DNA of 64,000 bases from a bacterium. GTDB lineage: Bacteria > Zhuqueibacterota > QNDG01 > JAFGCO01. The stretch covers positions 186,001-250,000 of the forward strand of contig JAFGCO010000055.1 in NCBI GenBank assembly GCA_016932575.1, written 5' to 3'. This document shows, one piece after another, positions 1 to 64,000 of the stretch (the stretch's first letter is position 1; every line of letters starts with the position of its first letter). Below the pieces are notes generated by a model. The model did no database searches. It had not been told where the DNA came from and worked only from the letters and a program-made list of their open reading frames with translations. A program made the translations under genes and the position numbers.

Positions 1-1
1 T

Positions 2-721
2 TTTGTATTCGCATCTGCCCTGGCACGGTCGATTCTACAGTCCACTCATATTTCTGTCCTTACTCTTCTGGCACAGTCTTTTTTAGAAATCGGCCTTTCT
101 CTTTGCCTGGGACTTGTAATGGGCCTGCTATTTAATCTGCTTTTTCGCAGGGTGCGTTTTCCGGACGATTTGATTTTGGGAATCGGTGCATTTATTCTGT
201 TCAATCTGGGAATCGCCTCGTATTTTCGTCTTTCAGGACTTCTTTCGGTTATGGCGTTTGGCGCTGCTGTCATCAATCTAAATCCTATGTTAAGTAACCG
301 GTCCAACCGGATTCTCGAGAATTTTTCTCCGATTTTATTTGCCTGTTTTTTTATATTCGGTGGTGCGCATTTGAATATCGCCCTTTTTCCAAAAGTGGGA
401 TGGATCGGATTCGTTTATCTTGTAACACGTGCTGCAGGTAAAATCGGTGGGGCGAGTGCGGGAGCCTGTGTGGGCAGGGCACCTGCCGTTGTTCGGCGAT
501 ATGTTGGTCTGTCCTTAATCCCGCAAGTGGGCGTAGCTGTCGCCCTGGCCATTTTAGTACGTAAAGAATTTGCACAACCCATGTACGGGCAGGCAGGCAT
601 GGATCTCGCCGTTCTGGTGATCAATGTTTTGCTTTTTACGACAATCATAACGGAAATCGTAGGTCCCCTCCTGACAAAGTGGGCACTGGGAAAAGCAAAT
701 GAAAAAGGACAGGGAAGATGA
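2..721 (+). CDS. Cation:proton antiporter, C-terminal part (5' truncated by window edge)
   Basis: The frame is open from the first bases of the window, so this is the C-terminal part of a longer gene; the internal ATG at 119 is not the real start. The visible part is a string of hydrophobic segments broken by short charged loops. It contains an R-A-A-G-K-I-G-G segment followed by a G-L-S-L-I-P-Q-V-G-V-A helix, the arrangement found in the second half of CPA-type (Kef/NhaP-like) Na+/H+ or K+/H+ antiporters. These act in the inner membrane for pH and cation homeostasis. No cytoplasmic nucleotide-binding (TrkA-N) domain follows; the protein ends soon after the last helix. A PII-like protein is encoded 290 bases downstream and may regulate it. 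Family assignment is firm; ion specificity cannot be read from this fragment. Confidence 0.82.
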   Translation, partial: FVFASALARSILQSTHISVLTLLAQSFLEIGLSLCLGLVMGLLFNLLFRRVRFPDDLILGIGAFILFNLGIASYFRLSGLLSVMAFGAAVINLNPMLSNRSNRILENFSPILFACFFIFGGAHLNIALFPKVGWIGFVYLVTRAAGKIGGASAGACVGRAPAVVRRYVGLSLIPQVGVAVALAILVRKEFAQPMYGQAGMDLAVLVINVLLFTTIITEIVGPLLTKWALGKANEKGQGR

Positions 722-1011
722 AATCTGAATATTAAGATCATACGGGTATTTTCATCCGTTCCATTCCGATCATGAATATGAAGGGCTTGTCCGGATAGGG
801 GGACAGACAATGCATAAAATATGTTGTAATAAAAATATTTGAAATGTGTTTGAAAAGCAATGGATTGTCAAGTAAAAACGCATAATGTCTATGAATATAG
901 AATTTGAAAAATTTAATATTCGGGAATTTTGTCTGGATGATGATTTTGACAATTAATTTGGGTTTAATCCTTAAAATTTTTTATATTTCAATGAATTGAC
1001 GCGGAGTCATT

Positions 1012-1362
1012 ATGTATTTCCTGATCATTCAGCTTTTCAAGGTGGAATACAAAGAGGATGTACTTTTGGCCATGACCTCTTGTGGTATTCAGAAAGGCAG
1101 CGCCTTTGAGGGTCAAAATCTCGATAAGGTGCTGGAACGGGAGTTTCCACTGTTTACCGGACTGATCCGATCCGAAGATGAGCGGGAACAGTTTTCGATT
1201 TTGATCACATCTGTGGTGGATAGCAAAAAGCGGGTGAGAGAATTCGTTCAGCTTCTCAAGGAAGCAGACATTGATATTAAGCGCGAAAATATTCTGCGTG
1301 TTGTGATGATTCCCTCGGAAATGATTATTGACCATACACAGCAGTGGGAAAGCCAGTCATGA
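1012..1362 (+). CDS. PII-like small regulatory protein (putative)
   Basis: A soluble protein of 116 residues without signal peptide or membrane segment. The pattern is a short beta strand (Y-F-L-I-I-Q-L-F), a helix (E-D-V-L-L-A-M-T-S-C-G-I), a variable loop, a Phe/Leu-rich strand (F-P-L-F-T-G-L) and a second beta-alpha-beta unit ending in a hydrophobic strand (R-V-V-M-I-P). This matches the ferredoxin-like fold of PII-like proteins, many of which are encoded beside transporters and form trimers that bind nucleotides. The antiporter gene ends 290 bases upstream, which fits such a role. The stop codon overlaps the ATG of the next gene (ATGA), indicating translational coupling to the UDP-sugar pyrophosphorylase. 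The PROSITE-type PII uridylylation loop is not evident, so GlnB itself is unlikely. Ligand and partner are unknown. Confidence 0.6.
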   Translation: MYFLIIQLFKVEYKEDVLLAMTSCGIQKGSAFEGQNLDKVLEREFPLFTGLIRSEDEREQFSILITSVVDSKKRVREFVQLLKEADIDIKRENILRVVMIPSEMIIDHTQQWESQS

Positions 1363-2774
1363 GCAGTGAATTTTCAATCGATAAATTGAAAGCAACTTTA
1401 GAAAAATATCATCAGTCTCATGTACTCCGATATTGGGGAGATCTGGATAATGAGGAACGTAAACGATTGATCGATCAGTTGGATGATATCGATTTCAATC
1501 TTGTGCTGTATTTGGCCTCATTATTGAAAAACACAAAAAAATCAGAGCCCCTGAAAATGTCTCCGGCACCGGTGATTGATTTGCCGGAAACCAAAGAAGA
1601 AAAAGCGGCATTCGAGAACGCCCGAACCCTGGGGGAAGAGGTGATCCGGGCTGGCCGGGTCGGTGCGTTTCTGGTAGCCGGTGGTCAGGGAAGCCGGCTG
1701 GGTTTTGATGGACCCAAGGGTTGCTATCCCATTGGGCCGGTTAGTGGCAAATCTCTTTTTCAGATGCATGCAGAAAAGATATTGTCGGCGCAGAGACGCT
1801 GTAAGACGGTGATACCCTGGTATATCATGACCAGTGAGACCAATGACGGTGATACGCGTCGGTTTTTCGAGAGATATCATTATTTTGGTCTTAAATCGTC
1901 AGATGTGATGTTTTTCAAGCAGCGGATGGTCCCTGCTCTCAACGAAGACGGACAGATGATACTGGACCGCAAAGATCATATATTCACCAGTCCCAATGGA
2001 CATGGGGGCTCGCTTCAGGCGATGATGGAGAGCGGCGCCATTGCCAATATGAAAGAGCGGGGCATCGATGTGATCTCTTATTTTCAGGTGGACAATGTGT
2101 TAATTCAGATTTTGGATCCTCTGTTCATCGGATTTCATGTGCAAGCAAATGCCGAGATGTCCTCTAAGATGCTGAGGAAGCGGGGGCCGTACGAAAAGCT
2201 GGGACATTTTGGTCTGGTTAATGGCCAATTGCAGGTGGTCGAATACAGTGACATGCAAGAGGCAGATATGCAGGCTCGAAATCAGGACGGACGGTTGAAA
2301 TACGGGGCCGGAAGTCCTGCCATTCATCTGATTCAACCGGATTTTATTGTTCAGGAAATGGAGGGCGGAATACAACTACCCTATCATGTTGCCCGGAAAA
2401 AAATCCCATACCTCAATCAGGCCGGGAAACAGATGATCCCGGATCGGCCCAATGGATACAAATTCGAAATGTTTGTTTTTGATGCACTTCGGGACACCAG
2501 AAACTCGGTGATCCTGGAAGCGGTCCGGGAGCATGAGTTCAGCCCGGTGAAAAACAAAACAGGACAGGATTCTCCAGAGACAGCCAGGCGGGATTTATCT
2601 AATTATTTTGGAGAATGGCTGGAGGCTGCCGGAATCGAGGTGCCCCGCGATAAATCCGGGAATGTTCGGGGAGTCGTGGAGATTGGTCCGTTATTTGCCG
2701 ATTGCCAGGAAGCGTTTGTTAAAAAGATTTCTCAGGATGTAACATTTGACGGGTCATTTTACCTGGATGGGTGA
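1359..2774 (+). CDS. UDPGP-family UTP:hexose-1-phosphate uridylyltransferase (UDP-GlcNAc/UDP-Glc pyrophosphorylase, eukaryote-like)
   Basis: The enzyme transfers UMP from UTP to a hexose(amine)-1-phosphate, supplying UDP-GlcNAc or UDP-glucose for envelope polysaccharides. The diagnostic nucleotide-binding loop L-V-A-G-G-Q-G-S-R-L-G is at residues 105-115, followed by D-G-P-K-G. Further family signatures are the T-S-x-x-N-D segment, the P-N-G-H-G-G segment and the Q-V-D-N-V motif. Length (471 residues) fits the UAP1/UDPGP class and not the bacterial GalU or GlmU classes. I chose ATG 1359 over the in-frame GTG at 1344: it overlaps the upstream stop as ATGA and has GGGAA at 1346-1350 at suitable spacing. 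The polysaccharide locus lies over 40 kb away, so this may be a general housekeeping supply enzyme. Substrate (GlcNAc-1-P or Glc-1-P) is not settled by sequence alone. Confidence 0.88.
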   Translation: MSSEFSIDKLKATLEKYHQSHVLRYWGDLDNEERKRLIDQLDDIDFNLVLYLASLLKNTKKSEPLKMSPAPVIDLPETKEEKAAFENARTLGEEVIRAGRVGAFLVAGGQGSRLGFDGPKGCYPIGPVSGKSLFQMHAEKILSAQRRCKTVIPWYIMTSETNDGDTRRFFERYHYFGLKSSDVMFFKQRMVPALNEDGQMILDRKDHIFTSPNGHGGSLQAMMESGAIANMKERGIDVISYFQVDNVLIQILDPLFIGFHVQANAEMSSKMLRKRGPYEKLGHFGLVNGQLQVVEYSDMQEADMQARNQDGRLKYGAGSPAIHLIQPDFIVQEMEGGIQLPYHVARKKIPYLNQAGKQMIPDRPNGYKFEMFVFDALRDTRNSVILEAVREHEFSPVKNKTGQDSPETARRDLSNYFGEWLEAAGIEVPRDKSGNVRGVVEIGPLFADCQEAFVKKISQDVTFDGSFYLDG

Positions 2775-2811
2775 GGCAATTGATATTGGGCTTTATTGAA
2801 ATGAGCATCAA

Positions 2812-3897
2812 GTGAAATTCAAAATATTTGAAAAGGACAATATTTTCACTTGGATTGAACCGAAAGGTGTGACGAAGCTGCGCGATCTGATTCAATATGG
2901 TAAAGATCCGTTTTGGGAAAAACTGACATATAAGAAAATATGTGGTTATGCCGTTTTATTTTTACTTCTGTTTTTTATTTACTATGATAATCATTTTGAA
3001 GAAGCCACGTCCGCTCCCCGTTTAATAATATCCGCATTATTTATAACCCTTACCGTTATTCTAATCATTTCTCTTTTTTGGTATATCGCTTCATTGGTTT
3101 TTGATAAAGCAGTTATTATAAAACAGAATTCCATCCGATTTCAAAATGGATCTGATACAAAAGAAATTAAGTTTGAAAAAATATCCGACATTATTTTACT
3201 TTCCGGATGTTATCAGAACAGGTATTACAATGTACTGGTTTTTAAGCAAAAGCATAAAATTCTTCAGGTGACTTTTATCTCGGATATCATTAAGATTGAA
3301 TATCTGATGGAATTTCTTAGCAGAATTGGTAAATATGTGACCCAATACAATCTGATAACCTATCTTAAAAAAAGAGAAGTGAGTGTCTTGGATTGTAATC
3401 AAAGAGAATATGTTTCAGGAAGACATTATATATATCCAAAAGACAATCAGTTTGGATCTCTCGGCATGGGTTTTATATCTTTAATTATGACAGTTTTTGT
3501 TATATATACAGGATTGCAGGATACATTTGAACCGAAGATTGAAATCTATTTTTGGTATGCAGCCATATTAATTATGGTTTTGTTATTTTTAAGTTGTCTT
3601 TTATTTTATAATAAATACAGCCAAGAAATATTCATTGAGAATCCATTTGTAATACAAAATTTCAAATTATGGAGGAAAAAAAATTTTTATTTATTGGATA
3701 ATTTATCCTTTAAGATGGATTCTGGTGGCGAACTGAAGATATCAAATAAAAATCAGAAGATATCGGTGAATACCAAACTGATCCATTTTGCTGATTTCTG
3801 TAAAGAAATTGATCAAATCAGCAATTTAAATATTATAAAGACAATTCATAAAGATCAGTATAAAAATTACACGAACGGGATGGCCAATCTATCCTGA
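2812..3897 (+). CDS. Hypothetical membrane protein with two TM pairs and PH-like soluble segments
   Basis: I do not recognise this protein. It starts with GTG at 2812, just after the upstream gene. Two pairs of strongly hydrophobic segments are visible, at about residues 46-60 and 70-97 and again at about 217-235 and 245-268. Each pair is followed by a soluble part rich in beta-prone residues. The first soluble part (roughly 103-175) has the strand-rich look of bacterial PH-like (bPH) domains often found after TM pairs; the second (about 275-345) may be a diverged repeat of the same unit. Base composition is clearly more AT-rich than both neighbours, with frequent AAA/ATA codons, which suggests recent acquisition or relaxed selection. 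A regulator or sensor role would be a guess; function unknown. Confidence 0.6.
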   Translation: MKFKIFEKDNIFTWIEPKGVTKLRDLIQYGKDPFWEKLTYKKICGYAVLFLLLFFIYYDNHFEEATSAPRLIISALFITLTVILIISLFWYIASLVFDKAVIIKQNSIRFQNGSDTKEIKFEKISDIILLSGCYQNRYYNVLVFKQKHKILQVTFISDIIKIEYLMEFLSRIGKYVTQYNLITYLKKREVSVLDCNQREYVSGRHYIYPKDNQFGSLGMGFISLIMTVFVIYTGLQDTFEPKIEIYFWYAAILIMVLLFLSCLLFYNKYSQEIFIENPFVIQNFKLWRKKNFYLLDNLSFKMDSGGELKISNKNQKISVNTKLIHFADFCKEIDQISNLNIIKTIHKDQYKNYTNGMANLS

Positions 3898-4060
3898 CAG
3901 TAATGCCTTATTGACCGTGAATATGTTGAATTGATTCATGGCTCAGGATCCTTGTGAACTTGAAAAATAATTTCTAAGCGTTTGTCAAAATTCGCATCGT
4001 GTTCTTTTTTGAATGTATCACGCGCCTATTTTTTGTTATGCCTGAATGGAAGGGGCAATT

Positions 4061-5149
4061 ATGAATGCAATAGTCGAAACATTGCAGGATCCTCTGGTTT
4101 CCAAATGGCTGCAATCTATTCTTACGTTTATTTTATCTCTGTTTTTATTGTTGTTTTTGAGGCGCCTGATGCTCAAAACACAGATTCCGCAGCAGAAGCG
4201 GCAACAGGCATTGAAATGGGCCTTCTACGGATTACTGGTCATTTTCATGTTTATTATGATCCGAATATGGACCGGCAGCGGTATTTTATCCCATTTTAAA
4301 AACGAGAGCCTGGGAAATCTGGTGAAATCCGGCGTTGCCCTGGGCGTGATTTACTTTATTTTATATCTTGTCCGCAGATTCATAAACAGTCTGCAGATCA
4401 GTATTACAAAGCGGCACCAATACAGAAAACGGGCAGGATATACTGCCGCAATCGTCTATCTGATTGTGCTCATTCCGATCTGGGCGGGAAGAACCCAGCA
4501 ATGGGCCACGATGCTGTCTGTTATGGGTGCGGGTATTGCTTTGGCCCTGCATGAGGTCCTGCTTAATATTGCAGGATGGCTGTATATTTTATTCCGGCAT
4601 CCTTATCGTACCGGGGACAGGATCGAGCTGGGTGAGCTTCAGGGCGACGTGATCGATATCAGCGTTTTGCAGACCACTATGCTGGAGATCGGGAACTGGG
4701 TAGACGGCGATCAGAGCACCGGCCGGGTAGTACATATGCCCCACGGGCAGATATTTCGCAAGCCGCTTTATAATTATACTCAAGGATTTGAATTTATATG
4801 GAATGAATTTTCGATTGTAATCACATTTGAGAGCAACTGGGAAGCTGCAAAAGAGATACTCTTAAAATTTGGCGAAGAAGAAAGCAAGGAGGTTCAGGAG
4901 GTTGTTCGGACGAAAATTGACCGTATGGCACGTGAATATTTGATTTATTATAAGAATTTTTCTCCAATCGTGTATACGCAAATCCAGGACAGCGGTGTGA
5001 AGCTTACTCTGCGTTATCTTACTGAGGCCAAACGAAGGCGGGGAGGTATTCATATCATCAGCGAGCAGGTTCTAAAGACAGTGAATAAGGCAAAAGACAT
5101 TGAATTTGCCTATCCTACATACCGGATTTATCAAAGGGGGAAAGAGTAG
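4061..5149 (+). CDS. MscS-family mechanosensitive ion channel
   Basis: An inner-membrane small-conductance mechanosensitive channel that releases solutes on hypo-osmotic shock. Four hydrophobic segments precede the pore-lining helix G-A-G-I-A-L-A-L-H, a variant of the Gly/Ala-rich MscS TM3, followed by N-I-A-G-W-L-Y-I and the beta domain with R-P-Y-R-T-G-D-R-I and G-D-V-I-D-I. An unusual acidic segment (N-W-V-D-G-D-Q-S) is inserted in the beta domain before the conserved V-H-M-P-H-G-Q-I-F element. The C-terminal alpha/beta domain (F-S-I-V-I-T-F) is complete. Start: ATG 4061 has an A/G-rich ribosome-binding site (AAGGGG, about 4051-4056) and is preferred over the in-frame ATG 4046, which lies within that site. 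The gene appears monocistronic between an orphan membrane protein and the AsmA-like gene. Confidence 0.92.
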   Translation: MNAIVETLQDPLVSKWLQSILTFILSLFLLLFLRRLMLKTQIPQQKRQQALKWAFYGLLVIFMFIMIRIWTGSGILSHFKNESLGNLVKSGVALGVIYFILYLVRRFINSLQISITKRHQYRKRAGYTAAIVYLIVLIPIWAGRTQQWATMLSVMGAGIALALHEVLLNIAGWLYILFRHPYRTGDRIELGELQGDVIDISVLQTTMLEIGNWVDGDQSTGRVVHMPHGQIFRKPLYNYTQGFEFIWNEFSIVITFESNWEAAKEILLKFGEEESKEVQEVVRTKIDRMAREYLIYYKNFSPIVYTQIQDSGVKLTLRYLTEAKRRRGGIHIISEQVLKTVNKAKDIEFAYPTYRIYQRGKE

Positions 5150-5243
5150 GTTTTGATTGATTCAGAATGATGGGCATGAAGTAAAATTCAGTTAAAAAGG
5201 ATCAAGAAAAATCAGACAACAGAATGATCGGATATGACATTGA

Positions 5244-8200
5244 ATGACAAAAAGATCTGATAAAAAAAAATACGTACGGCACTGGTTGCGACGAATTTTC
5301 AGGGTGTTATTTTGGATCACGGGTATTTTTTTGTGTCTGTTTATCGCTGCCATTATTTTTATACGGATTCAGTATCCTGAGCCCCGGGTGCTGCAACTGA
5401 TTTCTGAACAGGTTGAATCCAGCACAGGCATGTCCCTGGAGATACGAGATGTTGCCTGGCACCTGCCTCTTCGGTTGGACGCATCTCAAATCGCACTTAA
5501 TTATCCGGACAGATATACGAAAACAGTCATACCTTTATTCACTTTGGAGCGGTTTTCCGTATCTTTCCGGCTGCTTCCTTTATTAAAACGGCAGGTGGAC
5601 GTGCAGTCTGTCATACTCGACAAGCCCCGGATGTATCTGGATTCGGATCAATGGATTGTACCGCATGCCACTTCAAAAGCGGATTCGGCACCATCAGTCA
5701 AACGGGAAGCATACACATCGCCTGCCAAAGCACTGCCCTTTTCACTGGGATTATCCAGGCTTTCTATGAAGGAATTCGATTGCACCGTTATCCTGCCGCA
5801 CAGTCATAGACACCGGTCTATTCAAATCACCGGGCTGAATTTCAATCTGAATCACCTGAGGATCCCTCGAGAAACGACTGTTTCTTTAGAGAATGTCCGT
5901 GGCAGGATTCATTTATTCACCAACCGGAGCAGAATAAAGTATTCGGAGGACGGATTTGATATCACTTTGGAGCCCGATATTGATATGCGTGCGGCATGGA
6001 GTAAGAATCAGCAATGGCGGGTGCGGGGACGGATGGGTTTGGCTGCCCAAGCCGATACATCCCATCGAATCGATCTTCGAATGGAGGTGATCGGCACAGG
6101 CAAGGGCGATTCCATACACGTGGAAACTGTACAGATGGATCTGGACGGATCGCGGCTTTTCCGGTTGTATGGAGGTGCCTCCCAGCTTGTTACATATCCG
6201 GAATTTAATGCAACACTTGAAAGTGAATCCATAAATTTAAGCCGAATATTTTACATGACTGAAGATTTTATGCCGCCTTCGATACAGAGGGTTTTTGATC
6301 CCTGGGAGATCCAGGGTGATATTAAACTACCTGAGGGAAATATCAGAGGCAATACAGAAGGGATGCATATTCAGATTCATACGGCCTTACAAAACGGGAG
6401 CGTATCCTGTTCAGATAGGGTACTGGACAGCCTGTTTTACCAATTGAACATCGATGGGTATCTGAAAGCTGTTACTCATAAAAATAAGTCTTTCAAGTTT
6501 ACTGACGGACAGATTCAGGGAGCTGCGGGAATGTCTGCCTTTCACCTGGCATTGAATGATTCTGTGGGTATGCAGGCCGGTCCGCTTTTTCTTGAGTTCA
6601 TCTCAAGTATGGATGCCAGCGGTTTGCCCTGCCGAGGCCGTCTTACCGGCCGGTTGGATTCACTGTTCAAGGGACAAGTGGGATTCGATTTTAACTGGGG
6701 CCTGAATCCGGAATCACAGGGAAAGCCCGAGTCTGTCCGTGTAAACGGATTTGTCTTTGCAGACTCAATGGATCTCATGGAACTCCCCAATTGGCCAAAT
6801 ACAGCTCAGGGTATGATGAATCTGAATGTCGATTTGGCCATGCCGAATCTTTACCAGGCCGTGCTGAATATCAGAGCAGAACTTAACGGTCTCGGTTTTA
6901 CTCTGGAGAATCAGACGGGAATTTGGCCGGCTATGAACCTTCGCTCTGAATGGATTATACAAACCGAACCTGCTTTTCGGCAGGTTTGGCTGGACAGCGG
7001 GCATGTTCGTGTGAATGATTTCTTAAACAGCCAGTTTACCGGACAGGCTGATCTGAAGCATCGGGCCTTTTGGATAGAACTCCAAAAATTGACCGTGGAT
7101 CTTGGGAAGGTTCAATCCATCCTTCCGCCGTTGCTTCAGGAGTCGATGGAGAGCCTGACTTTTGGCGGTCAGACCATGATGTCTGCCAGTGTTTCAGGAG
7201 AAGCGACGCAGCCGGATTCTGTTCAGGTCCGGGGTACGATTTCCCTTGAGGATGGAATGTTCTGTCATGGCAATCAGGAACTGAAGGTATCCGGAATTCA
7301 AGGTAAAGTGACTGTGGAGGGAGTTCCGGAAGTTTTAAATGGCAATATCGATTTATCTTTTGGAAAACTCGATTTGGGCGCCAGGCGGAGCCAGCCGATT
7401 GAAGGCAGCCTTTTCCAGTTTGACTGGCAGTGGATTGCAGATGAATCTGTGTCCATGAGTGAAGCGTTGTTACGCAATGACAGTCTCGGTATAGAAGCCC
7501 AGTTTGAGGGAAGTCTCGCTGGTCTGGCGTCCCGACCTGCCCTGTATACGGTTGGAAACATTCAATTTCAAAGAGATGATTGGGTTGAAACAGTACAAGA
7601 AATGAGGATCCGAGGAAAATCTGCAATCAAATTTCAGATAGAACAAAAAGACAGTTCTCAGTATATGGTCATTTCAGGGAGTGCCGCTATGCGGCCCCTG
7701 GAAATGAAACAAAGGGACATGCTGAGTATGAATGATATCCATGGTCGGGTACCGTTTCAAATCGCGCTTGATCTCGAAAAAGGGGTAATTATGACAGATC
7801 CGGATTATTCTCCACCCTCCTGGATTGACTATGAGAGCCGACGAAGTCAGTACAGATCGCTGAATCCTGATCAGGGAGCTCTTTATGCAAAGGTTATTCA
7901 GGTGAGCAGATATCAATTCACCGATCTGGCAATGGATATCGACATCCGGAAAGGCTATATTCAGGTTCCCTGGTTTATGGTTGATCTGTTTAATGGCAAT
8001 GTTGGCGGTTATTTGCAGATTTTTTTAGGTACAGGTCAACCTGAGGATATCGCCTATGAAATTCATGCACAAGCTGCGAGAATCAATGCTGCTGCACTGG
8101 GAGATATTCCTATTGAGAAAGAGGAAGAGGCTGAACTGGATGTCACCATGGCTTTTAGTGGATTGGGTATGGATATTGAAAAGGACATGGAAATAAACGG

Positions 8201-8483
8201 TTACTTTTACATGACTCAAATCGGTCCGAAATTTGCCAGCAGGATGCTGCAGGGACTGGATCCCAATGGAGAAGACAGAAATATCCGGCTGACCCGCAGA
8301 CTGCTGAATATGGGCTGGAAACCAAAGTTGTTCAGCTTTGAGATGCAGCATGGTTATGTATATCCTTCTTTGTCATTATCACAGCCATGGTTTTCACCCA
8401 TCAGGCTGCCGGAAACATTATCGTATGGACGACTGCCGCTGAAATTTTTCCTGGAAAATCCGGGCCTGGCCCAGGCGAAGTAA
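5244..8483 (+). CDS. AsmA-like (YdbH/TamB-type) inner-membrane-anchored periplasmic protein
   Basis: A 1079-residue protein with a basic N-terminus, one signal-anchor helix at about residues 18-36, then a long periplasmic part built of repeated short beta strands. The region just after the anchor (L-I-S-E-Q-V-E-S-S-T-G followed by the V-A-W-H-L-P-L-R-L-D-A element) is typical of AsmA-family proteins. These form elongated beta-grooves bridging inner and outer membranes and are implicated in phospholipid transport to the outer membrane. The next gene, 77 bases downstream, encodes a DUF1318 lipoprotein. In Escherichia coli the AsmA-like YdbH is encoded with the lipoprotein YnbE and DUF1318 protein YdbL, so I read the pair as a YdbH-type system. 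No enzymatic motif is visible. Family call is good; the YdbH equivalence rests on context. Confidence 0.78.
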   Translation: MTKRSDKKKYVRHWLRRIFRVLFWITGIFLCLFIAAIIFIRIQYPEPRVLQLISEQVESSTGMSLEIRDVAWHLPLRLDASQIALNYPDRYTKTVIPLFTLERFSVSFRLLPLLKRQVDVQSVILDKPRMYLDSDQWIVPHATSKADSAPSVKREAYTSPAKALPFSLGLSRLSMKEFDCTVILPHSHRHRSIQITGLNFNLNHLRIPRETTVSLENVRGRIHLFTNRSRIKYSEDGFDITLEPDIDMRAAWSKNQQWRVRGRMGLAAQADTSHRIDLRMEVIGTGKGDSIHVETVQMDLDGSRLFRLYGGASQLVTYPEFNATLESESINLSRIFYMTEDFMPPSIQRVFDPWEIQGDIKLPEGNIRGNTEGMHIQIHTALQNGSVSCSDRVLDSLFYQLNIDGYLKAVTHKNKSFKFTDGQIQGAAGMSAFHLALNDSVGMQAGPLFLEFISSMDASGLPCRGRLTGRLDSLFKGQVGFDFNWGLNPESQGKPESVRVNGFVFADSMDLMELPNWPNTAQGMMNLNVDLAMPNLYQAVLNIRAELNGLGFTLENQTGIWPAMNLRSEWIIQTEPAFRQVWLDSGHVRVNDFLNSQFTGQADLKHRAFWIELQKLTVDLGKVQSILPPLLQESMESLTFGGQTMMSASVSGEATQPDSVQVRGTISLEDGMFCHGNQELKVSGIQGKVTVEGVPEVLNGNIDLSFGKLDLGARRSQPIEGSLFQFDWQWIADESVSMSEALLRNDSLGIEAQFEGSLAGLASRPALYTVGNIQFQRDDWVETVQEMRIRGKSAIKFQIEQKDSSQYMVISGSAAMRPLEMKQRDMLSMNDIHGRVPFQIALDLEKGVIMTDPDYSPPSWIDYESRRSQYRSLNPDQGALYAKVIQVSRYQFTDLAMDIDIRKGYIQVPWFMVDLFNGNVGGYLQIFLGTGQPEDIAYEIHAQAARINAAALGDIPIEKEEEAELDVTMAFSGLGMDIEKDMEINGYFYMTQIGPKFASRMLQGLDPNGEDRNIRLTRRLLNMGWKPKLFSFEMQHGYVYPSLSLSQPWFSPIRLPETLSYGRLPLKFFLENPGLAQAK

Positions 8484-8560
8484 AGCAACCCTATCAGTTC
8501 GGATATAAATGATACGGAAATCAATTTGAGAATTCTATCAATTGAATGGAGGATAAGATC

Positions 8561-9115
8561 ATGAACAAATCAATCCTTTTTCTCCTGATGACCCCCGTCT
8601 TATGGATCGCCGCATGCAGTTTTAAGGCGCCTGAAGTAAGTGTGACTGGTGAAATGACGGCTCTGGAAAGGGAAGTGCTGGGAACATACCGGCAGATCGA
8701 AGAAGACACCTGGATGGTCGCTTCAACCCGATCGGAGGGCAAATCCGAGACACAACAAATTTCCCCTGAAAAAAAGCGGGTACTTGAGGCAATGCAGGAT
8801 CAGAAATTCAACAAAGATGATATCGATGAGTTTAAGCGCAAGGGATATGTGGGCGAAAACAATCAGGGATTCCTCTCGATTCGAGATCATGAAGATTTAA
8901 AAGAAGACGCGTCCGCTTCCGAATTTGTTAAAAAAGTAGTCAATGAAGAGAATTCGGCCCGGGAAATCATCATGAATCGGGTTATCCAGCTGAATGATGC
9001 TTTGAAAAATGCAGTACGCGAAAATGTGATGACCATTTTTGCCCAGATGAACCAGGAGAATTCACCCGCCGGCACCTGGATTCAGGAAAAGATGGGCGAT
9101 TGGGTGAAGAAGTGA
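8561..9115 (+). CDS. DUF1318 (YdbL-like) lipoprotein
   Basis: A 184-residue lipoprotein: basic start, hydrophobic helix and lipobox L-W-I-A-A-C, so the mature protein begins at that Cys. After it comes a segment with V-S-V-T-G-E and A-L-E-R-E-V-L-G. The last 65 residues match the YdbL/DUF1318 pattern: E-E-N-S-A-R near the start of a helix, a second helix (R-E-N-V-M-T-I-F-A-Q-M), then P-A-G-T-W-I-Q and a terminal G-D-W-V-K-K. E. coli YdbL is a soluble periplasmic protein and a separate small lipoprotein, YnbE, forms the outer-membrane end of the YdbH bridge; here lipid anchor and DUF1318 domain are in one chain. Start ATG 8561 is set by a strong GGAGGA (8548-8553); the in-frame ATG 8546 overlaps it. 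Co-transcription with the AsmA-like gene is likely. Confidence 0.83.
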   Translation: MNKSILFLLMTPVLWIAACSFKAPEVSVTGEMTALEREVLGTYRQIEEDTWMVASTRSEGKSETQQISPEKKRVLEAMQDQKFNKDDIDEFKRKGYVGENNQGFLSIRDHEDLKEDASASEFVKKVVNEENSAREIIMNRVIQLNDALKNAVRENVMTIFAQMNQENSPAGTWIQEKMGDWVKK

Positions 9116-9237
9116 AAGTGTATTTTGCCCGGATTTTTTATCGATTATTACCCTAAAGGGACGTTTAGCGGCTTATGTTTTTAAACATCCGGGTGTAAGG
9201 AATACAAAGAGCAGAAAATTTAGAGTATTCAATTTCC

Positions 9238-12200
9238 ATGACAGTTACAATTAAAAAGGCACTTGTTTTAGGTTTTTTCGGATGGCTTTTCATAGGGATA
9301 GTCCATGCAAACCATGAACTTCCCGAAATCCATCAAATAACCACCCATCCGCAGATGGATTTTCAACCGGCAGTATCTCCGGACGGCCGGTGGCTCGCCT
9401 TCGTATCTTCCCGTTCCGGTAATCTTGATATTTGGTTGAAACCTCTGCCCCGCGGGAGAGCAGTCCAGATCACGACCAACCGTTCGGAGGATTTACAGCC
9501 CGTATGGATGCCGGACAGTAAAATGCTCGTGTTTACGTCCAAGCGCCGCGATGCAATGGGTGATTTATGGCGGGTGAGAATCGACAGGAATTCAGGGAGG
9601 TCAAAGGGGAAACCGGAGCAGCTTACTAAGCATCTGGGTTGGGATCAGTCACCCTCTGTTTCCCCGGACGGCCGGTATATTGCTTATGTTTCTGATATGC
9701 ACGGTGGTTTGAAACTGCATATTATGAATCTCAAGTCACGAAAAATAAGGGTGCTGGCTATCGGGAGCGGTGCAGAACCGCGTTGGTCTCCTGACAACCG
9801 GTGGCTGGTTTTCACGGCGTTTCAAGCTACGGCATATGGAGATCTGATGCTGGCCGATATGGAACCTTTTTTTACCGGGGGAGATCCGGAATTTTATCAG
9901 CTCACATCCGGGAATACTCTTGATGCGCAGGCCTGCTGGTCTCAGGATGGCCATTGGATTGTATTCCAGCGCATTCAGGAAGACACAGACGGCGATGGGA
10001 AGCTTTCACCGGAAGATCACGGCAGTCTTTGGGAAAAAGAAGTGCGGGATAAGAAAGGTAGGATTTTATTACAGCGGCAGGAATTCCAGCTTACGACAAA
10101 GCTGTATCATGATCTGACACCATGTTGTCATGATTCAATGATTTATTTTACTTCCCACCGCGGGGGTGGTGAAGATATTTGGGCCATGCCAATGCACGGT
10201 TTAATCTCGCAAAGACTTTCCGTCGATGATCAGTATATGGCGGTCTTCAATCGTTTTGGCATGGTGGTTTCTCCACCGGCACTTCGCCAGGCACTGTTGG
10301 GATATCGCAGAGTTTTAACCCGGTTTCCTCAGGATTCACTCTGGTGTGCCCGTTCATGGATGCGGATCGGTGAATATCAGATTATTTTAGAAGAGTATGA
10401 GCAGGCAAAGGAATCGTTTCAAACCATTCGAAAACAGTATGCATCCTGGCAGGGAGAAGCGGCAGAAGCTGCAGTGAAAGAGGCATCCGTACCGACAGGT
10501 TCGATTTCGTCGCGTATTGCTTTATGCCAATTCGTTATCGACCGGTATCCCACCCAGAAATTCGCCATTAATGAAGCCCGGCTGCTTCAGGGAGATTTAT
10601 TTCAGGCAAGTAATGACATTGGCAGAAGCGTTGCTGCTTATAGTGCGGTCGTACAGTCGGGTATCCGCTATAGCAGTCTGATCGCCCAGGCTAAGCTCAG
10701 GATTGGGGATTTGTTTGAAACACAGGGCCAGTCAGAGACAGCAAGGCAGAGTTATCTGGCAGTATTGCGTGAATACGGACAAACACCCCTCTGGCGTCAG
10801 CGTGCCATTCAGCGCATCATGGCACAGGTGAGCGGATCTTTATCCGAGAGAATAGCCGCTTATAAAGAGATTCAATCGCAGGCTTCCGATCTGCCTTCTT
10901 TGGTGTCTGAGGCTCAATTGGCTATAGGCCAATGCCTCATGGATAATGATCAGTTCCTGGCAGCGATTCAGGAACTGGAGCAGGTGGATTTAATTGCTCC
11001 CCGGCTTCGATGGGCTCAGGCTAAATCGCGTCTGATGCAGGCCTTTGCTTATGATCGGCTCAATGATTTTTTAAAGTCCAGGCAGCTTTTGGTTACTGTG
11101 ATTGAAAATTACGCTGATGTTGAAGGTGGGCACTACCGTATTCAGGCCGAGCAGCAGTTATTTGATTTAACATTTAATGCAGCGGAACGGTCCAAATCTT
11201 TGGGAGATTTTCCCCTGGCTGCGGCGCGTTATGAAATGGCATTGCGCCAGCGCCCTGAAGATATTCGGGTACATCGCGGACTGGTGGAGTCCAATTATTA
11301 TTATCAGAAGCAGTATCAGAACGGCAAGCTTGATTCATTGATTCAGCAGCTTAAGCGGAAGATACAGGAAAATCCCGATCAGCCGGTTTTACAATATGGT
11401 TTGGGGCTGGCTCTCTCTTATGCGGGAGAGCGGGATCTGGATATGCTGGAGTCATCAAATACCCATTTACTTGCCTCTCTGGAAGATGATTATCGTTTGA
11501 TTTATCCTTATCGAACCCTCGGCTATAATTATGAGCTGATGGAACGGTTGGTTAGACTCGAACAGAGCCGCCGTCCCAATCTGATTCAGAGAGCCGGTAA
11601 AGTGATTTTCACACCGGTGCGATGGATGGTCCGGCTCTTTCAAAAAGAGAAAGACACTGGACCGGTGCAGTATTATGAAAAAGCCATTGAAGTGTTGACC
11701 ACGGCTATTGAGCTGAATGATGAAAGGGAAAATGTCCGTATGGAGGCGGAACTGGCACAAAATCTGGCCAATAATTTTTACAATCTGGGGGAGTATGGTT
11801 TTCCAAAAGCCTATCGATACTATCAGAAACGATTATCTTTGGATACGACTTTTCATCAATCTCTGGAAAAGGCGATTTTTTACAGCCGGGCCGGGCATTG
11901 CGCTCTGGGATTGGACAATTATTCTCAGGCGGAACACTATTTGAAAACCTCCATACGGCTTTATGAAAGTCTGGGACGGGAGTCGCTCATGGCTCAGGAC
12001 CAGGGCCGGTTGGCATATCTTTTTCAACGGTTTGGACATCATCAGGAAGCCATCACGCTTTATGAAGTTTTGGCTGATCGGGATTTTCGCCAGAGTAACC
12101 AGGAGGCATTGATTCGCGATTACCGTAATATTGCATATAATTATCACGAATTGTGGGAGCCTGAAGATGCTGTCCGGTATTCTGAAAAAGCAGAAGCTGT

Positions 12201-15200
12201 TTTAAAAACCCGAAATATTCCTATGGGGCCTCCGGAAAAGAGTTACCTGCGGTGGGAATTTTTCGGGTTTTCAGTACCAATATGGGGTCTGGAAGAAATC
12301 GGTGCCAGTTCTTCTGAGGGATTTACACTGGCGGAGGAAGCAGCGTTTGTTTTCTCCCTGATCAGCAGGAATGCAGAGCGTCTGAAAGATTTTTCAAAAG
12401 CAGTGCTGTATGAAGAAAAACGACTGGCAATATTTCAGAAACGCAGGGACAAGCTGGCCCAACGTATCAGCATGAATCGCATTGGTGTGCTGCTGATGAA
12501 ACAGGGCCGGTATGAGGACGCATGGGAAAAATTTAAAACGGCATATGATATGAGCCGCAAGGCTGATGATAATCGTGGGCGCTGGATCAATGCCATGAAT
12601 TTGGGCCAGGTAGTTATTGTTCAGCTTTCCCTGAGCGGGGTATCCGGGCATCGATCGGCCTGCCGCCAGTTGCTGCTGAAAGAAATTGATCGGCTGAAAG
12701 CTGACGGCCCGGTTGCAGAGAAACAGGGCATGACCAGCCTGTTGGGGATCCTTACCTTCTATGAAATAAAAGTGAAAGATGCTTTCACCGGATTGACTTC
12801 CATTGAGCAGACTGCCAAACAATTAAAGGTTCTGGCAGAAGCAGATCACTGTTTTAATGAAGCCCTGGGATATGCCCGGCAGCAAGGTTCCTGGCGGGAA
12901 CAGGCGATTCTTCTGAAGAGCAGGGCAACTGCAGCCATTCTTTCTGGAGACAGAATGTACGCGGCGAACCTGTTAAAACAAGCTGAGACCTTGCTGGAAA
13001 CAGGCGGTGGAACTTATTATTTATGGCGCGTGAGATATGCCTTGGCAGGATTAAGTGCCGGATTTTCTCAAATCCAGCGGGATTCTATGAATCTGAAGAA
13101 TCCCTTGTGGTATTATCAGTCGGCCATCGAAGGTCTTGAGTCGTTACCGGTCATTGAAGAGGACAGTGAACTGCGGATGGATGATCGCTCAGACCGGTGG
13201 TATGTGTACATTGATGCAGCTATTACCTATGCAGAAGCACATGATCTGGAAATGTCTTTTACCCTGGTGGAACGCGGTCGTGAGAAACGGGTGGCTGATA
13301 TATTGGCCAGGCGGCCACCAAATTTAAGGCGAGAGAGACATAAAAATCTTTGGCGCAACCTGCGGGATGTGCGTGCCCGGCTGGGGGAGGTGCGCAAGCA
13401 GATTCTGTCTGTAGAAATGGACAGCAAGCGTAAAGATGACCTGAAAATCCTGAAAGATAAAGCCGATTTGTTAAAAAGGGAGTATGAATCGTTTATGGCG
13501 GACATCCAGGCAGAAGATCCTGTACTGGCCTATTTGTCAGGGGCATCAGACATCGATGTGCCATCTCTGCAGTCCACACTGCGTGAGGGGCATGGTGCGC
13601 TTTCTTATATGATACATCCAGACAGACTCACGATTCATGCACTGGATCGGGATACTATTTTTATCCGCCATGTTCCCATTGAAGGTGATACGCTGAAGGC
13701 CTGTATTCAAAGCCTTCAGACTGCTGTCAGGCAGAATCGTGACGCAAGCGTTTTTATTGACAGCCTGTCTCAGTGGCTGCTGTTTTCCCTGGAAGACTGG
13801 CTGATGACACGGTCGCATCTGATTCTTATTCCAGACGATGTAATCTGGCAGGTGCCATTTGAGTTGTTGAGATTGAAAGACATGTATATTACAAAAAGGC
13901 AAACGATTTGTTATTCACCCAGTCTGATGGCGTATAAAATGGCCGGAGAACGAAGGAGGATCAACCAGTCACGTTTATTGCTCACAGGAGATTCATGGGA
14001 CATTCCGATAACAAGCGGCATTCCGCAGCAGACCGAGCTGCTGATTGGCTCGAAGGCAACGGAATCCATGTTCAAGGAGAATATTGTCAGTGCCGATTTG
14101 ATTCATATGGAGCGCTGGATGTTGCCGAACGAAAAAAGCCCTCTTACGGCTTCTATCATTCTCGCACCGGATTCCGAGAAAGACGGTTATTTGCATGCAC
14201 AGGAATTGTTCGAATGGGATATACCGGCATCCATGGTCAAATTGCCTGTTTCACGTATGGATCCTGCGTATCAAAGCTGGGAATTGTATTATTACGCATT
14301 TCTCTATGCCGGGACGCCGTCCATGATTTTCACGCGATGGTCCCCGACGACGGAAAGCAGGATCCGGTTTTTTCAAGCCTATTACTGCGAATTAGTCCAA
14401 TTATCATTCGCCGGCGCCCTGACTGCAACAATCGAAAATCTGATCAGTCAATCAGATGCATTGCCAATACGGGCATCTTATGGTTTAATGGGTTACGAAG
14501 GCATGGATGCTCAGGATCGACTGGTATTCGCACGCCAAAATCTGGTCAGTACTGTGATGGCGGGACGCCATTATATGCAAATGGATGAATATCAAGATGC
14601 CATCGGACGATTCGAGCAGGCTTTGGTTATGGCAGAATCCATGAAAGATTCCACAAGCATTCGAGGGATCATGCTTGAAATTATCCGTGCGGGCATGCAG
14701 GGAGAAATCTGGGAGAAGGCCATTGCCTATCAGAAGCGGATGATCGATTTGTTCGGGGCTTCGGAAAACATGCAAGTTGCCCAACAAAATCTGGTGACCT
14801 TTTATTATCGCAGCGGTCGTTTTCAAGAAGCAGCCGAAACAAAGGAGCACGCCCTGGAGCAAAATCGTACTTTAAAACAGTGGCATCAGGTTGCCCAGGG
14901 AGCGATGGAACTGGCTGTGATTTATGCTTCGGCACGGAATTATCAGGCATCAGTTCACTGGGCGGATGAAGCATATCAAACCTATCTTTTTTTGGATCAA
15001 GCTCAGGGCAAAGCCAGATCGTTAATCTGGAAAGGGCGTTCATTGCTCGATTCAGACCGATTTTTTGAAGCAAGGGCCGCCTTTGGGCTGGCTATAGAAA
15101 TCCTTGAAAAAGAACAGGACAGTGAGAGAGATTTTCAGACCTTTGAACTGGCCACAGCCTATCAGCTTCGTGGCATTTGTTTGGAGAATCTCAGTCTTTA

Positions 15201-17397
15201 TCAAGAAGCAATAGATGATCAGTACACCGCTTTGTCCCTTCTAAAATCCATGGAAAAACCTTTGCAGGTCGCCCAGGGTCAGCAATATCTGGCAAATGTG
15301 AGCTGGAAAATGGGAGCCTTTCGGCAAGCGTTGATGTTTCAGGAACAGGCATTAAAAGCATTCGAAACCCTTGGCCAGCGTAAACATATGGCCATGGCTT
15401 ACAGTACGCAAGGATTAATCCAGATGAGTCTCGGTGAAGTCACCCGGGCGAAGGTTTCTGAAGAAAAAGCTTACAAACTGGCCAATCGTATTCAAAGCCG
15501 GGAGGATGAGGCCACTATTTTAAAGAATATGGGACAAATTGCTATTCAGGAATACAATTTCGAAGAAGCGTTTCAATATTTTCGGCAGGCTATGGATATT
15601 GACAGCAGTCTGGGCTTGCGTCGCGGGCTGTCCTACGATTACAGGAATCAGGGTATGCTGCTCATTCAAATGCGGCAGTTCAATAGAGCCATTACAATGC
15701 TGCAGAAGGGCCTGAGCCTGGCACAATCCGTTCAGGATTTGCGAAACCAGATTCAGTGTTTTTATGGATTGGGATTGGCCCATTTGCGAACAGGGCAGTT
15801 TCATGAAGCCCTCGCTGCCGTAGACAGCGGTATGGTCCTGGCAAAACATCTGGTTGTACCGGCATTGTCGTGGCGACTCCGACGGCAGCGCGGACAGATT
15901 CATTGGGCACTAAAAAATCGAGATGAAGCGCTGACAGACTTTAAGGCTGCTGTTGAGATTGTGGAACGAATGAGGGCAGAATTAAAAATTGAAGCATTTA
16001 AACAGGGATTTTTCGACAGCAAGATGGATTTATATCAGGACATTATTCAGCTGTTGCTGGAAATGCGGGAACGGGCATTGGCATTTCATTATGTGGAGCG
16101 GGCCAAATCCCGGGATTTCATTGATATGCTGGCAAATCAACAAGTGGTTGTTCCGGAAACCCAGAAAATTTTCCTTGATAGAGAAAAGATACTAAAAACA
16201 AGAATACAGGAAGCACAAAATCAAATCGCTCAGCACCGGGATGCTTTGGTTTGGGAGGAAAGAGGATTGTGGGAGGATTCTCTCCGGGTATTGCATGCGG
16301 CCTATAGCGCATTGGTTGTTTCGATTCAGGCCACAAATCCGGAATTGGCGTCGTTAATTAGTGTGGATCCATGGACAGCCGACCTTGTGCAGGCGCATTT
16401 ACCACAGAATGTGGCGATTATCGAATATTATTGGGGAGCCCGATCTGGTTATTGCTGGGTTGTTACTCCAGATGAAATCAAACTGGCTTTCATCAATGTC
16501 TCTCAGGAAGAGCTTGGTCAGACAATCAAATCACTTCGTGAAAAGCTGGTTTCACATCTATCTGTGGATCAGGAAAGCCGATTGTTGTTTGACTGGCTTA
16601 TTTCCCCAGTGGATGGATTTCTGGAAGGCATATCGCATATAATTATCGTTCCGCACGGTATTCTGCATTATCTGCCCTTTTCAGTATTGCAGGATGAGAG
16701 GGGTTTTATCGTGGATCGGTTTACCCTGTCTCTGGCTCCGAGCAGCACAGTGCTTGGGTATTGTTTGAATAAAGGCGGGCCTACCCCAAATAATCCTGCG
16801 CAGGTGGCGGTCACTGCCTTTGGTAATCCGGATCTGGCAGACCCTTTGCTTGATCTCCCCTATGCTGAGAAAGAGATTGTTGCTCTCGAGTGGGCATTTC
16901 CGGAGGTGACCGCATACTCACGGCTGGAAGCGAACGAAGCCAATGTCAAAAATCACGTAAATAAGGCGGATATTCTGCATTTTGCCTGTCATGCAACTTA
17001 TGAGCCGGAAGCCCCGCTGTTTTCTTCTTTGCTGCTCAGCCCGGCTTCCCAGGAAGACGGCCGGTTGGAAACCCAGGAGATTTTCGGGCTTGATTTGAAC
17101 TGTCATCTTATTACGCTCAGTGCCTGCGAAACCGGTTTGGGCAGGATTACCCAGGGAGATGAAATTATAGGCCTTGCCAGGAGTTTTATTTATGCGGGGA
17201 CGCCTTCTATTCTGACCAGTTTATGGAAAGTCGACGACCTGGCAACCGCTGTAATGATGAAACGATTTTACCGGTATCTTGCTGCCGGGAACTCCAGATC
17301 AGAATCGCTGAGACAGGCTCAGCTTATTGTTCGAGAATTGGTAAATCCGCATCCGTCTGCGTGGGCAGCTTTTTATATTACAGGGGATTATCGGTAG
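9238..17397 (+). CDS. Giant exported PD40-TPR-CHAT*-TPR-CHAT protein (putative cysteine peptidase)
   Basis: 2719 residues. A signal peptide (about 1-25, ending near V-H-A-N) sends it across the inner membrane. Residues ~40-320 are a TolB/PD40-like propeller with repeated S-P-D-G-R-W signatures starting near 42, 86, 137, 179, 228 and 291, including an EF-hand-like loop D249-T-D251-G-D253-G ending at E259/D260. Residues ~330-1400 are TPR-type helical repeats. Residues ~1430-1750 form a CHAT-like domain lacking both catalytic residues (W1627 and S1672 occupy the His and Cys positions). A second TPR array follows (~1757-2330), then a C-terminal CHAT domain (~2400-2719) with H2585 in H-F-A-C-H-A and C2630 in L-S-A-C-E-T-G. 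CHAT domains are caspase/separase-related peptidases, often controlled by TPR units. The TPR-CHAT unit seems duplicated, with one copy degenerate. Substrate and trigger are unknown; the downstream gene encodes an exported M3 peptidase. Confidence 0.9.
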   Translation: MTVTIKKALVLGFFGWLFIGIVHANHELPEIHQITTHPQMDFQPAVSPDGRWLAFVSSRSGNLDIWLKPLPRGRAVQITTNRSEDLQPVWMPDSKMLVFTSKRRDAMGDLWRVRIDRNSGRSKGKPEQLTKHLGWDQSPSVSPDGRYIAYVSDMHGGLKLHIMNLKSRKIRVLAIGSGAEPRWSPDNRWLVFTAFQATAYGDLMLADMEPFFTGGDPEFYQLTSGNTLDAQACWSQDGHWIVFQRIQEDTDGDGKLSPEDHGSLWEKEVRDKKGRILLQRQEFQLTTKLYHDLTPCCHDSMIYFTSHRGGGEDIWAMPMHGLISQRLSVDDQYMAVFNRFGMVVSPPALRQALLGYRRVLTRFPQDSLWCARSWMRIGEYQIILEEYEQAKESFQTIRKQYASWQGEAAEAAVKEASVPTGSISSRIALCQFVIDRYPTQKFAINEARLLQGDLFQASNDIGRSVAAYSAVVQSGIRYSSLIAQAKLRIGDLFETQGQSETARQSYLAVLREYGQTPLWRQRAIQRIMAQVSGSLSERIAAYKEIQSQASDLPSLVSEAQLAIGQCLMDNDQFLAAIQELEQVDLIAPRLRWAQAKSRLMQAFAYDRLNDFLKSRQLLVTVIENYADVEGGHYRIQAEQQLFDLTFNAAERSKSLGDFPLAAARYEMALRQRPEDIRVHRGLVESNYYYQKQYQNGKLDSLIQQLKRKIQENPDQPVLQYGLGLALSYAGERDLDMLESSNTHLLASLEDDYRLIYPYRTLGYNYELMERLVRLEQSRRPNLIQRAGKVIFTPVRWMVRLFQKEKDTGPVQYYEKAIEVLTTAIELNDERENVRMEAELAQNLANNFYNLGEYGFPKAYRYYQKRLSLDTTFHQSLEKAIFYSRAGHCALGLDNYSQAEHYLKTSIRLYESLGRESLMAQDQGRLAYLFQRFGHHQEAITLYEVLADRDFRQSNQEALIRDYRNIAYNYHELWEPEDAVRYSEKAEAVLKTRNIPMGPPEKSYLRWEFFGFSVPIWGLEEIGASSSEGFTLAEEAAFVFSLISRNAERLKDFSKAVLYEEKRLAIFQKRRDKLAQRISMNRIGVLLMKQGRYEDAWEKFKTAYDMSRKADDNRGRWINAMNLGQVVIVQLSLSGVSGHRSACRQLLLKEIDRLKADGPVAEKQGMTSLLGILTFYEIKVKDAFTGLTSIEQTAKQLKVLAEADHCFNEALGYARQQGSWREQAILLKSRATAAILSGDRMYAANLLKQAETLLETGGGTYYLWRVRYALAGLSAGFSQIQRDSMNLKNPLWYYQSAIEGLESLPVIEEDSELRMDDRSDRWYVYIDAAITYAEAHDLEMSFTLVERGREKRVADILARRPPNLRRERHKNLWRNLRDVRARLGEVRKQILSVEMDSKRKDDLKILKDKADLLKREYESFMADIQAEDPVLAYLSGASDIDVPSLQSTLREGHGALSYMIHPDRLTIHALDRDTIFIRHVPIEGDTLKACIQSLQTAVRQNRDASVFIDSLSQWLLFSLEDWLMTRSHLILIPDDVIWQVPFELLRLKDMYITKRQTICYSPSLMAYKMAGERRRINQSRLLLTGDSWDIPITSGIPQQTELLIGSKATESMFKENIVSADLIHMERWMLPNEKSPLTASIILAPDSEKDGYLHAQELFEWDIPASMVKLPVSRMDPAYQSWELYYYAFLYAGTPSMIFTRWSPTTESRIRFFQAYYCELVQLSFAGALTATIENLISQSDALPIRASYGLMGYEGMDAQDRLVFARQNLVSTVMAGRHYMQMDEYQDAIGRFEQALVMAESMKDSTSIRGIMLEIIRAGMQGEIWEKAIAYQKRMIDLFGASENMQVAQQNLVTFYYRSGRFQEAAETKEHALEQNRTLKQWHQVAQGAMELAVIYASARNYQASVHWADEAYQTYLFLDQAQGKARSLIWKGRSLLDSDRFFEARAAFGLAIEILEKEQDSERDFQTFELATAYQLRGICLENLSLYQEAIDDQYTALSLLKSMEKPLQVAQGQQYLANVSWKMGAFRQALMFQEQALKAFETLGQRKHMAMAYSTQGLIQMSLGEVTRAKVSEEKAYKLANRIQSREDEATILKNMGQIAIQEYNFEEAFQYFRQAMDIDSSLGLRRGLSYDYRNQGMLLIQMRQFNRAITMLQKGLSLAQSVQDLRNQIQCFYGLGLAHLRTGQFHEALAAVDSGMVLAKHLVVPALSWRLRRQRGQIHWALKNRDEALTDFKAAVEIVERMRAELKIEAFKQGFFDSKMDLYQDIIQLLLEMRERALAFHYVERAKSRDFIDMLANQQVVVPETQKIFLDREKILKTRIQEAQNQIAQHRDALVWEERGLWEDSLRVLHAAYSALVVSIQATNPELASLISVDPWTADLVQAHLPQNVAIIEYYWGARSGYCWVVTPDEIKLAFINVSQEELGQTIKSLREKLVSHLSVDQESRLLFDWLISPVDGFLEGISHIIIVPHGILHYLPFSVLQDERGFIVDRFTLSLAPSSTVLGYCLNKGGPTPNNPAQVAVTAFGNPDLADPLLDLPYAEKEIVALEWAFPEVTAYSRLEANEANVKNHVNKADILHFACHATYEPEAPLFSSLLLSPASQEDGRLETQEIFGLDLNCHLITLSACETGLGRITQGDEIIGLARSFIYAGTPSILTSLWKVDDLATAVMMKRFYRYLAAGNSRSESLRQAQLIVRELVNPHPSAWAAFYITGDYR

Positions 17398-17549
17398 GAG
17401 AACCTGATAAAATCCATGAAAAGCAAATACAGAAGAATCATTATTGATATTAAAACGACGGAGATTTTTTAATAATATCCAGGGAAACCAAATGATTCAT
17501 TATTTCGTATAAGTAGGATGTATGTTAATTATAACTTTGGAGGAATCCA

Positions 17550-19631
17550 ATGAATCATCCATCTTATCGGTTTGTTATTAAAGCCATCGCTGTTTTAGGG
17601 ATTATTGTACCTTGTTTCATGACTGCCAAAACTATGGAGAATCCAGTGTTTACTGAATTTAATAAACCCATTGCATTTGATCAGTTTACAGCAGATGCCG
17701 TGAATGGTGCCAAGGATCAGGCTGTCGTTAAAATGAAGACCGGCCTGGAATCGATCTATGCAATTCCGCAGCAGGAGAGAACATTCGACAATACGCTTAA
17801 AGCATTAGACAGCTTATACGATGAATTCAATACAGTCTGGAGCTCAGTCTATCTGATGGCCTATACACATCCGGATGATGCATTGCGTAATGCCTGTAAT
17901 GAAGCGAATGTTGTGTTTGAAAAATTCAGCAATGCCTTGGCCATGGATGAAGACCTATACAATGCCGTGAAAGCCTATTCTGAAACAAAAGAAGCAAAAT
18001 TTCTTTCCGGTTATAAAAAGAAATTTTTGGATGAAACGATGCGGGATTTTCGAAGAAACGGATTCGGACTTCCCAAGGCAAAGCGGGATACACTGAAAAT
18101 TCTGAAAGATAAAATTACAGAAATTTCCAACACATTTTCAAAGAATATTCGGGAATATGAAGATTCCCTTATTGTAGGGGAAGAGGATGTTCAGGGACTG
18201 CCGGAAGATTACAAAAAGGCGCGTGTGCGTCAGGACGGTACTTATGAAATCGATCTAACGTATCCTTCCTATATTCCTTTTATGGAATACTCAGAATCCG
18301 ATTCGGCCCGTAACGCCTTGTATTTGAAGTTTACAAACCGTGCCAAAGATACCAATCTGAACGTGCTGGACAATCTTCTCAACCATCGTCAGAAAATGAT
18401 AGATGTCCTGGGCTATAAGACATATGCGGATTACCGGCTGGAGACCCGCATGGCAAAAGAGTCTGAAACCGTTTGGGATTTCGAAAACCAGTTGCGAAAC
18501 AAGGTTATGGAAAAGGCAAAGATCGATTATAAAGAACTGCTGCAAGCCAAACGGGAATTTACCGGTGACCCGAGTGCGGATAAGATTTATTCATGGGAAA
18601 AATCCTTCTATAATACATTGCTTCTCCGCACCAAATATAATCTGGATCCGGAAGAAGTAAAACAGTATCTGGAACTGGATCGTGTGCTGGAAGGACTTTT
18701 TACTGTGACCCAGACCCTGTTTGATGTAACCTATCAGGAAGTCGAAGATGCCCCTGTATGGCATGAAGAAGTGCGGATGTTTGATGTTTATCAGGACGGA
18801 AAAATGATCGGCCGGTTTTATATGGATATGTTTCCCAGAAAGAATAAATTTTCTCATGCTGCCTGCTTTGGTCTCGTGAAAGGACGTCAAACCGAAAAAG
18901 GGTATCAGTTGCCTTCTGCAGCTATGGTATGCAATTTTACCAAACCCATGGATGAGAAGCCATCGCTTTTAAGTCATGATGAAACCGTGACATTTTTTCA
19001 TGAGTTCGGGCACTTGCTTCACAATATTCTCACGCGTTCTCCTTTGAGCAGCTATGCCGGAACGAATGTTGAGCGTGATTTTGTTGAAGTGCCTTCCCAA
19101 CTTTTGGAAAACTGGGCCTGGGATTATAGCTCTCTGAAACGCTTTGCCAGGCATTATGAAACTGGTGAAGTGCTTCCCAGGACACTGTTTGATCGAATGA
19201 TTGCTGCCAAGAATGTCAATTCCGGCAATAATACACTGCAGCAAATATACTACGGTATGCTGGACATGACATTTCATGATAAATATAATCCCAACGGTCC
19301 GGTATCTACAACACAGGTTGTCAAGGATTTACAAAATGAGGTAACGCTGTTTCCTTATGTAGACGGATCTCATTTTCATGCGAGTTTCGATCATCTGACC
19401 AATTATGCGGCCGGATATTATGGCTATCTGTGGGCGCTTGTATACGCTCAGGACATGTTCTCTGTTTTTGAGGAACAGGGGATTCTGGATAAAACCACCG
19501 GAAAGCAGCTGAGAGATAAAGTCTTTGCCAAAGGAGGTACGGAAGATCCTAAGATTCTGGTGAAAGATTTTCTGGGCCGCGAATCCAATCAGAAAGCATT
19601 TCTGAAATCACTGGGTTTAAAGACCGATTAA
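17550..19631 (+). CDS. Exported M3-family zinc oligopeptidase
   Basis: A 693-residue metallopeptidase of the thimet oligopeptidase/Dcp/oligoendopeptidase group, which trims short peptides inside a closed channel. The zinc site H484-E485-F-G-H488 is followed 25 residues later by E513 in D-F-V-E-V-P-S-Q, the usual third ligand. The substrate-binding tyrosine/glycine-rich segment near the C-terminus (H-F-H-A-S-F-D-H and A-A-G-Y-Y-G-Y-L-W) is present, so the enzyme should be active. Most M3 enzymes are cytosolic, but this one starts with a hydrophobic segment (I-K-A-I-A-V-L-G-I-I-V-P) that looks like a signal peptide, pointing to a periplasmic or outer location. The start is fixed by a strong GGAGG a few bases upstream of ATG 17550. 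It follows the CHAT giant by 152 bases and is followed by a clear terminator. Confidence 0.92.
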   Translation: MNHPSYRFVIKAIAVLGIIVPCFMTAKTMENPVFTEFNKPIAFDQFTADAVNGAKDQAVVKMKTGLESIYAIPQQERTFDNTLKALDSLYDEFNTVWSSVYLMAYTHPDDALRNACNEANVVFEKFSNALAMDEDLYNAVKAYSETKEAKFLSGYKKKFLDETMRDFRRNGFGLPKAKRDTLKILKDKITEISNTFSKNIREYEDSLIVGEEDVQGLPEDYKKARVRQDGTYEIDLTYPSYIPFMEYSESDSARNALYLKFTNRAKDTNLNVLDNLLNHRQKMIDVLGYKTYADYRLETRMAKESETVWDFENQLRNKVMEKAKIDYKELLQAKREFTGDPSADKIYSWEKSFYNTLLLRTKYNLDPEEVKQYLELDRVLEGLFTVTQTLFDVTYQEVEDAPVWHEEVRMFDVYQDGKMIGRFYMDMFPRKNKFSHAACFGLVKGRQTEKGYQLPSAAMVCNFTKPMDEKPSLLSHDETVTFFHEFGHLLHNILTRSPLSSYAGTNVERDFVEVPSQLLENWAWDYSSLKRFARHYETGEVLPRTLFDRMIAAKNVNSGNNTLQQIYYGMLDMTFHDKYNPNGPVSTTQVVKDLQNEVTLFPYVDGSHFHASFDHLTNYAAGYYGYLWALVYAQDMFSVFEEQGILDKTTGKQLRDKVFAKGGTEDPKILVKDFLGRESNQKAFLKSLGLKTD

Positions 19632-19653
19632 TGATGTTATACATGGGCATATC

Positions 19654-19689
19654 AAAAAATCCATCCCGGATTTCCGGGATGGATTTTTT
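19654..19689 (+). terminator. Rho-independent terminator after the M3 peptidase gene
   Basis: A perfect 17-bp inverted repeat (19654-19670 against 19673-19689) with a two-base loop. It has a G/C-rich core (CATCCCGGA with TCCGGGATG) flanked by an A run on the left and a T run on the right. It lies 22 bases after the peptidase stop codon and closes that transcription unit. The symmetric A/T arms mean it could also work on the other strand, but no gene lies on that strand. Confidence 0.88.
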
Positions 19690-19898
19690 ATTGACTATCA
19701 GGTCTTAACCTATTATATTAAATTTTATAATATCATAACTTTGCGACGTCTGCAGATCTTTGCAGGATTGGCAAGTAATTATCAAGTCTTCGGTTATTTC
19801 CGGAGCCTCCCTCTTCAGGGAGCCTCTATATAATCTTGATATCTCAATTGACATTAAGAAGGCATGTAAAAATCTATTGACTTTCGGATGGAGGCAGC

Positions 19899-20312
19899 AT
19901 GAAGTTTCACACAGAATATTTCTGGTTCAATACCCAAAAAAAACGCGAGTGGATTAATGTAACTTCCGATGTGGAATCCGCTGTACAGAAAAGCGGCATT
20001 CAGGAAGGGATGGTTCTTGTTTCAGCCATGCACATCACGGCTGGTGTTTTTGTGAATGATCATGAGCCGGGTCTGTGGCAGGATATTGACGAGTGGGCGG
20101 AAAAATTAGCCCCATTCAATGCCAACTATCAGCATCATCGTACCGGGGAAACCAATGGAGATGCACATTTGAAAAGTCTTCTCATTCATCATCAGGTGAT
20201 TATTCCTGTAACACAGGGGAAACTTGATTTCGGCCCCTGGCAGCAGGTGTTTTACGCAGAGTTTGACGGGCAGCGGCGAAAACGGATGCTGATCAAAGTT
20301 ATGGGCGAATAA
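19899..20312 (+). CDS. yjbQ: YjbQ family (UPF0047) protein
   Basis: A 137-residue soluble protein with the full YjbQ/UPF0047 pattern: V-S-A-M-H-I-T-A-G near residues 42-50, an N-D-H-E-P segment, Y[16 protein letters not shown] in the middle, [13 protein letters not shown] and a terminal basic strand. The conserved histidines form a putative metal or phosphate site. Some members complement thiamine-phosphate synthase (ThiE) defects weakly, but the physiological reaction of the family is not settled. The ATG at 19899 is preceded by GGAGG (about 19890). The gene has its own upstream region of about 210 bases after the peptidase terminator, so it probably starts a new transcription unit that may continue into the lamin-tail gene 45 bases downstream. 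Confidence 0.94.
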
Positions 20313-20357
20313 GGGCCATCGGGATCGTCTGTCGTATAACAGAAAGGAGTTCGTTTT

Positions 20358-22094
20358 TTGGGAGAGTTTGATCGATGTAGCCGTAACAAGAGGCGCTGTT
20401 GTCTGGCGATTATGGGTGTATGTACTGCAATGCATCTCTGCGGTCAGGTGTTGATTAATGAGATCATGTTCAACCCGGACGGCTCGGAACATACGGATGA
20501 ATTCGTTGAAATTATCAATACAGATTCATCATTGTCTGTTGATTTGTCAGGATGGACTGTCCATGATGGTGAAGACGGGGACAGGATCATTGAAGCGGGG
20601 AAGGGTTTGATTCTTGCGCCGGATCAGATTGGATTGATCCTGGATGCCGATTATTTTCAAAAGTCGGATGAATATCAGGCGCTCATTTCCAAAGATGCGC
20701 TTGTTCTCACTGTCGAGGGATCCACTATAGGAAATGGCGGGCTGTCCAACAGCCGGCCGGAATGTGTAATGCTTATTAATGTTGACGGACAGATTGTGGA
20801 TAGTGTGCGATATGATATTGGTATCGCTTCCGGCCATTCCTATGAGCGGGTGGCGCTGGATCTTCCATCCTGTGATCCTTTGAACTGGAGAGAAAGCCAC
20901 TCAGTGTATGGAAGTCCTGGGTGCCTAAATAGTGTTTCACCTGTGATGTATGATCTGACAGTCGTTGAAATGGTCTGCCATCCTTCTTCTAAAAAGGATT
21001 TGACTGAAAGGTGCTTTGATATTACGATCCGTAATGCCGGAAAAAATCCGGTTTATGACGCGGGGATTGTTCTTTTCGAAGATGTCAACAGGGATTCGCT
21101 CCCTGCAGAGTCTGAAGCAGTATGTACATGTAATATTGATGCACTGTCGGCTGGAGACACCACTGTGGTCCGGCTTCCATGGTCTGCCCATCAATATGGA
21201 GCACATTGCATGGGAATAGAAATTGTCCTGTCCTCTGATGAAAAACCGAATAACAACCGTTTGTTTTCAGATATATGGATCCCTTATCCTGTTGGAAGTT
21301 TGGTTATTAATGAAATCATGGCTGATCCGTTGCCGGATGCTCCGGAATGGATCGAATTGTATCATCCGCAGCCGTATTCTATAGACCTGCTTGGCTGGTA
21401 TTTATCCGATGAAGACACGACTCATCGATATTTGATTTCAGAAACATCCGTTTGTATACCTCCGAAAAGCTATATGATTCTTTCCGAGAGTAAAAACCTG
21501 CCTGTTTCCGTATCGGATGCCTTATTGATTGAGATGCAGCCATTTCCGAACTTTAATAACAGTCAAGACGGTATATTTCTTTTTGATCCCGGTTTAAATG
21601 TGATAGACAGCGTTGCCTATTGTCATGCTTGGGGGGGTGGAAAGGGTGTTTCTTTGGAACGCATTCAGCATAAGGGAGAATCTAATAACAGTGCCAACTG
21701 GTATGGCTGCATATCTTTAGAAGGCATGACACCGGGTGTTAAAAACAGTGTTTCTAAGGATAGTATAAACTGCAGGGCGACACTTAATATCGATCCAAAT
21801 CCTTTTTCACCTGACGGTGACGGAATGGATGAAGTCGCCTTTATCCAGTACAGACTGCCTTTTGAATATGCAACGATCACACTGTCTTTATATGATGTTC
21901 AGGGACGGTGTATTCGTCATCTCAGACGGGGCATTGAAAGCGGCGGGGAGGGCGTTGTACTCTGGGACGGCAGGGATAATTCAGGACGCAGGGCAAGAAT
22001 CGGGTTATATGTGGTTTTTCTGGAAGTACTGGATTATGCATCGGGAGCAGTGATTCAGAAGAAGACCACAGTGGTCCTGGCCGGAGTGCTGTGA
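20358..22094 (+). CDS. Exported protein with two lamin-tail domains and a FlgD-like C-terminal domain
   Basis: A 578-residue surface or secreted protein. The start is a TTG at 20358, chosen because AAAGGAG (20343-20349) sits eight bases upstream. A basic stretch and a hydrophobic segment (about residues 11-29) form a probable signal peptide. Two lamin-tail domain (LTD) modules follow: one beginning L-I-N-E-I-M-F-N-P at about residue 33 and one beginning V-I-N-E-I-M-A-D-P at about 315, each with the W-I-E-L or F-V-E-I and L-S-G-W or L-L-G-W elements. The C-terminal ~100 residues begin N-P-F-S-P-D-G-D-G-M-D-E and carry a V-L-W-D-G-R-D strand and an I-G-L-Y-V strand, as in FlgD-type Ig-like domains at the ends of secreted FCB-group proteins. 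LTDs often bind DNA, proteins or surfaces; the specific role here is unknown. The stop overlaps the next ATG. Confidence 0.85.
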   Translation: MGEFDRCSRNKRRCCLAIMGVCTAMHLCGQVLINEIMFNPDGSEHTDEFVEIINTDSSLSVDLSGWTVHDGEDGDRIIEAGKGLILAPDQIGLILDADYFQKSDEYQALISKDALVLTVEGSTIGNGGLSNSRPECVMLINVDGQIVDSVRYDIGIASGHSYERVALDLPSCDPLNWRESHSVYGSPGCLNSVSPVMYDLTVVEMVCHPSSKKDLTERCFDITIRNAGKNPVYDAGIVLFEDVNRDSLPAESEAVCTCNIDALSAGDTTVVRLPWSAHQYGAHCMGIEIVLSSDEKPNNNRLFSDIWIPYPVGSLVINEIMADPLPDAPEWIELYHPQPYSIDLLGWYLSDEDTTHRYLISETSVCIPPKSYMILSESKNLPVSVSDALLIEMQPFPNFNNSQDGIFLFDPGLNVIDSVAYCHAWGGGKGVSLERIQHKGESNNSANWYGCISLEGMTPGVKNSVSKDSINCRATLNIDPNPFSPDGDGMDEVAFIQYRLPFEYATITLSLYDVQGRCIRHLRRGIESGGEGVVLWDGRDNSGRRARIGLYVVFLEVLDYASGAVIQKKTTVVLAGVL

Positions 22095-22255
22095 TGAAAA
22101 CAGATCCATTTCTCGTACGTGGTGTTATCATCCTTTTACTGGCTATAACGGGATTCCTGTATGAAGTATTCACAGATCGAGAAATATTTGTCCTTATTAT
22201 GTATACGATTCTTGCATCCGTAGGATGGTTTTTAATTTTGAAAGTACGTAAATAA
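22094..22255 (+). CDS. Small two-helix membrane protein (53 aa)
   Basis: This short reading frame starts with an ATG that overlaps the TGA of the lamin-tail gene (ATGA at 22094-22097), so it is probably translated by coupling. It encodes 53 residues: a short polar start, a hydrophobic helix (R-G-V-I-I-L-L-L-A-I-T-G-F-L), a short acidic turn with E-V-F-T-D-R-E, a second helix (I-F-V-L-I-M-Y-T-I-L-A-S-V-G-W-F-L) and a basic tail K-V-R-K. The topology predicted from charge is a hairpin with both ends in the cytoplasm. I do not recognise a family. The coupling and clean hydrophobic pattern argue that it is real, though conservation has not been tested. Confidence 0.6.
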   Translation: MKTDPFLVRGVIILLLAITGFLYEVFTDREIFVLIMYTILASVGWFLILKVRK

Positions 22256-22268
22256 AAAAGAACTTTAC

Positions 22269-22285
22269 TCACAAGTTATCCACAT
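22269..22285 (+). repeat. DnaA box within 17-bp direct repeat, copy 1
   Basis: Positions 22276-22284 read TTATCCACA, the consensus DnaA box. The match with the second copy extends to 17 bases (22269-22285), more than the box itself. A third, imperfect box (TTATCAACA) follows at 22290-22298 on the same strand. Confidence 0.65.
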
Positions 22286-22530
22286 AAATTTATCAACATT
22301 GTTTTGCTGTTTTTAAGCAATTGAACATATTCTTCTGAAAACCGAGTTTTTTATATTAAATTTGCTCTTTTATGATATTCATCACATGATAATGGCCATA
22401 ACATTTTAATTTTAAAAAGTTTAACCTTATTTATAATATTTAAGATAATATATTTCAACTTTATATTTCACATTCATATAGATGGACATTTATGATTTTT
22501 CTTATGTTATAAGGCGATTTTTTGCAGATT

Positions 22531-22547
22531 TCACAAGTTATCCACAT
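22531..22547 (+). repeat. DnaA box within 17-bp direct repeat, copy 2
   Basis: Positions 22538-22546 read TTATCCACA in the same orientation as copy 1. The two repeats start 262 bases apart, close to a whole number of B-DNA turns, with an AT-rich segment between them. This copy lies about 120 bases upstream of the rpsU start. Confidence 0.65.
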
Positions 22548-22643
22548 TTAGTTCACGCGTTTAACGGACTAAACTGTTATAAAAACCGCTTGCGTCCAAA
22601 AACGAAATTTCATATATTTCAAGGCGTTAAATTATCAAGTATG

Positions 22644-22660
22644 AAAGGAGGGATCACTCC
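22644..22660 (+). promoter_or_regulatory. rpsU ribosome-binding site in a small hairpin
   Basis: AAAGGAGGG at 22644-22652 is an unusually strong Shine-Dalgarno sequence, but lies 12 bases from the ATG at 22665, longer than normal. GGAG (22647-22650) can pair with CTCC (22657-22660) across a six-base loop. This would hide the site or, if it forms on the ribosome, shorten the spacing. Autogenous control by S21 is an inference. Confidence 0.45.
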
Positions 22661-22664
22661 ATAT

Positions 22665-22862
22665 ATGCCTGCAATCAAGGTTCGTGATGGTGAACCGTTT
22701 GAGAAAGCGTTCAAGCGGTTTACCAAACAGTGCGAAAAAGCCGGATTAATGTCAGATATTAAAAAGCATCAGCATTATGAAAAGCCCAGCGAAAAGAAAA
22801 AACGAAAGATTAATGCGGCAAAGCGTAAAATGCGGAAGCTGTCGATTATGATGAACCGCTAA
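22665..22862 (+). CDS. rpsU: 30S ribosomal protein bS21
   Basis: A 65-residue, very basic protein. It begins [19 protein letters not shown] and ends in a Lys/Arg-rich helix ([13 protein letters not shown]), the standard S21 pattern. S21 sits near the anti-Shine-Dalgarno end of 16S rRNA and assists initiation. Two upstream in-frame starts exist: ATG 22641 lies just before the ribosome-binding site, and one at 22482 gives a non-S21 extension; both are rejected. In E. coli rpsU and dnaG share an operon. Here they are about 4.6 kb apart, with yqeY next to rpsU as in many bacteria, so the macromolecular-synthesis grouping is loosely kept. Confidence 0.95.
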
Positions 22863-22899
22863 GTTGAGGCGGTGACACAATTGATGGAATTGTCAACAG

Positions 22900-23343
22900 A
22901 TGAGCATTGAAGATAAACTTATCAATGATATGAAAACAGCGATGAAATCCGGCGATAGGATCAAGCTGGAAACGATTCGCATGCTCAGAGCTCAGTTAAA
23001 AAATGCAAGTCTCGGCAAAAAGGAGCCATTGCCGGAATCGGATGTCTTTGCAATTATCAGCAAGGAAGCAAAGCGCCGGAAAGAATCCATCGAGCTGTAC
23101 AGGAAGGGGGGCCGGGAAGATCTGGTGGAAAATGAATCCAAGGAATTGGAGATTCTTCAGGCGTATCTTCCGGAGGCTTTGTCAGATGCCGAGATCGATA
23201 CTCTCATCGACCAGGCCATAGCTCAGGTGAATGCTGCAGATATGCAGGATATGGGCAAGGTCATGGGAGTAGTGATGCCTCAGATCAAAGGGCGAGCCGA
23301 TGGAAATGTGGTTCAAACACGCGTCCGGCAGAAATTAAGCTGA
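22900..23343 (+). CDS. yqeY: YqeY/GatB-domain protein
   Basis: A 147-residue YqeY-family protein. It has the N-terminal helical part (K-L-I-N-D-M-K-T-A-M-K-S-G-D) with an R-M-L-R-A-Q-L-K-N motif, the K-E-A-K-R-R-K-E-S-I-E-L-Y-R-K-G-G-R segment and the C-terminal domain with G-K-V-M-G-V-V-M-P-Q-I-K-G-R-A-D-G. The same fold forms the tail of the GatB subunit of Asp/Glu-tRNA amidotransferase, where it contacts tRNA; the role of free-standing YqeY is not established. It lies 37 bases after rpsU and is followed by a strong terminator, so rpsU-yqeY is a two-gene unit. Confidence 0.95.
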   Translation: MSIEDKLINDMKTAMKSGDRIKLETIRMLRAQLKNASLGKKEPLPESDVFAIISKEAKRRKESIELYRKGGREDLVENESKELEILQAYLPEALSDAEIDTLIDQAIAQVNAADMQDMGKVMGVVMPQIKGRADGNVVQTRVRQKLS

Positions 23344-23363
23344 CGTTGTTGAAAATGAGTTTT

Positions 23364-23390
23364 AAACCCCATGAATTCATGGGGTTTTTT
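23364..23390 (+). terminator. Rho-independent terminator after yqeY
   Basis: A perfect 24-base palindrome (23364-23387) with AACCCCATGAA and TTCATGGGGTT arms, running into a T-rich tail. It lies 20 bases after the yqeY stop and separates the rpsU-yqeY unit from the MerR module. Confidence 0.87.
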
Positions 23391-23467
23391 TATTGTATCT
23401 TTTTAAGAGTTTTAATACATTGGGATTGTTAAAGAGTAAATTTTTCATGGGTATTTGAAAATAATCC

Positions 23468-23519
23468 TTGACTTGTCTATTGCTTGACAGTTTATCTTGT
23501 TATTGTTATGGCCATAACA
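23468..23519 (+). promoter_or_regulatory. Candidate promoter and palindromic operator of the MerR module
   Basis: TTGACT (23468-23473) and TTATCT (23492-23497) with an 18-base spacer form a plausible promoter. A second TTGACA occurs at 23484-23489. Immediately downstream, 23504-23519 is a perfect 16-bp palindrome, TGTTATGGCCATAACA, placed where transcription would start. The position suits a repressor site or the operator of the MerR regulator encoded in this unit. MerR operators normally lie between -35 and -10, so either the promoter assignment or the regulator assignment could be wrong. Confidence 0.5.
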
Positions 23520-23550
23520 GGGATCCAATAAAAAAATCAAAGGAGTGAAT

Positions 23551-23736
23551 ATGGCGACAATAACAGCAAATGCATGGAAGGATATGTTCATGGAAATCGG
23601 TCTTTCTGAGAATGATATGAACAGATGGCATCAGGTTTTTGAAAAGAGGCATCCTGAATTGCATCAGGATTTTCTTGAGTGGTTGCATCTCAGCAACGCT
23701 GATGTTCAGAAAATCAGGCAAGGCGCAGGACAGTAA
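23551..23736 (+). CDS. Small protein equal to the C-terminal domain of the adjacent MerR regulator
   Basis: A 61-residue protein with no DNA-binding part. From about residue 8 it aligns with the last ~54 residues of the MerR protein encoded next. Both share a W near the start, G-L, M-x-x-W-H-x-x-F-E-K, P-x-x-H-Q-D-F-L-E, L-x-L-S and a terminal I-R-Q. ATG 23551 is chosen because AGGAG (23541-23545) lies five bases upstream; the GTG at 23545 overlaps that site. The stop codon is followed within a few bases by the possible GTG start of the regulator, so the two are co-transcribed. Being a stand-alone copy of the regulator's presumed sensing or dimerisation domain, it could modulate the regulator or bind the same ligand; this is inference. 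Confidence 0.78.
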   Translation: MATITANAWKDMFMEIGLSENDMNRWHQVFEKRHPELHQDFLEWLHLSNADVQKIRQGAGQ

Positions 23737-23790
23737 TGAGTGTGCAGCCGTGGTCACTCTGTCAATGGATTGCGGCTGCATCCGAATCGA

Positions 23791-24309
23791 ATGGAATACA
23801 CGGTTTCCAAATTGGCCAGGATGTACGGGCTTTCCAGAAGCACACTTTTATATTACGATTCGATCGGTTTATTAAAACCCGCCCACCGAACTGAGGCACA
23901 CTATCGGATTTACACAGAGTCTGATATGAACCGGCTGGAACAAATCCGTACATTACGAAATGCGGGTGTTCCGCTTTCAGAGATTAAGATCATGCTGGAG
24001 GATCCGGCATCCCGGTCCGGGCGGATATTGGTTCAACGCTTGAAAGCAATTCAACAACAAATGAAAATATTGCGGCAGCAACAGCGTCTGATTGTGCATT
24101 TACTGGACAAGCCGCAGCTTTTAAAAAAACTGCCCCTGTTATCCAAAAAGAAATGGATATTGATCTTGCGTGCCTCTGGTCTGGATGATAAGGGTATGGA
24201 ACTGTGGCATCGTGAATTTGAAAAAACAGCTCCGGCAGCGCATCAGGATTTTTTAGAGTCTTTGGGATTATCACCGGAAGAAATCAGAGAGATTCGTCAA
24301 CAGCATTGA
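23791..24309 (+). CDS. MerR-family transcriptional regulator with W-H/F-E-K C-terminal domain
   Basis: A 172-residue regulator. Residues 1-70 form the MerR winged helix: Y-T-V-S-K-L-A-R-M-Y-G-L-S-R-S-T-L, then Y-Y-D-S-I-G-L-L-K-P, Y-R-I-Y and the D-M-N-R-L-E-Q-I-R-T-L-R-N-A-G helix. A dimerisation coiled coil follows (about 90-118, Q-Q-Q-M-K-I-L-R-Q-Q-Q). The C-terminal ~54 residues (W-I-L-I-L through L-W-H-R-E-F-E-K to H-Q-D-F-L-E-S-L-G-L-S) duplicate the small protein encoded upstream. No cysteine pattern of metal-sensing MerR proteins is present in that domain. ATG 23791 gives the usual MerR N-terminus; an in-frame GTG at 23740 with AGGA upstream would add 17 residues and tighten coupling. 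The palindrome at 23504-23519 is the likely autoregulatory target. Confidence 0.88.
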   Translation: MEYTVSKLARMYGLSRSTLLYYDSIGLLKPAHRTEAHYRIYTESDMNRLEQIRTLRNAGVPLSEIKIMLEDPASRSGRILVQRLKAIQQQMKILRQQQRLIVHLLDKPQLLKKLPLLSKKKWILILRASGLDDKGMELWHREFEKTAPAAHQDFLESLGLSPEEIREIRQQH

Positions 24310-24348
24310 TTGGATTCAACAATTGGCAGGAGGGAATGATTCGTCATT

Positions 24349-24999
24349 ATGAATTTGATTGATATCATCCTGCTTTTAATTTTGATATTTTTTGTGGTTA
24401 AGGGCTTGATACGTGGAATTATCCTTGAAGTCCTGACACTCGCAGGCATGGTCGTTGCTTATGTTCTGGCCTTGCGGCAAGTGGAATGGGCTGCTGCGTT
24501 TTTTGCAAAGCTGATCGAAATGCCCCCGTTTGTCGCCACCACTTTGGGATTTTTATCAATTTTTATCGTCGTTATTGTGGCTTTTCGCATTATAGCAGTC
24601 ATTCTTCATAAAATTGTAAAAAAAACACCGGTCAATACCCTCAATAGAGGAGGGGGAGTGTTCGTCGGCCTGTTAAAGGGGTTATTAATGGCGAGCCTGG
24701 TGGCGCATTTGATCGCCATGATACCCATAGAAAATGGTGAGTTTGAAGAAGAGCGCAAGACTTCTCGTTTCCTGAACCCCTCAAAGTCCGTGGCACCTTT
24801 TTTGTTCAATCTGATTAAGAAGACGATACCGAAGACAAAAACATTTTCTGATGAACTTCAGGAGGGTGTGAACAACGCTGTAAAACAAGCAGAGACCGGA
24901 TTAATCGAAGAGACGAAGAAAAAGCTTGACAATCAGTTGAAGGATACGCTGAACCAGGAATCCATGGAAGAAGTTCGTGAATCGCTTAAAACCGATTAA
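24349..24999 (+). CDS. cvpA: CvpA family membrane protein
   Basis: A 216-residue inner-membrane protein with four hydrophobic segments in the first ~125 residues. It carries CvpA-family features: I-D-I-I-L-L-L-I-L at the start, G-L-I-R-G-I-I-L-E-V in the first loop, and a G-G-G-V-F-V-G-L-L-K-G glycine-rich turn before the last helix. The tail (about 165-216) is a charged amphipathic helix. CvpA was named for colicin V production in E. coli; in other bacteria it affects envelope homeostasis. Its 3' end overlaps the GTG start of mutS2 by 23 bases, an arrangement (cvpA-mutS2) common in many phyla. Confidence 0.9.
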   Translation: MNLIDIILLLILIFFVVKGLIRGIILEVLTLAGMVVAYVLALRQVEWAAAFFAKLIEMPPFVATTLGFLSIFIVVIVAFRIIAVILHKIVKKTPVNTLNRGGGVFVGLLKGLLMASLVAHLIAMIPIENGEFEEERKTSRFLNPSKSVAPFLFNLIKKTIPKTKTFSDELQEGVNNAVKQAETGLIEETKKKLDNQLKDTLNQESMEEVRESLKTD

Positions 25000-27322
25000 A
25001 TATCCTCTGAATATTCTGGAATTCGAACAAATCCGTGACAAAATAATGTCATTGATGGTTTCAGAGAGCGGCCGTGAGAAATTTCAGGAGATGGGATCCT
25101 TCACAGATTCCGCTGCCTGTCAGGAAGCACTCGATCAGGTGACAGAAATGCGGTCTTTAATTGCCTATGATGAAACCTTTCCATTTTATCCCTTTGAAGA
25201 TTTGCGAATTTCTTTTAAAAAGGCTGAGGTGGCAGGCGCGTTTCTTCAGCCCGGTGAGTTACTGGTGATTCAAAAGTTGTTGGTGATGTCGCGTCAGATT
25301 ATTGCCTACCTGAAAGACCGGGAGGAGAAGTATCCGCTGATCTGTCGTCATGTTAAATCTCTTCAGGCATTTCCGGAGTTGGAAAAAGAAATCAGCCGTG
25401 TAATTTCTGACCATGGTGAAATAAAAGATACTGCTTCGCCGGAATTGCGGGGCATTCGACGAAGCATACACACCCGAGAAAGTCAGATTCGAAAACGCCT
25501 GGACGCCATACTCAGATCCATGGTCCAGAAAGGCTATGCCCAGGAAGACAGGCTGACCTTTAGGGAGGGCCGCCTTCTGGTGCCGATGAAAGACAGTCAT
25601 GTCGGACAATTGAACGGTGTGATTGTCGATCAGTCGGCCACAGGTTCCACATTGTTTGTGGAACCGCTTGAAATTCTGGAAACCAACAATGACCTTCGTC
25701 GCCTGCGCATTCAGGAGATTCGCGAAGTTGAATGTATTCTAAGGGCGGTTACCAGCCGTGTTCGCGTTCAGGGCCAGGAAATTGAGCAAAATTTTTATAT
25801 TCTCACGCACCTGGATGTATTGATAGCAAAAGCAAGTTATGCGAACGATATTGACGGCTGTGCTGCGGAAATTACAGATAACCATCTGAATTTAAAAGAC
25901 GCACGGCATCCACTGCTCCTTATGTCACATGATAAACAGGATGTTGTGCCGCTTTCCATGGAATTGGGTGAACCAATAAAGACTCTGATCATTACCGGAC
26001 CCAATGCCGGCGGCAAAACCGTTGCCCTAAAAACAGTTGGTTTATTGGCTATTATGCACGCTTTTGGGATGCACGTACCGGCTAAACCGGGTACGCAAAT
26101 ACCTCTTTTTTCTCAGATCTTTGCGGATATCGGCGATCAGCAGTCCATTGAACAGGATCTTTCAACGTTTTCATCGCATATCCAGTATAGCGCAAAAATT
26201 ATTCGGGAAGTCGATGGAGGCACACTGGTGCTGATGGATGAAATTGGTTCGGCCACAGATCCCGCTGAGGGATCAGCCCTGGCGATGACATTACTGAAAC
26301 ATCTCACCCAAAAATCATGTATCACAATTGCAACCACACATATGGGGGCTTTAAAGATATTTGCCCATAGGGAACCAGGAGTCGAGAACGGATCCATGAT
26401 ATTTGATCAAACATCTTTGAAGCCTACATACAGATTTCAAATGGGTGTGCCAGGATCTTCTTATGCATTTGAAATTGCCAGAAGGTATGGAATTCAAGAC
26501 GATATTCTGGATGAATCTCAGGCCCTGCTGGGGGAAGACAGGGGACAGCTGGACCAGCTTATTCTAAGCCTGAGCAAAGAACACAGCCGAATCCACAGCC
26601 TTTTAGAAGAAGCAGAGCGTAAAGACAGTCGGCTCTCGGGATTGATTGCTTTGTATCAGGACCGGCTTGAACGAATTAAAAAAGAGGCGGACGCGGAAAA
26701 ACGGAAGCTGGTGGAGGAAGCCGGAAGAGCACTTCGAGATACCAATGCCAGGATGGAGCAGCTCGTCAAGGAAATTCGGGAAACCAATGCCCGGCCGGAT
26801 ACGATTAAGAGGGCAAAACAAGAAATCCGCTCTGCTAAGAAAAAGGTTGAGAGGATGACAGAAAGGTCGTCTTCTGTATATGTTGCAATAAAGGGGGACT
26901 GGGTTTTGTGGGAAGGTCATTCAGGGAAGGGCGAAGTGGTCTCTGATCCGGATGGCAATCAGCGAGTGCTGGTGCAGTGGGGGGATATTCGGCTGAAGCT
27001 GCCGGTATCTGCATTAAAGCCCACCCAGCCCCCGAAAAAACAGCATTCCAGCATCACGTCTGTCCAGGTCAGTCGGACAATTCGGGATGAGATCGACCTG
27101 CGTGGTCTGAGCGCAGATGAGGCGATAGATGCATTAGAGCAGTATCTGGGTGACGTCCACAGTGCCGGATATGGTACGGTTCGGATAATTCATGGTAAAG
27201 GTACAGGTGTGCTTCGTCGTGAAATCAATGCCTATTTAAAACATCACCGGCTGGTAAAAACCCAGCGTCTGGGAAACTGGAATGAAGGGGATGCGGGTGT
27301 GACTGTGGTGGAATTGAAATAA
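24977..27322 (+). CDS. mutS2: MutS2 (endonuclease MutS2 / ribosome-rescue ATPase)
   Basis: A 781-residue MutS2. It lacks the MutS mismatch-recognition domain and has the core/clamp region, then an ABC-type ATPase with Walker A G341-P-N-A-G-G-K-T348 and Walker B L-V-L-M-D-E-I-G-S-A-T-D-P. A long charged coiled coil covers about 510-635, a KOW-like segment (about 640-680) follows, and the C-terminal Smr domain (about 705-781) has D-L-R-G and the H-G-K-G-T-G motif. MutS2 suppresses recombination by resolving branched DNA and, in Bacillus, acts on collided ribosomes. The GTG start at 24977 lies inside cvpA, so translation is coupled. All catalytic motifs appear intact. Confidence 0.97.
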   Translation: MNRLKPIKYPLNILEFEQIRDKIMSLMVSESGREKFQEMGSFTDSAACQEALDQVTEMRSLIAYDETFPFYPFEDLRISFKKAEVAGAFLQPGELLVIQKLLVMSRQIIAYLKDREEKYPLICRHVKSLQAFPELEKEISRVISDHGEIKDTASPELRGIRRSIHTRESQIRKRLDAILRSMVQKGYAQEDRLTFREGRLLVPMKDSHVGQLNGVIVDQSATGSTLFVEPLEILETNNDLRRLRIQEIREVECILRAVTSRVRVQGQEIEQNFYILTHLDVLIAKASYANDIDGCAAEITDNHLNLKDARHPLLLMSHDKQDVVPLSMELGEPIKTLIITGPNAGGKTVALKTVGLLAIMHAFGMHVPAKPGTQIPLFSQIFADIGDQQSIEQDLSTFSSHIQYSAKIIREVDGGTLVLMDEIGSATDPAEGSALAMTLLKHLTQKSCITIATTHMGALKIFAHREPGVENGSMIFDQTSLKPTYRFQMGVPGSSYAFEIARRYGIQDDILDESQALLGEDRGQLDQLILSLSKEHSRIHSLLEEAERKDSRLSGLIALYQDRLERIKKEADAEKRKLVEEAGRALRDTNARMEQLVKEIRETNARPDTIKRAKQEIRSAKKKVERMTERSSSVYVAIKGDWVLWEGHSGKGEVVSDPDGNQRVLVQWGDIRLKLPVSALKPTQPPKKQHSSITSVQVSRTIRDEIDLRGLSADEAIDALEQYLGDVHSAGYGTVRIIHGKGTGVLRREINAYLKHHRLVKTQRLGNWNEGDAGVTVVELK

Positions 27323-27467
27323 AAATACAGTGAAAAATTGCTTGCCCTTGAAAAACAAAAATTCAGGCTGACAGAAAAATGCCTGCAATAAAAAAGAAAT
27401 ACATGGATTTATTGGTATCACCAATTATTTTTATTCCGGAAATCATAAAAATAAGACTTGGAAGTGT

Positions 27468-29288
27468 GTGTCGAGTTTGAAAATTCCTGAAGAGAAAATC
27501 GATGAAGTGAGGGAAGCCACAGATATTGTGGAAGTGATTTCCCAGTATGTATCCCTAAAACGCCGTGGAAAATCATACTTCGGACTGTGTCCCTTTCATC
27601 AGGAGAAGACTCCCTCGTTTCATGTAGATCCGGTCAGGGGATTTTATCATTGCTTTGGATGTGGCGAAGGTGGCAATGTGTTTTCGTTTGTTATGAAGAT
27701 GGATCGGGTGACCTTTCCTGAAGCCGTTCGAAATTTAGCACAAAAAGCGAACATTGAGATCCAGATCACCGATGATGATATAACGGCCCTTCAGGAAACC
27801 GAAATGCTTTATCAGATTAACAAGATGGCGGCGGATTTTTACCGGGAGTGTCTGACAAAAACTCAGGCGGGAAGAAGGGCAGCAGAATATTTTACTCAAC
27901 GTGGATTTGATTCGGATATTGCTGAAAAGTTTCAGATAGGATACGCACCCAACCGCTGGGACGGATTGATCCTGAAAGCACGAAAAGAATCCATTCCTCT
28001 TGAAAATTTACACAAAGCGGGTCTTGTTATCCCAAGAAATGACAAGAGCGGGTTTTATGACCGGTTTCGTGGACGGCTGATGTTTCCGGTGCTCAATACG
28101 TCGGGTCGGGTGGTCGGATTTGGTGGGCGTGCTTTGAAAACAGGCAAGAATATTCCGAAGTATATCAATTCTCCTGAAACTGCTATCTACAGAAAAAGCA
28201 GGATATTGTATGGATTGTACCTGTCACGGGAAGGTATTCGAAATGAAGACAAGGTGCTGCTCGTTGAAGGATACACGGATTTGATGCGTCTTCATCAGAG
28301 GGGATTTCCGTTTGGCGCGGCTACGTCCGGCACAGCGCTGACTTCGGATCAGGCTCATCTTATTTCACGATATACTCAAAACGTGATTCTTGTCTACGAC
28401 GGAGACTCAGCCGGATTTGCAGCGGCACTTCGGGGAGCAGATATTTTGTTTTCTGAGGGTCTTTATGTTCAGGTTGCCGCTCTGCCAAGCGGTTCAGATC
28501 CGGATGCCTTTCTCAGAGACAAAGGAACAGAAGCCCTTCGGAAGTTACTTTCCAATGCAAAAACGATTGTTGAATTTCAACTTTCAATGAAGCGGCAGGA
28601 AAAGAAGCTTGGAACGGCGGCCGATAAATCACGGATTGCTACAGAGCTATTGGTGACTATTCGCAAAATTAAAGATCCGGTTGAGCGCCAATTGATGGTA
28701 CGGGAATTGGCAGAGAAGTTAGGTATTGAAGAAAGACTGCTGCATCAAAAGTTACGTCGAATGATAAAACATGAAAAAGAGACTTCGGGTGTACCGGGGA
28801 TCTCTCTTGAAACAGCCAGGGATAAAGCAGAGAAGGCATTGATTCAGATGCTACTTAAGGAAGAGGGTTGCTGGGCCGGACCGATTTTTTCACAAATCGG
28901 GCCGGAGGATTTTCGAATACCGGTGAACCGGCGATTAGCGGAAATAGTGCAGAAGCATCGTGAAAATGGAACCGTATTCAATCATAAAGATCTGCTTCAT
29001 CAATTGGACAGAGAGCCGGAAGTATATCAGAGTGCGGTATCTTTGATTTCCAGTGTTTCGCTCAATGATATGGATTTATACCAGTTGGGATTGGACTGTG
29101 TCTTATTCGTAAAAGAAGAGCGCCTGAAACAAGATTTACAGGCAGTCAAAGATGAAATGAGAAAATATCAGAAAGACGAATCCAGAATAGAAGTATTACG
29201 GAATCGATGGCAGGATTTGTATCAGGAAAAGCGAGCTTTAATTACAAATATCACGGCTTCCTGGAAAAAAATGGTTGAAAATTTATAA
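27468..29288 (+). CDS. dnaG: DNA primase DnaG
   Basis: Synthesises RNA primers at the replication fork. The N-terminal zinc-binding domain has C41-x2-H44 and C62-x2-C65. The Toprim core shows E-G-Y-T-D and Y-D-G-D-S-A-G, and the preceding RNA-polymerase-like part has G-R-V-V-G-F-G-G-R. The C-terminal ~170 residues form the helicase-binding domain. Length is 606 residues, normal for DnaG. The start is a GTG at 27468 with weak ribosome-binding signals; it gives the usual S-x-I-P-E-E-x-I-D-E-V-R start. A tRNA gene follows directly. No rpoD is found next to it, unlike the E. coli rpsU-dnaG-rpoD order. Confidence 0.97.
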   Translation: MSSLKIPEEKIDEVREATDIVEVISQYVSLKRRGKSYFGLCPFHQEKTPSFHVDPVRGFYHCFGCGEGGNVFSFVMKMDRVTFPEAVRNLAQKANIEIQITDDDITALQETEMLYQINKMAADFYRECLTKTQAGRRAAEYFTQRGFDSDIAEKFQIGYAPNRWDGLILKARKESIPLENLHKAGLVIPRNDKSGFYDRFRGRLMFPVLNTSGRVVGFGGRALKTGKNIPKYINSPETAIYRKSRILYGLYLSREGIRNEDKVLLVEGYTDLMRLHQRGFPFGAATSGTALTSDQAHLISRYTQNVILVYDGDSAGFAAALRGADILFSEGLYVQVAALPSGSDPDAFLRDKGTEALRKLLSNAKTIVEFQLSMKRQEKKLGTAADKSRIATELLVTIRKIKDPVERQLMVRELAEKLGIEERLLHQKLRRMIKHEKETSGVPGISLETARDKAEKALIQMLLKEEGCWAGPIFSQIGPEDFRIPVNRRLAEIVQKHRENGTVFNHKDLLHQLDREPEVYQSAVSLISSVSLNDMDLYQLGLDCVLFVKEERLKQDLQAVKDEMRKYQKDESRIEVLRNRWQDLYQEKRALITNITASWKKMVENL

Positions 29289-29312
29289 AAAATTCCGTAT
29301 AATTTTTAGCCT

Positions 29313-29386
29313 GGGCCCATAGCTCAGTTGGTTAGAGCGGCGGACTCATAATCCGTTGGTCGGAGGTTCGAGTCCTCCTGGGCCCA
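29313..29386 (+). tRNA. tRNA with CAT anticodon (tRNA-Ile2 or elongator tRNA-Met)
   Basis: A complete 74-base cloverleaf. The acceptor stem is GGGCCCA with TGGGCCC and discriminator A; the D arm is GCTC/GAGC. The anticodon stem is GCGGA/TCCGT (one G-U pair) with loop CTCATAA, and the T arm is GGAGG/CCTCC with loop TTCGAGT. The 3' CCA is not encoded (CGA follows). The anticodon CAT fits elongator Met or the minor Ile tRNA whose C34 is changed to lysidine; the variable-region bases and A73 resemble tRNA-Ile2, but I cannot separate the two. It is not the initiator, because the first acceptor pair is a normal G-C. Confidence 0.96.
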
Positions 29387-29491
29387 CGAAGTTCTTTCAG
29401 ACCTGGTGGAAAAGGAGTTGTCTTGCGACATATATCGCGAAAGTCAATACGTTTGCTATCCTGCCATAAAATTAATTTTTACCAATCATTC

Positions 29492-29522
29492 AAAGTGCAT
29501 TCCATAAGGGGTGCACTTTTTT
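29492..29522 (+). terminator. Terminator downstream of the tRNA gene
   Basis: An 8-bp perfect stem, AAAGTGCA (29492-29499) with TGCACTTT (29512-29519), closes a 12-base loop and runs into a T tract. It lies about 105 bases after the tRNA and just before the next gene's ribosome-binding site, so it would end the dnaG-tRNA transcript. Confidence 0.72.
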
Positions 29523-29556
29523 ATATTATACTCGAAATCAACAGAAGGAGGAATGA

Positions 29557-30285
29557 TTGAAAGAGGTTCTTGAATGGCTTGTCGAATTGCAAAAAGTGGA
29601 TCTGCAATTGAAGCAGCTTGAAGCATTACGCGGTGATCTGCCGCATCAGGTGGAAATGCTGACGCAAGATGTGAATCAGGTGAAAACCACACTTCAGGAA
29701 CAAAAAATCCAACTTCAGGACTTTCATAAAGAAAAAGACATGCTCGAGCTGGAAGTAAAAGAGCTGGAAGAAAGACAGAAAAAATATCAGGACCAATTGT
29801 ATCAGGTAAAAAATAATCGTGAGTATGATGCAGTAAGTATGGAAATAGAAAGTGTCAAGGAAACAATCAGCAATAAAGAAACACGTATTATTGAGTTGAT
29901 CACACTGGAAGAAGAGTTGCAAAAATCAATAGCCAGTTCTGAAGAGGAAGAGTCTCAGGTTCAGAATCGGCTGAGCGATAAAGAGGGGGATTTAAAAAAA
30001 CGGCTCGGCCAAACCGAAAAACAGGAAAAATCACTTCGTACAGAACGGGATAAGTTGGCGAAAAAGCTGCCGCCCAGAATTCTTGGAACCTATCAACGTA
30101 TTTTTAATGCAAAGAATGGATTAGCTGTGGTCCCGGTGATGCGACATGGATTGTGTGGGGGATGTTTTAAAAATTTGCCGCCCCAACGGGTGTTGGAAAT
30201 ACGTGAAATGAAGCGGATGTATTTATGCGAAGTATGCGGACGCATATTGGTTTGGGATGAAGAAGCCGCGAATCAAGAAGTATGA
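29557..30285 (+). CDS. Coiled-coil protein with C4 zinc ribbon
   Basis: A 242-residue protein of the C4-type zinc-ribbon family found next to RNase HI or Nif3 genes in many bacteria. Residues ~8-170 are one long coiled coil rich in Glu, Lys and Gln. The C-terminal zinc ribbon has C-G-G-C and, about 24 residues later, C-E-V-C-G. Homologues are usually called nucleic-acid-binding; some members bind the ribosome or RNA polymerase as hibernation or silencing factors. The start is TTG 29557, set by AGAAGGAGG at 29543-29551; the ATG four bases earlier is in another frame and stops at once. The last four bases overlap the RNase H start (ATGA). Confidence 0.9.
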   Translation: MKEVLEWLVELQKVDLQLKQLEALRGDLPHQVEMLTQDVNQVKTTLQEQKIQLQDFHKEKDMLELEVKELEERQKKYQDQLYQVKNNREYDAVSMEIESVKETISNKETRIIELITLEEELQKSIASSEEEESQVQNRLSDKEGDLKKRLGQTEKQEKSLRTERDKLAKKLPPRILGTYQRIFNAKNGLAVVPVMRHGLCGGCFKNLPPQRVLEIREMKRMYLCEVCGRILVWDEEAANQEV

Positions 30286-30698
30286 AACTTATTGCATATA
30301 TTGATGGTTCTTGTTTTGGGAATCCGGGCGAAGCCGGTTTTGGGATTGTATTGCAGAATGTCAATGGCAAAACCATTGCATCCTTGGGCCGTTATATTGG
30401 GCAGGGAACCAATAATATCGCTGAGTATTATGGCTTACTCGGAGCGATAGAATTGGCGGCTCCATTCAAGGCGACATTGATACATGTATACAGCGACAGT
30501 GAATTATTGGTTAAACAGATGCAGGGAGAATATCGTATTAAATGTCCCCATCTTGTTAAGCTTCACGGACAGATTTTGGATGCTTTAAAAAAAGCCAATC
30601 TGTCTCTGAATATACAACACATTTCCAGAACAAAAAATAAAATTGCCGACGGCCTTGCCAGGAAGGCAATTCTCATGAAATCGGACGTGAAAATATGA
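30282..30698 (+). CDS. RNase HI-family ribonuclease
   Basis: A 138-residue RNase H fold enzyme that cuts RNA in RNA-DNA hybrids. The catalytic carboxylates are visible: D8 in Y-I-D-G-S, E48 in N-N-I-A-E-Y, D72 in Y-S-D-S-E and the final D in K-I-A-D-G-L-A-R. The short form, with N-P-G-E-A-G-F-G-I after the first strand, matches the compact RNase HI group that lacks the basic handle of E. coli RnhA. Its start overlaps the zinc-ribbon gene stop by four bases, so the two are coupled. RNase P RNA follows about 155 bases downstream. Confidence 0.93.
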   Translation: MKLIAYIDGSCFGNPGEAGFGIVLQNVNGKTIASLGRYIGQGTNNIAEYYGLLGAIELAAPFKATLIHVYSDSELLVKQMQGEYRIKCPHLVKLHGQILDALKKANLSLNIQHISRTKNKIADGLARKAILMKSDVKI

Positions 30699-30854
30699 AA
30701 CAGGGAACAGAATCAAGAAACAGGAAACAAGACAAAGAATCAAAGATTCAGGAATGACGACAAAAATAAGAGGATAAGTATCGTCCAAATTGTACTGCAA
30801 GCGATCTTATCCCTCATGTTTTTAGATCGATGCAAGGTATCAATTAAAATGGGT

Positions 30855-31229
30855 GCAGCGAAACAGGTGATCGCCTGCGTCAATCTGATTGATGCGGGAG
30901 GAAAGTCCGAACTCTGCAGGGTACGGTGCTTCGAGTTAATCGAAGGCGTTCCGGTAAAATGGAATGACGGAAAGTGCCACAGAAAAAATACCGTCCCGAT
31001 ATCATATATCGGGATAAGGGTGAAAAGGCGAGGTAAGAGCTCACCGCCTCGGTGGTGACATCGAGGGCACGGTAAACCCCTCCGGGAGCAAGGCCAAATA
31101 GGTGAGAAATTCCAATATTCAGGAATTACGGAATGACCCGTTCCGTCTGACTCATGGGTAGGCCGCATCAAGATAAATGATCACCCTCCATTGTGTATGG
31201 AGACAGAATTCGGCTTATCGTTTCGCTGC
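30855..31229 (+). ncRNA. rnpB: RNase P RNA (bacterial type A)
   Basis: The catalytic RNA that matures tRNA 5' ends. The outer P1 helix pairs 30855-30864 (GCAGCGAAAC) with 31220-31229 (GTTTCGCTGC). Conserved core elements occur in order: GGAGGAAAGTCCGAACTC (P4 5' side), CACAGAAAAAATACCG, GGTAAGAGCTCACC, GGCACGGTAAACCCC, GGAGCAAGGCCAAATAGG and GGGTAGGCCGC, and then CAGAATTCGGCTTATCG near the 3' end. Length (about 375 bases) is normal for the ancestral type. Protein frames drawn across this region are spurious. Boundaries are from the P1 pairing and may be off by a few bases. Confidence 0.97.
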
Positions 31230-31309
31230 GATTAAAAATCATCGGACAATGAGAATACAGGTTTGTTTTAATCGTTGAGTTCTTTAAAGTTTTACTTTGG
31301 AGTCATTGA

Positions 31310-33001
31310 GTGCAATGGTGTGTGGCCAATACGCTGAATAAATCTAAAGCTCAGGCATTGGCTGAAGCATTGGGTGTGCCGCAGATTATCGCGGACATTC
31401 TGGTCAATCGGAGTGTTGACGATTATGACTCGGCGCGGCGATATTTTTCGCCGAAATGGGAAGATCTATATGATCCATTTTTAATGAAAGATATGGACAA
31501 AGCCGTTGACCGTATCATTGCTGCTCTTCGCCGGAACGAGCGTATTTTTATTTATGGCGACTATGATGTCGATGGAATCACCTCAGTCAGTTTAATGGCG
31601 CTATTTCTGCGATCTCAAGGAGGGAACGTCATTTATTATATTCCGAACCGTATTCGGGAAGGATATGGCCTTTCGGAATTGGGAATTCAGCAAGCCATCG
31701 ATGCGGGTGCCAGCCTGTTGATTACGGTTGATTGTGGCATTACCGCTGTTGAACAGGTAAGAATGGCCAGAGATGAGGGAATCGATGTGATTATCAGCGA
31801 TCATCATGAACCATCTCGCGAATTACCGGAAGCAGTGGCCATTCTTGATCCGAAGAGAGATAGCTGCCAGTATCCTTTTAAACAACTTGCAGGCGTAGGT
31901 GTTGCTTATAAATTAATTCAAGCTATCGGTCAAAAGCTTGGACTGCCGGATGAAGATGTGCGTTGTTACATTGATCTTGTCGCACTGGGAAGCACCGCGG
32001 ATATTGTACCCTTGGTCGATGAAAATCGTATATTGGTTGATCAGGGACTAAAAAAAATTAACAGGCTTGATCGTATTGGAATTCATGCCCTCATTGAAAG
32101 CTCTGGTCTGTTGGAGAAGCAAATTGGTACGGGGCAAGTGGTATTTATTTTGGCACCAAGGATCAATGCCGTGGGACGCATGGGGGATGCTGAACGGGCA
32201 GTACAATTGCTTCTGACAAATTCATATCAGCAGGCCCGTGAGATTGCAGGTGTACTTGAAAGAGAGAATAAGCAGCGGAAGAGCATCGATGAGGAAACCT
32301 ACCAGGAAGCACTGGAAATGATTGAATCCAATGCATCGAATGATAAAGCTTTAACGCTGGTTTTGGCAAAAGAAGGATGGCATCCGGGTGTTATTGGTAT
32401 TGTGGCATCCCGGATCGTAGAGAAGGTCTACCGCCCCACGATTATGATCGCCGTGGAAGATGGTGTTGGTAAAGGATCAGCACGCAGCATATCAAATTTT
32501 GATATTTATTCTGCACTGAAACAGTGTGAAACATGCTTGATCGGATATGGTGGTCACCGGTATGCAGCAGGGTTGACAATAGAGCTGGATAAAATCGATG
32601 AGTTTAGAGGAGCATTAGAGACGGTGGCAAGTAAGACGTTACTGGAAGAGGATTTGATTCAGAAAATTTATATTGATGCAGAAATTACATTGCCTGAGAT
32701 TAATGATAAAATGATTCGTCTTCTGAATCGATTTGCCCCTTTTGGTCCCAAAAACATGCGGCCGGTATTTATGTCCCGAAATTTAAAAGTTGTAGGCAGT
32801 CCACGTATTGTCGGGCGCAATCATCTGAAATTTAAGGTGCAACAAGGTGGAGAGGTATTTGATGCTATTGGATTTAATTTGGGAAATTTACAGTACTGTT
32901 TGCACCCTGGTGAATCCAATCTGGATATGGTCTATGTGATTGAAGAAAATAATTATAACGGACAGGTCAGAAAGCAGTTAAGGGTGAAGGATCTGCGATA
33001 G
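31310..33001 (+). CDS. recJ: Single-stranded-DNA exonuclease RecJ
   Basis: A 563-residue 5'-3' ssDNA exonuclease acting in RecF-type recombination and repair. DHH-family metal-binding motifs are present: D84-Y-D86-V-D88-G and D164-H165-H166. The DHHA1 domain contains W-H-P-G-V-I-G-I-V-A-S-R and the glycine-rich G-K-G-S-A-R-S and G-Y-G-G-H-R-Y-A-A-G segments, and an OB-fold follows. The start is GTG 31310 with GGAG at 31299-31302. It lies 80 bases after rnpB and is not obviously co-transcribed with ilvE downstream. Confidence 0.96.
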   Translation: MQWCVANTLNKSKAQALAEALGVPQIIADILVNRSVDDYDSARRYFSPKWEDLYDPFLMKDMDKAVDRIIAALRRNERIFIYGDYDVDGITSVSLMALFLRSQGGNVIYYIPNRIREGYGLSELGIQQAIDAGASLLITVDCGITAVEQVRMARDEGIDVIISDHHEPSRELPEAVAILDPKRDSCQYPFKQLAGVGVAYKLIQAIGQKLGLPDEDVRCYIDLVALGSTADIVPLVDENRILVDQGLKKINRLDRIGIHALIESSGLLEKQIGTGQVVFILAPRINAVGRMGDAERAVQLLLTNSYQQAREIAGVLERENKQRKSIDEETYQEALEMIESNASNDKALTLVLAKEGWHPGVIGIVASRIVEKVYRPTIMIAVEDGVGKGSARSISNFDIYSALKQCETCLIGYGGHRYAAGLTIELDKIDEFRGALETVASKTLLEEDLIQKIYIDAEITLPEINDKMIRLLNRFAPFGPKNMRPVFMSRNLKVVGSPRIVGRNHLKFKVQQGGEVFDAIGFNLGNLQYCLHPGESNLDMVYVIEENNYNGQVRKQLRVKDLR

Positions 33002-33112
33002 TGAAAACAAGGGGTGATGATTCGCAGATTGTACTCTATAATAAATCGGGCAAACAGGATATTATTGTGTTTTCAATTGTTAAATTATTTCTACTTTTGA
33101 TTGGGAGGATGT

Positions 33113-34033
33113 ATGGCGTATGATGAATCTTTACAGATTTGGAGAAATGGCAATTTTATTCCCTGGATTAAAGGTACTGTGCATCTTGCCTCTCATGTGC
33201 TTCACTATGGTACGAGTCTCTTTGAAGGGGCCAGATGTTACAAGACAATGAAAGGTTCCGCCATTTTTCGATTGAAAGACCATACAAGGCGTCTATTTCG
33301 ATCTGCCAAGATTTATCGTATGGAAATCCCGTTTACACCGGAACAGATTGATACAGCATGTAAAGAGATTATCCGTATCAACAATCTGGATGAGGCCTAT
33401 CTGAGGCCTCTGGTTTACAGAGGCTATGGTCCATTGGGTGTGGATCCCCGAGGCTGTCCGGTGGAAGTTGCGATTATGACCTGGAAATGGGGCGCATATC
33501 TGGGAAAAGATGCCCTGGAAAAAGGGGTTGATATTTGTTTTTCATCATGGAACAGACATGCACCGAATACCATGCCAACCCTTGCCAAAGCAGGTGGCAA
33601 TTATATGAACTCGCAATTAATTAAAATGGAAGCCCTTCTAAATGGTTTTTCGGAAGGAATTGCATTGACAACTGAGGGGTATGTTTCCGAAGGAAGCGGA
33701 GAAAATATTTTTGTTATTTTCGGAGATGTTATTTATACTCCGCCAGCCTGTTCGGCCATCTTGCCAGGCATTACAAGGGATTCGGTAATCACGCTGGCCA
33801 AAAAATTGGGTTATACTCTGATTGAACAGGTGCTTCAGAGGGAAATGCTTTATATTGCAGACGAAATTTTTTTCACCGGTACAGCCGCTGAAATCACACC
33901 CATTCGGTCTATCGATCATATTCAAATTGGTACTGGCAAGCGCGGACCGGTCACAACGGCGATTCAAAATCAATTGTTCGCGATTCTTTCAGGTGAAAAA
34001 GAAGATAAGCACTGCTGGCTGGAATATATATAA
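33113..34033 (+). CDS. ilvE: Branched-chain amino acid aminotransferase
   Basis: A 306-residue class IV PLP aminotransferase that interconverts Leu, Ile and Val with their 2-oxo acids. The PLP lysine is in [11 protein letters not shown]; other family marks are [11 protein letters not shown] near residue 33, [10 protein letters not shown] and the [11 protein letters not shown] segment. These fit the bacterial IlvE type rather than D-amino-acid or ADC-lyase branches. Start: GGGAGGA lies four bases before ATG 33113; the TTG at 33101 overlaps that site. It stands alone among replication and translation genes with no other ilv or leu gene in view. Confidence 0.94.
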
Positions 34034-34215
34034 TTCGAACATATCAGGAGATATTTTCAAGTAATACAAAACAAGCTGGCATATTAAACATTGTGATCAT
34101 CATGACTTGGAAGACTTAAAAATTCGAGTTCATGGTTTGAATAAGACCCGATGTTGATACCCTAAATTTAACCGATTATTGTTCTTTGATAGACCTCCAG
34201 AAATAAGGGGAATGG

Positions 34216-34659
34216 ATGGGAAAGCGGAGAAAAGCCCGGGAATTGGTTTTACAATCCATGTATGCGGAAACCATGACAGAAAAACCGATCCGCGAAATTC
34301 TGGAAGATATCATGACGTCTATTCAGCGGGATCGGGAAATCCTTGGTTTTGCGGAGGAACTTTTACATAAAGTCATGCGCTTTAAACATGAGTTGGATGA
34401 AGAAGTTGCCACCATGCTGGAAAATTGGGAATTAAGTCGTGTTGCGTTGATGGATCGTTTAATATTGCGTCTCGCCTTGTGCGAGCTTCTTTATTTTAAG
34501 GAGATTCCACCTAAAGTGACCATTAATGAAGCGATCGATCTCGCTAAAAAATTCAGCACTGGTGAAAGCGGACGATTTGTAAATGGTATCTTAGATGCAC
34601 TGTTTAAAAAATGCAGTGATGAAAAACGAATGATTAAAACAGGCCGTGGATTAATGTAA
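34216..34659 (+). CDS. nusB: Transcription antitermination factor NusB
   Basis: A 147-residue all-helical NusB. It has the basic start G-K-R-R-K-A-R-E-L-V-L-Q-S-M-Y-A, the W-E-L-S-R-V-A-L-M-D-R-L-I-L-R-L-A core and the C-terminal P-P-K-V-T-I-N-E-A-I-D-L-A-K-K-F-S segment with N-G-I-L-D. NusB binds boxA RNA with S10 and prevents premature termination in rRNA operons. ATG 34216 has AAGGGGA about six bases upstream; an overlapping ATG at 34212 is in another frame. It precedes secA by 167 bases. Confidence 0.96.
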   Translation: MGKRRKARELVLQSMYAETMTEKPIREILEDIMTSIQRDREILGFAEELLHKVMRFKHELDEEVATMLENWELSRVALMDRLILRLALCELLYFKEIPPKVTINEAIDLAKKFSTGESGRFVNGILDALFKKCSDEKRMIKTGRGLM

Positions 34660-34826
34660 CAAGAAGAATTAAATCAAGATCCGGTCTATAATGGCTGTTT
34701 TTTGGTTAGATTTTTTGCATGTATTCAACAGGTTTTAATATTATATGAAACTTTTATCGGGTGTTCGTCATTATAGAAAAAATCCCTTTTAATTAAATTG
34801 AATTTCATGCAATTCGGGAGATATAG

Positions 34827-37800
34827 ATGTTATTGAAATTAATTGAAAGAATATTAGGTGGAAGCAAACATGAACGTGATATCAAGCGTCTGAAACCCAT
34901 TGTAGAGGAAGTCAATCAATTTGCCGAATCATTTCAATCGTTACCAGACGGTGAATTAAAAAACAAAACCAACGAATTTAAAGTCAGAATTCAGGATCGG
35001 GTGGGAGCAATTCAGGAAGAGATTCAACGTTTGCAGAATCAATTGACGTCCATTATGATTGAAGATGATGTGGATGTGGAATCCGTCCGTCAGCAGATAG
35101 AATCGCTTGAGCAGGAAGAGAACGAGCAGATCGAAGAGGTGCTACAGGAAATTCTTCCTGAGGCGTTTGCTGTGGTGAAAGAAACCTGCCGTCGTCTGGT
35201 GGGGAAATCCTGGAAAGTGGTCGGGCATGAGATAAACTGGGATATGGTTCCCTTTGATGTACAGATTATGGGAGGTGTTGTGTTACATGAGGGAAAAATT
35301 GCCGAAATGGCTACCGGCGAAGGCAAAACCCTGGTTGCAACGCTGCCGCTATACCTGAATGCGCTTTCCGGTAAAGGGGCGCATTTGGTCACTGTCAACG
35401 ATTATCTGGCCAAAAGGGATTGCGAGTGGATGGGGGAGATTTATAAATTTCTCGGATTGACAGTTGCCTATATCACCAATGATATGGATCCCTCCACTCG
35501 TCAGCCTGCTTATAACGCTGATATTACATATGGTACCAACAATGAATTTGGATTTGACTATCTTCGTGATAATATGGCGGTGTCTTTGGATCGTGTGGTT
35601 CAGAGAAAACATAATTATGTGATTATTGACGAGGTGGATTCCGTGCTGATCGATGAGGCACGCACGCCCCTTATTATTTCTGGGCCTGTACCTGAAGCAA
35701 AAAACCGATATGCAGAAATGAAACCGAGAGTGGAAAACCTGGTTCGTGCGCAAAATATGCTCATCGGTCAGTTGGTTGCTGAAGGAGAGAGACTTCAGAA
35801 AGAAGAAAAGGAATACGAGGCGGGAATTAAATGGCTGCAGGCATTCCGTGGGGGGCCGAAAAACAAGCGGCTCGTTAAAATTATGCGTGAAACAGGCGTT
35901 CAAAAATTAATTCACAGGGTCGAATCCGATTATATGCGTGATAAAATATTGCATGAGCTGGATGAAGACCTCTTTTTTGCCATCGATGAAAAAGCGCATA
36001 CAATTGACCTGACAGAAAAGGGACGGCAGAAACTCTCACCCGACAATCCAGAATTGTTTGTACTGCCGGATTTGGCTACAGAATTATCAGGCATTGAAGG
36101 AGACGAATCCTTGCCTGAACATGAAAAAATGAGATGCAGGGAGAAAATCCAAAGTGAGTATGCAGAAAAAAGCGAACGCCTGCATAATATCAGTCAGTTG
36201 TTGAAAGCCTATTCCCTATTTGAGAAAGATGTGGAATATGTGGTGTCTGAAGATGGCAAAGTCATGATTGTTGATGAATTTACCGGTCGTTTGATGCCGG
36301 GACGCCGTTTTTCCGATGGATTGCACCAGGCGCTTGAAGCCAAGGAAAACGTGAGGATCGAGCATGAGACGCAAACCTGGGCAACCATTACCTTACAGAA
36401 CTTTTTCCGGTTATATAAAAAACTGGCCGGAATGACGGGAACCGCTGAAACCGAAGCAGGAGAGTTTTGGGAGATTTATAAATTGGATGTTGTTGTCATT
36501 CCGACAAATGAACCCATTCGGCGTTTTGATGATGAAGATCTGGTCTATCGGACCAAACGCGAAAAATACAATGCAATTATCGATGAAATCGAATCTCTTC
36601 ACCAGCAAAATTTTCCAGCACTGGTCGGAACCATCACGGTTGAAGTTTCTGAAACGCTTTCCCGGATGTTGAAACGCCGGGGTATTCGTCATAATGTGCT
36701 GAATGCGAAACACCATATGCAGGAGGCCGAGATTGTCGCCCGGGCGGGTGAGCCCGGAATGGTGACCATTGCTACAAATATGGCAGGTCGGGGTACAGAT
36801 ATTAAATTGGGTGCCGGAGTGATTCGTATTGATGAAGAAGGCATGCAATCTCTGGTTAAAACCGTTGTGGATCAATGTAAAAGTAATCATCGTGTGATTG
36901 TACATGAAATGCCGGATCTTCAAATGGATACTATTGCCGAGGCTGTCCGGAAGCATAATTTTTCTGTCCGGGTTTTGCGTTCCCACGAAGAAAAGCAGGG
37001 ATTATATCGGGATCTTGCAGGAATGAAGCCTGGAGAGGCGACGATAATTTCAAGGAATGCGGGTGATCACAATGATGCCCGTGTGACTTTTGAAAATTTA
37101 AAACACATCAAGGCCCGGGATTATACAATGGGTGGCCTGCATATTGTTGGTACAGAACGGCATGAAGCGCGGCGTATAGACAGACAGCTGCGGGGCCGGT
37201 CTGGGCGGCAGGGTGATCCGGGATTTTCCCGGTTTTATCTTTCCCTGGAAGACGATTTGATGAGGCTTTTCGGATCTGAACGCATAGCAGGGATCATGGA
37301 CAGGTGGGGAGCCGAAGAAGGCGAAGTGATCACTCATCCGATGATTACCAAATCCATTGAACGGGCTCAGAAAAAAGTGGAGATGCGCAATTTTGATATC
37401 CGCAAACATCTTCTGGAATATGACGATGTTATGAATAAGCAGAGGGAAGTTATTTATAATAGGCGAAGGCGTGCTCTTATCGGCGAGAATCTGCGGGACG
37501 AAAATATGGCCATTATCGAGGATTTCGTCGGAGATATTCTTCAGGAATATACAACCGATGGCGAATATAGTGAAGCATGGGACTGGGATGGTTTATCAGA
37601 GACGTATCTCAATACAGTATATCAGCCGATCCCGGTTTCTGAAGATGAGCGAATAACCCTACGATCGGAGGAATTGTCTGAACGTCTGGAACAGAGCGCC
37701 AAATCGGCCTACCACCGAATCTGTCAGTCCTTTGGGGATGAGTTGATGTCCCGTTTGGAACGTTTTGCCACTTTGCAGACCATTGATGACCGCTGGAAAG

Positions 37801-38207
37801 AGCATTTATATGAAATGGACAGGCTAAAGGAAGGTATAGGACTCAGGGCCTATGGCCAGAAAGATCCGCTTCTTGAATACAAACACGAGGCATTTCGGAC
37901 CTTTACTGATCTGATGATTCGAATTGATCATGAAATTTTACGATTCATTTTCAGAGCACCTTTCCAGATGCAGGGTGCCCCGGCGATGGAAACGCATGAG
38001 CAGCCAACACCGGCACGGATGGCGGCCGTACACGCTGAGGCTACTGGCATGGCGTTTGCAAAACAATCTGTATCGGACCAGGAAGGAAATGCTCCGCAGG
38101 CAGGCAGGCATCAGCCAGTTCATAAGGAACCCAAGGTGGGCAGAAATGATCCCTGCCCGTGTGGAAGCGGGAAGAAATACAAGCACTGTCATGGGAAGCT
38201 TAGTTGA
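34827..38207 (+). CDS. secA: Preprotein translocase ATPase SecA (long, FCB-type)
   Basis: The motor of Sec-dependent export. Walker A is T-G164-E-G-K-T168 and D-E-V-D-S-V-L-I-D-E-A-R follows. The preprotein-cross-linking, helical-wing and C-terminal parts are present, and a C-terminal SEC-C zinc motif (C-P-C-G-S-G and C-H) that contacts SecB ends the protein. At 1126 residues it is longer than E. coli SecA. A coiled insertion (about 56-105) before L-P-E-A-F-A-V-V is like that of Bacteroidota/Chlorobi SecA. About 100 residues (664-767) are inserted between N-M-A-G-R-G-T-D-I-K-L-G and G-G-L-H-I-V-G-T-E-R-H. The many exported proteins in this window depend on it. No second SecA is seen. Confidence 0.97.
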   Translation: MLLKLIERILGGSKHERDIKRLKPIVEEVNQFAESFQSLPDGELKNKTNEFKVRIQDRVGAIQEEIQRLQNQLTSIMIEDDVDVESVRQQIESLEQEENEQIEEVLQEILPEAFAVVKETCRRLVGKSWKVVGHEINWDMVPFDVQIMGGVVLHEGKIAEMATGEGKTLVATLPLYLNALSGKGAHLVTVNDYLAKRDCEWMGEIYKFLGLTVAYITNDMDPSTRQPAYNADITYGTNNEFGFDYLRDNMAVSLDRVVQRKHNYVIIDEVDSVLIDEARTPLIISGPVPEAKNRYAEMKPRVENLVRAQNMLIGQLVAEGERLQKEEKEYEAGIKWLQAFRGGPKNKRLVKIMRETGVQKLIHRVESDYMRDKILHELDEDLFFAIDEKAHTIDLTEKGRQKLSPDNPELFVLPDLATELSGIEGDESLPEHEKMRCREKIQSEYAEKSERLHNISQLLKAYSLFEKDVEYVVSEDGKVMIVDEFTGRLMPGRRFSDGLHQALEAKENVRIEHETQTWATITLQNFFRLYKKLAGMTGTAETEAGEFWEIYKLDVVVIPTNEPIRRFDDEDLVYRTKREKYNAIIDEIESLHQQNFPALVGTITVEVSETLSRMLKRRGIRHNVLNAKHHMQEAEIVARAGEPGMVTIATNMAGRGTDIKLGAGVIRIDEEGMQSLVKTVVDQCKSNHRVIVHEMPDLQMDTIAEAVRKHNFSVRVLRSHEEKQGLYRDLAGMKPGEATIISRNAGDHNDARVTFENLKHIKARDYTMGGLHIVGTERHEARRIDRQLRGRSGRQGDPGFSRFYLSLEDDLMRLFGSERIAGIMDRWGAEEGEVITHPMITKSIERAQKKVEMRNFDIRKHLLEYDDVMNKQREVIYNRRRRALIGENLRDENMAIIEDFVGDILQEYTTDGEYSEAWDWDGLSETYLNTVYQPIPVSEDERITLRSEELSERLEQSAKSAYHRICQSFGDELMSRLERFATLQTIDDRWKEHLYEMDRLKEGIGLRAYGQKDPLLEYKHEAFRTFTDLMIRIDHEILRFIFRAPFQMQGAPAMETHEQPTPARMAAVHAEATGMAFAKQSVSDQEGNAPQAGRHQPVHKEPKVGRNDPCPCGSGKKYKHCHGKLS

Positions 38208-38395
38208 TAAGCGACCGACTCATTTTTGCAAGTTTGTTTAAATTACAAAACAAACAAGTGTATTTATCGGCTGATTTTTAAAGAAGACAGGCAAAAATTT
38301 TATCCGCATGGAAAATATTGTATATTTAAAAATAAATCAATCATCATTGCTGCAAAACGACATAAAAAGCCAAACTGAAACCGGGTAAGAATCGA

Positions 38396-40603
38396 ATGTC
38401 TAAATCTCTTGTGATTGTTGAATCCAGCGCAAAGTCGAAAACCATCAATCGTTTTCTTGGAAAATCATTTATCGTAAAAGCATCAATCGGCCATATTAAA
38501 AATCTCCCAAAAAATCGTCTGGGTGTCAATGTTGACAATGATTTTGAGCCGGAATATGTGACCATTCGCGGCCGGGGAAAAATTCTTCAGGAGTTAAAAC
38601 GGTTGGCCAGCACATCAGACACTGTATATCTTGCCACAGATCCGGACCGTGAAGGAGAAGCCATTGCTTATCATCTGGCTAACGAAATTCAGTCTGCCAA
38701 CAGTAAAATTCAGCGGGTTCTTTTTCATGAGATTACTGAAAATGCCATTCAGAAAGCCATTCAGCAGTCTCACCCCATTGATGAAGATAAAGTGGAGGCC
38801 CAAAAAGCACGGCGTGTCATGGATCGTCTCGTAGGATACCAGGTCAGCCCTATTCTATGGAAAACCATTTATCGAGGGCTATCGGCTGGCCGAGTGCAAT
38901 CTGTCGCTTTAAGGTTGATTTGCGAGAGAGAAGCCGAAATAAAATCATTTGTACCTGAAGAATACTGGAGCATTGAAGCGGAAATGAAGTCTCAGGGGAC
39001 TGCATTTCACTCGAAATTGGTTAAAATCGATGATAAAGATGTCCGAATTTCGAACCAGCAAGAAGCCCAGGATCATGTGGATATCCTGAAAACCCTGGAA
39101 TATGCGGTTTCCGATCTTAAAAAGAAGACCATTACCCGGAAACCATTTCCGCCTTACACAACCAGTACTCTGCAGCAGGACGGTGCCCGCCAGCTTCGAA
39201 TGTCCACCAAACAAATTATGGCTGTCGCCCAGCAGCTTTATGAAGGCATTGACTTGCCGGAAGGGCGTGTGGGATTAATCACATACATGCGTACAGATTC
39301 CACCCGGTTGGCTTCTTCCGCTGTAGAAGAAACGCGACGGTACATTGCTGAGAATTACGGTATTGAATATGTACCGAAGTCACCGGCTTTTTATAAAAAC
39401 AAGCGTTCTTCCCAGGATGCGCATGAAGCCGTCCGGCCGACTTCAATGAAGCGGCCGCCCAGAGTGGTGGCAAAGCACCTGACAGCCAGCCAGCGGAAGC
39501 TGTACGAATTGATATGGAATCGATTTGTCGCCTGCCAGATGGCCCCGGCAAAATTAGAACAAACCACCATTGAAGTGACGGCAGGTGCTTATCTGTTCAG
39601 AACCACGGGAACCGTGGTTCAATTTAAGGGATTTATGCAGATTTATCCGGTGAATAATAACAAAGAGGAGCAGCTCTCCCTTCCTTCATCAATCAAGAAG
39701 GGAACCCTGGTTGATTTGGTCGAAATTTATTCGGAACAGCATTTCACCAAACCACCGGCCAGATACAACGAAAGCAGTCTGGTGAAAGATCTGGACACGC
39801 TGGGTATTGGCCGGCCCTCTACCTACGCCTTGATTATTAGCACCCTGCTGGATAGGAAATATGTGGAAAGAGAAGCGCGGAATCTTATTCCGACTGAATT
39901 GGGAATCACAGTAAACAGCATCCTGGTTCAACAATTTCCTGAAATCTTCAATGTGCGTTTCACGGCTCAGATGGAAGAAGAACTGGATCAAATCGAATCC
40001 GGTGAGAAAAAACGTCAGCAGGTACTGGAAGGATTTTATCAGCCCTTTCATATGTCGGTTCACCGTGCCTTGGAGCAGAAACAAGAGATCAAAGAATCGT
40101 TACAAAAGGAAACCAAGGAAATCTGTCCGGATTGCGGTAATCCTCTGATTGTAAAATGGGGACGCAATGGCCGGTTTATTGCATGTACGGGGTATCCGGA
40201 TTGTAAATATACACGACCTTTGGAAGAGCAGGAAACGACAGATGATATTTGTGATAAATGTGGCGCGCCGATGGTTATAAAAACAGGTCGATTCGGACGT
40301 TTCCTTGCCTGTTCGACCTATCCGGCCTGTAAAAACACCAAGCCCTATTCGACGGGTGTTTCATGTCCCAATGACGGATGTAATGGTCAAATTATTGAGC
40401 GGAGAAGCGGGAAGGGCAAATTATTTTACGGATGTTCCAATTACCCAAAATGCAAATTTGCTTCATGGAACAAACCGGTGCCCAAAGCATGTCCTAAATG
40501 CCATTATCCATATATGGAAGTCAGATCCAATAAAACCAAAGGCACTTTTTTGATGTGCCCGAATTGCAAACATCCAGTCAGCATGGAAACGGTTGACTCA
40601 TGA
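38396..40603 (+). CDS. topA: DNA topoisomerase I (type IA)
   Basis: Relaxes negative supercoils. The Toprim domain begins S-L-V-I-V-E-S-S-A-K-S-K-T and includes D-P-D-R-E-G-E-A-I-A; the active-site tyrosine is Y297 in I-T-Y-M-R-T-D-S. The C-terminal part (about 575-735) carries four Cys4-type zinc ribbons of the topoisomerase I kind, with repeated G-R-F-x-A-C and Y-P-x-C-K patterns. Length is 735 residues. The last four bases overlap the start of the xer recombinase (ATGA), a topA-xerC arrangement found in many bacteria. Confidence 0.97.
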   Translation: MSKSLVIVESSAKSKTINRFLGKSFIVKASIGHIKNLPKNRLGVNVDNDFEPEYVTIRGRGKILQELKRLASTSDTVYLATDPDREGEAIAYHLANEIQSANSKIQRVLFHEITENAIQKAIQQSHPIDEDKVEAQKARRVMDRLVGYQVSPILWKTIYRGLSAGRVQSVALRLICEREAEIKSFVPEEYWSIEAEMKSQGTAFHSKLVKIDDKDVRISNQQEAQDHVDILKTLEYAVSDLKKKTITRKPFPPYTTSTLQQDGARQLRMSTKQIMAVAQQLYEGIDLPEGRVGLITYMRTDSTRLASSAVEETRRYIAENYGIEYVPKSPAFYKNKRSSQDAHEAVRPTSMKRPPRVVAKHLTASQRKLYELIWNRFVACQMAPAKLEQTTIEVTAGAYLFRTTGTVVQFKGFMQIYPVNNNKEEQLSLPSSIKKGTLVDLVEIYSEQHFTKPPARYNESSLVKDLDTLGIGRPSTYALIISTLLDRKYVEREARNLIPTELGITVNSILVQQFPEIFNVRFTAQMEEELDQIESGEKKRQQVLEGFYQPFHMSVHRALEQKQEIKESLQKETKEICPDCGNPLIVKWGRNGRFIACTGYPDCKYTRPLEEQETTDDICDKCGAPMVIKTGRFGRFLACSTYPACKNTKPYSTGVSCPNDGCNGQIIERRSGKGKLFYGCSNYPKCKFASWNKPVPKACPKCHYPYMEVRSNKTKGTFLMCPNCKHPVSMETVDS

Positions 40604-41505
40604 CTTTGAAAATGGCCATTCATGCTTTTTTAGATGATATTAGAACAGTGAAACACTATGCCCTGCATACGGTTAAAGCCTACAGCAATGATTTGATGCA
40701 ATTTCAGGAGTTTATTGATATGCAGCGCCATGCATCTCTGGTGCTTCTTAATAGCATCACTGAAAATGAGCTGCAATCCTTTTTGAGCGGTTTACTCAGG
40801 CATGGCATGGTCAAGCGAACAGTATCAAGAAAAATTGCCACCTTCCGTGCGTTTTTCAAATTTTGTCATCAGTCCGGATGGATTGAGCATGATCCTTCAT
40901 TGATACTGATATTTCCGAAACTGGATAAACGACTTCCCGTATTTCTGAATGAAAATGAAATTTTAAAAGCCCTGGACACCGTAAAAACAGATTCACGGAA
41001 AGGTGCCCGGGACCGGGCAATCCTGGAATTATTTTATGGAACCGGTATGCGTCTTTCGGAACTTGTGCAACTGAACTTCAGAGATCCGGATCTTCGGGCC
41101 GGAACTGTCCGGGTAACGGGTAAAGGCAGTAAAGATCGTATCTTGCCCCTTGGAAAGCATTGCATACAGATATTAAAACACTATTTAAAGAAACGTATGT
41201 TGTTTCAGCCTGCTTTGGATGAGCCTGCACTTTTTTTAAATCCTTCGGGAAGCCGGATTTCGGCACGGGGTGTGCAGTATATCGTAAAGCGATGGCTTGC
41301 GGCTGTCAGCGAAAAAACCAAGTTAAGCCCCCATGTCCTACGGCATACTTTTGCAACTCACCTGTTGGACAGGGGAGCGGATCTTCGATCCGTGAAAGAA
41401 TTATTGGGACATGAAAGCTTGTCTGCCACGCAAGTTTACACGCATCTGACCGTAGATCGGTTAAGGCGAGTCTATGAGAAGGCTTTTCCACGTGCCGAAG
41501 AGTAA
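40600..41505 (+). CDS. xerC: Tyrosine recombinase XerC/XerD
   Basis: A 301-residue site-specific recombinase that resolves chromosome dimers at dif. The N-terminal SAM-like core-binding domain (1-90) begins with H-A-F-L-D-D-I-R-T-V-K-H-Y-A-L-H-T. The catalytic set is complete: R151, K175, H245, R248, H271 and the nucleophile Y280. Its place behind topA and in front of hpf/hprK is typical of chromosomal XerC and argues against an integron or phage integrase. XerC and XerD cannot be separated on sequence alone; the symbol follows context. Confidence 0.93.
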   Translation: MTLKMAIHAFLDDIRTVKHYALHTVKAYSNDLMQFQEFIDMQRHASLVLLNSITENELQSFLSGLLRHGMVKRTVSRKIATFRAFFKFCHQSGWIEHDPSLILIFPKLDKRLPVFLNENEILKALDTVKTDSRKGARDRAILELFYGTGMRLSELVQLNFRDPDLRAGTVRVTGKGSKDRILPLGKHCIQILKHYLKKRMLFQPALDEPALFLNPSGSRISARGVQYIVKRWLAAVSEKTKLSPHVLRHTFATHLLDRGADLRSVKELLGHESLSATQVYTHLTVDRLRRVYEKAFPRAEE

Positions 41506-41556
41506 AGCCGTCCGCCAAGCGGGCTTATTATACAAGTTTAAGGAAGGAGAATTCAA

Positions 41557-41919
41557 ATGCGTATCACAATTACAGCCAGACGATTTAAATTGCAGGAAAA
41601 TATCAAGAATTTTACTCAGAGAAAAGTGATGAGACTGGAAAAGTTTTATAATGGCATCATTGATGCAGAAGTCATTTTAAGCTGGGAAAAGTTTTATCGA
41701 ATGGCAGAGATTAAACTCAGGGTCTATGGTGCGACACTTACTTCTCAGGAAAGGGAAGAAGATATGCGTAAGGCGATAAAAAATGCAATTATAAAAATAG
41801 AAAGACAATTGGTAAAATACAAAGACAAACTTCATGATTTTGATCATGAAAAGGGGACACACGAGCCGGTAACCGAGGCGGAAGATAAAGAGCCCCTGTT
41901 TGAAAGCCAGGAGGTTTAA
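41557..41919 (+). CDS. hpf: Ribosome hibernation-promoting factor, short form (HPF/RaiA)
   Basis: A 120-residue member of the HPF/YfiA family, with beta-alpha-beta-beta-beta-alpha order. It starts M-R-I-T-I-T-A-R-R-F-K-L and includes R-L-E-K-F-Y, A-E-V-I-L-S and the helix D-M-R-K-A-I-K-N-A-I-I-K-I-E-R-Q-L-V-K-Y-K-D-K-L. It binds the 30S mRNA channel in resting cells. The acidic tail is too short to be the dimerisation domain of long HPF. AAGGAAGGAG precedes the ATG, and HPr kinase follows without a gap, as in many genomes where hpf sits in the nitrogen-PTS region. Confidence 0.93.
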   Translation: MRITITARRFKLQENIKNFTQRKVMRLEKFYNGIIDAEVILSWEKFYRMAEIKLRVYGATLTSQEREEDMRKAIKNAIIKIERQLVKYKDKLHDFDHEKGTHEPVTEAEDKEPLFESQEV

Positions 41920-42909
41920 TTGTCGAATCAACAAAAACTGGATTATATAACAGTCGAGACACTCTTTCATGAAAATGAAAAAAGACTGAAACTTCAGTTA
42001 ATAACAGGAAAGGGCAGCTTCAGGAAAAAAATAGTTGAAAAGGAGCTTCACAGACCGGGGCTGGCTTTGGCCGGCTTTACAGAACTATTTACTTTTCACC
42101 GTGTTCAGATCTGCGGAAATACAGAAGGGCTTTATTTAAGCAAGCTAAACCGGAAAGATCGATTTAAAAGTTTGAAAAAAGTATTTTCCTTTGATATCCC
42201 CTGTTTTATTGTGACAAGTGAAAAAGATATTGTACCCGAGTTTTTAGAAGTGGCCACAGAGTATGGTGTAAGTGTGTTTCGAACACCTTATGAAACAACC
42301 AAGTTGATACAATTGCTGGGTGAATATCTCGATGAAAAATTTGCGCCCCGTATTTATGTACATGGATCAATGGTTGATGTTTACGGCATCGGTGTGCTTA
42401 TAGCTGGTCGCAGCGGTATTGGAAAAAGTGAAGTGGCCCTGGATCTGGTCGCTAGAGGTCATCGATTAATTGCAGACGATGTTGTGACTATTTGTCATCG
42501 GGCCGGTGGTGCATTGTTCGGCATGGTCAATGAAACGTTGCAGCATCACATGGAAATTCGAGGTCTTGGCATCATTGATATTCATGCGATTTTTGGGATT
42601 CGCGGGATTCGAAAACTGAAGCGTCTGGAGGTCCAGGTCGAACTGGTGGATTGGGATGCGTCGCAGAAATATGATCGCTTGGGTATTGATGAAATGACAA
42701 CAGAGATTCTTGGTGAAAAAGTGCCGTTGATCCGGCTGCCCATTTATCCAGGAAAGAACATTTCCATGATTGTTGAGGTGATGGCATTAAATCAATTGTT
42801 AAAATTGTACGGATATAATGCGGCGCAAACGTTTGATGCCCAACTGATCGATAAGATCAGCCAGAAATCACAATCCAAACAAAATTTGATGGATCATTTA
42901 TTGGAATGA
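41920..42909 (+). CDS. hprK: HPr kinase/phosphorylase
   Basis: A bifunctional enzyme that phosphorylates or dephosphorylates a serine of HPr. The C-terminal catalytic domain has a P-loop (G163-R-S-G-I-G-K-S170), H-R-L-I-A-D-D-V-V and the family signature E-I-R-G-L-G-I-I-D-I. The N-terminal domain (1-135) is also of HprK type. The start is TTG 41920, six bases after CAGGAGG and directly after the hpf stop. No ptsH, ptsI or EII gene is present here; in Gram-negative lineages HprK usually acts with a regulatory PTS rather than sugar uptake. Confidence 0.95.
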   Translation: MSNQQKLDYITVETLFHENEKRLKLQLITGKGSFRKKIVEKELHRPGLALAGFTELFTFHRVQICGNTEGLYLSKLNRKDRFKSLKKVFSFDIPCFIVTSEKDIVPEFLEVATEYGVSVFRTPYETTKLIQLLGEYLDEKFAPRIYVHGSMVDVYGIGVLIAGRSGIGKSEVALDLVARGHRLIADDVVTICHRAGGALFGMVNETLQHHMEIRGLGIIDIHAIFGIRGIRKLKRLEVQVELVDWDASQKYDRLGIDEMTTEILGEKVPLIRLPIYPGKNISMIVEVMALNQLLKLYGYNAAQTFDAQLIDKISQKSQSKQNLMDHLLE

Positions 42910-43041
42910 ATGCAATGTTTTACGGTCAGCGTTCATCAGTGTTTCATAATAAGGATAAAAGGAATAAACAAACCCGGGTTTGATTTAAAAAACCAATGAG
43001 ATGAAAAAGCTTTTATTTAACAGAAGAATAATGAATTGTCT

Positions 43042-43878
43042 ATGAGTGAGCGGAAACTGGAGATTATTGTAGGCGCCTTTGTGACCCTGGCGATAATCAG
43101 TTTAATCATCGGCGTCATTTGGGGAAAGAATCTTCGTCTTTTTTCAAGCAGGCAAGATCTAAATTTAAGGTTTGAAAATGTAAGAGGTTTGGAAGAGGGC
43201 GATCCGGTGGCTGTCCGGGGAATCCAGAAGGGTGCAGTAAAACATGTGGTCTTAAATACACATTATGTTGATGTTTATGTATGGCTTGAACGGGATGTTG
43301 TGCTTTATACGGATTTTCGTGCGGTGATTGAATCCAAAGAAATTATGGGTGGAAAACAGGTCACTTTATATCCTGGATCGAGCGGGATTCGGGCGCCTCT
43401 CAATCGGGTTTATAAAGGAGAGGAAAGAGGCGACTTCAGCGTGCTTTTTGCCCAGTCTGAAAACACATTGGCACGTCTTGATTCTATACTGAACCAAACT
43501 TCGGATGTGCTATCCACACAGAAACTTCAGCAAATTCTTTTGAATCTCGAAAAAGCCACCGAACAGACGCAGCAGATGATTCAGGAAACCCGGCGTCCGC
43601 TTCTTTCCAGCCTGTCCCATGTTCAGTCGATTTCACAGCGTCTGGATGCAGATTCAACAGCCGGACGAGTGGCGCTGTTAATTGCGAAACTGGATACTAC
43701 AGCACAGACATTTCAGAAAATTGGTCGGCGGATTGAAGATCAAGAGGGTACTCTGGGAAAACTGGTACGCGATCGAGAGCTTTATAACCGGGTGTTGAAT
43801 ACAACTCTGCGTCTCGATTCTCTCATCACGGACGTGAAGGAAAATCCCAAAAAATATTTGCATGTCTCTGTGTTTTAA
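43042..43878 (+). CDS. MCE-domain (MlaD-like) protein
   Basis: A 278-residue inner-membrane-anchored periplasmic protein. One N-terminal helix (about residues 6-26: I-I-V-G-A-F-V-T-L-A-I-I-S-L-I-I-G) is followed by a single MCE domain with L-R-F-E-N-V-R-G-L-E-E-G-D-P-V-A-V-R-G. A long C-terminal helical part (about 140-278) would form a needle or barrel tip. MCE proteins are hexameric lipid-carrying parts of Mla-type ABC systems. No MlaE permease or MlaF ATPase is next to it, so partners must be elsewhere. ATG 43042 is preferred to the TTG at 43036. Confidence 0.87.
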   Translation: MSERKLEIIVGAFVTLAIISLIIGVIWGKNLRLFSSRQDLNLRFENVRGLEEGDPVAVRGIQKGAVKHVVLNTHYVDVYVWLERDVVLYTDFRAVIESKEIMGGKQVTLYPGSSGIRAPLNRVYKGEERGDFSVLFAQSENTLARLDSILNQTSDVLSTQKLQQILLNLEKATEQTQQMIQETRRPLLSSLSHVQSISQRLDADSTAGRVALLIAKLDTTAQTFQKIGRRIEDQEGTLGKLVRDRELYNRVLNTTLRLDSLITDVKENPKKYLHVSVF

Positions 43879-43956
43879 CCCGGCCGTATTATTCCTGCTT
43901 TCCAGAAAAATCACACTTTATTGTATACATGAAAGGTCTTTTAAATTGGGGATAAT

Positions 43957-44457
43957 ATGAAGCTGTTCGTTTGGTTATTATTAATGTTTTTTTCTGCGGG
44001 CATCCTTTTGGCCCAGATTAATAAAAACACTGTAGGTATTGGTGGCAGCCTCTGTTGGGAGCGTGAATACTGGGATGATGAAGAAGGGACATCTGCATTT
44101 CAAATCAGTCCGGAAATCAGTTGTTTTATGTTGAACAATTTGTCTGTTCTTCTCAACATACAAACGGTCATATATACTTATCCGAAGAAATGGCATGGCT
44201 CCCCTGATTTGGATCTGGGATTTGGCATAGGATCTAAATACTATTTTAAATATTTTTATAGCGGTTTATCATTTCAATACAGGCAATGGAACAAGACTGA
44301 TTCCAAACACTATCTGCTTTGGGAGGGCGGGTATCTCTTATCCGTGAAAGAGCATGTGTTTGTTGATTTTGGACTGGATTTTCTGGACGGCATCAACAAA
44401 TCTGCAAAGCAGCACTCTAAAATAAAAACCGGAATAGGTATCGCAATATTTTTATAG
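43957..44457 (+). CDS. Small exported beta-barrel-like protein
   Basis: A 166-residue protein with a clear signal peptide (residues 1-19, hydrophobic, ending L-L-A-Q). The mature part alternates hydrophobic and polar residues with many aromatic residues at strand ends (S-K-Y-Y-F-K-Y-F-Y, F-Q-Y-R-Q-W), and ends in an amphipathic strand G-I-G-I-A-I-F-L. This fits a small eight-stranded outer-membrane barrel of the OmpA/OmpW-like superfamily. I recognise no specific family. It lies just before the polysaccharide locus, but a promoter-like sequence separates it from rmlB. Confidence 0.7.
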   Translation: MKLFVWLLLMFFSAGILLAQINKNTVGIGGSLCWEREYWDDEEGTSAFQISPEISCFMLNNLSVLLNIQTVIYTYPKKWHGSPDLDLGFGIGSKYYFKYFYSGLSFQYRQWNKTDSKHYLLWEGGYLLSVKEHVFVDFGLDFLDGINKSAKQHSKIKTGIGIAIFL

Positions 44458-44484
44458 GGTGTCAACCTGCTGTAAATAAAGACA

Positions 44485-44513
44485 TTGACTTTTATCCGTT
44501 TGTTTCCTAACTT
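44485..44513 (+). promoter_or_regulatory. Candidate promoter of the polysaccharide locus
   Basis: TTGACT (44485-44490) is followed after 17 bases by TAACTT (44508-44513), about 30 bases before the rmlB start. The -10 fit is only partial, and TAACTTTA also resembles the TAnnTTTG element of Bacteroidota promoters. No JUMPstart or RfaH-type element is seen. Confidence 0.35.
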
Positions 44514-44545
44514 TAAACTTGTTAATTTTTTGTAAACAGGAACCT

Positions 44546-45550
44546 ATGCAGAAATATCTTATTACTGGTGGTGCGGGATTTATCGGCAGTAACTTTATCA
44601 GGTACATGCTATCTAAAAGTGATGATATAACAATTATCAATTTGGATAAACTGACTTATGCAGGCAATCTGGATAACCTCAAGGATATTGAAAGCGATGA
44701 CCGTTACCGATTTGTAAAGGGAGATATCTGTGATTCCGGTTTGGTGAATTCACTGATGAAAGATGTCAGTGTGGTGGTTAATTTTGCGGCTGAAAGTCAT
44801 GTAGACCGGTCTATAGGTACACCGGATGAATTTATTCAAACAGATATATTTGGATGTTTTATTCTCCTGGAAGCCGCCAGAAAATATGGTATTGAGCGCT
44901 TTATGCAAATAAGCACGGACGAAGTCTATGGGAGCATTGATAACGGATTGTTCAAAGAAACAGATGCGTTGATGCCATCGAGCCCCTATTCGGCATCAAA
45001 AGCCGGGGCAGATCGCCTGGTCTACAGTTATTACATTACCTATCAAATGCCTGTGGTGATTCCACGAAGCTCTAACAATTTTGGCCCCTATCAGTATCCC
45101 GAGAAACTCATTTCATTGTTTATCACCAATGCTCTCGATAAAATATCTCTCCCTGTATATGGCGATGGAAAGAATGTGCGTGACTGGTTGTATGTGCAGG
45201 ATAATTGTGAAGCGCTTGATTGCATTCTTCATCATGGGAAAGACGGTGAAGTATACAATGTGGGCGCGGGCAATGAGAAAGACAATCTTGAAATAACTCA
45301 GCTGATCATCGATGCAACAGGCAACACAGAAAATTTAATCACCTTTGTAGAAGACCGAAAGGGCCATGACCGCCGTTATGCATTGGATGTCAGCAAGATC
45401 CGGTCTTTGGGATGGGAACCCAGGCATGATTTTCATTCGGCCCTTAATGAAACCGTCGATTGGTACAGAGACAATCGATGGTGGTGGGAAAAGCTGAAGA
45501 GCGGGGAATATCTGGAATATTATCGTCATCATTATAAGCGGGATTTGTAA
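44546..45550 (+). CDS. rmlB: dTDP-glucose 4,6-dehydratase
   Basis: A 334-residue extended SDR enzyme making dTDP-4-keto-6-deoxyglucose, the precursor of rhamnose and related deoxysugars. The NAD site is T-G-G-A-G-F-I-G-S; the catalytic groups are S-T-D-E-V-Y-G and Y-S-A-S-K. L-D-K-L-T-Y-A-G-N-L and H-V-D-R-S-I are characteristic of RmlB rather than UDP-GlcNAc dehydratases. ATG 44546 has AGGA upstream; the TTG at 44519 would add nine non-homologous residues. rmlA, rmlC and rmlD are not in the window, so dTDP-glucose supply and later steps are encoded elsewhere. Confidence 0.95.
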   Translation: MQKYLITGGAGFIGSNFIRYMLSKSDDITIINLDKLTYAGNLDNLKDIESDDRYRFVKGDICDSGLVNSLMKDVSVVVNFAAESHVDRSIGTPDEFIQTDIFGCFILLEAARKYGIERFMQISTDEVYGSIDNGLFKETDALMPSSPYSASKAGADRLVYSYYITYQMPVVIPRSSNNFGPYQYPEKLISLFITNALDKISLPVYGDGKNVRDWLYVQDNCEALDCILHHGKDGEVYNVGAGNEKDNLEITQLIIDATGNTENLITFVEDRKGHDRRYALDVSKIRSLGWEPRHDFHSALNETVDWYRDNRWWWEKLKSGEYLEYYRHHYKRDL

Positions 45551-46860
45551 TGTCATTGCTTGAGAAGATACAAAAAAAAGAATCCGTTGTGGGTGTGGTT
45601 GGATTGGGTTATGTGGGGCTGCCGCTTTTACTTGAATTTATTGAAAATGGTTTTTATTGTATCGGTTTTGATGTCGATCCGAAGAAGATTGAGAAAATCC
45701 AGAAAAAACAGACCTATATCCGTCATATATCAGAATCCCGGATCAGTGAAGCCGTGGATTCGGGAAATCTGACAGTGAGCAAGGATTTTTCGAGTCTGAA
45801 ATCTGCGGATTGCATTATCGTTGCTGTGCCGACACCGCTGGACAAGCATCAGCAGCCGGATTTAAGTTATATAATAAAAACTTCCGAAACGATCGCCAAA
45901 TATTTGAAGAAAGGACAGCTTGTTGTTCTTGAAAGTTCAACATGGCCGGGCACCACGATGGAAATTATGAAACCGATTCTGGAGGAATCGGGTCTTTTCT
46001 ATGCAAAAGATTTTTATCTGGCATTTTCACCGGAACGGGAAGATCCCAATAATGCCAAATATTCAACAAGAACCATTCCGAAAGTGATTGGTGCGAATGA
46101 TGAGGCGAGCCGGGACTGTGCCAAGGCATTGTATGATGCGGTTATTGTGCAAACCGTGCCTGTTTCCTCCACCCAGGCTGCAGAGGCAACCAAGCTGCTG
46201 GAGAATATTTTCAGGAGCGTGAATATTGCACTCGTCAATGAAATGAAGATGATACTGGACCGCATGGGCATTGATGTATGGGAGGTAATCGAGGCTGCAT
46301 CGACCAAACCCTTTGGTTTTATGCCATTCTATCCGGGACCCGGGTTGGGTGGCCATTGCATTCCGATCGACCCCTTTTATCTGACCTGGAAAGCGCGCGA
46401 GTATGACATAGCAACCCGGTTTATCGAACTGGCTGGAGAAATCAACACATCCATGCCGTATTATGTGGCAGGCAAGGTAGTTGAAGCATTGAATAATCAT
46501 CAAAAAAGCATTAAAAGCGCCAAGGTGTTGATTTTGGGTGCAGCATATAAAAAAGATATTGATGATATGCGGGAGAGCCCAACATTGAAATTAATTGAAA
46601 TTCTGGAAAGCAAAGGGGCCGATGTTGATTACAATGATCCGCTTATTCCAAGTATGCCAAAAGTACGCAAGTATCAATATGACATGCAGAGCATTGATCT
46701 GACTCCTGAGAATTTAAAAAAATATGATGTCGTTCTTATTTCCACCGATCACAGCACATATGATTATCAACTGATATGCGAGCATTCGGTACTGGTGGTA
46801 GATACAAGAAATGCAACGAAAAATATTAAAAAGTACCGTGATAAAATTGTAAAAGCTTGA
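45550..46860 (+). CDS. Nucleotide-sugar (UDP-GlcNAc/UDP-ManNAc type) dehydrogenase
   Basis: A 436-residue UDP-sugar dehydrogenase that oxidises C6 of a UDP-hexose to a uronic acid. The N-terminal Rossmann site is V-G-L-G-Y-V-G-L-P; the catalytic cysteine is C270 in G-G-H-C-I-P-I-D-P. The C-terminal nucleotide-binding domain contains G-A-A-Y-K-K-D-I-D-D-M-R-E-S-P. I-S-E-S-R-I and V-P-T-P-L-D-K resemble WbpA/WecC-type enzymes acting on N-acetylated UDP-sugars rather than UDP-glucose dehydrogenase. It overlaps the rmlB stop (TAATG) and may work with the DegT aminotransferase at the end of the locus to make an amino-uronic acid. Confidence 0.91.
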   Translation: MSLLEKIQKKESVVGVVGLGYVGLPLLLEFIENGFYCIGFDVDPKKIEKIQKKQTYIRHISESRISEAVDSGNLTVSKDFSSLKSADCIIVAVPTPLDKHQQPDLSYIIKTSETIAKYLKKGQLVVLESSTWPGTTMEIMKPILEESGLFYAKDFYLAFSPEREDPNNAKYSTRTIPKVIGANDEASRDCAKALYDAVIVQTVPVSSTQAAEATKLLENIFRSVNIALVNEMKMILDRMGIDVWEVIEAASTKPFGFMPFYPGPGLGGHCIPIDPFYLTWKAREYDIATRFIELAGEINTSMPYYVAGKVVEALNNHQKSIKSAKVLILGAAYKKDIDDMRESPTLKLIEILESKGADVDYNDPLIPSMPKVRKYQYDMQSIDLTPENLKKYDVVLISTDHSTYDYQLICEHSVLVVDTRNATKNIKKYRDKIVKA

Positions 46861-46930
46861 CGAATAAAGATTGAGGATAGAGGAATTCGAATATTTAAAT
46901 CATGCATTGGAAAAACAGGAAGTGTTCTAA

Positions 46931-48208
46931 ATGATGAAAAAAATATTATCCATATGTTTCATTCTTTGCTTTTCCTGCCTTTTCGCTCAGGTTTTGGAAG
47001 ATGAGCGGGAGTGGCAGCGGGAATCTGAATCCACGCCCAGGGCCATCGATTTTTCAAAAATGTTTGAAGATGAGAAAGCCGAAGAGGAAAAATTTGAAGA
47101 TTTGAAAAGCAAACTGGAAAGAGAAATGCGCCAGAAGATGATGGAAGCAGCTGCATTGGAAAAAGCGGTTGATCCAGAAACCTATGTGGTGGGACCCGGC
47201 GACATTTTTACATTGAACATCTGGGGTGCCATGGAAATGCAGATGCCCATTGCCGTTTCTCCGGAAGGTGTTTTGCCTGTCCCCTCGGTCGGTGAAATTG
47301 ATATCAGAAAACTCACCCTGGCTGAAGTAAAAGAAAAGGTGCTTAAAGCGGCCAAGCCATTTTATGAAAAGAGCGAAATTTCACTGACTCTGGTTACGCT
47401 TCGCTCATTTCGTGTACATGTGGTCGGTGAAGTGGAGTACCCGGGCACGTATCTGGCCAATCCAACTGAACGCGTTTCTGATATGATTAAAGAGGCTGGC
47501 GGTGCAACGGATTGGGCAAATAAAATAGCCATAAAGCTGTACAGGGTTGAAGGTGACACATTGATGTTCAATCTGTCCGCTTTTGAAGCTCAAGGAGACA
47601 TTGAGAGCGACCCATTTGTGAATGGCGGAGATATCATTTTTATTCCTCCGATTAATCTGGATTCGGCCAAGGTATTTGTCGAGGGAGATTTTAAGGTGGG
47701 CGGACTCTATCAGATTTTACATGAAGAGTCTGTGCATGAATTTATGCAGCGCGTTAAGGCGTTTAATAAAAATACAAATCCGCTGAATGTCATAATTATC
47801 CGCAAGCGTGATCAGGATATTCAAATTATCAAACCCTATTTGGAAGGAAATCCCGAAAAAATTATTTTAAAGGATGATGATCGCATTATCATTCCATCCG
47901 CCTATGTATACGTAAAAGGATGCGTGCAGTATCCGGGAACCTATCCGTATGTTGCTTCTTTTACGGCGAAAGATTATGCAGGCATGGCCGGTGGAAATCT
48001 GTATTCCGGGGCCATCAACCGAGTCAAGGTTTATCAATCGATAACAGGAAAAACGAAACGAGGACCGGAAGCACCTGTTGCTCCGGGAGATGTTGTCGAT
48101 TTGCCGAAGTCATGGAATGAAGAGCTAAGGAATTGGGGACCTATATTGTCGGCAATCGCCTCGTCTGTCTTGGCGGCAAAGGCAATCGGGCTTATTGGGA
48201 ACGATTAA
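46931..48208 (+). CDS. Polysaccharide export protein with SLBB domains (Wza-like)
   Basis: A 425-residue exported protein of the outer-membrane polysaccharide export family. A signal peptide (1-20, ending L-F-A-Q) is followed by a charged coiled region (about 30-78). The polysaccharide-export domain begins Y-V-V-G-P-G-D-I-F-T-L-N-I-W-G. SLBB-type units follow, with V-V-G-E-V-E-Y-P-G-T-Y and V-K-G-C-V-Q-Y-P-G-T-Y. A hydrophobic segment near the C-terminus (about 400-422) could be the outer-membrane helix. I see no lipobox at the cleavage site. With the Wzz-like gene next to it, it should form the export channel for the polymer made by this locus. Confidence 0.92.
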   Translation: MMKKILSICFILCFSCLFAQVLEDEREWQRESESTPRAIDFSKMFEDEKAEEEKFEDLKSKLEREMRQKMMEAAALEKAVDPETYVVGPGDIFTLNIWGAMEMQMPIAVSPEGVLPVPSVGEIDIRKLTLAEVKEKVLKAAKPFYEKSEISLTLVTLRSFRVHVVGEVEYPGTYLANPTERVSDMIKEAGGATDWANKIAIKLYRVEGDTLMFNLSAFEAQGDIESDPFVNGGDIIFIPPINLDSAKVFVEGDFKVGGLYQILHEESVHEFMQRVKAFNKNTNPLNVIIIRKRDQDIQIIKPYLEGNPEKIILKDDDRIIIPSAYVYVKGCVQYPGTYPYVASFTAKDYAGMAGGNLYSGAINRVKVYQSITGKTKRGPEAPVAPGDVVDLPKSWNEELRNWGPILSAIASSVLAAKAIGLIGND

Positions 48209-48236
48209 AACAAGATTGATTATAAAGGATTTGTTT

Positions 48237-49475
48237 ATGGATAAAGATAAAATAAAATTTATTGATTTTTTGTATGTCCTTGTCCAATGGCGAAAGCTGC
48301 TGATCATCCATTTTTTTATTGTTTGCGCTGTTGCCGCTGCTATCAGTCTGATTATTCCTAAAACATTTAAAGCAAGTGCGACGATTTTGCCTCCAATCAG
48401 TGATGAAGGCGATTTGGGATTTGGGAGTTTAATGAACAAGCTGCCCCTATCCGGTCTGGGCTTGGGAATGGGTCCGGTTTCTGAAGAGACATCTCTTGTG
48501 CTGGCCATTATCAATAGCCGCACCATTATGGAAACCGTTGCAAGGCGATTTGATTTGCAAAAAAGATATAAAGTGAAAAATATGGAAGAAACAGTGGAGA
48601 TTCTCAGAAAGAGAGTAACACTCAAACTGAATGATGAAGGGACGATCACTTTAGGTGTGAAGGTAATAACCCCGTATTTTTCAGGAAAAATACGAGATAA
48701 TGAAGCCAGGATATTGTCAAGAGATATTACGAACTTTTTTATTGAAGCGGTTGATAGCTTGAACCGGAATATTAAGGTCAACAAAGCCAATCGTCATCGG
48801 CTTTTTATTGAGAAAAGATATCAGGAAAATATCAATGACCTTCAGACTGCTGAGGAAGCATTAAAGAAGTTTCAGGAAATACATGGTACTGTTGCCTTGC
48901 CGGAACAAACCGTAGCAACTGTATCAGCGGCTGCGGAACTGGAAGCACAAATCCTCGAAAAAGAAATCGAGTTGAATATTTTAAAAACTTACGTAGACAC
49001 AACACATACGAAATATTTAAATGTTCTGAACGAGTTGAATCAGCTTCGAAAGATGAGAGTGGATATCAATAAAAAACCGAATATTGAAATCCAAAATAAT
49101 GAGAAAAATGTTCTTTTACCATTGGAATTGGTTCCAGAGTTGGGATTGGAATATTTTCGTTTATACAGGGAAGTGAAAATACAGGAAACCATTTTGGAAT
49201 TTATTATGCCCCAATATGAACAAGCCAAAATTCAGGAATCAAAAGATACACCAACAATTCAGGTGTTGGATAAAGCTGTCAAACCTGACAGGCGCATACA
49301 ACCCAAAAGGGCACTTATTGTAATTATTTCCGGATTTATGTGCATTGTTATTTTTATGATTGTTGTTCATTTTTCCATATATATAGAAAATATGAAAACG
49401 TCGGATCCTGCTTTGAACGATAAATTAAATCACATTTTTAATCAATTAAAACCAAGAAATCTGTTTAAATCCTAG
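48237..49475 (+). CDS. Polysaccharide chain-length determinant (Wzz-like, no kinase domain)
   Basis: A 412-residue inner-membrane protein with an N-terminal helix at about 20-43, a large periplasmic part with coiled-coil segments (about 185-270 and 290-335) and a C-terminal helix (about 354-380). This is the PCP/Wzz layout. The Pro-rich D-K-A-V-K-P-D-R-R-I-Q-P-K-R just before the last helix is the family signature. No tyrosine-kinase (Wzc/BY-kinase) domain follows and none is encoded nearby. ATG 48237 with AAAGGA upstream is preferred to the TTG at 48195, which lies inside the preceding gene. The stop overlaps the flippase GTG. Confidence 0.88.
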   Translation: MDKDKIKFIDFLYVLVQWRKLLIIHFFIVCAVAAAISLIIPKTFKASATILPPISDEGDLGFGSLMNKLPLSGLGLGMGPVSEETSLVLAIINSRTIMETVARRFDLQKRYKVKNMEETVEILRKRVTLKLNDEGTITLGVKVITPYFSGKIRDNEARILSRDITNFFIEAVDSLNRNIKVNKANRHRLFIEKRYQENINDLQTAEEALKKFQEIHGTVALPEQTVATVSAAAELEAQILEKEIELNILKTYVDTTHTKYLNVLNELNQLRKMRVDINKKPNIEIQNNEKNVLLPLELVPELGLEYFRLYREVKIQETILEFIMPQYEQAKIQESKDTPTIQVLDKAVKPDRRIQPKRALIVIISGFMCIVIFMIVVHFSIYIENMKTSDPALNDKLNHIFNQLKPRNLFKS

Positions 49476-50983
49476 TGACCGATCATACGCAACAAGACAT
49501 AAATCAACAACTGAAACGAACCCTTAAAGACTCTTTTATATATCTGCCTTCGAGAGTCCTTCCCGCAATTGTCGGCATTGTTCTTATCCGGATATTAACG
49601 AGCTATTTGTCACCGTTAGAATATGGCCAGTATCAAATCACTTTATCCACATTCGGATTGCTTCGTGTCTTTAACGCAACTTGGTTGTCCGCCAGTGTAA
49701 CACGCTTGTATTTAGAATTTGAAAAAAAGAATCAGGAGAATGTATTTTTTTCCACATTGCTGATCTGTTCCATCATTGGATCCATATGTATAGCATGCAT
49801 TAGTATATGTGTTAATTTATTTTATTTAAAAAGTAAAATTGATGCTGAACTCTTTATATTGTTAAATGTTGCAATTATTGCATCAATTTTCAATGCATTA
49901 TTTGAAATTTTTGTGGTCGTATTCAGGGCCAATTTTAAACCTAAGAAATATGTGTTGTATTGGTTGCTTTTTTCCGTTGGCAAACCTTTTATTGGTATAA
50001 TATTGATCATCTTTTTAAAATTTAAGGGAGAAGGCATTTTCTGGGGATTTTTTATTGTATCTTTCATTCTTGACCTGGTTATTTTTAAAGAATTAAAAAT
50101 TTATAAACATTTCGAATTTAAAAAAATTTCAAAAGAATTATTCAAACAGTTTATGAGTTATGGAATACCCATTGCGTTTTCTTTTCTCTCATTTTGGATT
50201 CTCACGCTTTCTGATCGTTATATTATTGAATGGATCATGGGCAGTGCAAGCGTCGGCATCTATTCACTTGGATATACAATATCTGAAAAAACATTAAACT
50301 TCATGTATACTGTATTGATGCTGGCAGCATATCCTATTATCATTGATAACTGGCAATGTGATGGTATAAAAAAGACGCAACATTTAATAACAGAAATCAC
50401 AAGAATATTTTTCTTATTATGCGTGCCTATTCTTGTTGTACTTATTGTGATTCCCCAAAATATGGTCCGAGTATTTTCCACTGAAGATTTTTTAGGAAGT
50501 GCTTCGATTTTGCCATTCATTGCTGTTGGCATCTTTCTTTATGGTTTAACACAATACGTCATTAAAGGATTTGAGCTTCGTAAAAAAAGTTATAAAATAG
50601 CCATTCTGGCTCTGATGGCTGGTGTGATCAATATTGTTTTAAATTTGTTATTGATACCAAAATTTGGAATATATGGTGCGGGATATTCTGCTGTTTTATC
50701 ATATACGGTCTATTTTGTTTCAGCAATTTACTTCGTTCGTAATGACATGGCCTGGATACCTCCATTTCGGTCTCTTATAAATATATACATTGCAGCCGTT
50801 ATTTTCGGTCTCTTTTTAAAGTATTTTTATGTGAAATTCCAAAACGATGCATTCATGATTATTTTCAATATTTCTTCTGGATTTTTTATTTATTTACTCA
50901 TACTTTTATTAATAAAAGAAATAAAGGTGAGCGATATTCAGAGGGGTTGGATATTTTTTGTGGGATTTATTAAAAGGAAGTAA
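49475..50983 (+). CDS. Lipid-linked oligosaccharide flippase (Wzx-like)
   Basis: A 502-residue integral membrane protein with about 12-14 hydrophobic segments of the MOP/polysaccharide-biosynthesis family. It includes L-P-S-R-V-L-P-A-I-V-G near the start, S-D-R-Y-I-I-E-W-I-M-G-S-A-S-V-G-I-Y-S-L in the middle and N-I-V-L-N-L-L-L-I-P-K-F-G-I-Y-G-A-G late. Wzx proteins move undecaprenyl-linked repeat units to the periplasmic face. The GTG start overlaps the Wzz-like stop by one base, and the polymerase gene follows without a gap. The gene is distinctly AT-rich, as are the next four. Confidence 0.92.
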   Translation: MTDHTQQDINQQLKRTLKDSFIYLPSRVLPAIVGIVLIRILTSYLSPLEYGQYQITLSTFGLLRVFNATWLSASVTRLYLEFEKKNQENVFFSTLLICSIIGSICIACISICVNLFYLKSKIDAELFILLNVAIIASIFNALFEIFVVVFRANFKPKKYVLYWLLFSVGKPFIGIILIIFLKFKGEGIFWGFFIVSFILDLVIFKELKIYKHFEFKKISKELFKQFMSYGIPIAFSFLSFWILTLSDRYIIEWIMGSASVGIYSLGYTISEKTLNFMYTVLMLAAYPIIIDNWQCDGIKKTQHLITEITRIFFLLCVPILVVLIVIPQNMVRVFSTEDFLGSASILPFIAVGIFLYGLTQYVIKGFELRKKSYKIAILALMAGVINIVLNLLLIPKFGIYGAGYSAVLSYTVYFVSAIYFVRNDMAWIPPFRSLINIYIAAVIFGLFLKYFYVKFQNDAFMIIFNISSGFFIYLLILLLIKEIKVSDIQRGWIFFVGFIKRK

Positions 50984-52330
50984 ATGTACTTTAATTCAGG
51001 TTTAAATATTATTTTTAAAAAGAAGTATATATATTCTGTTCTATTATTAGAATTCATATATCTTTCATTATTGTTCAAATCACAAACGCTCGGTATTGTA
51101 TCATTTTTTTTATTGGCAAGTGTGGTCATTCTATACTTTTATCCTGAATTGGGATTTGCCTTTGCATTATCTGGTAATTTGATATTATACTGGTTTTTTG
51201 ATTTTATTGAAGTCGATTTTCCATTTGCTGCTTTGATTACATATCTTTTTCTGATAACCCTTGCTTCAATATTGATTATTTTAAAAGATTCAATTTCTAT
51301 CAGGCGTTTGACGAATAATAAAATTTTTATTATTTCAATTCTGATAGGTATATTATTAATCATGGGTCTGTTTTATTCGTCAGATAAATCATATGGATTA
51401 TCAAAAACCGGTCTTTATTTTTTATTTAATATTCCCGCACTGATTATTGGATGTTTATTTTTCAATAACTATCACAGAATTGAAAAATTATTGATGCTTA
51501 CATTTATTTTTGGAGTAATTTTATTCATGATCAGTTTTATCATTTCAAAGGATCAAATTCTTTTTGGATATGTTCGGTTCAGCCCCTCAAATGCTATCAA
51601 TCCAATAGTATTAGCCAGAAGCTTGAGTATTTCATTAATATGCGCCATTTATTTTCTAATTCGAAAAAGTGCATTGATTAGAATTATTATTTTGCTTTGC
51701 ATTCCAGCATTAATACTTCCCGTTATTTGGTCGGGTTCAAGAGCGCCAATGATTGGATTGATGTTGGCAATACTGCTGTTTTATCTGTTACAGCCGTCGC
51801 AGTCAAATTTAAAAAAAATGGTTGTAGGAATTATTGGTATTTTTTTAAGCATATATTTTGTATTTACATTTGCATCAACGATTGCCGTACGGATCGTGAC
51901 ACCGGTTCATCAGGAAGCAAGTGCGGCTTTTCGGTTTTTAGCGTGGTACCAATCAATTCAGGATTTCCAGGGTGCGTCAATTTTTGGCATTGGAACAGGC
52001 AGTTTTATTTTGGAAACCCCATTTTTGATCTTACATTGGCCGCATAATTTATTTCTGGAATTGGCTTGTGAGAACGGAATATTCGGATTACTTTTAATTA
52101 CGGTTTTCGTGTTTTTTTCATTTAAATGGTCCTATCAGAATATTCATCGTTATTATAAACGTCAGGATAGCAATAAATTACAGATCAGCATTTCGGTTTT
52201 TTGTATTTTCATTTTTGCTTTATGGAATGCAATGTTTAGCGGTGATATTGCTACAAATCCAATCGTCTGGTATGGTGCCGGATTAATTTATTCAATGTCT
52301 GAAATTCATTCTCATGATAACAAACGATGA
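50984..52330 (+). CDS. O-antigen polymerase/ligase family protein (Wzy/WaaL-like)
   Basis: A 448-residue membrane protein with about ten or more hydrophobic segments and one larger periplasmic loop late in the sequence. The loop region holds W-S-G-S-R-A-P (an Arg-containing motif) and later H-W-P-H-N-L-F-L-E-L-A-C-E-N-G, the O-antigen ligase/polymerase (Wzy_C) pattern with its key His. Within a Wzx/Wzz locus a Wzy polymerase role is more likely than lipid-A ligation, but sequence does not decide. Very AT-rich. Confidence 0.87.
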   Translation: MYFNSGLNIIFKKKYIYSVLLLEFIYLSLLFKSQTLGIVSFFLLASVVILYFYPELGFAFALSGNLILYWFFDFIEVDFPFAALITYLFLITLASILIILKDSISIRRLTNNKIFIISILIGILLIMGLFYSSDKSYGLSKTGLYFLFNIPALIIGCLFFNNYHRIEKLLMLTFIFGVILFMISFIISKDQILFGYVRFSPSNAINPIVLARSLSISLICAIYFLIRKSALIRIIILLCIPALILPVIWSGSRAPMIGLMLAILLFYLLQPSQSNLKKMVVGIIGIFLSIYFVFTFASTIAVRIVTPVHQEASAAFRFLAWYQSIQDFQGASIFGIGTGSFILETPFLILHWPHNLFLELACENGIFGLLLITVFVFFSFKWSYQNIHRYYKRQDSNKLQISISVFCIFIFALWNAMFSGDIATNPIVWYGAGLIYSMSEIHSHDNKR

Positions 52331-52402
52331 TTGATGCGCGGATATCATAAATGGAATTATTGGTTATCAATATTAATAATATTTTAAATATTTGGTGATT
52401 TG

Positions 52403-53545
52403 ATGAATATATGTATGTTTCTCATGACAGAATTCACCCATGACGCACGTGTGTCTAAGGAAGCCCAAACATTAATCGGTGCCGGTCATAAAGTTACAGT
52501 TATTGCTTTAAAAAGTAAGCATACCAAGAGATATGAAAAACGAAATGGTTTATCTGTCATTCGAATTCAGTTAAAATCCAGATATTTGTTACCAAAGGCT
52601 CAACTGTTTTTCTTTATAAAGTATTTAGAATTTGTACATCGTTGCATTAGGAGAGCAGTTTTAGAAAATTTTCATGTATATCACTGTCATGATTTGGAAA
52701 CATTGCCCATTGGATATTTACTATGTAAAATCAAGCATAAATTTCTCGTTTATGATTCCCATGAGTTATATGTCAACACAAAAAAGCACAATCCCGTCGC
52801 ACGTATAATATGGTATCTTATTGAAAAGAGCCTTGTTTCAAAAACAGATGTCAATATTCTGACGACAAAATCAAGAGGCGAAGTTTTTTCTGAAAGATAT
52901 CGTGTGAGACCGCCGGAAATTGTAATGAACGTTCAACATCCGGTTCGAGAAATGAAAAATGATTTATTTAGGCAACATTTTTCGATTTCAAAAAAAAGTT
53001 ATATTGTGCTATATCAGGGTAATGTCGTTCCAGGCCGGGGGGTTGATATTCTTATTGATGCGATCGGTTATATAAAAAATTCAGTTATTATAATTATGGG
53101 TCAAGGTGAATATAAAGAAATATTAAGAGAAAAATATCAAAAGGAAATCGAAGAAGGGAAGCTGTTTGTTCTGGATGCGGTTCCATGGGAGGTCCTTGCC
53201 GATTATACATCATCTGCTGATCTGGGAGTGTCTCTCGTTCAAAATGATTGTATGAATAATTATCTTATGCTTTCAAATAAGCTGTTTGAATACTTGGCTG
53301 CCGGATTGCCGGTTGTGTTTCCGGATTTTCCGGAGTGGCATGAGCTAATTCTGAAAGAAAAAGTCGGATTGACAGTAAATGAGAAAGATCCAGAAAGCGT
53401 GGCTCAGTCCATCAATAAAATTTTAGGAGATTCTGTTTTATATCAAAAAATGTCTGATAATGCCAAGCGAATTGTCAAGGAAAAATATAATTGGTCAATC
53501 GAAGGAAAGAAGTTGCTGAATATCTATAATAATCTGAGAAGTTAA
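52403..53545 (+). CDS. GT4-type glycosyltransferase
   Basis: A 380-residue GT-B fold glycosyltransferase, predicted to add a sugar to the lipid-linked repeat unit on the cytoplasmic side. The N-terminal half has F-T-H-D-A-R-V-S-K-E-A and Y-H-C-H-D-L-E-T-L-P-I. The C-terminal half has Y-Q-G-N-V-V-P-G-R-G and the acceptor/donor site N-K-L-F-E-Y-L-A-A-G-L-P-V-V. The sequence ends Y-N-W-S-I-E-G-K-K-L, typical of this group. ATG 52403 is preferred to the TTG just before it. Donor sugar unknown. Confidence 0.88.
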   Translation: MNICMFLMTEFTHDARVSKEAQTLIGAGHKVTVIALKSKHTKRYEKRNGLSVIRIQLKSRYLLPKAQLFFFIKYLEFVHRCIRRAVLENFHVYHCHDLETLPIGYLLCKIKHKFLVYDSHELYVNTKKHNPVARIIWYLIEKSLVSKTDVNILTTKSRGEVFSERYRVRPPEIVMNVQHPVREMKNDLFRQHFSISKKSYIVLYQGNVVPGRGVDILIDAIGYIKNSVIIIMGQGEYKEILREKYQKEIEEGKLFVLDAVPWEVLADYTSSADLGVSLVQNDCMNNYLMLSNKLFEYLAAGLPVVFPDFPEWHELILKEKVGLTVNEKDPESVAQSINKILGDSVLYQKMSDNAKRIVKEKYNWSIEGKKLLNIYNNLRS

Positions 53546-53596
53546 TGACCTTTATTATCAATAAATACTTTTTAATTCTGGCAGGGTATTAAGTTG

Positions 53597-54781
53597 ATGA
53601 AGAATATTTTAATGCTGTTACAGTCAGATTTTCCACCTGATAATAGAGTTCAAAAGGAAGCGGAATCTTTAATGAAACATGGTTTCAATGTAACGATACT
53701 GTGTGATCATCGAATAAAAAAAACTAAGCATGATAATATAAATGGAATTAATATCATAAGAATGCATCATATTGGCATAAAAAGGTTGCACCGGTTGATA
53801 AACGCGCCTGTTTATCCAAATCCAAATTGGCTTTATTTAATTATTAAAACAGTAAAAAATATCAAAGCGGATGCCATTCATGTCCATGATTTGCCTTTAG
53901 CGCTTTGTGCGATCCATGTTGGTTTGTATTTTAATTTGCCAGTTGTTATTGATATGCATGAAAATTATCCCGCTGCAATGGAGCGCTGGTTCAAGCCGGG
54001 AATTATTGGCTGGACGATTCGAAATCCCCGATTGGCCAGGCATCTTGAAATTTTTTGTTTATCGAAAGCAAAAAAAATTATCGTTATTGCAGAAGAACAT
54101 AAAAGATTACTGATTTCAAAAAACATCTCGGGGAAAAAAGTCCACATTGTTGAAAATACCCCGATGTTAGATATTTTTAATCAATCGTATCGCCCCACAA
54201 GAAGAAACAGAATCCGTAGCAATGATGTCCTCACTCTTCTTTACTTTGGCATTATCAATCCTGAAAGGGGTCTTAAACTGGCTCTTGATGCGATACCAAT
54301 TTTAAAAAATGCAATCCGTCAATTACGATTAATCATTATTGGGGACGGACCCTCACTGCCGGAAATAAAAGATAAAGCAAAAGCAATGGAATTAATGAAA
54401 TCCGTTCAATTTACAGGGTGGCTCCCTTATGATAAAGCTCTAAATTATTTTCGTAATGCAGACATATTTATAATGCCGCACGATTCAATTGAGCAACTGG
54501 ACATTGGTGTACCAAATAAATTATTTGAATATATGGCCTATGGGAAGCCTGTTGTAGGCCCTGGATCAGGTGCCTCGGCAAGAATCATTCAGGAATCCAA
54601 TTGCGGGGAGTCTTTTATTCCTGGCTCAGCGAAGAGTTTTGCACAGGCAATCATTCGCATAGTCGAAAGTAAAAAAGATTATGGCAATAATGGAAGAATG
54701 ATGATTAAGAAGAAATACAATTGGAACATCTCCGAAAATCAACTTTTCAGATGCTATTCCGATTTATTTCCGACACGATGA
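53597..54781 (+). CDS. GT4-type glycosyltransferase
   Basis: A 394-residue GT-B glycosyltransferase resembling the preceding one in layout. It has F-P-P-D-N-R-V-Q-K-E-A at the N-terminus, H-V-H-D-L-P-L-A, then D-M-H-E-N-Y-P. The C-terminal half carries F-G-I-I-N-P-E-R-G, G-D-G-P-S-L-P-E-I and P-N-K-L-F-E-Y-M-A-Y-G-K-P-V-V. The similar ends (Y-N-W-N-I-S-E-N-Q-L here) suggest the two came from an old duplication. ATG 53597 is chosen over the TTG at 53594. AT-rich; donor unknown. Confidence 0.88.
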   Translation: MKNILMLLQSDFPPDNRVQKEAESLMKHGFNVTILCDHRIKKTKHDNINGINIIRMHHIGIKRLHRLINAPVYPNPNWLYLIIKTVKNIKADAIHVHDLPLALCAIHVGLYFNLPVVIDMHENYPAAMERWFKPGIIGWTIRNPRLARHLEIFCLSKAKKIIVIAEEHKRLLISKNISGKKVHIVENTPMLDIFNQSYRPTRRNRIRSNDVLTLLYFGIINPERGLKLALDAIPILKNAIRQLRLIIIGDGPSLPEIKDKAKAMELMKSVQFTGWLPYDKALNYFRNADIFIMPHDSIEQLDIGVPNKLFEYMAYGKPVVGPGSGASARIIQESNCGESFIPGSAKSFAQAIIRIVESKKDYGNNGRMMIKKKYNWNISENQLFRCYSDLFPTR

Positions 54782-54798
54782 TATAAGGATTATTCAGC

Positions 54799-55947
54799 AT
54801 GCTGGTATTCATTTTTTGGAGTTCATTTTTTCTGATTATTTACAGTTATTTTATATATCCTGTTTTATTAAGGATAATTTTAACTGTGAAAAGAAATCAC
54901 AGAACAATGCAACCTGATTATTGTCCTAAAGTATCAATGGTTGTATCTGCACATAATGAAGAAGATATTATTGTGAAAAAATGTGAAAATTTTAAAGAAC
55001 TCGAATATCCCAATAGTAAAATTAATCTTATTATAGGATCCGATGGATCCAGAGACAAGACAAATGATCTTTTAACAGCACATGCATGTGATAATATCCA
55101 ATGCTTTATATTTGAAAATCAAAAGGGGAAGGCGGCAACACTTAACCAGTTATTAATTGAAGCAGAAGGAGAGATTGTTGTTTTCTCTGATGCAAATACA
55201 ATGTATGATCAAAATGCGATAAAAAAATTAGTCAGGCACTTTTCTGACAGGAAAGTGGGAGGAGTGTGTGGCCATTTAATCCTTAAGAATCCCAATGAAA
55301 ACGTTGGTGGGCAGGGTGAGCAATTATATTGGGATTATGAAAATATTATTAAAAATTTGGAGGGACAAATAAAAACAACCATTGGAGCCAATGGCGCTAT
55401 TTATGCTTTGAGAAAGGAGCTTTATAAAGCCCTTCCAACCAATAAAGTGATTATGGATGATTTTCTTGTTCCTTTATCTGCCATTGAACAAGGGTTTGAT
55501 TTTGTATATGATTCTGAAGCGAAAGCCTATGAAAGCACATCTCCTCATATCGAAGGAGAATTTCAAAGAAAGGTCAGAATTGGTGCTGCCAATTTTAACG
55601 CCTTGCCGGAAATAAAAAGATTGCTTTTTCCATCGAGAGGCTTTGTATCCTTCGCACTTTGGTCACATAAAATATTTCGGTGGTTTGGTCCATTCTTTTT
55701 AATCGCAATTTTTCTTTCAAATTTATTTTTATTTAATTATTTGTTTTTTAAATTAATAATGATCGCTCAAATTATATTTTATGGTGCTGCGATTATGGGT
55801 TACATCAGTATCCATTTAATTAAGAAATTAAAGATATTCACATATCCGTTTTATTTTTGCGTGACCAATGCCGCATTATTGTATGGATTTATTAAATATA
55901 TCACAAAAAGTCAAAAGCCCGGATGGAAGCGGATTGATCGTGCTTAA
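54799..55947 (+). CDS. Membrane-bound GT2 glycosyltransferase
   Basis: A 382-residue processive-type family 2 glycosyltransferase. One N-terminal membrane helix (1-28) precedes the GT-A domain, with V-S-M-V-V-S-A-H-N-E-E, G-S-D-G-S-R-D-K-T and the D-A-N-T metal-binding site. I-M-D-D-F and a Q-R-K-V-R-I motif (the Q-x-x-R-W-like position) follow. Three or four helices close the protein (about 285-370). The layout resembles IcaA- or hyaluronan-synthase-like enzymes, but a single-addition role in the repeat unit is equally possible. Confidence 0.87.
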   Translation: MLVFIFWSSFFLIIYSYFIYPVLLRIILTVKRNHRTMQPDYCPKVSMVVSAHNEEDIIVKKCENFKELEYPNSKINLIIGSDGSRDKTNDLLTAHACDNIQCFIFENQKGKAATLNQLLIEAEGEIVVFSDANTMYDQNAIKKLVRHFSDRKVGGVCGHLILKNPNENVGGQGEQLYWDYENIIKNLEGQIKTTIGANGAIYALRKELYKALPTNKVIMDDFLVPLSAIEQGFDFVYDSEAKAYESTSPHIEGEFQRKVRIGAANFNALPEIKRLLFPSRGFVSFALWSHKIFRWFGPFFLIAIFLSNLFLFNYLFFKLIMIAQIIFYGAAIMGYISIHLIKKLKIFTYPFYFCVTNAALLYGFIKYITKSQKPGWKRIDRA

Positions 55948-56010
55948 ATCTTGATTCTTTTATAATAAAATCGTTGCTGTTGAGAATAGTTATTTAACAT
56001 AATTAATGTT

Positions 56011-57423
56011 ATGTCAAAATCACTTGAAAGATTCCTCCTTATTATTTTGGATTTCATTTTTATCCATCTGGCGTTTTTTATCTGGATTAAGTGGCGTTGG
56101 GCCATGGGATTTTTCGCAACAACCTCTTCTTCACAGATGTTCATACTTTCAATGATTGTTTACTTTTACTGGGTGATGCTGTTTCTTTTTTATGGGCTTT
56201 ATCATATATGGTATACACGATCGAGAGTGGATGAATTTCTTTCAGTATTAAAAGTGGCCTCTATCGGTATATTTTTAATATTTTTAATCACATTTGATCT
56301 TGAAAAGGATGTCAAACATCCATTGCAGACCAGCCGTATGATGATTTTTGCGTACTGGTTTTTAATGGTTCTGCTGGTCAGTTCAGGACGTGTGGCACTG
56401 AGGAGTCTGCACAGAAAACTGCTTGAGAAAGGAATCGGACGGAGAAAAGCATTTATTGTTGGCTGGGGTCAAAAAGCAAAAGCATTGTTTGATATGGTTC
56501 AGGACTCGCCTGCCCTGGGATATCATGTGGTGGGATTTGTGCATCATGAAGACAACTATGCCAGACGGGATCAATATAAAGGTGTTCCTGTCCGCTGCGC
56601 ACTTAACCGATTGAGCCAGACGGTTCAACGCATGAATATTCAGGAAATTTTAATTGCGCTTCCCAGACGGTCAGAGAAACGGCTGGAAGAAGTGATATCC
56701 CAGTGCGATGGGACATCCGCGGGATTAAAAATTGTACCCGATCATTATTCGATGCTTCTCGGTCAGGTGCGTACCAATCAGCTCTATGGATTTCCGCTGA
56801 TTGAGATTTTTCCTGAGCTTATGGAGCCCTGGGAATATGTGGTTAAGCGCGGACTGGACATCATGATCAGTCTGGCTGCGTTTGTGCTGTTTTTTGTGCT
56901 GTCACTGCTTTGGGCACCTTTGGTTATTGCTTTGCAGCTTTCAGCGCCAGGTCCGGTGTTCTATGCACAGAAACGGGTGGGCAAGAACGGAAAGATATTC
57001 AGGATTTATAAATTTCGAACCATGATCAAAGACGCAGAGAGGCAAAGCGGTCCTGTCTGGGCATCCGACAATGATCCCCGAATTCCGAAAGCCGGAAAAA
57101 TCATGCGAAAATTTCGGATTGATGAGATGCCGCAGATTGTCAATATTCTTGATGGTGACATGTCGATTGTGGGCCCCAGACCGGAACGCCCGCATTTCGT
57201 CAATATATTACGTAAAGAAATTCCATTGTATTCACGAAGGCTGCGTATTCGTCCCGGTCTGACAGGGTGGGCACAGGTAAAAGGTGATTACGACCAGACC
57301 ATTGATGACGTCAAGAAAAAGCTTGAATTTGATCTTTTTTATATCGAAAATATGTCTTTACGCATGGATTTCAAGATCATGGTCAATACAGTGCTGGTTA
57401 TGCTGAAGGGAAAGGGGAAGTAG
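56011..57423 (+). CDS. Undecaprenyl-phosphate sugar phosphotransferase (initiating enzyme, WbaP/WcaJ type)
   Basis: A 470-residue polyprenyl glycosylphosphotransferase that starts the repeat unit by loading a sugar-phosphate on undecaprenyl phosphate. It has four to five N-terminal helices, a Rossmann-like middle domain (about 145-260) and the catalytic bacterial-transferase domain. That domain shows K-R-G-L-D-I-M-I-S, Y-K-F-R-T-M, N-I-L-D-G-D-M-S-I-V-G-P-R-P-E-R-P and R-P-G-L-T-G-W-A-Q-V. Composition returns to that of housekeeping genes here, unlike the AT-rich glycosyltransferases upstream. Confidence 0.94.
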   Translation: MSKSLERFLLIILDFIFIHLAFFIWIKWRWAMGFFATTSSSQMFILSMIVYFYWVMLFLFYGLYHIWYTRSRVDEFLSVLKVASIGIFLIFLITFDLEKDVKHPLQTSRMMIFAYWFLMVLLVSSGRVALRSLHRKLLEKGIGRRKAFIVGWGQKAKALFDMVQDSPALGYHVVGFVHHEDNYARRDQYKGVPVRCALNRLSQTVQRMNIQEILIALPRRSEKRLEEVISQCDGTSAGLKIVPDHYSMLLGQVRTNQLYGFPLIEIFPELMEPWEYVVKRGLDIMISLAAFVLFFVLSLLWAPLVIALQLSAPGPVFYAQKRVGKNGKIFRIYKFRTMIKDAERQSGPVWASDNDPRIPKAGKIMRKFRIDEMPQIVNILDGDMSIVGPRPERPHFVNILRKEIPLYSRRLRIRPGLTGWAQVKGDYDQTIDDVKKKLEFDLFYIENMSLRMDFKIMVNTVLVMLKGKGK

Positions 57424-57590
57424 GACTCGTTCGATCATTGGATTATCAAGTTTTTGAATTGACGGGTCAATGGCAGAAACGGGACTTCGGAGAAAAAGAG
57501 CTAAAAATCAAGAAGAAATATTGATCTTGTTATATGTAATCATTTGTTATATCTGAATATTTAAATAATCGTGATTGAAAGGATGTTTCT

Positions 57591-58709
57591 ATGAAAAATA
57601 AATCGGTTCCGATTCCCATGGCAGATTTGGTGGGACAATATCATACCATTAAAAAAGAAATCAAAAAGGCTTTGGATGATGTGCTGGAAAGCGGCAGATT
57701 CATCATGGGATCTCAGGTGATAGCCTTGGAAGAAGCATTGTCCGCATACTCTGAAACCCGGTATGCCATTGGATGCAATTCGGGAACAGATGCACTTCAG
57801 CTGGCTTTAATGGCCCTGGATATTCGGCCGGGTGATGAAGTGATTACGACCCCGTTTACATTTGTGGCCACGGCCGAGGTGATCGGTATTCTCGGAGCAA
57901 AACCAGTGTTTGTCGATATTGATCCCGTCACCTATAATATTGATCCCCAAAAAATAGAAAAATCCATAACCCGAAAAACAAAAGCCATTATTCCGGTGCA
58001 TCTTTATGGGCAACCTGCAGATATGGATCCAATCAATGAGATTGCCGGGAAACATGGCCTGCCAGTGATTGAAGATGCATGCCAGTCGATTGGAGCCAGG
58101 TACAGGGGTCGCAAAGTCTGCAGCCTTGGCACAATGGCCTGCCTCTCCTTCTTTCCATCGAAAAATCTGGGTGCCTACGGCGACGGAGGCATGGTACTGA
58201 CTTCTGAGCAGGAACTGGAACAAAAAATCCGCATTATTGCCAATCATGGTCAGGACAAACGGTATCATCACAGCATGCTGGGTATCAACAGCCGGCTGGA
58301 TACCCTGCAGGCCGCCATTCTTCTGGTCAGGCTGAAACATCTGGATGACTGGAGTGAAGCACGTATGGACAGGGCAGCTCTGTACTCTGTACTTATGGCT
58401 GATATGGATGTGGTAACCCCCGTCATAGCAGAAAAAAACACCCATGTGTTTCATCAATATTCGATCCGTGTAAAAAGGCGGGACGAACTGCAATTGTATC
58501 TTCAGGAGGCGGGCATAGCAACAGCCATTCATTATCCGATTCCCCTCCATTTACAACCGGCATTCAGACATTACGGCAGAGGTGAGGGAAGTCTGCCGGT
58601 CGCTGAATCAGTGGCCAAAGAAGTGCTTTCTCTGCCCATGTATCCGGAACTGGAGGAAGAGAAGATTCATTATATTGTGGGGAAAATCGGCGACTTTTTT
58701 GGATTGTAA
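57591..58709 (+). CDS. DegT/DnrJ/EryC1/StrS-family PLP aminotransferase
   Basis: A 372-residue sugar aminotransferase that puts an amino group on a nucleotide-linked ketosugar. The PLP lysine is in F-F-P-S-K-N-L-G-A-Y-G-D-G-G; other family marks are G-C-N-S-G-T-D-A-L near residue 65 and V-H-L-Y-G-Q-P-A-D-M-D. It resembles WbpE-type UDP-3-ketoglucuronate aminotransferases, which fits the WbpA-like dehydrogenase at 45550, but rmlB products are also possible substrates. AAAGGA precedes ATG 57591. It stands 167 bases after the phosphotransferase gene. Confidence 0.9.
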   Translation: MKNKSVPIPMADLVGQYHTIKKEIKKALDDVLESGRFIMGSQVIALEEALSAYSETRYAIGCNSGTDALQLALMALDIRPGDEVITTPFTFVATAEVIGILGAKPVFVDIDPVTYNIDPQKIEKSITRKTKAIIPVHLYGQPADMDPINEIAGKHGLPVIEDACQSIGARYRGRKVCSLGTMACLSFFPSKNLGAYGDGGMVLTSEQELEQKIRIIANHGQDKRYHHSMLGINSRLDTLQAAILLVRLKHLDDWSEARMDRAALYSVLMADMDVVTPVIAEKNTHVFHQYSIRVKRRDELQLYLQEAGIATAIHYPIPLHLQPAFRHYGRGEGSLPVAESVAKEVLSLPMYPELEEEKIHYIVGKIGDFFGL

Positions 58710-58792
58710 ATGATTGTAATTTTTCAAATAAAACAGTATGTTTGATGGATCGTGTTTATTATCGAATGTGAAAAAAGGAGCTGGTTGAGAAT

Positions 58793-60061
58793 ATGCTGGA
58801 TTTGAAGTTTATTCGAGAGAATGTCGAGCAGGTAAAAAAAGGAATTCAGGCAAAAAATGCCCATGTGGATCTGGATGAATTGCTGAATTTGGATAAAAAG
58901 CGCCGGGACATGATTCAAAAGGCGGATAATCTGAAAGCGGTTCGTAATAAGGCATCGGATGAGATTGCTCAATTGAAAAAGAACAAGCTGGATGCGTATT
59001 CTGTTATCGAGCGGATGAAAAATGTTTCGGCAGAAATTAAAAATCTCGATGATTCATTACGGCGTGTCGAATCTGAAATTTACGAAATACAAATCCGGAT
59101 TCCGAACATTCCCCACGCATCGGTTCCCATCGGACCTGATGAATCCCACAACCAATTGGTCAGAGAATGGGGAGAGAAAAAGCTTTTTGGTTTTGAACCC
59201 AAACCCCATTGGGAGCTGGGTGATTTGCACGGCATTCTGGATCTCGATCGTGCAGCGAGATTATCCGGGTCAAATTTTACCGCATTTAAAGGAGCGGGCG
59301 CCCGCTTGGTTCGTGGTTTGATCAATTTTATGATTGATCTTCATGTGCAGAAACACGGATACGAGGAAGTTTGGGTACCGTTTGTGGTCAGGCCTGAAAT
59401 TATGTTCGGGACCAGTCAGCTTCCAAAAATGGAAGAGGATATGTACAAGGTTGAGAAGGATGATCTTTATTTGATTCCAACAGCAGAAGTGCCGGTTACC
59501 AATCTGCACCGGGAAGAAATTCTCAATGCCGAACAATTGCCCATTCGTTACGTGGCGTACACACCCTGTTTCCGACGTGAAGCCGGCTCTTACGGTGCAG
59601 ACACCCGGGGATTGATGCGGGTTCATCAATTTGACAAAGTTGAGATGGTTCAGTTGGTCCGGCCTGAAGACAGCTATCAGGCTTTGGAAACGCTTGTGGG
59701 GCATGCTGAAGATGTTCTTAAATTATTAAAGCTTCCGTATCGTGTACTTTCTCTGGCGTCTGGCGACATTTCTTTTGGGGCGGCCAAGTGTTATGATTTG
59801 GAAGTATGGGCATCCGGATTGAACCGATGGCTGGAAGTGTCTTCCTGTTCCAATTATGAGGGGTTTCAAGCACGCCGCATGAATCTGCGTTTTCGTCGCG
59901 AAGAAGGTGGAAAAACAGAATTTATTCATACATTAAATGGCTCTGGTCTTGCTTTACCCAGAACCATCATTGCCATTATGGAAAACTATCAGTTGGATGA
60001 CGGCAGGATTGAAGTGCCGGAAGTACTCCGGGATGAAGTGGGCCTGGATATCATCGGATGA
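58793..60061 (+). CDS. serS: Seryl-tRNA synthetase
   Basis: A class II synthetase of 422 residues. It has the N-terminal antiparallel coiled-coil arm (about 27-100) that contacts the long variable arm of tRNA-Ser. Motif 2 is in P-C-F-R-R-E-A-G-S-Y-G-A-D-T-R-G, and motif 3 is near L-N-G-S-G-L-A-L-P-R-T. T-A-E-V-P-V-T-N is the serine-binding TxE region. It has its own start region after the DegT gene and is not part of polysaccharide synthesis. The ATG follows AAGGAG at longer than usual spacing. Confidence 0.96.
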   Translation: MLDLKFIRENVEQVKKGIQAKNAHVDLDELLNLDKKRRDMIQKADNLKAVRNKASDEIAQLKKNKLDAYSVIERMKNVSAEIKNLDDSLRRVESEIYEIQIRIPNIPHASVPIGPDESHNQLVREWGEKKLFGFEPKPHWELGDLHGILDLDRAARLSGSNFTAFKGAGARLVRGLINFMIDLHVQKHGYEEVWVPFVVRPEIMFGTSQLPKMEEDMYKVEKDDLYLIPTAEVPVTNLHREEILNAEQLPIRYVAYTPCFRREAGSYGADTRGLMRVHQFDKVEMVQLVRPEDSYQALETLVGHAEDVLKLLKLPYRVLSLASGDISFGAAKCYDLEVWASGLNRWLEVSSCSNYEGFQARRMNLRFRREEGGKTEFIHTLNGSGLALPRTIIAIMENYQLDDGRIEVPEVLRDEVGLDIIG

Positions 60062-60207
60062 CGGGTGTCCTGAATCCATATTAAGTGATTTCATTGAGAA
60101 AAGGGTCAGTTCTTCACGAATCCAGGTAATAAACAACTTGTCATATTTTGCCATAATTCTTATTTTTTCAGCATTGTGCACACTTTTTATTTATTTTTAA
60201 AATATGC

Positions 60208-60267
60208 TTGACTTCTGTTTTTTTATCCATTAAATTAGTCGAGCCTAACTTTGTTAGTTAGAACTAA
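60208..60267 (+). promoter_or_regulatory. Promoter and DtxR-type operator array of the feo operon
   Basis: TTGACT (60208-60213) and TAAATT (60231-60236), 17 bases apart, form the likely promoter. From the -10 region to the gene start, TTAG and CTAA motifs alternate: TTAG at 60235 with CCTAA at 60244-60248, CTAAC/GTTAG as a perfect dyad at 60245-60257, and TTAGTT/AACTAA as a perfect dyad at 60254-60267. The motifs resemble the DtxR/IdeR box (TTAGG...CCTAA). The regulator encoded just downstream is the obvious ligand, so iron-dependent autorepression is inferred. Confidence 0.65.
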
Positions 60268-60288
60268 TTTAAGATGCGGAGATATTCA

Positions 60289-60684
60289 ATGTCATCACAA
60301 ATGTCATCCAATATAGAAGACTATCTAGAAACGATTCATCTTTTAAATGAAGAGAATGGTGGTGTCAGAGTCAAGGATATAGCCAGCGCTTTGAATATTA
60401 CCATGCCAAGTGTTTCGGGTGCTATAAAAAGAATGGTTAAGCAGGGATTGGTGTCTCATCCCAGATATGATTTAATTGTTTTAACACCCAAGGGAGCTTC
60501 TTTGGCCAAAGAGATTTATACCCGGCACCGGGTAATTAAAAAATTTCTTCAGGAAATTCTTGAGTTGGATCCAAGAGTCGCGGAAAAGGATGCCTGCCGA
60601 ATGGAACACATTATTAGCAGGGAAACCCTTACAGGTCTGAAAAAATTATTAGAAGAGAATCGGAGACAGATTGATGCGTCATAG
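60289..60684 (+). CDS. DtxR/MntR-family metal-dependent repressor
   Basis: A 131-residue regulator. The winged helix starts I-E-D-Y-L-E-T-I-H-L-L and continues V-R-V-K-D-I-A-S-A-L-N-I-T-M-P-S-V-S-G-A-I-K-R-M. The dimerisation/metal domain has R-H-R-V-I-K-K-F-L and A-C-R-M-E-H-I-I-S, with Cys, Glu and His ligands. There is no SH3-like third domain, as in MntR-type short members. CGGAGA (60277-60282) upstream selects ATG 60289 over the in-frame ATG at 60274. It overlaps feoA and is preceded by the operator array, so it probably represses its own feo operon when Fe2+ is plentiful. Confidence 0.92.
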   Translation: MSSQMSSNIEDYLETIHLLNEENGGVRVKDIASALNITMPSVSGAIKRMVKQGLVSHPRYDLIVLTPKGASLAKEIYTRHRVIKKFLQEILELDPRVAEKDACRMEHIISRETLTGLKKLLEENRRQIDAS

Positions 60685-60955
60685 ACGACATAGAATGAAT
60701 CATACAAACGAGCTTGCCAGAATCCATTCAGGTCAGTCTGTACGCGTGACAGGGATTCAGGGCGGATGGCATATGCGCCAGCGTTTGAATCAAATGGGTA
60801 TTCATATCGGGGATACACTAAGGGTGAGGCAGACCGGGGCATTTCATGGTCCAATGCTGATAGAAATTCATGGAAGCCAGGTGGCCCTGGGGTGTGGCAT
60901 GGCGCGAAAGATCATGGTTGAGATTGTTGATGGAAAAAACGCTTCAGATAAATGA
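60674..60955 (+). CDS. feoA: Ferrous iron transport protein A
   Basis: A 93-residue SH3-like FeoA. Its core includes R-L-N-Q-M-G-I-H-I-G-D-T-L-R-V and a later strand with V-A-L-G-C-G-M-A-R-K-I-M-V, the usual FeoA pattern. FeoA is a small cytosolic partner of FeoB. ATG 60674 has GGAG about eight bases upstream; ATG 60695 would remove seven basic residues and is an alternative. The gene overlaps the regulator at its start and feoB (60930) at its end, so the three are translated as a coupled set. Confidence 0.9.
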   Translation: MRHRRHRMNHTNELARIHSGQSVRVTGIQGGWHMRQRLNQMGIHIGDTLRVRQTGAFHGPMLIEIHGSQVALGCGMARKIMVEIVDGKNASDK

Positions 60956-62879
60956 CCACCGCCAGATTGTATTGGCGGGTCAGCCCAATTGCGGTAAAAG
61001 CACACTATTCAATGAGGTGGCCGGATATCAATCTTACGCTTCTAATTTTCCGGGAGCCACGGTTGAATATACGCGCAGCCATGTGAATATCTGCGGACAG
61101 ACATTTGATATTGTGGACCTTCCAGGCATTTATTCTCTTACGTCCCTGGATCAGGCAGCAAAAGAATCACAACGTTATCTTATGACACAGTCAGTCGATG
61201 TCATTATTAACGTGGTTGATGCTTCCATTCTGAGCCGGCATTTGGAACTGACCCTGCAGTTGATGGATCTGGAAATACCGATGATCCTCTGTTTGAATAT
61301 GATGGATGAAGCACGGCGCAAGGGGCTTCACATTGATATCGATCATCTGTCAAATATTTTAGGTATGCCGGTCATACCAACCGTGGCAGCAAAGGGCAAG
61401 GGAGTAAAGGCGTTATTTCAGCAGGCTTTACATTTGACTGAAAAACCCAAAAAAGCAAGTCATTTAAGAGGGAACCGGGATGTAGAACAAGTGATCGAAT
61501 CGCTTATTCGCCATTTAAAAACAAAATTTATTGCCGGGACTTCCCCGTCGCCCCATTTGTTTGCAACAAAACTTCTTGAAAATGATCCTTATTTTAAGGA
61601 ACAGATCCGGGAGACTTATCCTGAAGTATTAGATAAAGTTCGAAAATGTCAGAAGAAACTCTCTGTATCACATGGAAAATCGGCTGATGAAGTGATCAAT
61701 GGTGAGCGGCATATGCTGGCCATGTCCATCTTTGAAAGATCAACCGTTGTAAGCAAACCGGTTATTCAGTTCAAAGATCGCGTAGATCAGATTCTTATGC
61801 ATCCGGTATGGGGTTATGTTTTCCTCATGCTCTTTCTATTTATATTTTTCCAGATAATTTTTAAAATTGGAAGCTTTCTGGAGAATCCTCTTTTAAACGG
61901 GTATGATCAATTAAGCAGCCGATTATTGGTCTGGATACCTCAGGGAAGTTTTTTTTACATCCTGATTAAGAGTATGGTGGATGGTCTTGGAGGCGGTCTG
62001 GGAATTGTTCTTCCCTATTTACTTCCTTTTTTAATCGGCCTGACCGTTTTAGAAGATATCGGATATCTGCCACGGGTGGCTTTTCTTATGGATGCGTTTA
62101 TGCATCGAATTGGCCTCCATGGAACGGCTGTTATTCCCGCAGTGCTGGGATATGGATGCAATGTGCCGGCTGTAATGGCCACACGGATTCTGGAATCATC
62201 CCGGGACCGGTTTATTGCTGCATTTATCGCAACTTTGGTTCCCTGCGCAGCGCGTATGACAATTATTTTCGGACTGGTCGGCGCGTACCTTGGCGGAGCA
62301 TATGCATTTGGTATTTATCTGCTGAATTTAGTCGTGATTGTCATTTCCGGCTCAGTTTTGTCCCGATTGATGCCGGAGGATACTCCGGGGATGATGCTGG
62401 AAATTCCGGTTTATCATCGGCCGCAGTTTAAAGTGGTCTGCTCAAAAACCTGGTTCCGAATCAAAGAATTTGTCATCATTGCCTGGCCGCTTTTAATACT
62501 TGGGAGCGCTGTCCTGACAATGATTGAGCATTTCAACTGGCTGGATGCAATTAACCACGGGTTAAGACCAATAACCTCCCTTTTAGGATTGCCGAAGGCG
62601 GTCGGTACAACCTTGATTTTTGGGGTGCTCAGGAAAGAGCTTTCTATGCTGATGCTGTTTCAGGCTGTGGGCACACGGGATTTACTCTCAGTCATGACAC
62701 TTGGACAAATTTTGGTGTTCACTGTTTTTGTGGTGTTTTATGTACCGTGTCTGGGGACGATCGGTGTGCTGGGGAAACAGGTGAAAGCCAGGCGCACCTT
62801 GCTGATTGTGGTGGTGACTTTTTTCATTGCCTTAATGCTGGGGATGATTACCAGGGGATTCGCTGCATTGTTTTTTTAA
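60930..62879 (+). CDS. feoB: Ferrous iron transporter FeoB
   Basis: A 649-residue Fe2+ transporter. The N-terminal G domain has G1 (G17-Q-P-N-C-G-K-S-T25), G3 (D-L-P-G), G4 (N-M-M-D) and a helical GDI-like spacer (to about 270). The membrane part follows, with two Gate-type repeats including G-Y-G-C-N-V-P-A-V-M-A-T-R and V-P-C-A-A-R-M-T-I-I-F-G. The Cys-containing G-Y-G-C-N-V-P motif lies on the proposed iron path. The true start is ATG 60930; the open frame from 60870 would add 20 residues that are out-of-frame feoA coding sequence. No FeoC follows. Confidence 0.95.
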   Translation: MEKTLQINDHRQIVLAGQPNCGKSTLFNEVAGYQSYASNFPGATVEYTRSHVNICGQTFDIVDLPGIYSLTSLDQAAKESQRYLMTQSVDVIINVVDASILSRHLELTLQLMDLEIPMILCLNMMDEARRKGLHIDIDHLSNILGMPVIPTVAAKGKGVKALFQQALHLTEKPKKASHLRGNRDVEQVIESLIRHLKTKFIAGTSPSPHLFATKLLENDPYFKEQIRETYPEVLDKVRKCQKKLSVSHGKSADEVINGERHMLAMSIFERSTVVSKPVIQFKDRVDQILMHPVWGYVFLMLFLFIFFQIIFKIGSFLENPLLNGYDQLSSRLLVWIPQGSFFYILIKSMVDGLGGGLGIVLPYLLPFLIGLTVLEDIGYLPRVAFLMDAFMHRIGLHGTAVIPAVLGYGCNVPAVMATRILESSRDRFIAAFIATLVPCAARMTIIFGLVGAYLGGAYAFGIYLLNLVVIVISGSVLSRLMPEDTPGMMLEIPVYHRPQFKVVCSKTWFRIKEFVIIAWPLLILGSAVLTMIEHFNWLDAINHGLRPITSLLGLPKAVGTTLIFGVLRKELSMLMLFQAVGTRDLLSVMTLGQILVFTVFVVFYVPCLGTIGVLGKQVKARRTLLIVVVTFFIALMLGMITRGFAALFF

Positions 62880-62942
62880 AGCAAAGGCCATCCGAATTTC
62901 CTGATACAATTTTTAAAACACCTAAATGTCAGGATACGAAAG

Positions 62943-63003
62943 GCTGATTTTCTATAAAATGTGTTGATATCAGGTGTCGGATTCACCGAATTTGAAAATC
63001 AGC
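62943..63003. repeat. 10-bp inverted repeat with nested hairpin
   Basis: GCTGATTTTC (62943-62952) pairs with GAAAATCAGC (62994-63003). The 41 bases between contain a smaller TCGG/CCGA or GGTG/CACC hairpin. It lies in the 250-base gap between feoB and the radical SAM gene. There is no T tract, so it is not a standard terminator; it may be an RNA structure or a binding site. Confidence 0.4.
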
Positions 63004-63129
63004 AGATGGTATGGATTGAAAAGTGATCAGAAAAATGTATTCATTACTTTTACAGGCTTTTATTAATAAAGCGCGATATTGATTCGTTGAAATTGCTTTG
63101 TCGTTCCACAGCGAATGTTTGGGGGAGAC

Positions 63130-64000
63130 ATGAAGGAGGCCAGACTTTATCAGTCTCTAGGGGATCAAAAGGTTCAATGCAGGACATGTGCCCATTATTG
63201 CGTGCTAAGTCCGGGAAAGTGTGGGGTTTGCGGAGTCCGGCAGAATCTTGACGGAAAATTGTACAGTTTGGTATATGGCAAGGCCATTGCTCTCCATGTG
63301 GATCCTATCGAAAAAAAACCTTTGTTTCATGTATTTCCGGGAGCACTGGCACTTTCCATTGCAACGGTCGGCTGTAATATGCGGTGTGACCATTGCCAGA
63401 ATGCGGATATTTCACAAATGCCCAGGGATAGCGGCGAAATTCAGGGAAGGGAAGTCTCTCCTGAAGAGGTTGTGAATCAGGCAGTGCAGGCACATTGTGA
63501 CATCATTGCCTATACCTATACGGAACCAACGATTTATTTGGATTATGCATTTGATATTTCGGTGCTTGCCCATGAAAAAAATATTCTGAATGTGTTTGTG
63601 ACCAATGGATATCTTTCCAAAGAGAGCCTTGCTGCTGTTGCTCCCTATCTTTCGGCAGCGAATGTCGATTTGAAAATGTATCGTGATGATATGTATAAAA
63701 AAGTGTGTGGCGCCCGGTTATCGCCGGTTCTTGAGACCATTGAGCGGATGCGCAGCCTGGATATCTGGGTGGAAGTGACCACGTTGCTTATTCCAGGATT
63801 AAATGATTCCCGTGATGAGTTGAAACAGATTGCCTCCTTTATTATCAATCTGGATCCGGGCATACCATGGCATATCAGCCGGTTTTATCCCACCTACCGA
63901 ATGATTGATCGGCCGCCCACCACGCCGGCGAGCGTACAAGAAGCACGGCAGATCGGATTGGACATGGGTTTGAAATATGTGTACACAGGCAACCTTCCAG
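63130..64000 (+). CDS. amrS: AmmeMemoRadiSam system radical SAM enzyme (3' truncated by window edge)
   Basis: Open from ATG 63130, with GGGGGAG just upstream, to the end of the window: 290 codons, no stop. The N-terminal zinc-like part has C-R-T-C-A-H-Y-C and C-G-V-C-G-V-R. The radical SAM cluster site is C-N-M-R-C-D-H-C, and later conserved parts include Y-T-Y-T-E-P-T-I and H-I-S-R-F-Y-P-T-Y. This is the AmrS/YjbW-like group that occurs with AmrA and AmrB (Memo) homologues in the AmmeMemoRadiSam system, whose biological role is not known. AmrA and AmrB would be expected beyond the right edge. It is related to pyruvate formate-lyase activating enzymes but is the longer AmrS type. Confidence 0.9.
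   Translation, partial: MKEARLYQSLGDQKVQCRTCAHYCVLSPGKCGVCGVRQNLDGKLYSLVYGKAIALHVDPIEKKPLFHVFPGALALSIATVGCNMRCDHCQNADISQMPRDSGEIQGREVSPEEVVNQAVQAHCDIIAYTYTEPTIYLDYAFDISVLAHEKNILNVFVTNGYLSKESLAAVAPYLSAANVDLKMYRDDMYKKVCGARLSPVLETIERMRSLDIWVEVTTLLIPGLNDSRDELKQIASFIINLDPGIPWHISRFYPTYRMIDRPPTTPASVQEARQIGLDMGLKYVYTGNLP

Follow-up and report, generated by a model that had tools for sequence, protein, structure and literature searches.

A single uninterrupted open reading frame on the forward strand, at positions 9238–17397 of the window (the whole 64,000-nucleotide stretch analyzed here), starts with ATG and encodes a protein of 2719 amino acids, hereafter the giant. Its chain runs from a signal peptide through a TolB-like six-bladed propeller to a TPR array, a CHAT domain (CHAT1), a second TPR array, and a second CHAT domain (CHAT2). 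The gene adjoins genes for outer-membrane lipid transport, and the giant is therefore probably a scaffold for envelope upkeep. In the reading that we prefer, and to which we give about even confidence, it would serve an envelope lipid pathway involving AsmA and DUF1318 proteins as a scaffold or sensor in the periplasm; its propeller and first TPR superhelix would be the conserved working part, CHAT1 would be inert, and CHAT2 would be a TPR-controlled peptidase in most lineages.

Export signal, propeller, and first TPR superhelix

Pfam searches of the giant returned PD40 (E 1e-36, four stretches within aa 30–330), numerous TPR matches, and CHAT in two stretches (E 1.6e-82). Both CHAT domains also exceeded the curated cut-off of 24 bits for PF12770 in a search of the genome, CHAT1 with 54.8 bits at 13762–14451 and CHAT2 with 229.5 bits at 16576–17388. 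The N-terminus, MTVTIKKALVLGFFGWLFIGIVHA/NHE, resembles a Sec signal peptide (aa 1–24, 9238–9309), with cleavage presumably following VHA, and its hydrophobic peak reaches 2.38 compared with 1.88 for the best other segment of the giant. Export was called by hydropathy and in homologues with a complete 5' end; all 50 of these carry a hydrophobic export-type segment ahead of the propeller. Four (G024, G046, G076, G077) have a lipoprotein-like signal that ends in an apparent lipobox. The signal peptide proposed in the first-pass annotation is thus borne out by hydropathy, both here and in the homologues.

The same genome contains four more TPR-CHAT genes (L066 11764–15330, forward; L067 2102–5869, reverse; L068 1596–4868 and 4923–8099, both reverse), of which the two in L068 stand in tandem. 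Each has an intact C-terminal Cys motif, and the protein in L067 has a C-terminal membrane helix besides its N-terminal segment. All four begin with hydrophobic signal-like segments, and the transmembrane TPR-CHAT protein DdvA of Myxococcus has been solved (PDB 8rot, 8rw5); an exported CHAT protein alone is therefore not new, and the first-pass annotation, which was right about export, overstated how unusual it is.

The propeller (aa 30–320, 9325–10197, forward strand; PF07676) and the first TPR superhelix that follows it (aa 329–990, 10222–12207, forward strand; placed by predicted secondary structure and Pfam TPR matches) were both recovered in an AlphaFold2 (AF2) model of aa 26–1060 with a mean pLDDT of 89.8. 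In a fold search, the modeled propeller matched TolB with a Z score of 28.6 (2.0 Å over 239 residues, 20% identity), in agreement with the TolB-like propeller first suggested from the sequence. The giant has the six-bladed PD40 fold in common with TolB of the Tol-Pal system and probably a periplasmic location as well, but it lacks the TolB N-terminal domain. Membership of the TolB family was ruled out, as the giant scores 127.1 bits with TIGR02800 against a cut-off of 343 and matches at profile positions 226–388 alone. In a search of the G000 genome with the same model, the propeller of the giant was the top match at 111.5 bits and no protein reached the cut-off, so that a standard TolB may be missing from that genome. 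Conservation across the whole protein peaks inside the first TPR superhelix, at aa 710–900 (11365–11937), where comparison of homologues revealed the motifs LGLAYSY, LNDE, and NLANNYYNLGEFG.

The two CHAT domains

The second TPR array (aa 1760–2240, 14515–15957, forward strand) was delimited by Pfam matches. When the CHAT1 and CHAT2 units were compared profile to profile, 471 columns aligned end to end with an E value of 8e-65, which indicates at the sequence level that a helical-repeat/CHAT unit has been duplicated inside the protein.

The two copies have not kept the same residues. CHAT1 (aa 1450–1755, 13585–14502) was modeled by AF2 with a pLDDT of 91.7, and its unit found its best fold match in Csx29 (Z 26.7, 3.5 Å, 370 residues); matches to separase ranged over Z 22–24, the best having a Z of 24.4 (3.2 Å, 298 residues). 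When the CHAT1 alignment was searched as a profile against PDB sequences, the matches listed were all TPR and repeat proteins; the likeness to Csx29 is one that becomes visible by fold search. In the profile alignment, W1627 (14116–14118) and S1672 (14251–14253) stand opposite the catalytic H2585 and C2630 of CHAT2. Cys occupies its column in none of 45 aligned homologues and His in two of the 45. As judged from alignment and model, CHAT1 has a genuine CHAT fold that lacks both catalytic residues, which makes it a degenerate pseudo-peptidase, and a reading with two active CHAT peptidases is ruled out.

CHAT2 (aa 2447–2717, 16576–17388, forward strand) is a predicted caspase-like peptidase with an intact His/Cys dyad formed by H2585 (16990–16992) and C2630 (17125–17127, in the motif LSACETG), both assigned by comparison of motifs among homologues. 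H2585 presumably corresponds to the dyad His of Csx29. The two residues are invariant across a 17-member alignment, so the catalytic Cys singled out in the first-pass annotation can stand, now paired with H2585. Most complete members of the family have kept the dyad. It is absent in G047, G064, G049, G029, G038, and G065; the giants of G017 and G012 terminate after CHAT1, and the CHAT2 motif was not seen in G027 or in G050, where the giant is cut by a contig end. The KSB1 giant of G023 (L058 4434–9608) stops inside CHAT1 at 1724 aa, possibly through a frameshift, and was nevertheless put with the CHAT2-less members in the tree.

To account for this pattern on a tree built from the TPR region, several inactivations or losses of CHAT2 are needed overall, at least three of them on well-supported branches. 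Among divergent pairs without the dyad, CHAT2 identity is 13–22%, compared with 44–64% for the propeller and 47–54% for the TPR core (aa 650–1020); in pairs with an intact dyad, CHAT2 identity is 45–61% and that of CHAT1 26–34%. The close pair G047/G064 was uninformative for this comparison. From these sequence comparisons, CHAT2 is not essential to the giant family, in which it has undergone three or more losses and the propeller and the core have stayed conserved.

Distribution and gene neighborhood

The relatives of the genome that supplied the window belong to candidate division KSB1. A profile of the core gave strong matches (E under 1e-60) in 57 of 82 genomes of the phylum, and the giant is also present in LCP-89 (L102), in a relative (L105), and in Delongbacteria (L108, L109). 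There is about one copy per genome, complete giants are mostly 2.65–2.9 thousand amino acids long, and wherever the protein is complete, in KSB1, LCP-89, and Delongbacteria, its domains are collinear. Recurrence of one domain order throughout a taxonomic order and most of the phylum excludes chance or a local fusion artifact, so that the arrangement originally reported from a single sequence is real.

Two genes precede that of the giant on the same strand. The first (5244–8483) encodes an AsmA-like protein of 1079 aa (PF05170, E 9.8e-12), presumed to be an inner-membrane lipid-bridge component and conserved as an upstream neighbor; it matched AsmA, DUF748, and weakly YhdP, and gave no match to the YdbH-specific model. 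The second (8546–9115) encodes a DUF1318 (YdbL-type) protein with the lipobox WIAAC, assigned by PF07027 (E 9.4e-13), synteny, and co-occurrence, for which an ATG at 8561, with GGAGG about 11 nt upstream, is the likelier start. Its homologues share a conserved lipobox followed by a motif of the type C-S-[IV]-K-A-P-E-x-x-[VI]-T-G-E-K-T-A-L-E. The genes are separated by 62 bases (AsmA/DUF1318) and 122 bases (DUF1318/giant), and no terminator-like site was found on the forward strand within 7973–9875.

The AsmA-DUF1318-giant order, on one strand, recurs through the phylum. DUF1318 was found in 58 of the 82 genomes and the giant in 57, with both present in 54 and neither in 21 (Fisher p 1e-12, a value that ignores shared ancestry). 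The 21 joint absences fall mainly in families f12 and f13 and genus g41. In 44 of the 54 genomes that have both, one contig carries the two genes on one strand, with DUF1318 directly upstream of the giant; the exceptions are several contig breaks and family f17, whose G028 and G036 have the two unlinked on long contigs and others of whose members have them on separate contigs. LCP-89 retains the pair. No DUF1318 gene was found in the stretches around the Delongbacteria giants, and a DUF1318 search of five LCP-89 and Delongbacteria genomes located it, unlinked to the giant, elsewhere in the latter. Gene order alone could persist by descent.

A gene for a UDP-sugar enzyme upstream is likewise partly syntenic. 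Downstream, 17550–19631 encodes a possibly exported oligopeptidase of the M3 family with a hydrophobic segment at its N-terminus; it was rejected as a part of the system because it was not found next to the giant in the other genomes. Further on are a protein with two lamin-tail domains, FlgD_ig, and a weak C-terminal match to CHU_C, of the type IX secretion type (20358–22094), and a small reading frame of uncertain start (22482–22862) whose C-terminal half is like ribosomal protein S21 and which has an unusual in-frame N-terminal stretch.

The DUF1318 family search also matches in E. coli, where we take the DUF1318 protein to be YdbL. In that species ydbL is encoded in the ydbH-ynbE-ydbL locus (PMC8593681), and YdbH with the lipoprotein YnbE is described in PMC11784454 and PMC12977461 as a bridge for phospholipid transport to the outer membrane. 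The window resembles this locus in placing an AsmA-like gene beside a DUF1318 gene and in including a lipoprotein signal; it differs in the extra giant of 2.7 thousand residues, in the location of the lipobox on the DUF1318 protein itself, and in YnbE, for which no separate gene was found, the 62-base AsmA/DUF1318 gap containing no third gene.

Function and relation to known systems

In the proposed mechanism, the giant would be exported by Sec to the periplasm, with lipid anchoring in some lineages, and would cooperate with the products of the two upstream genes, the AsmA-like protein and the DUF1318 lipoprotein, in intermembrane lipid transport or outer-membrane homeostasis of the YdbH/YnbE/YdbL type. 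The partnership, the lipid role, and the existence of a peptidase substrate are what we infer. The propeller and first TPR superhelix, with its core at aa 710–900, may be the binding site for the bridge, for its lipoprotein, or for a different partner in the envelope, and CHAT1, as a product of the internal duplication, may be a structural or docking pseudo-domain. CHAT activation in Csx29 is driven by TPR (PMC10028731), and the second TPR array could similarly hold CHAT2 in check until it is moved by a signal from the envelope, in the way of the TPR activation region of Csx29. Freed CHAT2 would then cleave an envelope regulator or partner, a step that the family could do without, several lineages having lost CHAT2. 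In view of the conserved cluster and of the retention of the propeller and TPR core through repeated CHAT2 loss, two features absent from the first-pass annotation, the peptidase seems to be an add-on to an envelope factor and not its core function. A more specific form of the proposal, a protease-regulated intermembrane lipid bridge in which an AsmA-type bridge is read by the exported propeller-TPR scaffold and switched by its built-in periplasmic caspase/separase-like peptidase, strikes us as unlikely.

The emphasis could be placed differently. The giant would be an envelope-stress signaling protease if a signal in the periplasm were sensed by its propeller and TPRs and a regulator, for instance an anti-sigma factor, were cut by CHAT2; the AsmA and DUF1318 proteins would then be incidental or simply the pathway that is monitored. 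This is a possible, if doubtful, reading. It draws on the intact dyad of most lineages, on the cleavage of a sigma-factor inhibitor by Csx29 (PMC10028731), and on DdvA, a transmembrane anti-sigma factor of unknown trigger (PMC4374960) whose TPR-CHAT fold lies near the CHAT1 unit (Z 19.7), but the gene and its location persist where CHAT2 has been lost, on at least three occasions, and no sigma or anti-sigma gene was recognized beside the giant in the window, where annotation was partly by eye. CHAT2 might conversely be mainly a binding module like CHAT1, even with its dyad intact, leaving a pure envelope scaffold. The inactivity of CHAT1 across the family and the dispensability of CHAT2 in parts of families f18, f7, f8, and f11 would fit such a protein, which we nonetheless think quite unlikely given that CHAT2 is strongly constrained exactly where the dyad is intact (45–61% identity against 26–34% for CHAT1) and that its His and Cys do not vary in the 17-member alignment.

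An exported anti-phage or programmed-death effector, kin to the TPR-CHAT defense proteases, is disfavored as highly improbable. CHAT proteases are known in type III-E CRISPR systems and have been linked with gasdermin activation (PMC9729208), but the giant is conserved phylum-wide, at about one copy per genome, in a housekeeping-like cluster. PADLOC yielded a generic TPR match only, which speaks against a defense system, and no Cas match was found among the four gene products scanned. Membership of the Csx29 family was also ruled out, the NCBIfam model NF041237 giving 38.6 bits where 300 are required.

Among the known systems nearest to the giant, Csx29, of the type III-E CRISPR system Craspase, has a TPR array and a C-terminal CHAT domain with a His/Cys dyad; unlike the giant, it is cytosolic, about 700 aa long, and bound to Cas7-11, and it has neither a propeller nor a duplicated TPR-CHAT unit of the giant's kind. 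DdvA is likewise a membrane-linked TPR-CHAT protein in bacterial envelope signaling, aligning with the CHAT1 unit at Z 19.6–19.7 and weakly in sequence with CHAT2 (E 0.15), but it has 991 aa and one CHAT domain; it was not among the 50 matches listed for the propeller and TPR model, which bears neither way on a shared propeller. Eukaryotic separase also combines a long helical-repeat region with a caspase-like domain, but it is a cohesin protease without propeller or signal peptide. No described protein with the giant's domain order, pseudo-CHAT/CHAT tandem, or gene cluster was found in the open-licence literature, and we know of none. What appears to be new is the domain order, the tandem, and the AsmA-DUF1318 cluster, export alone being already known.

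CHAT proteases of the caspase-like kind are known chiefly for their role as immune switches in the cytosol, and a phylum-wide exported member beside lipid-bridge genes would bring them into envelope biology. Lineages with an intact, dead, or absent CHAT2 in one gene provide a natural series in which the contribution of the peptidase can be tested. The host phylum is little known, and the full complexes of AsmA-type systems are still being defined (PMC12977461); the giant is a candidate additional component of such systems.
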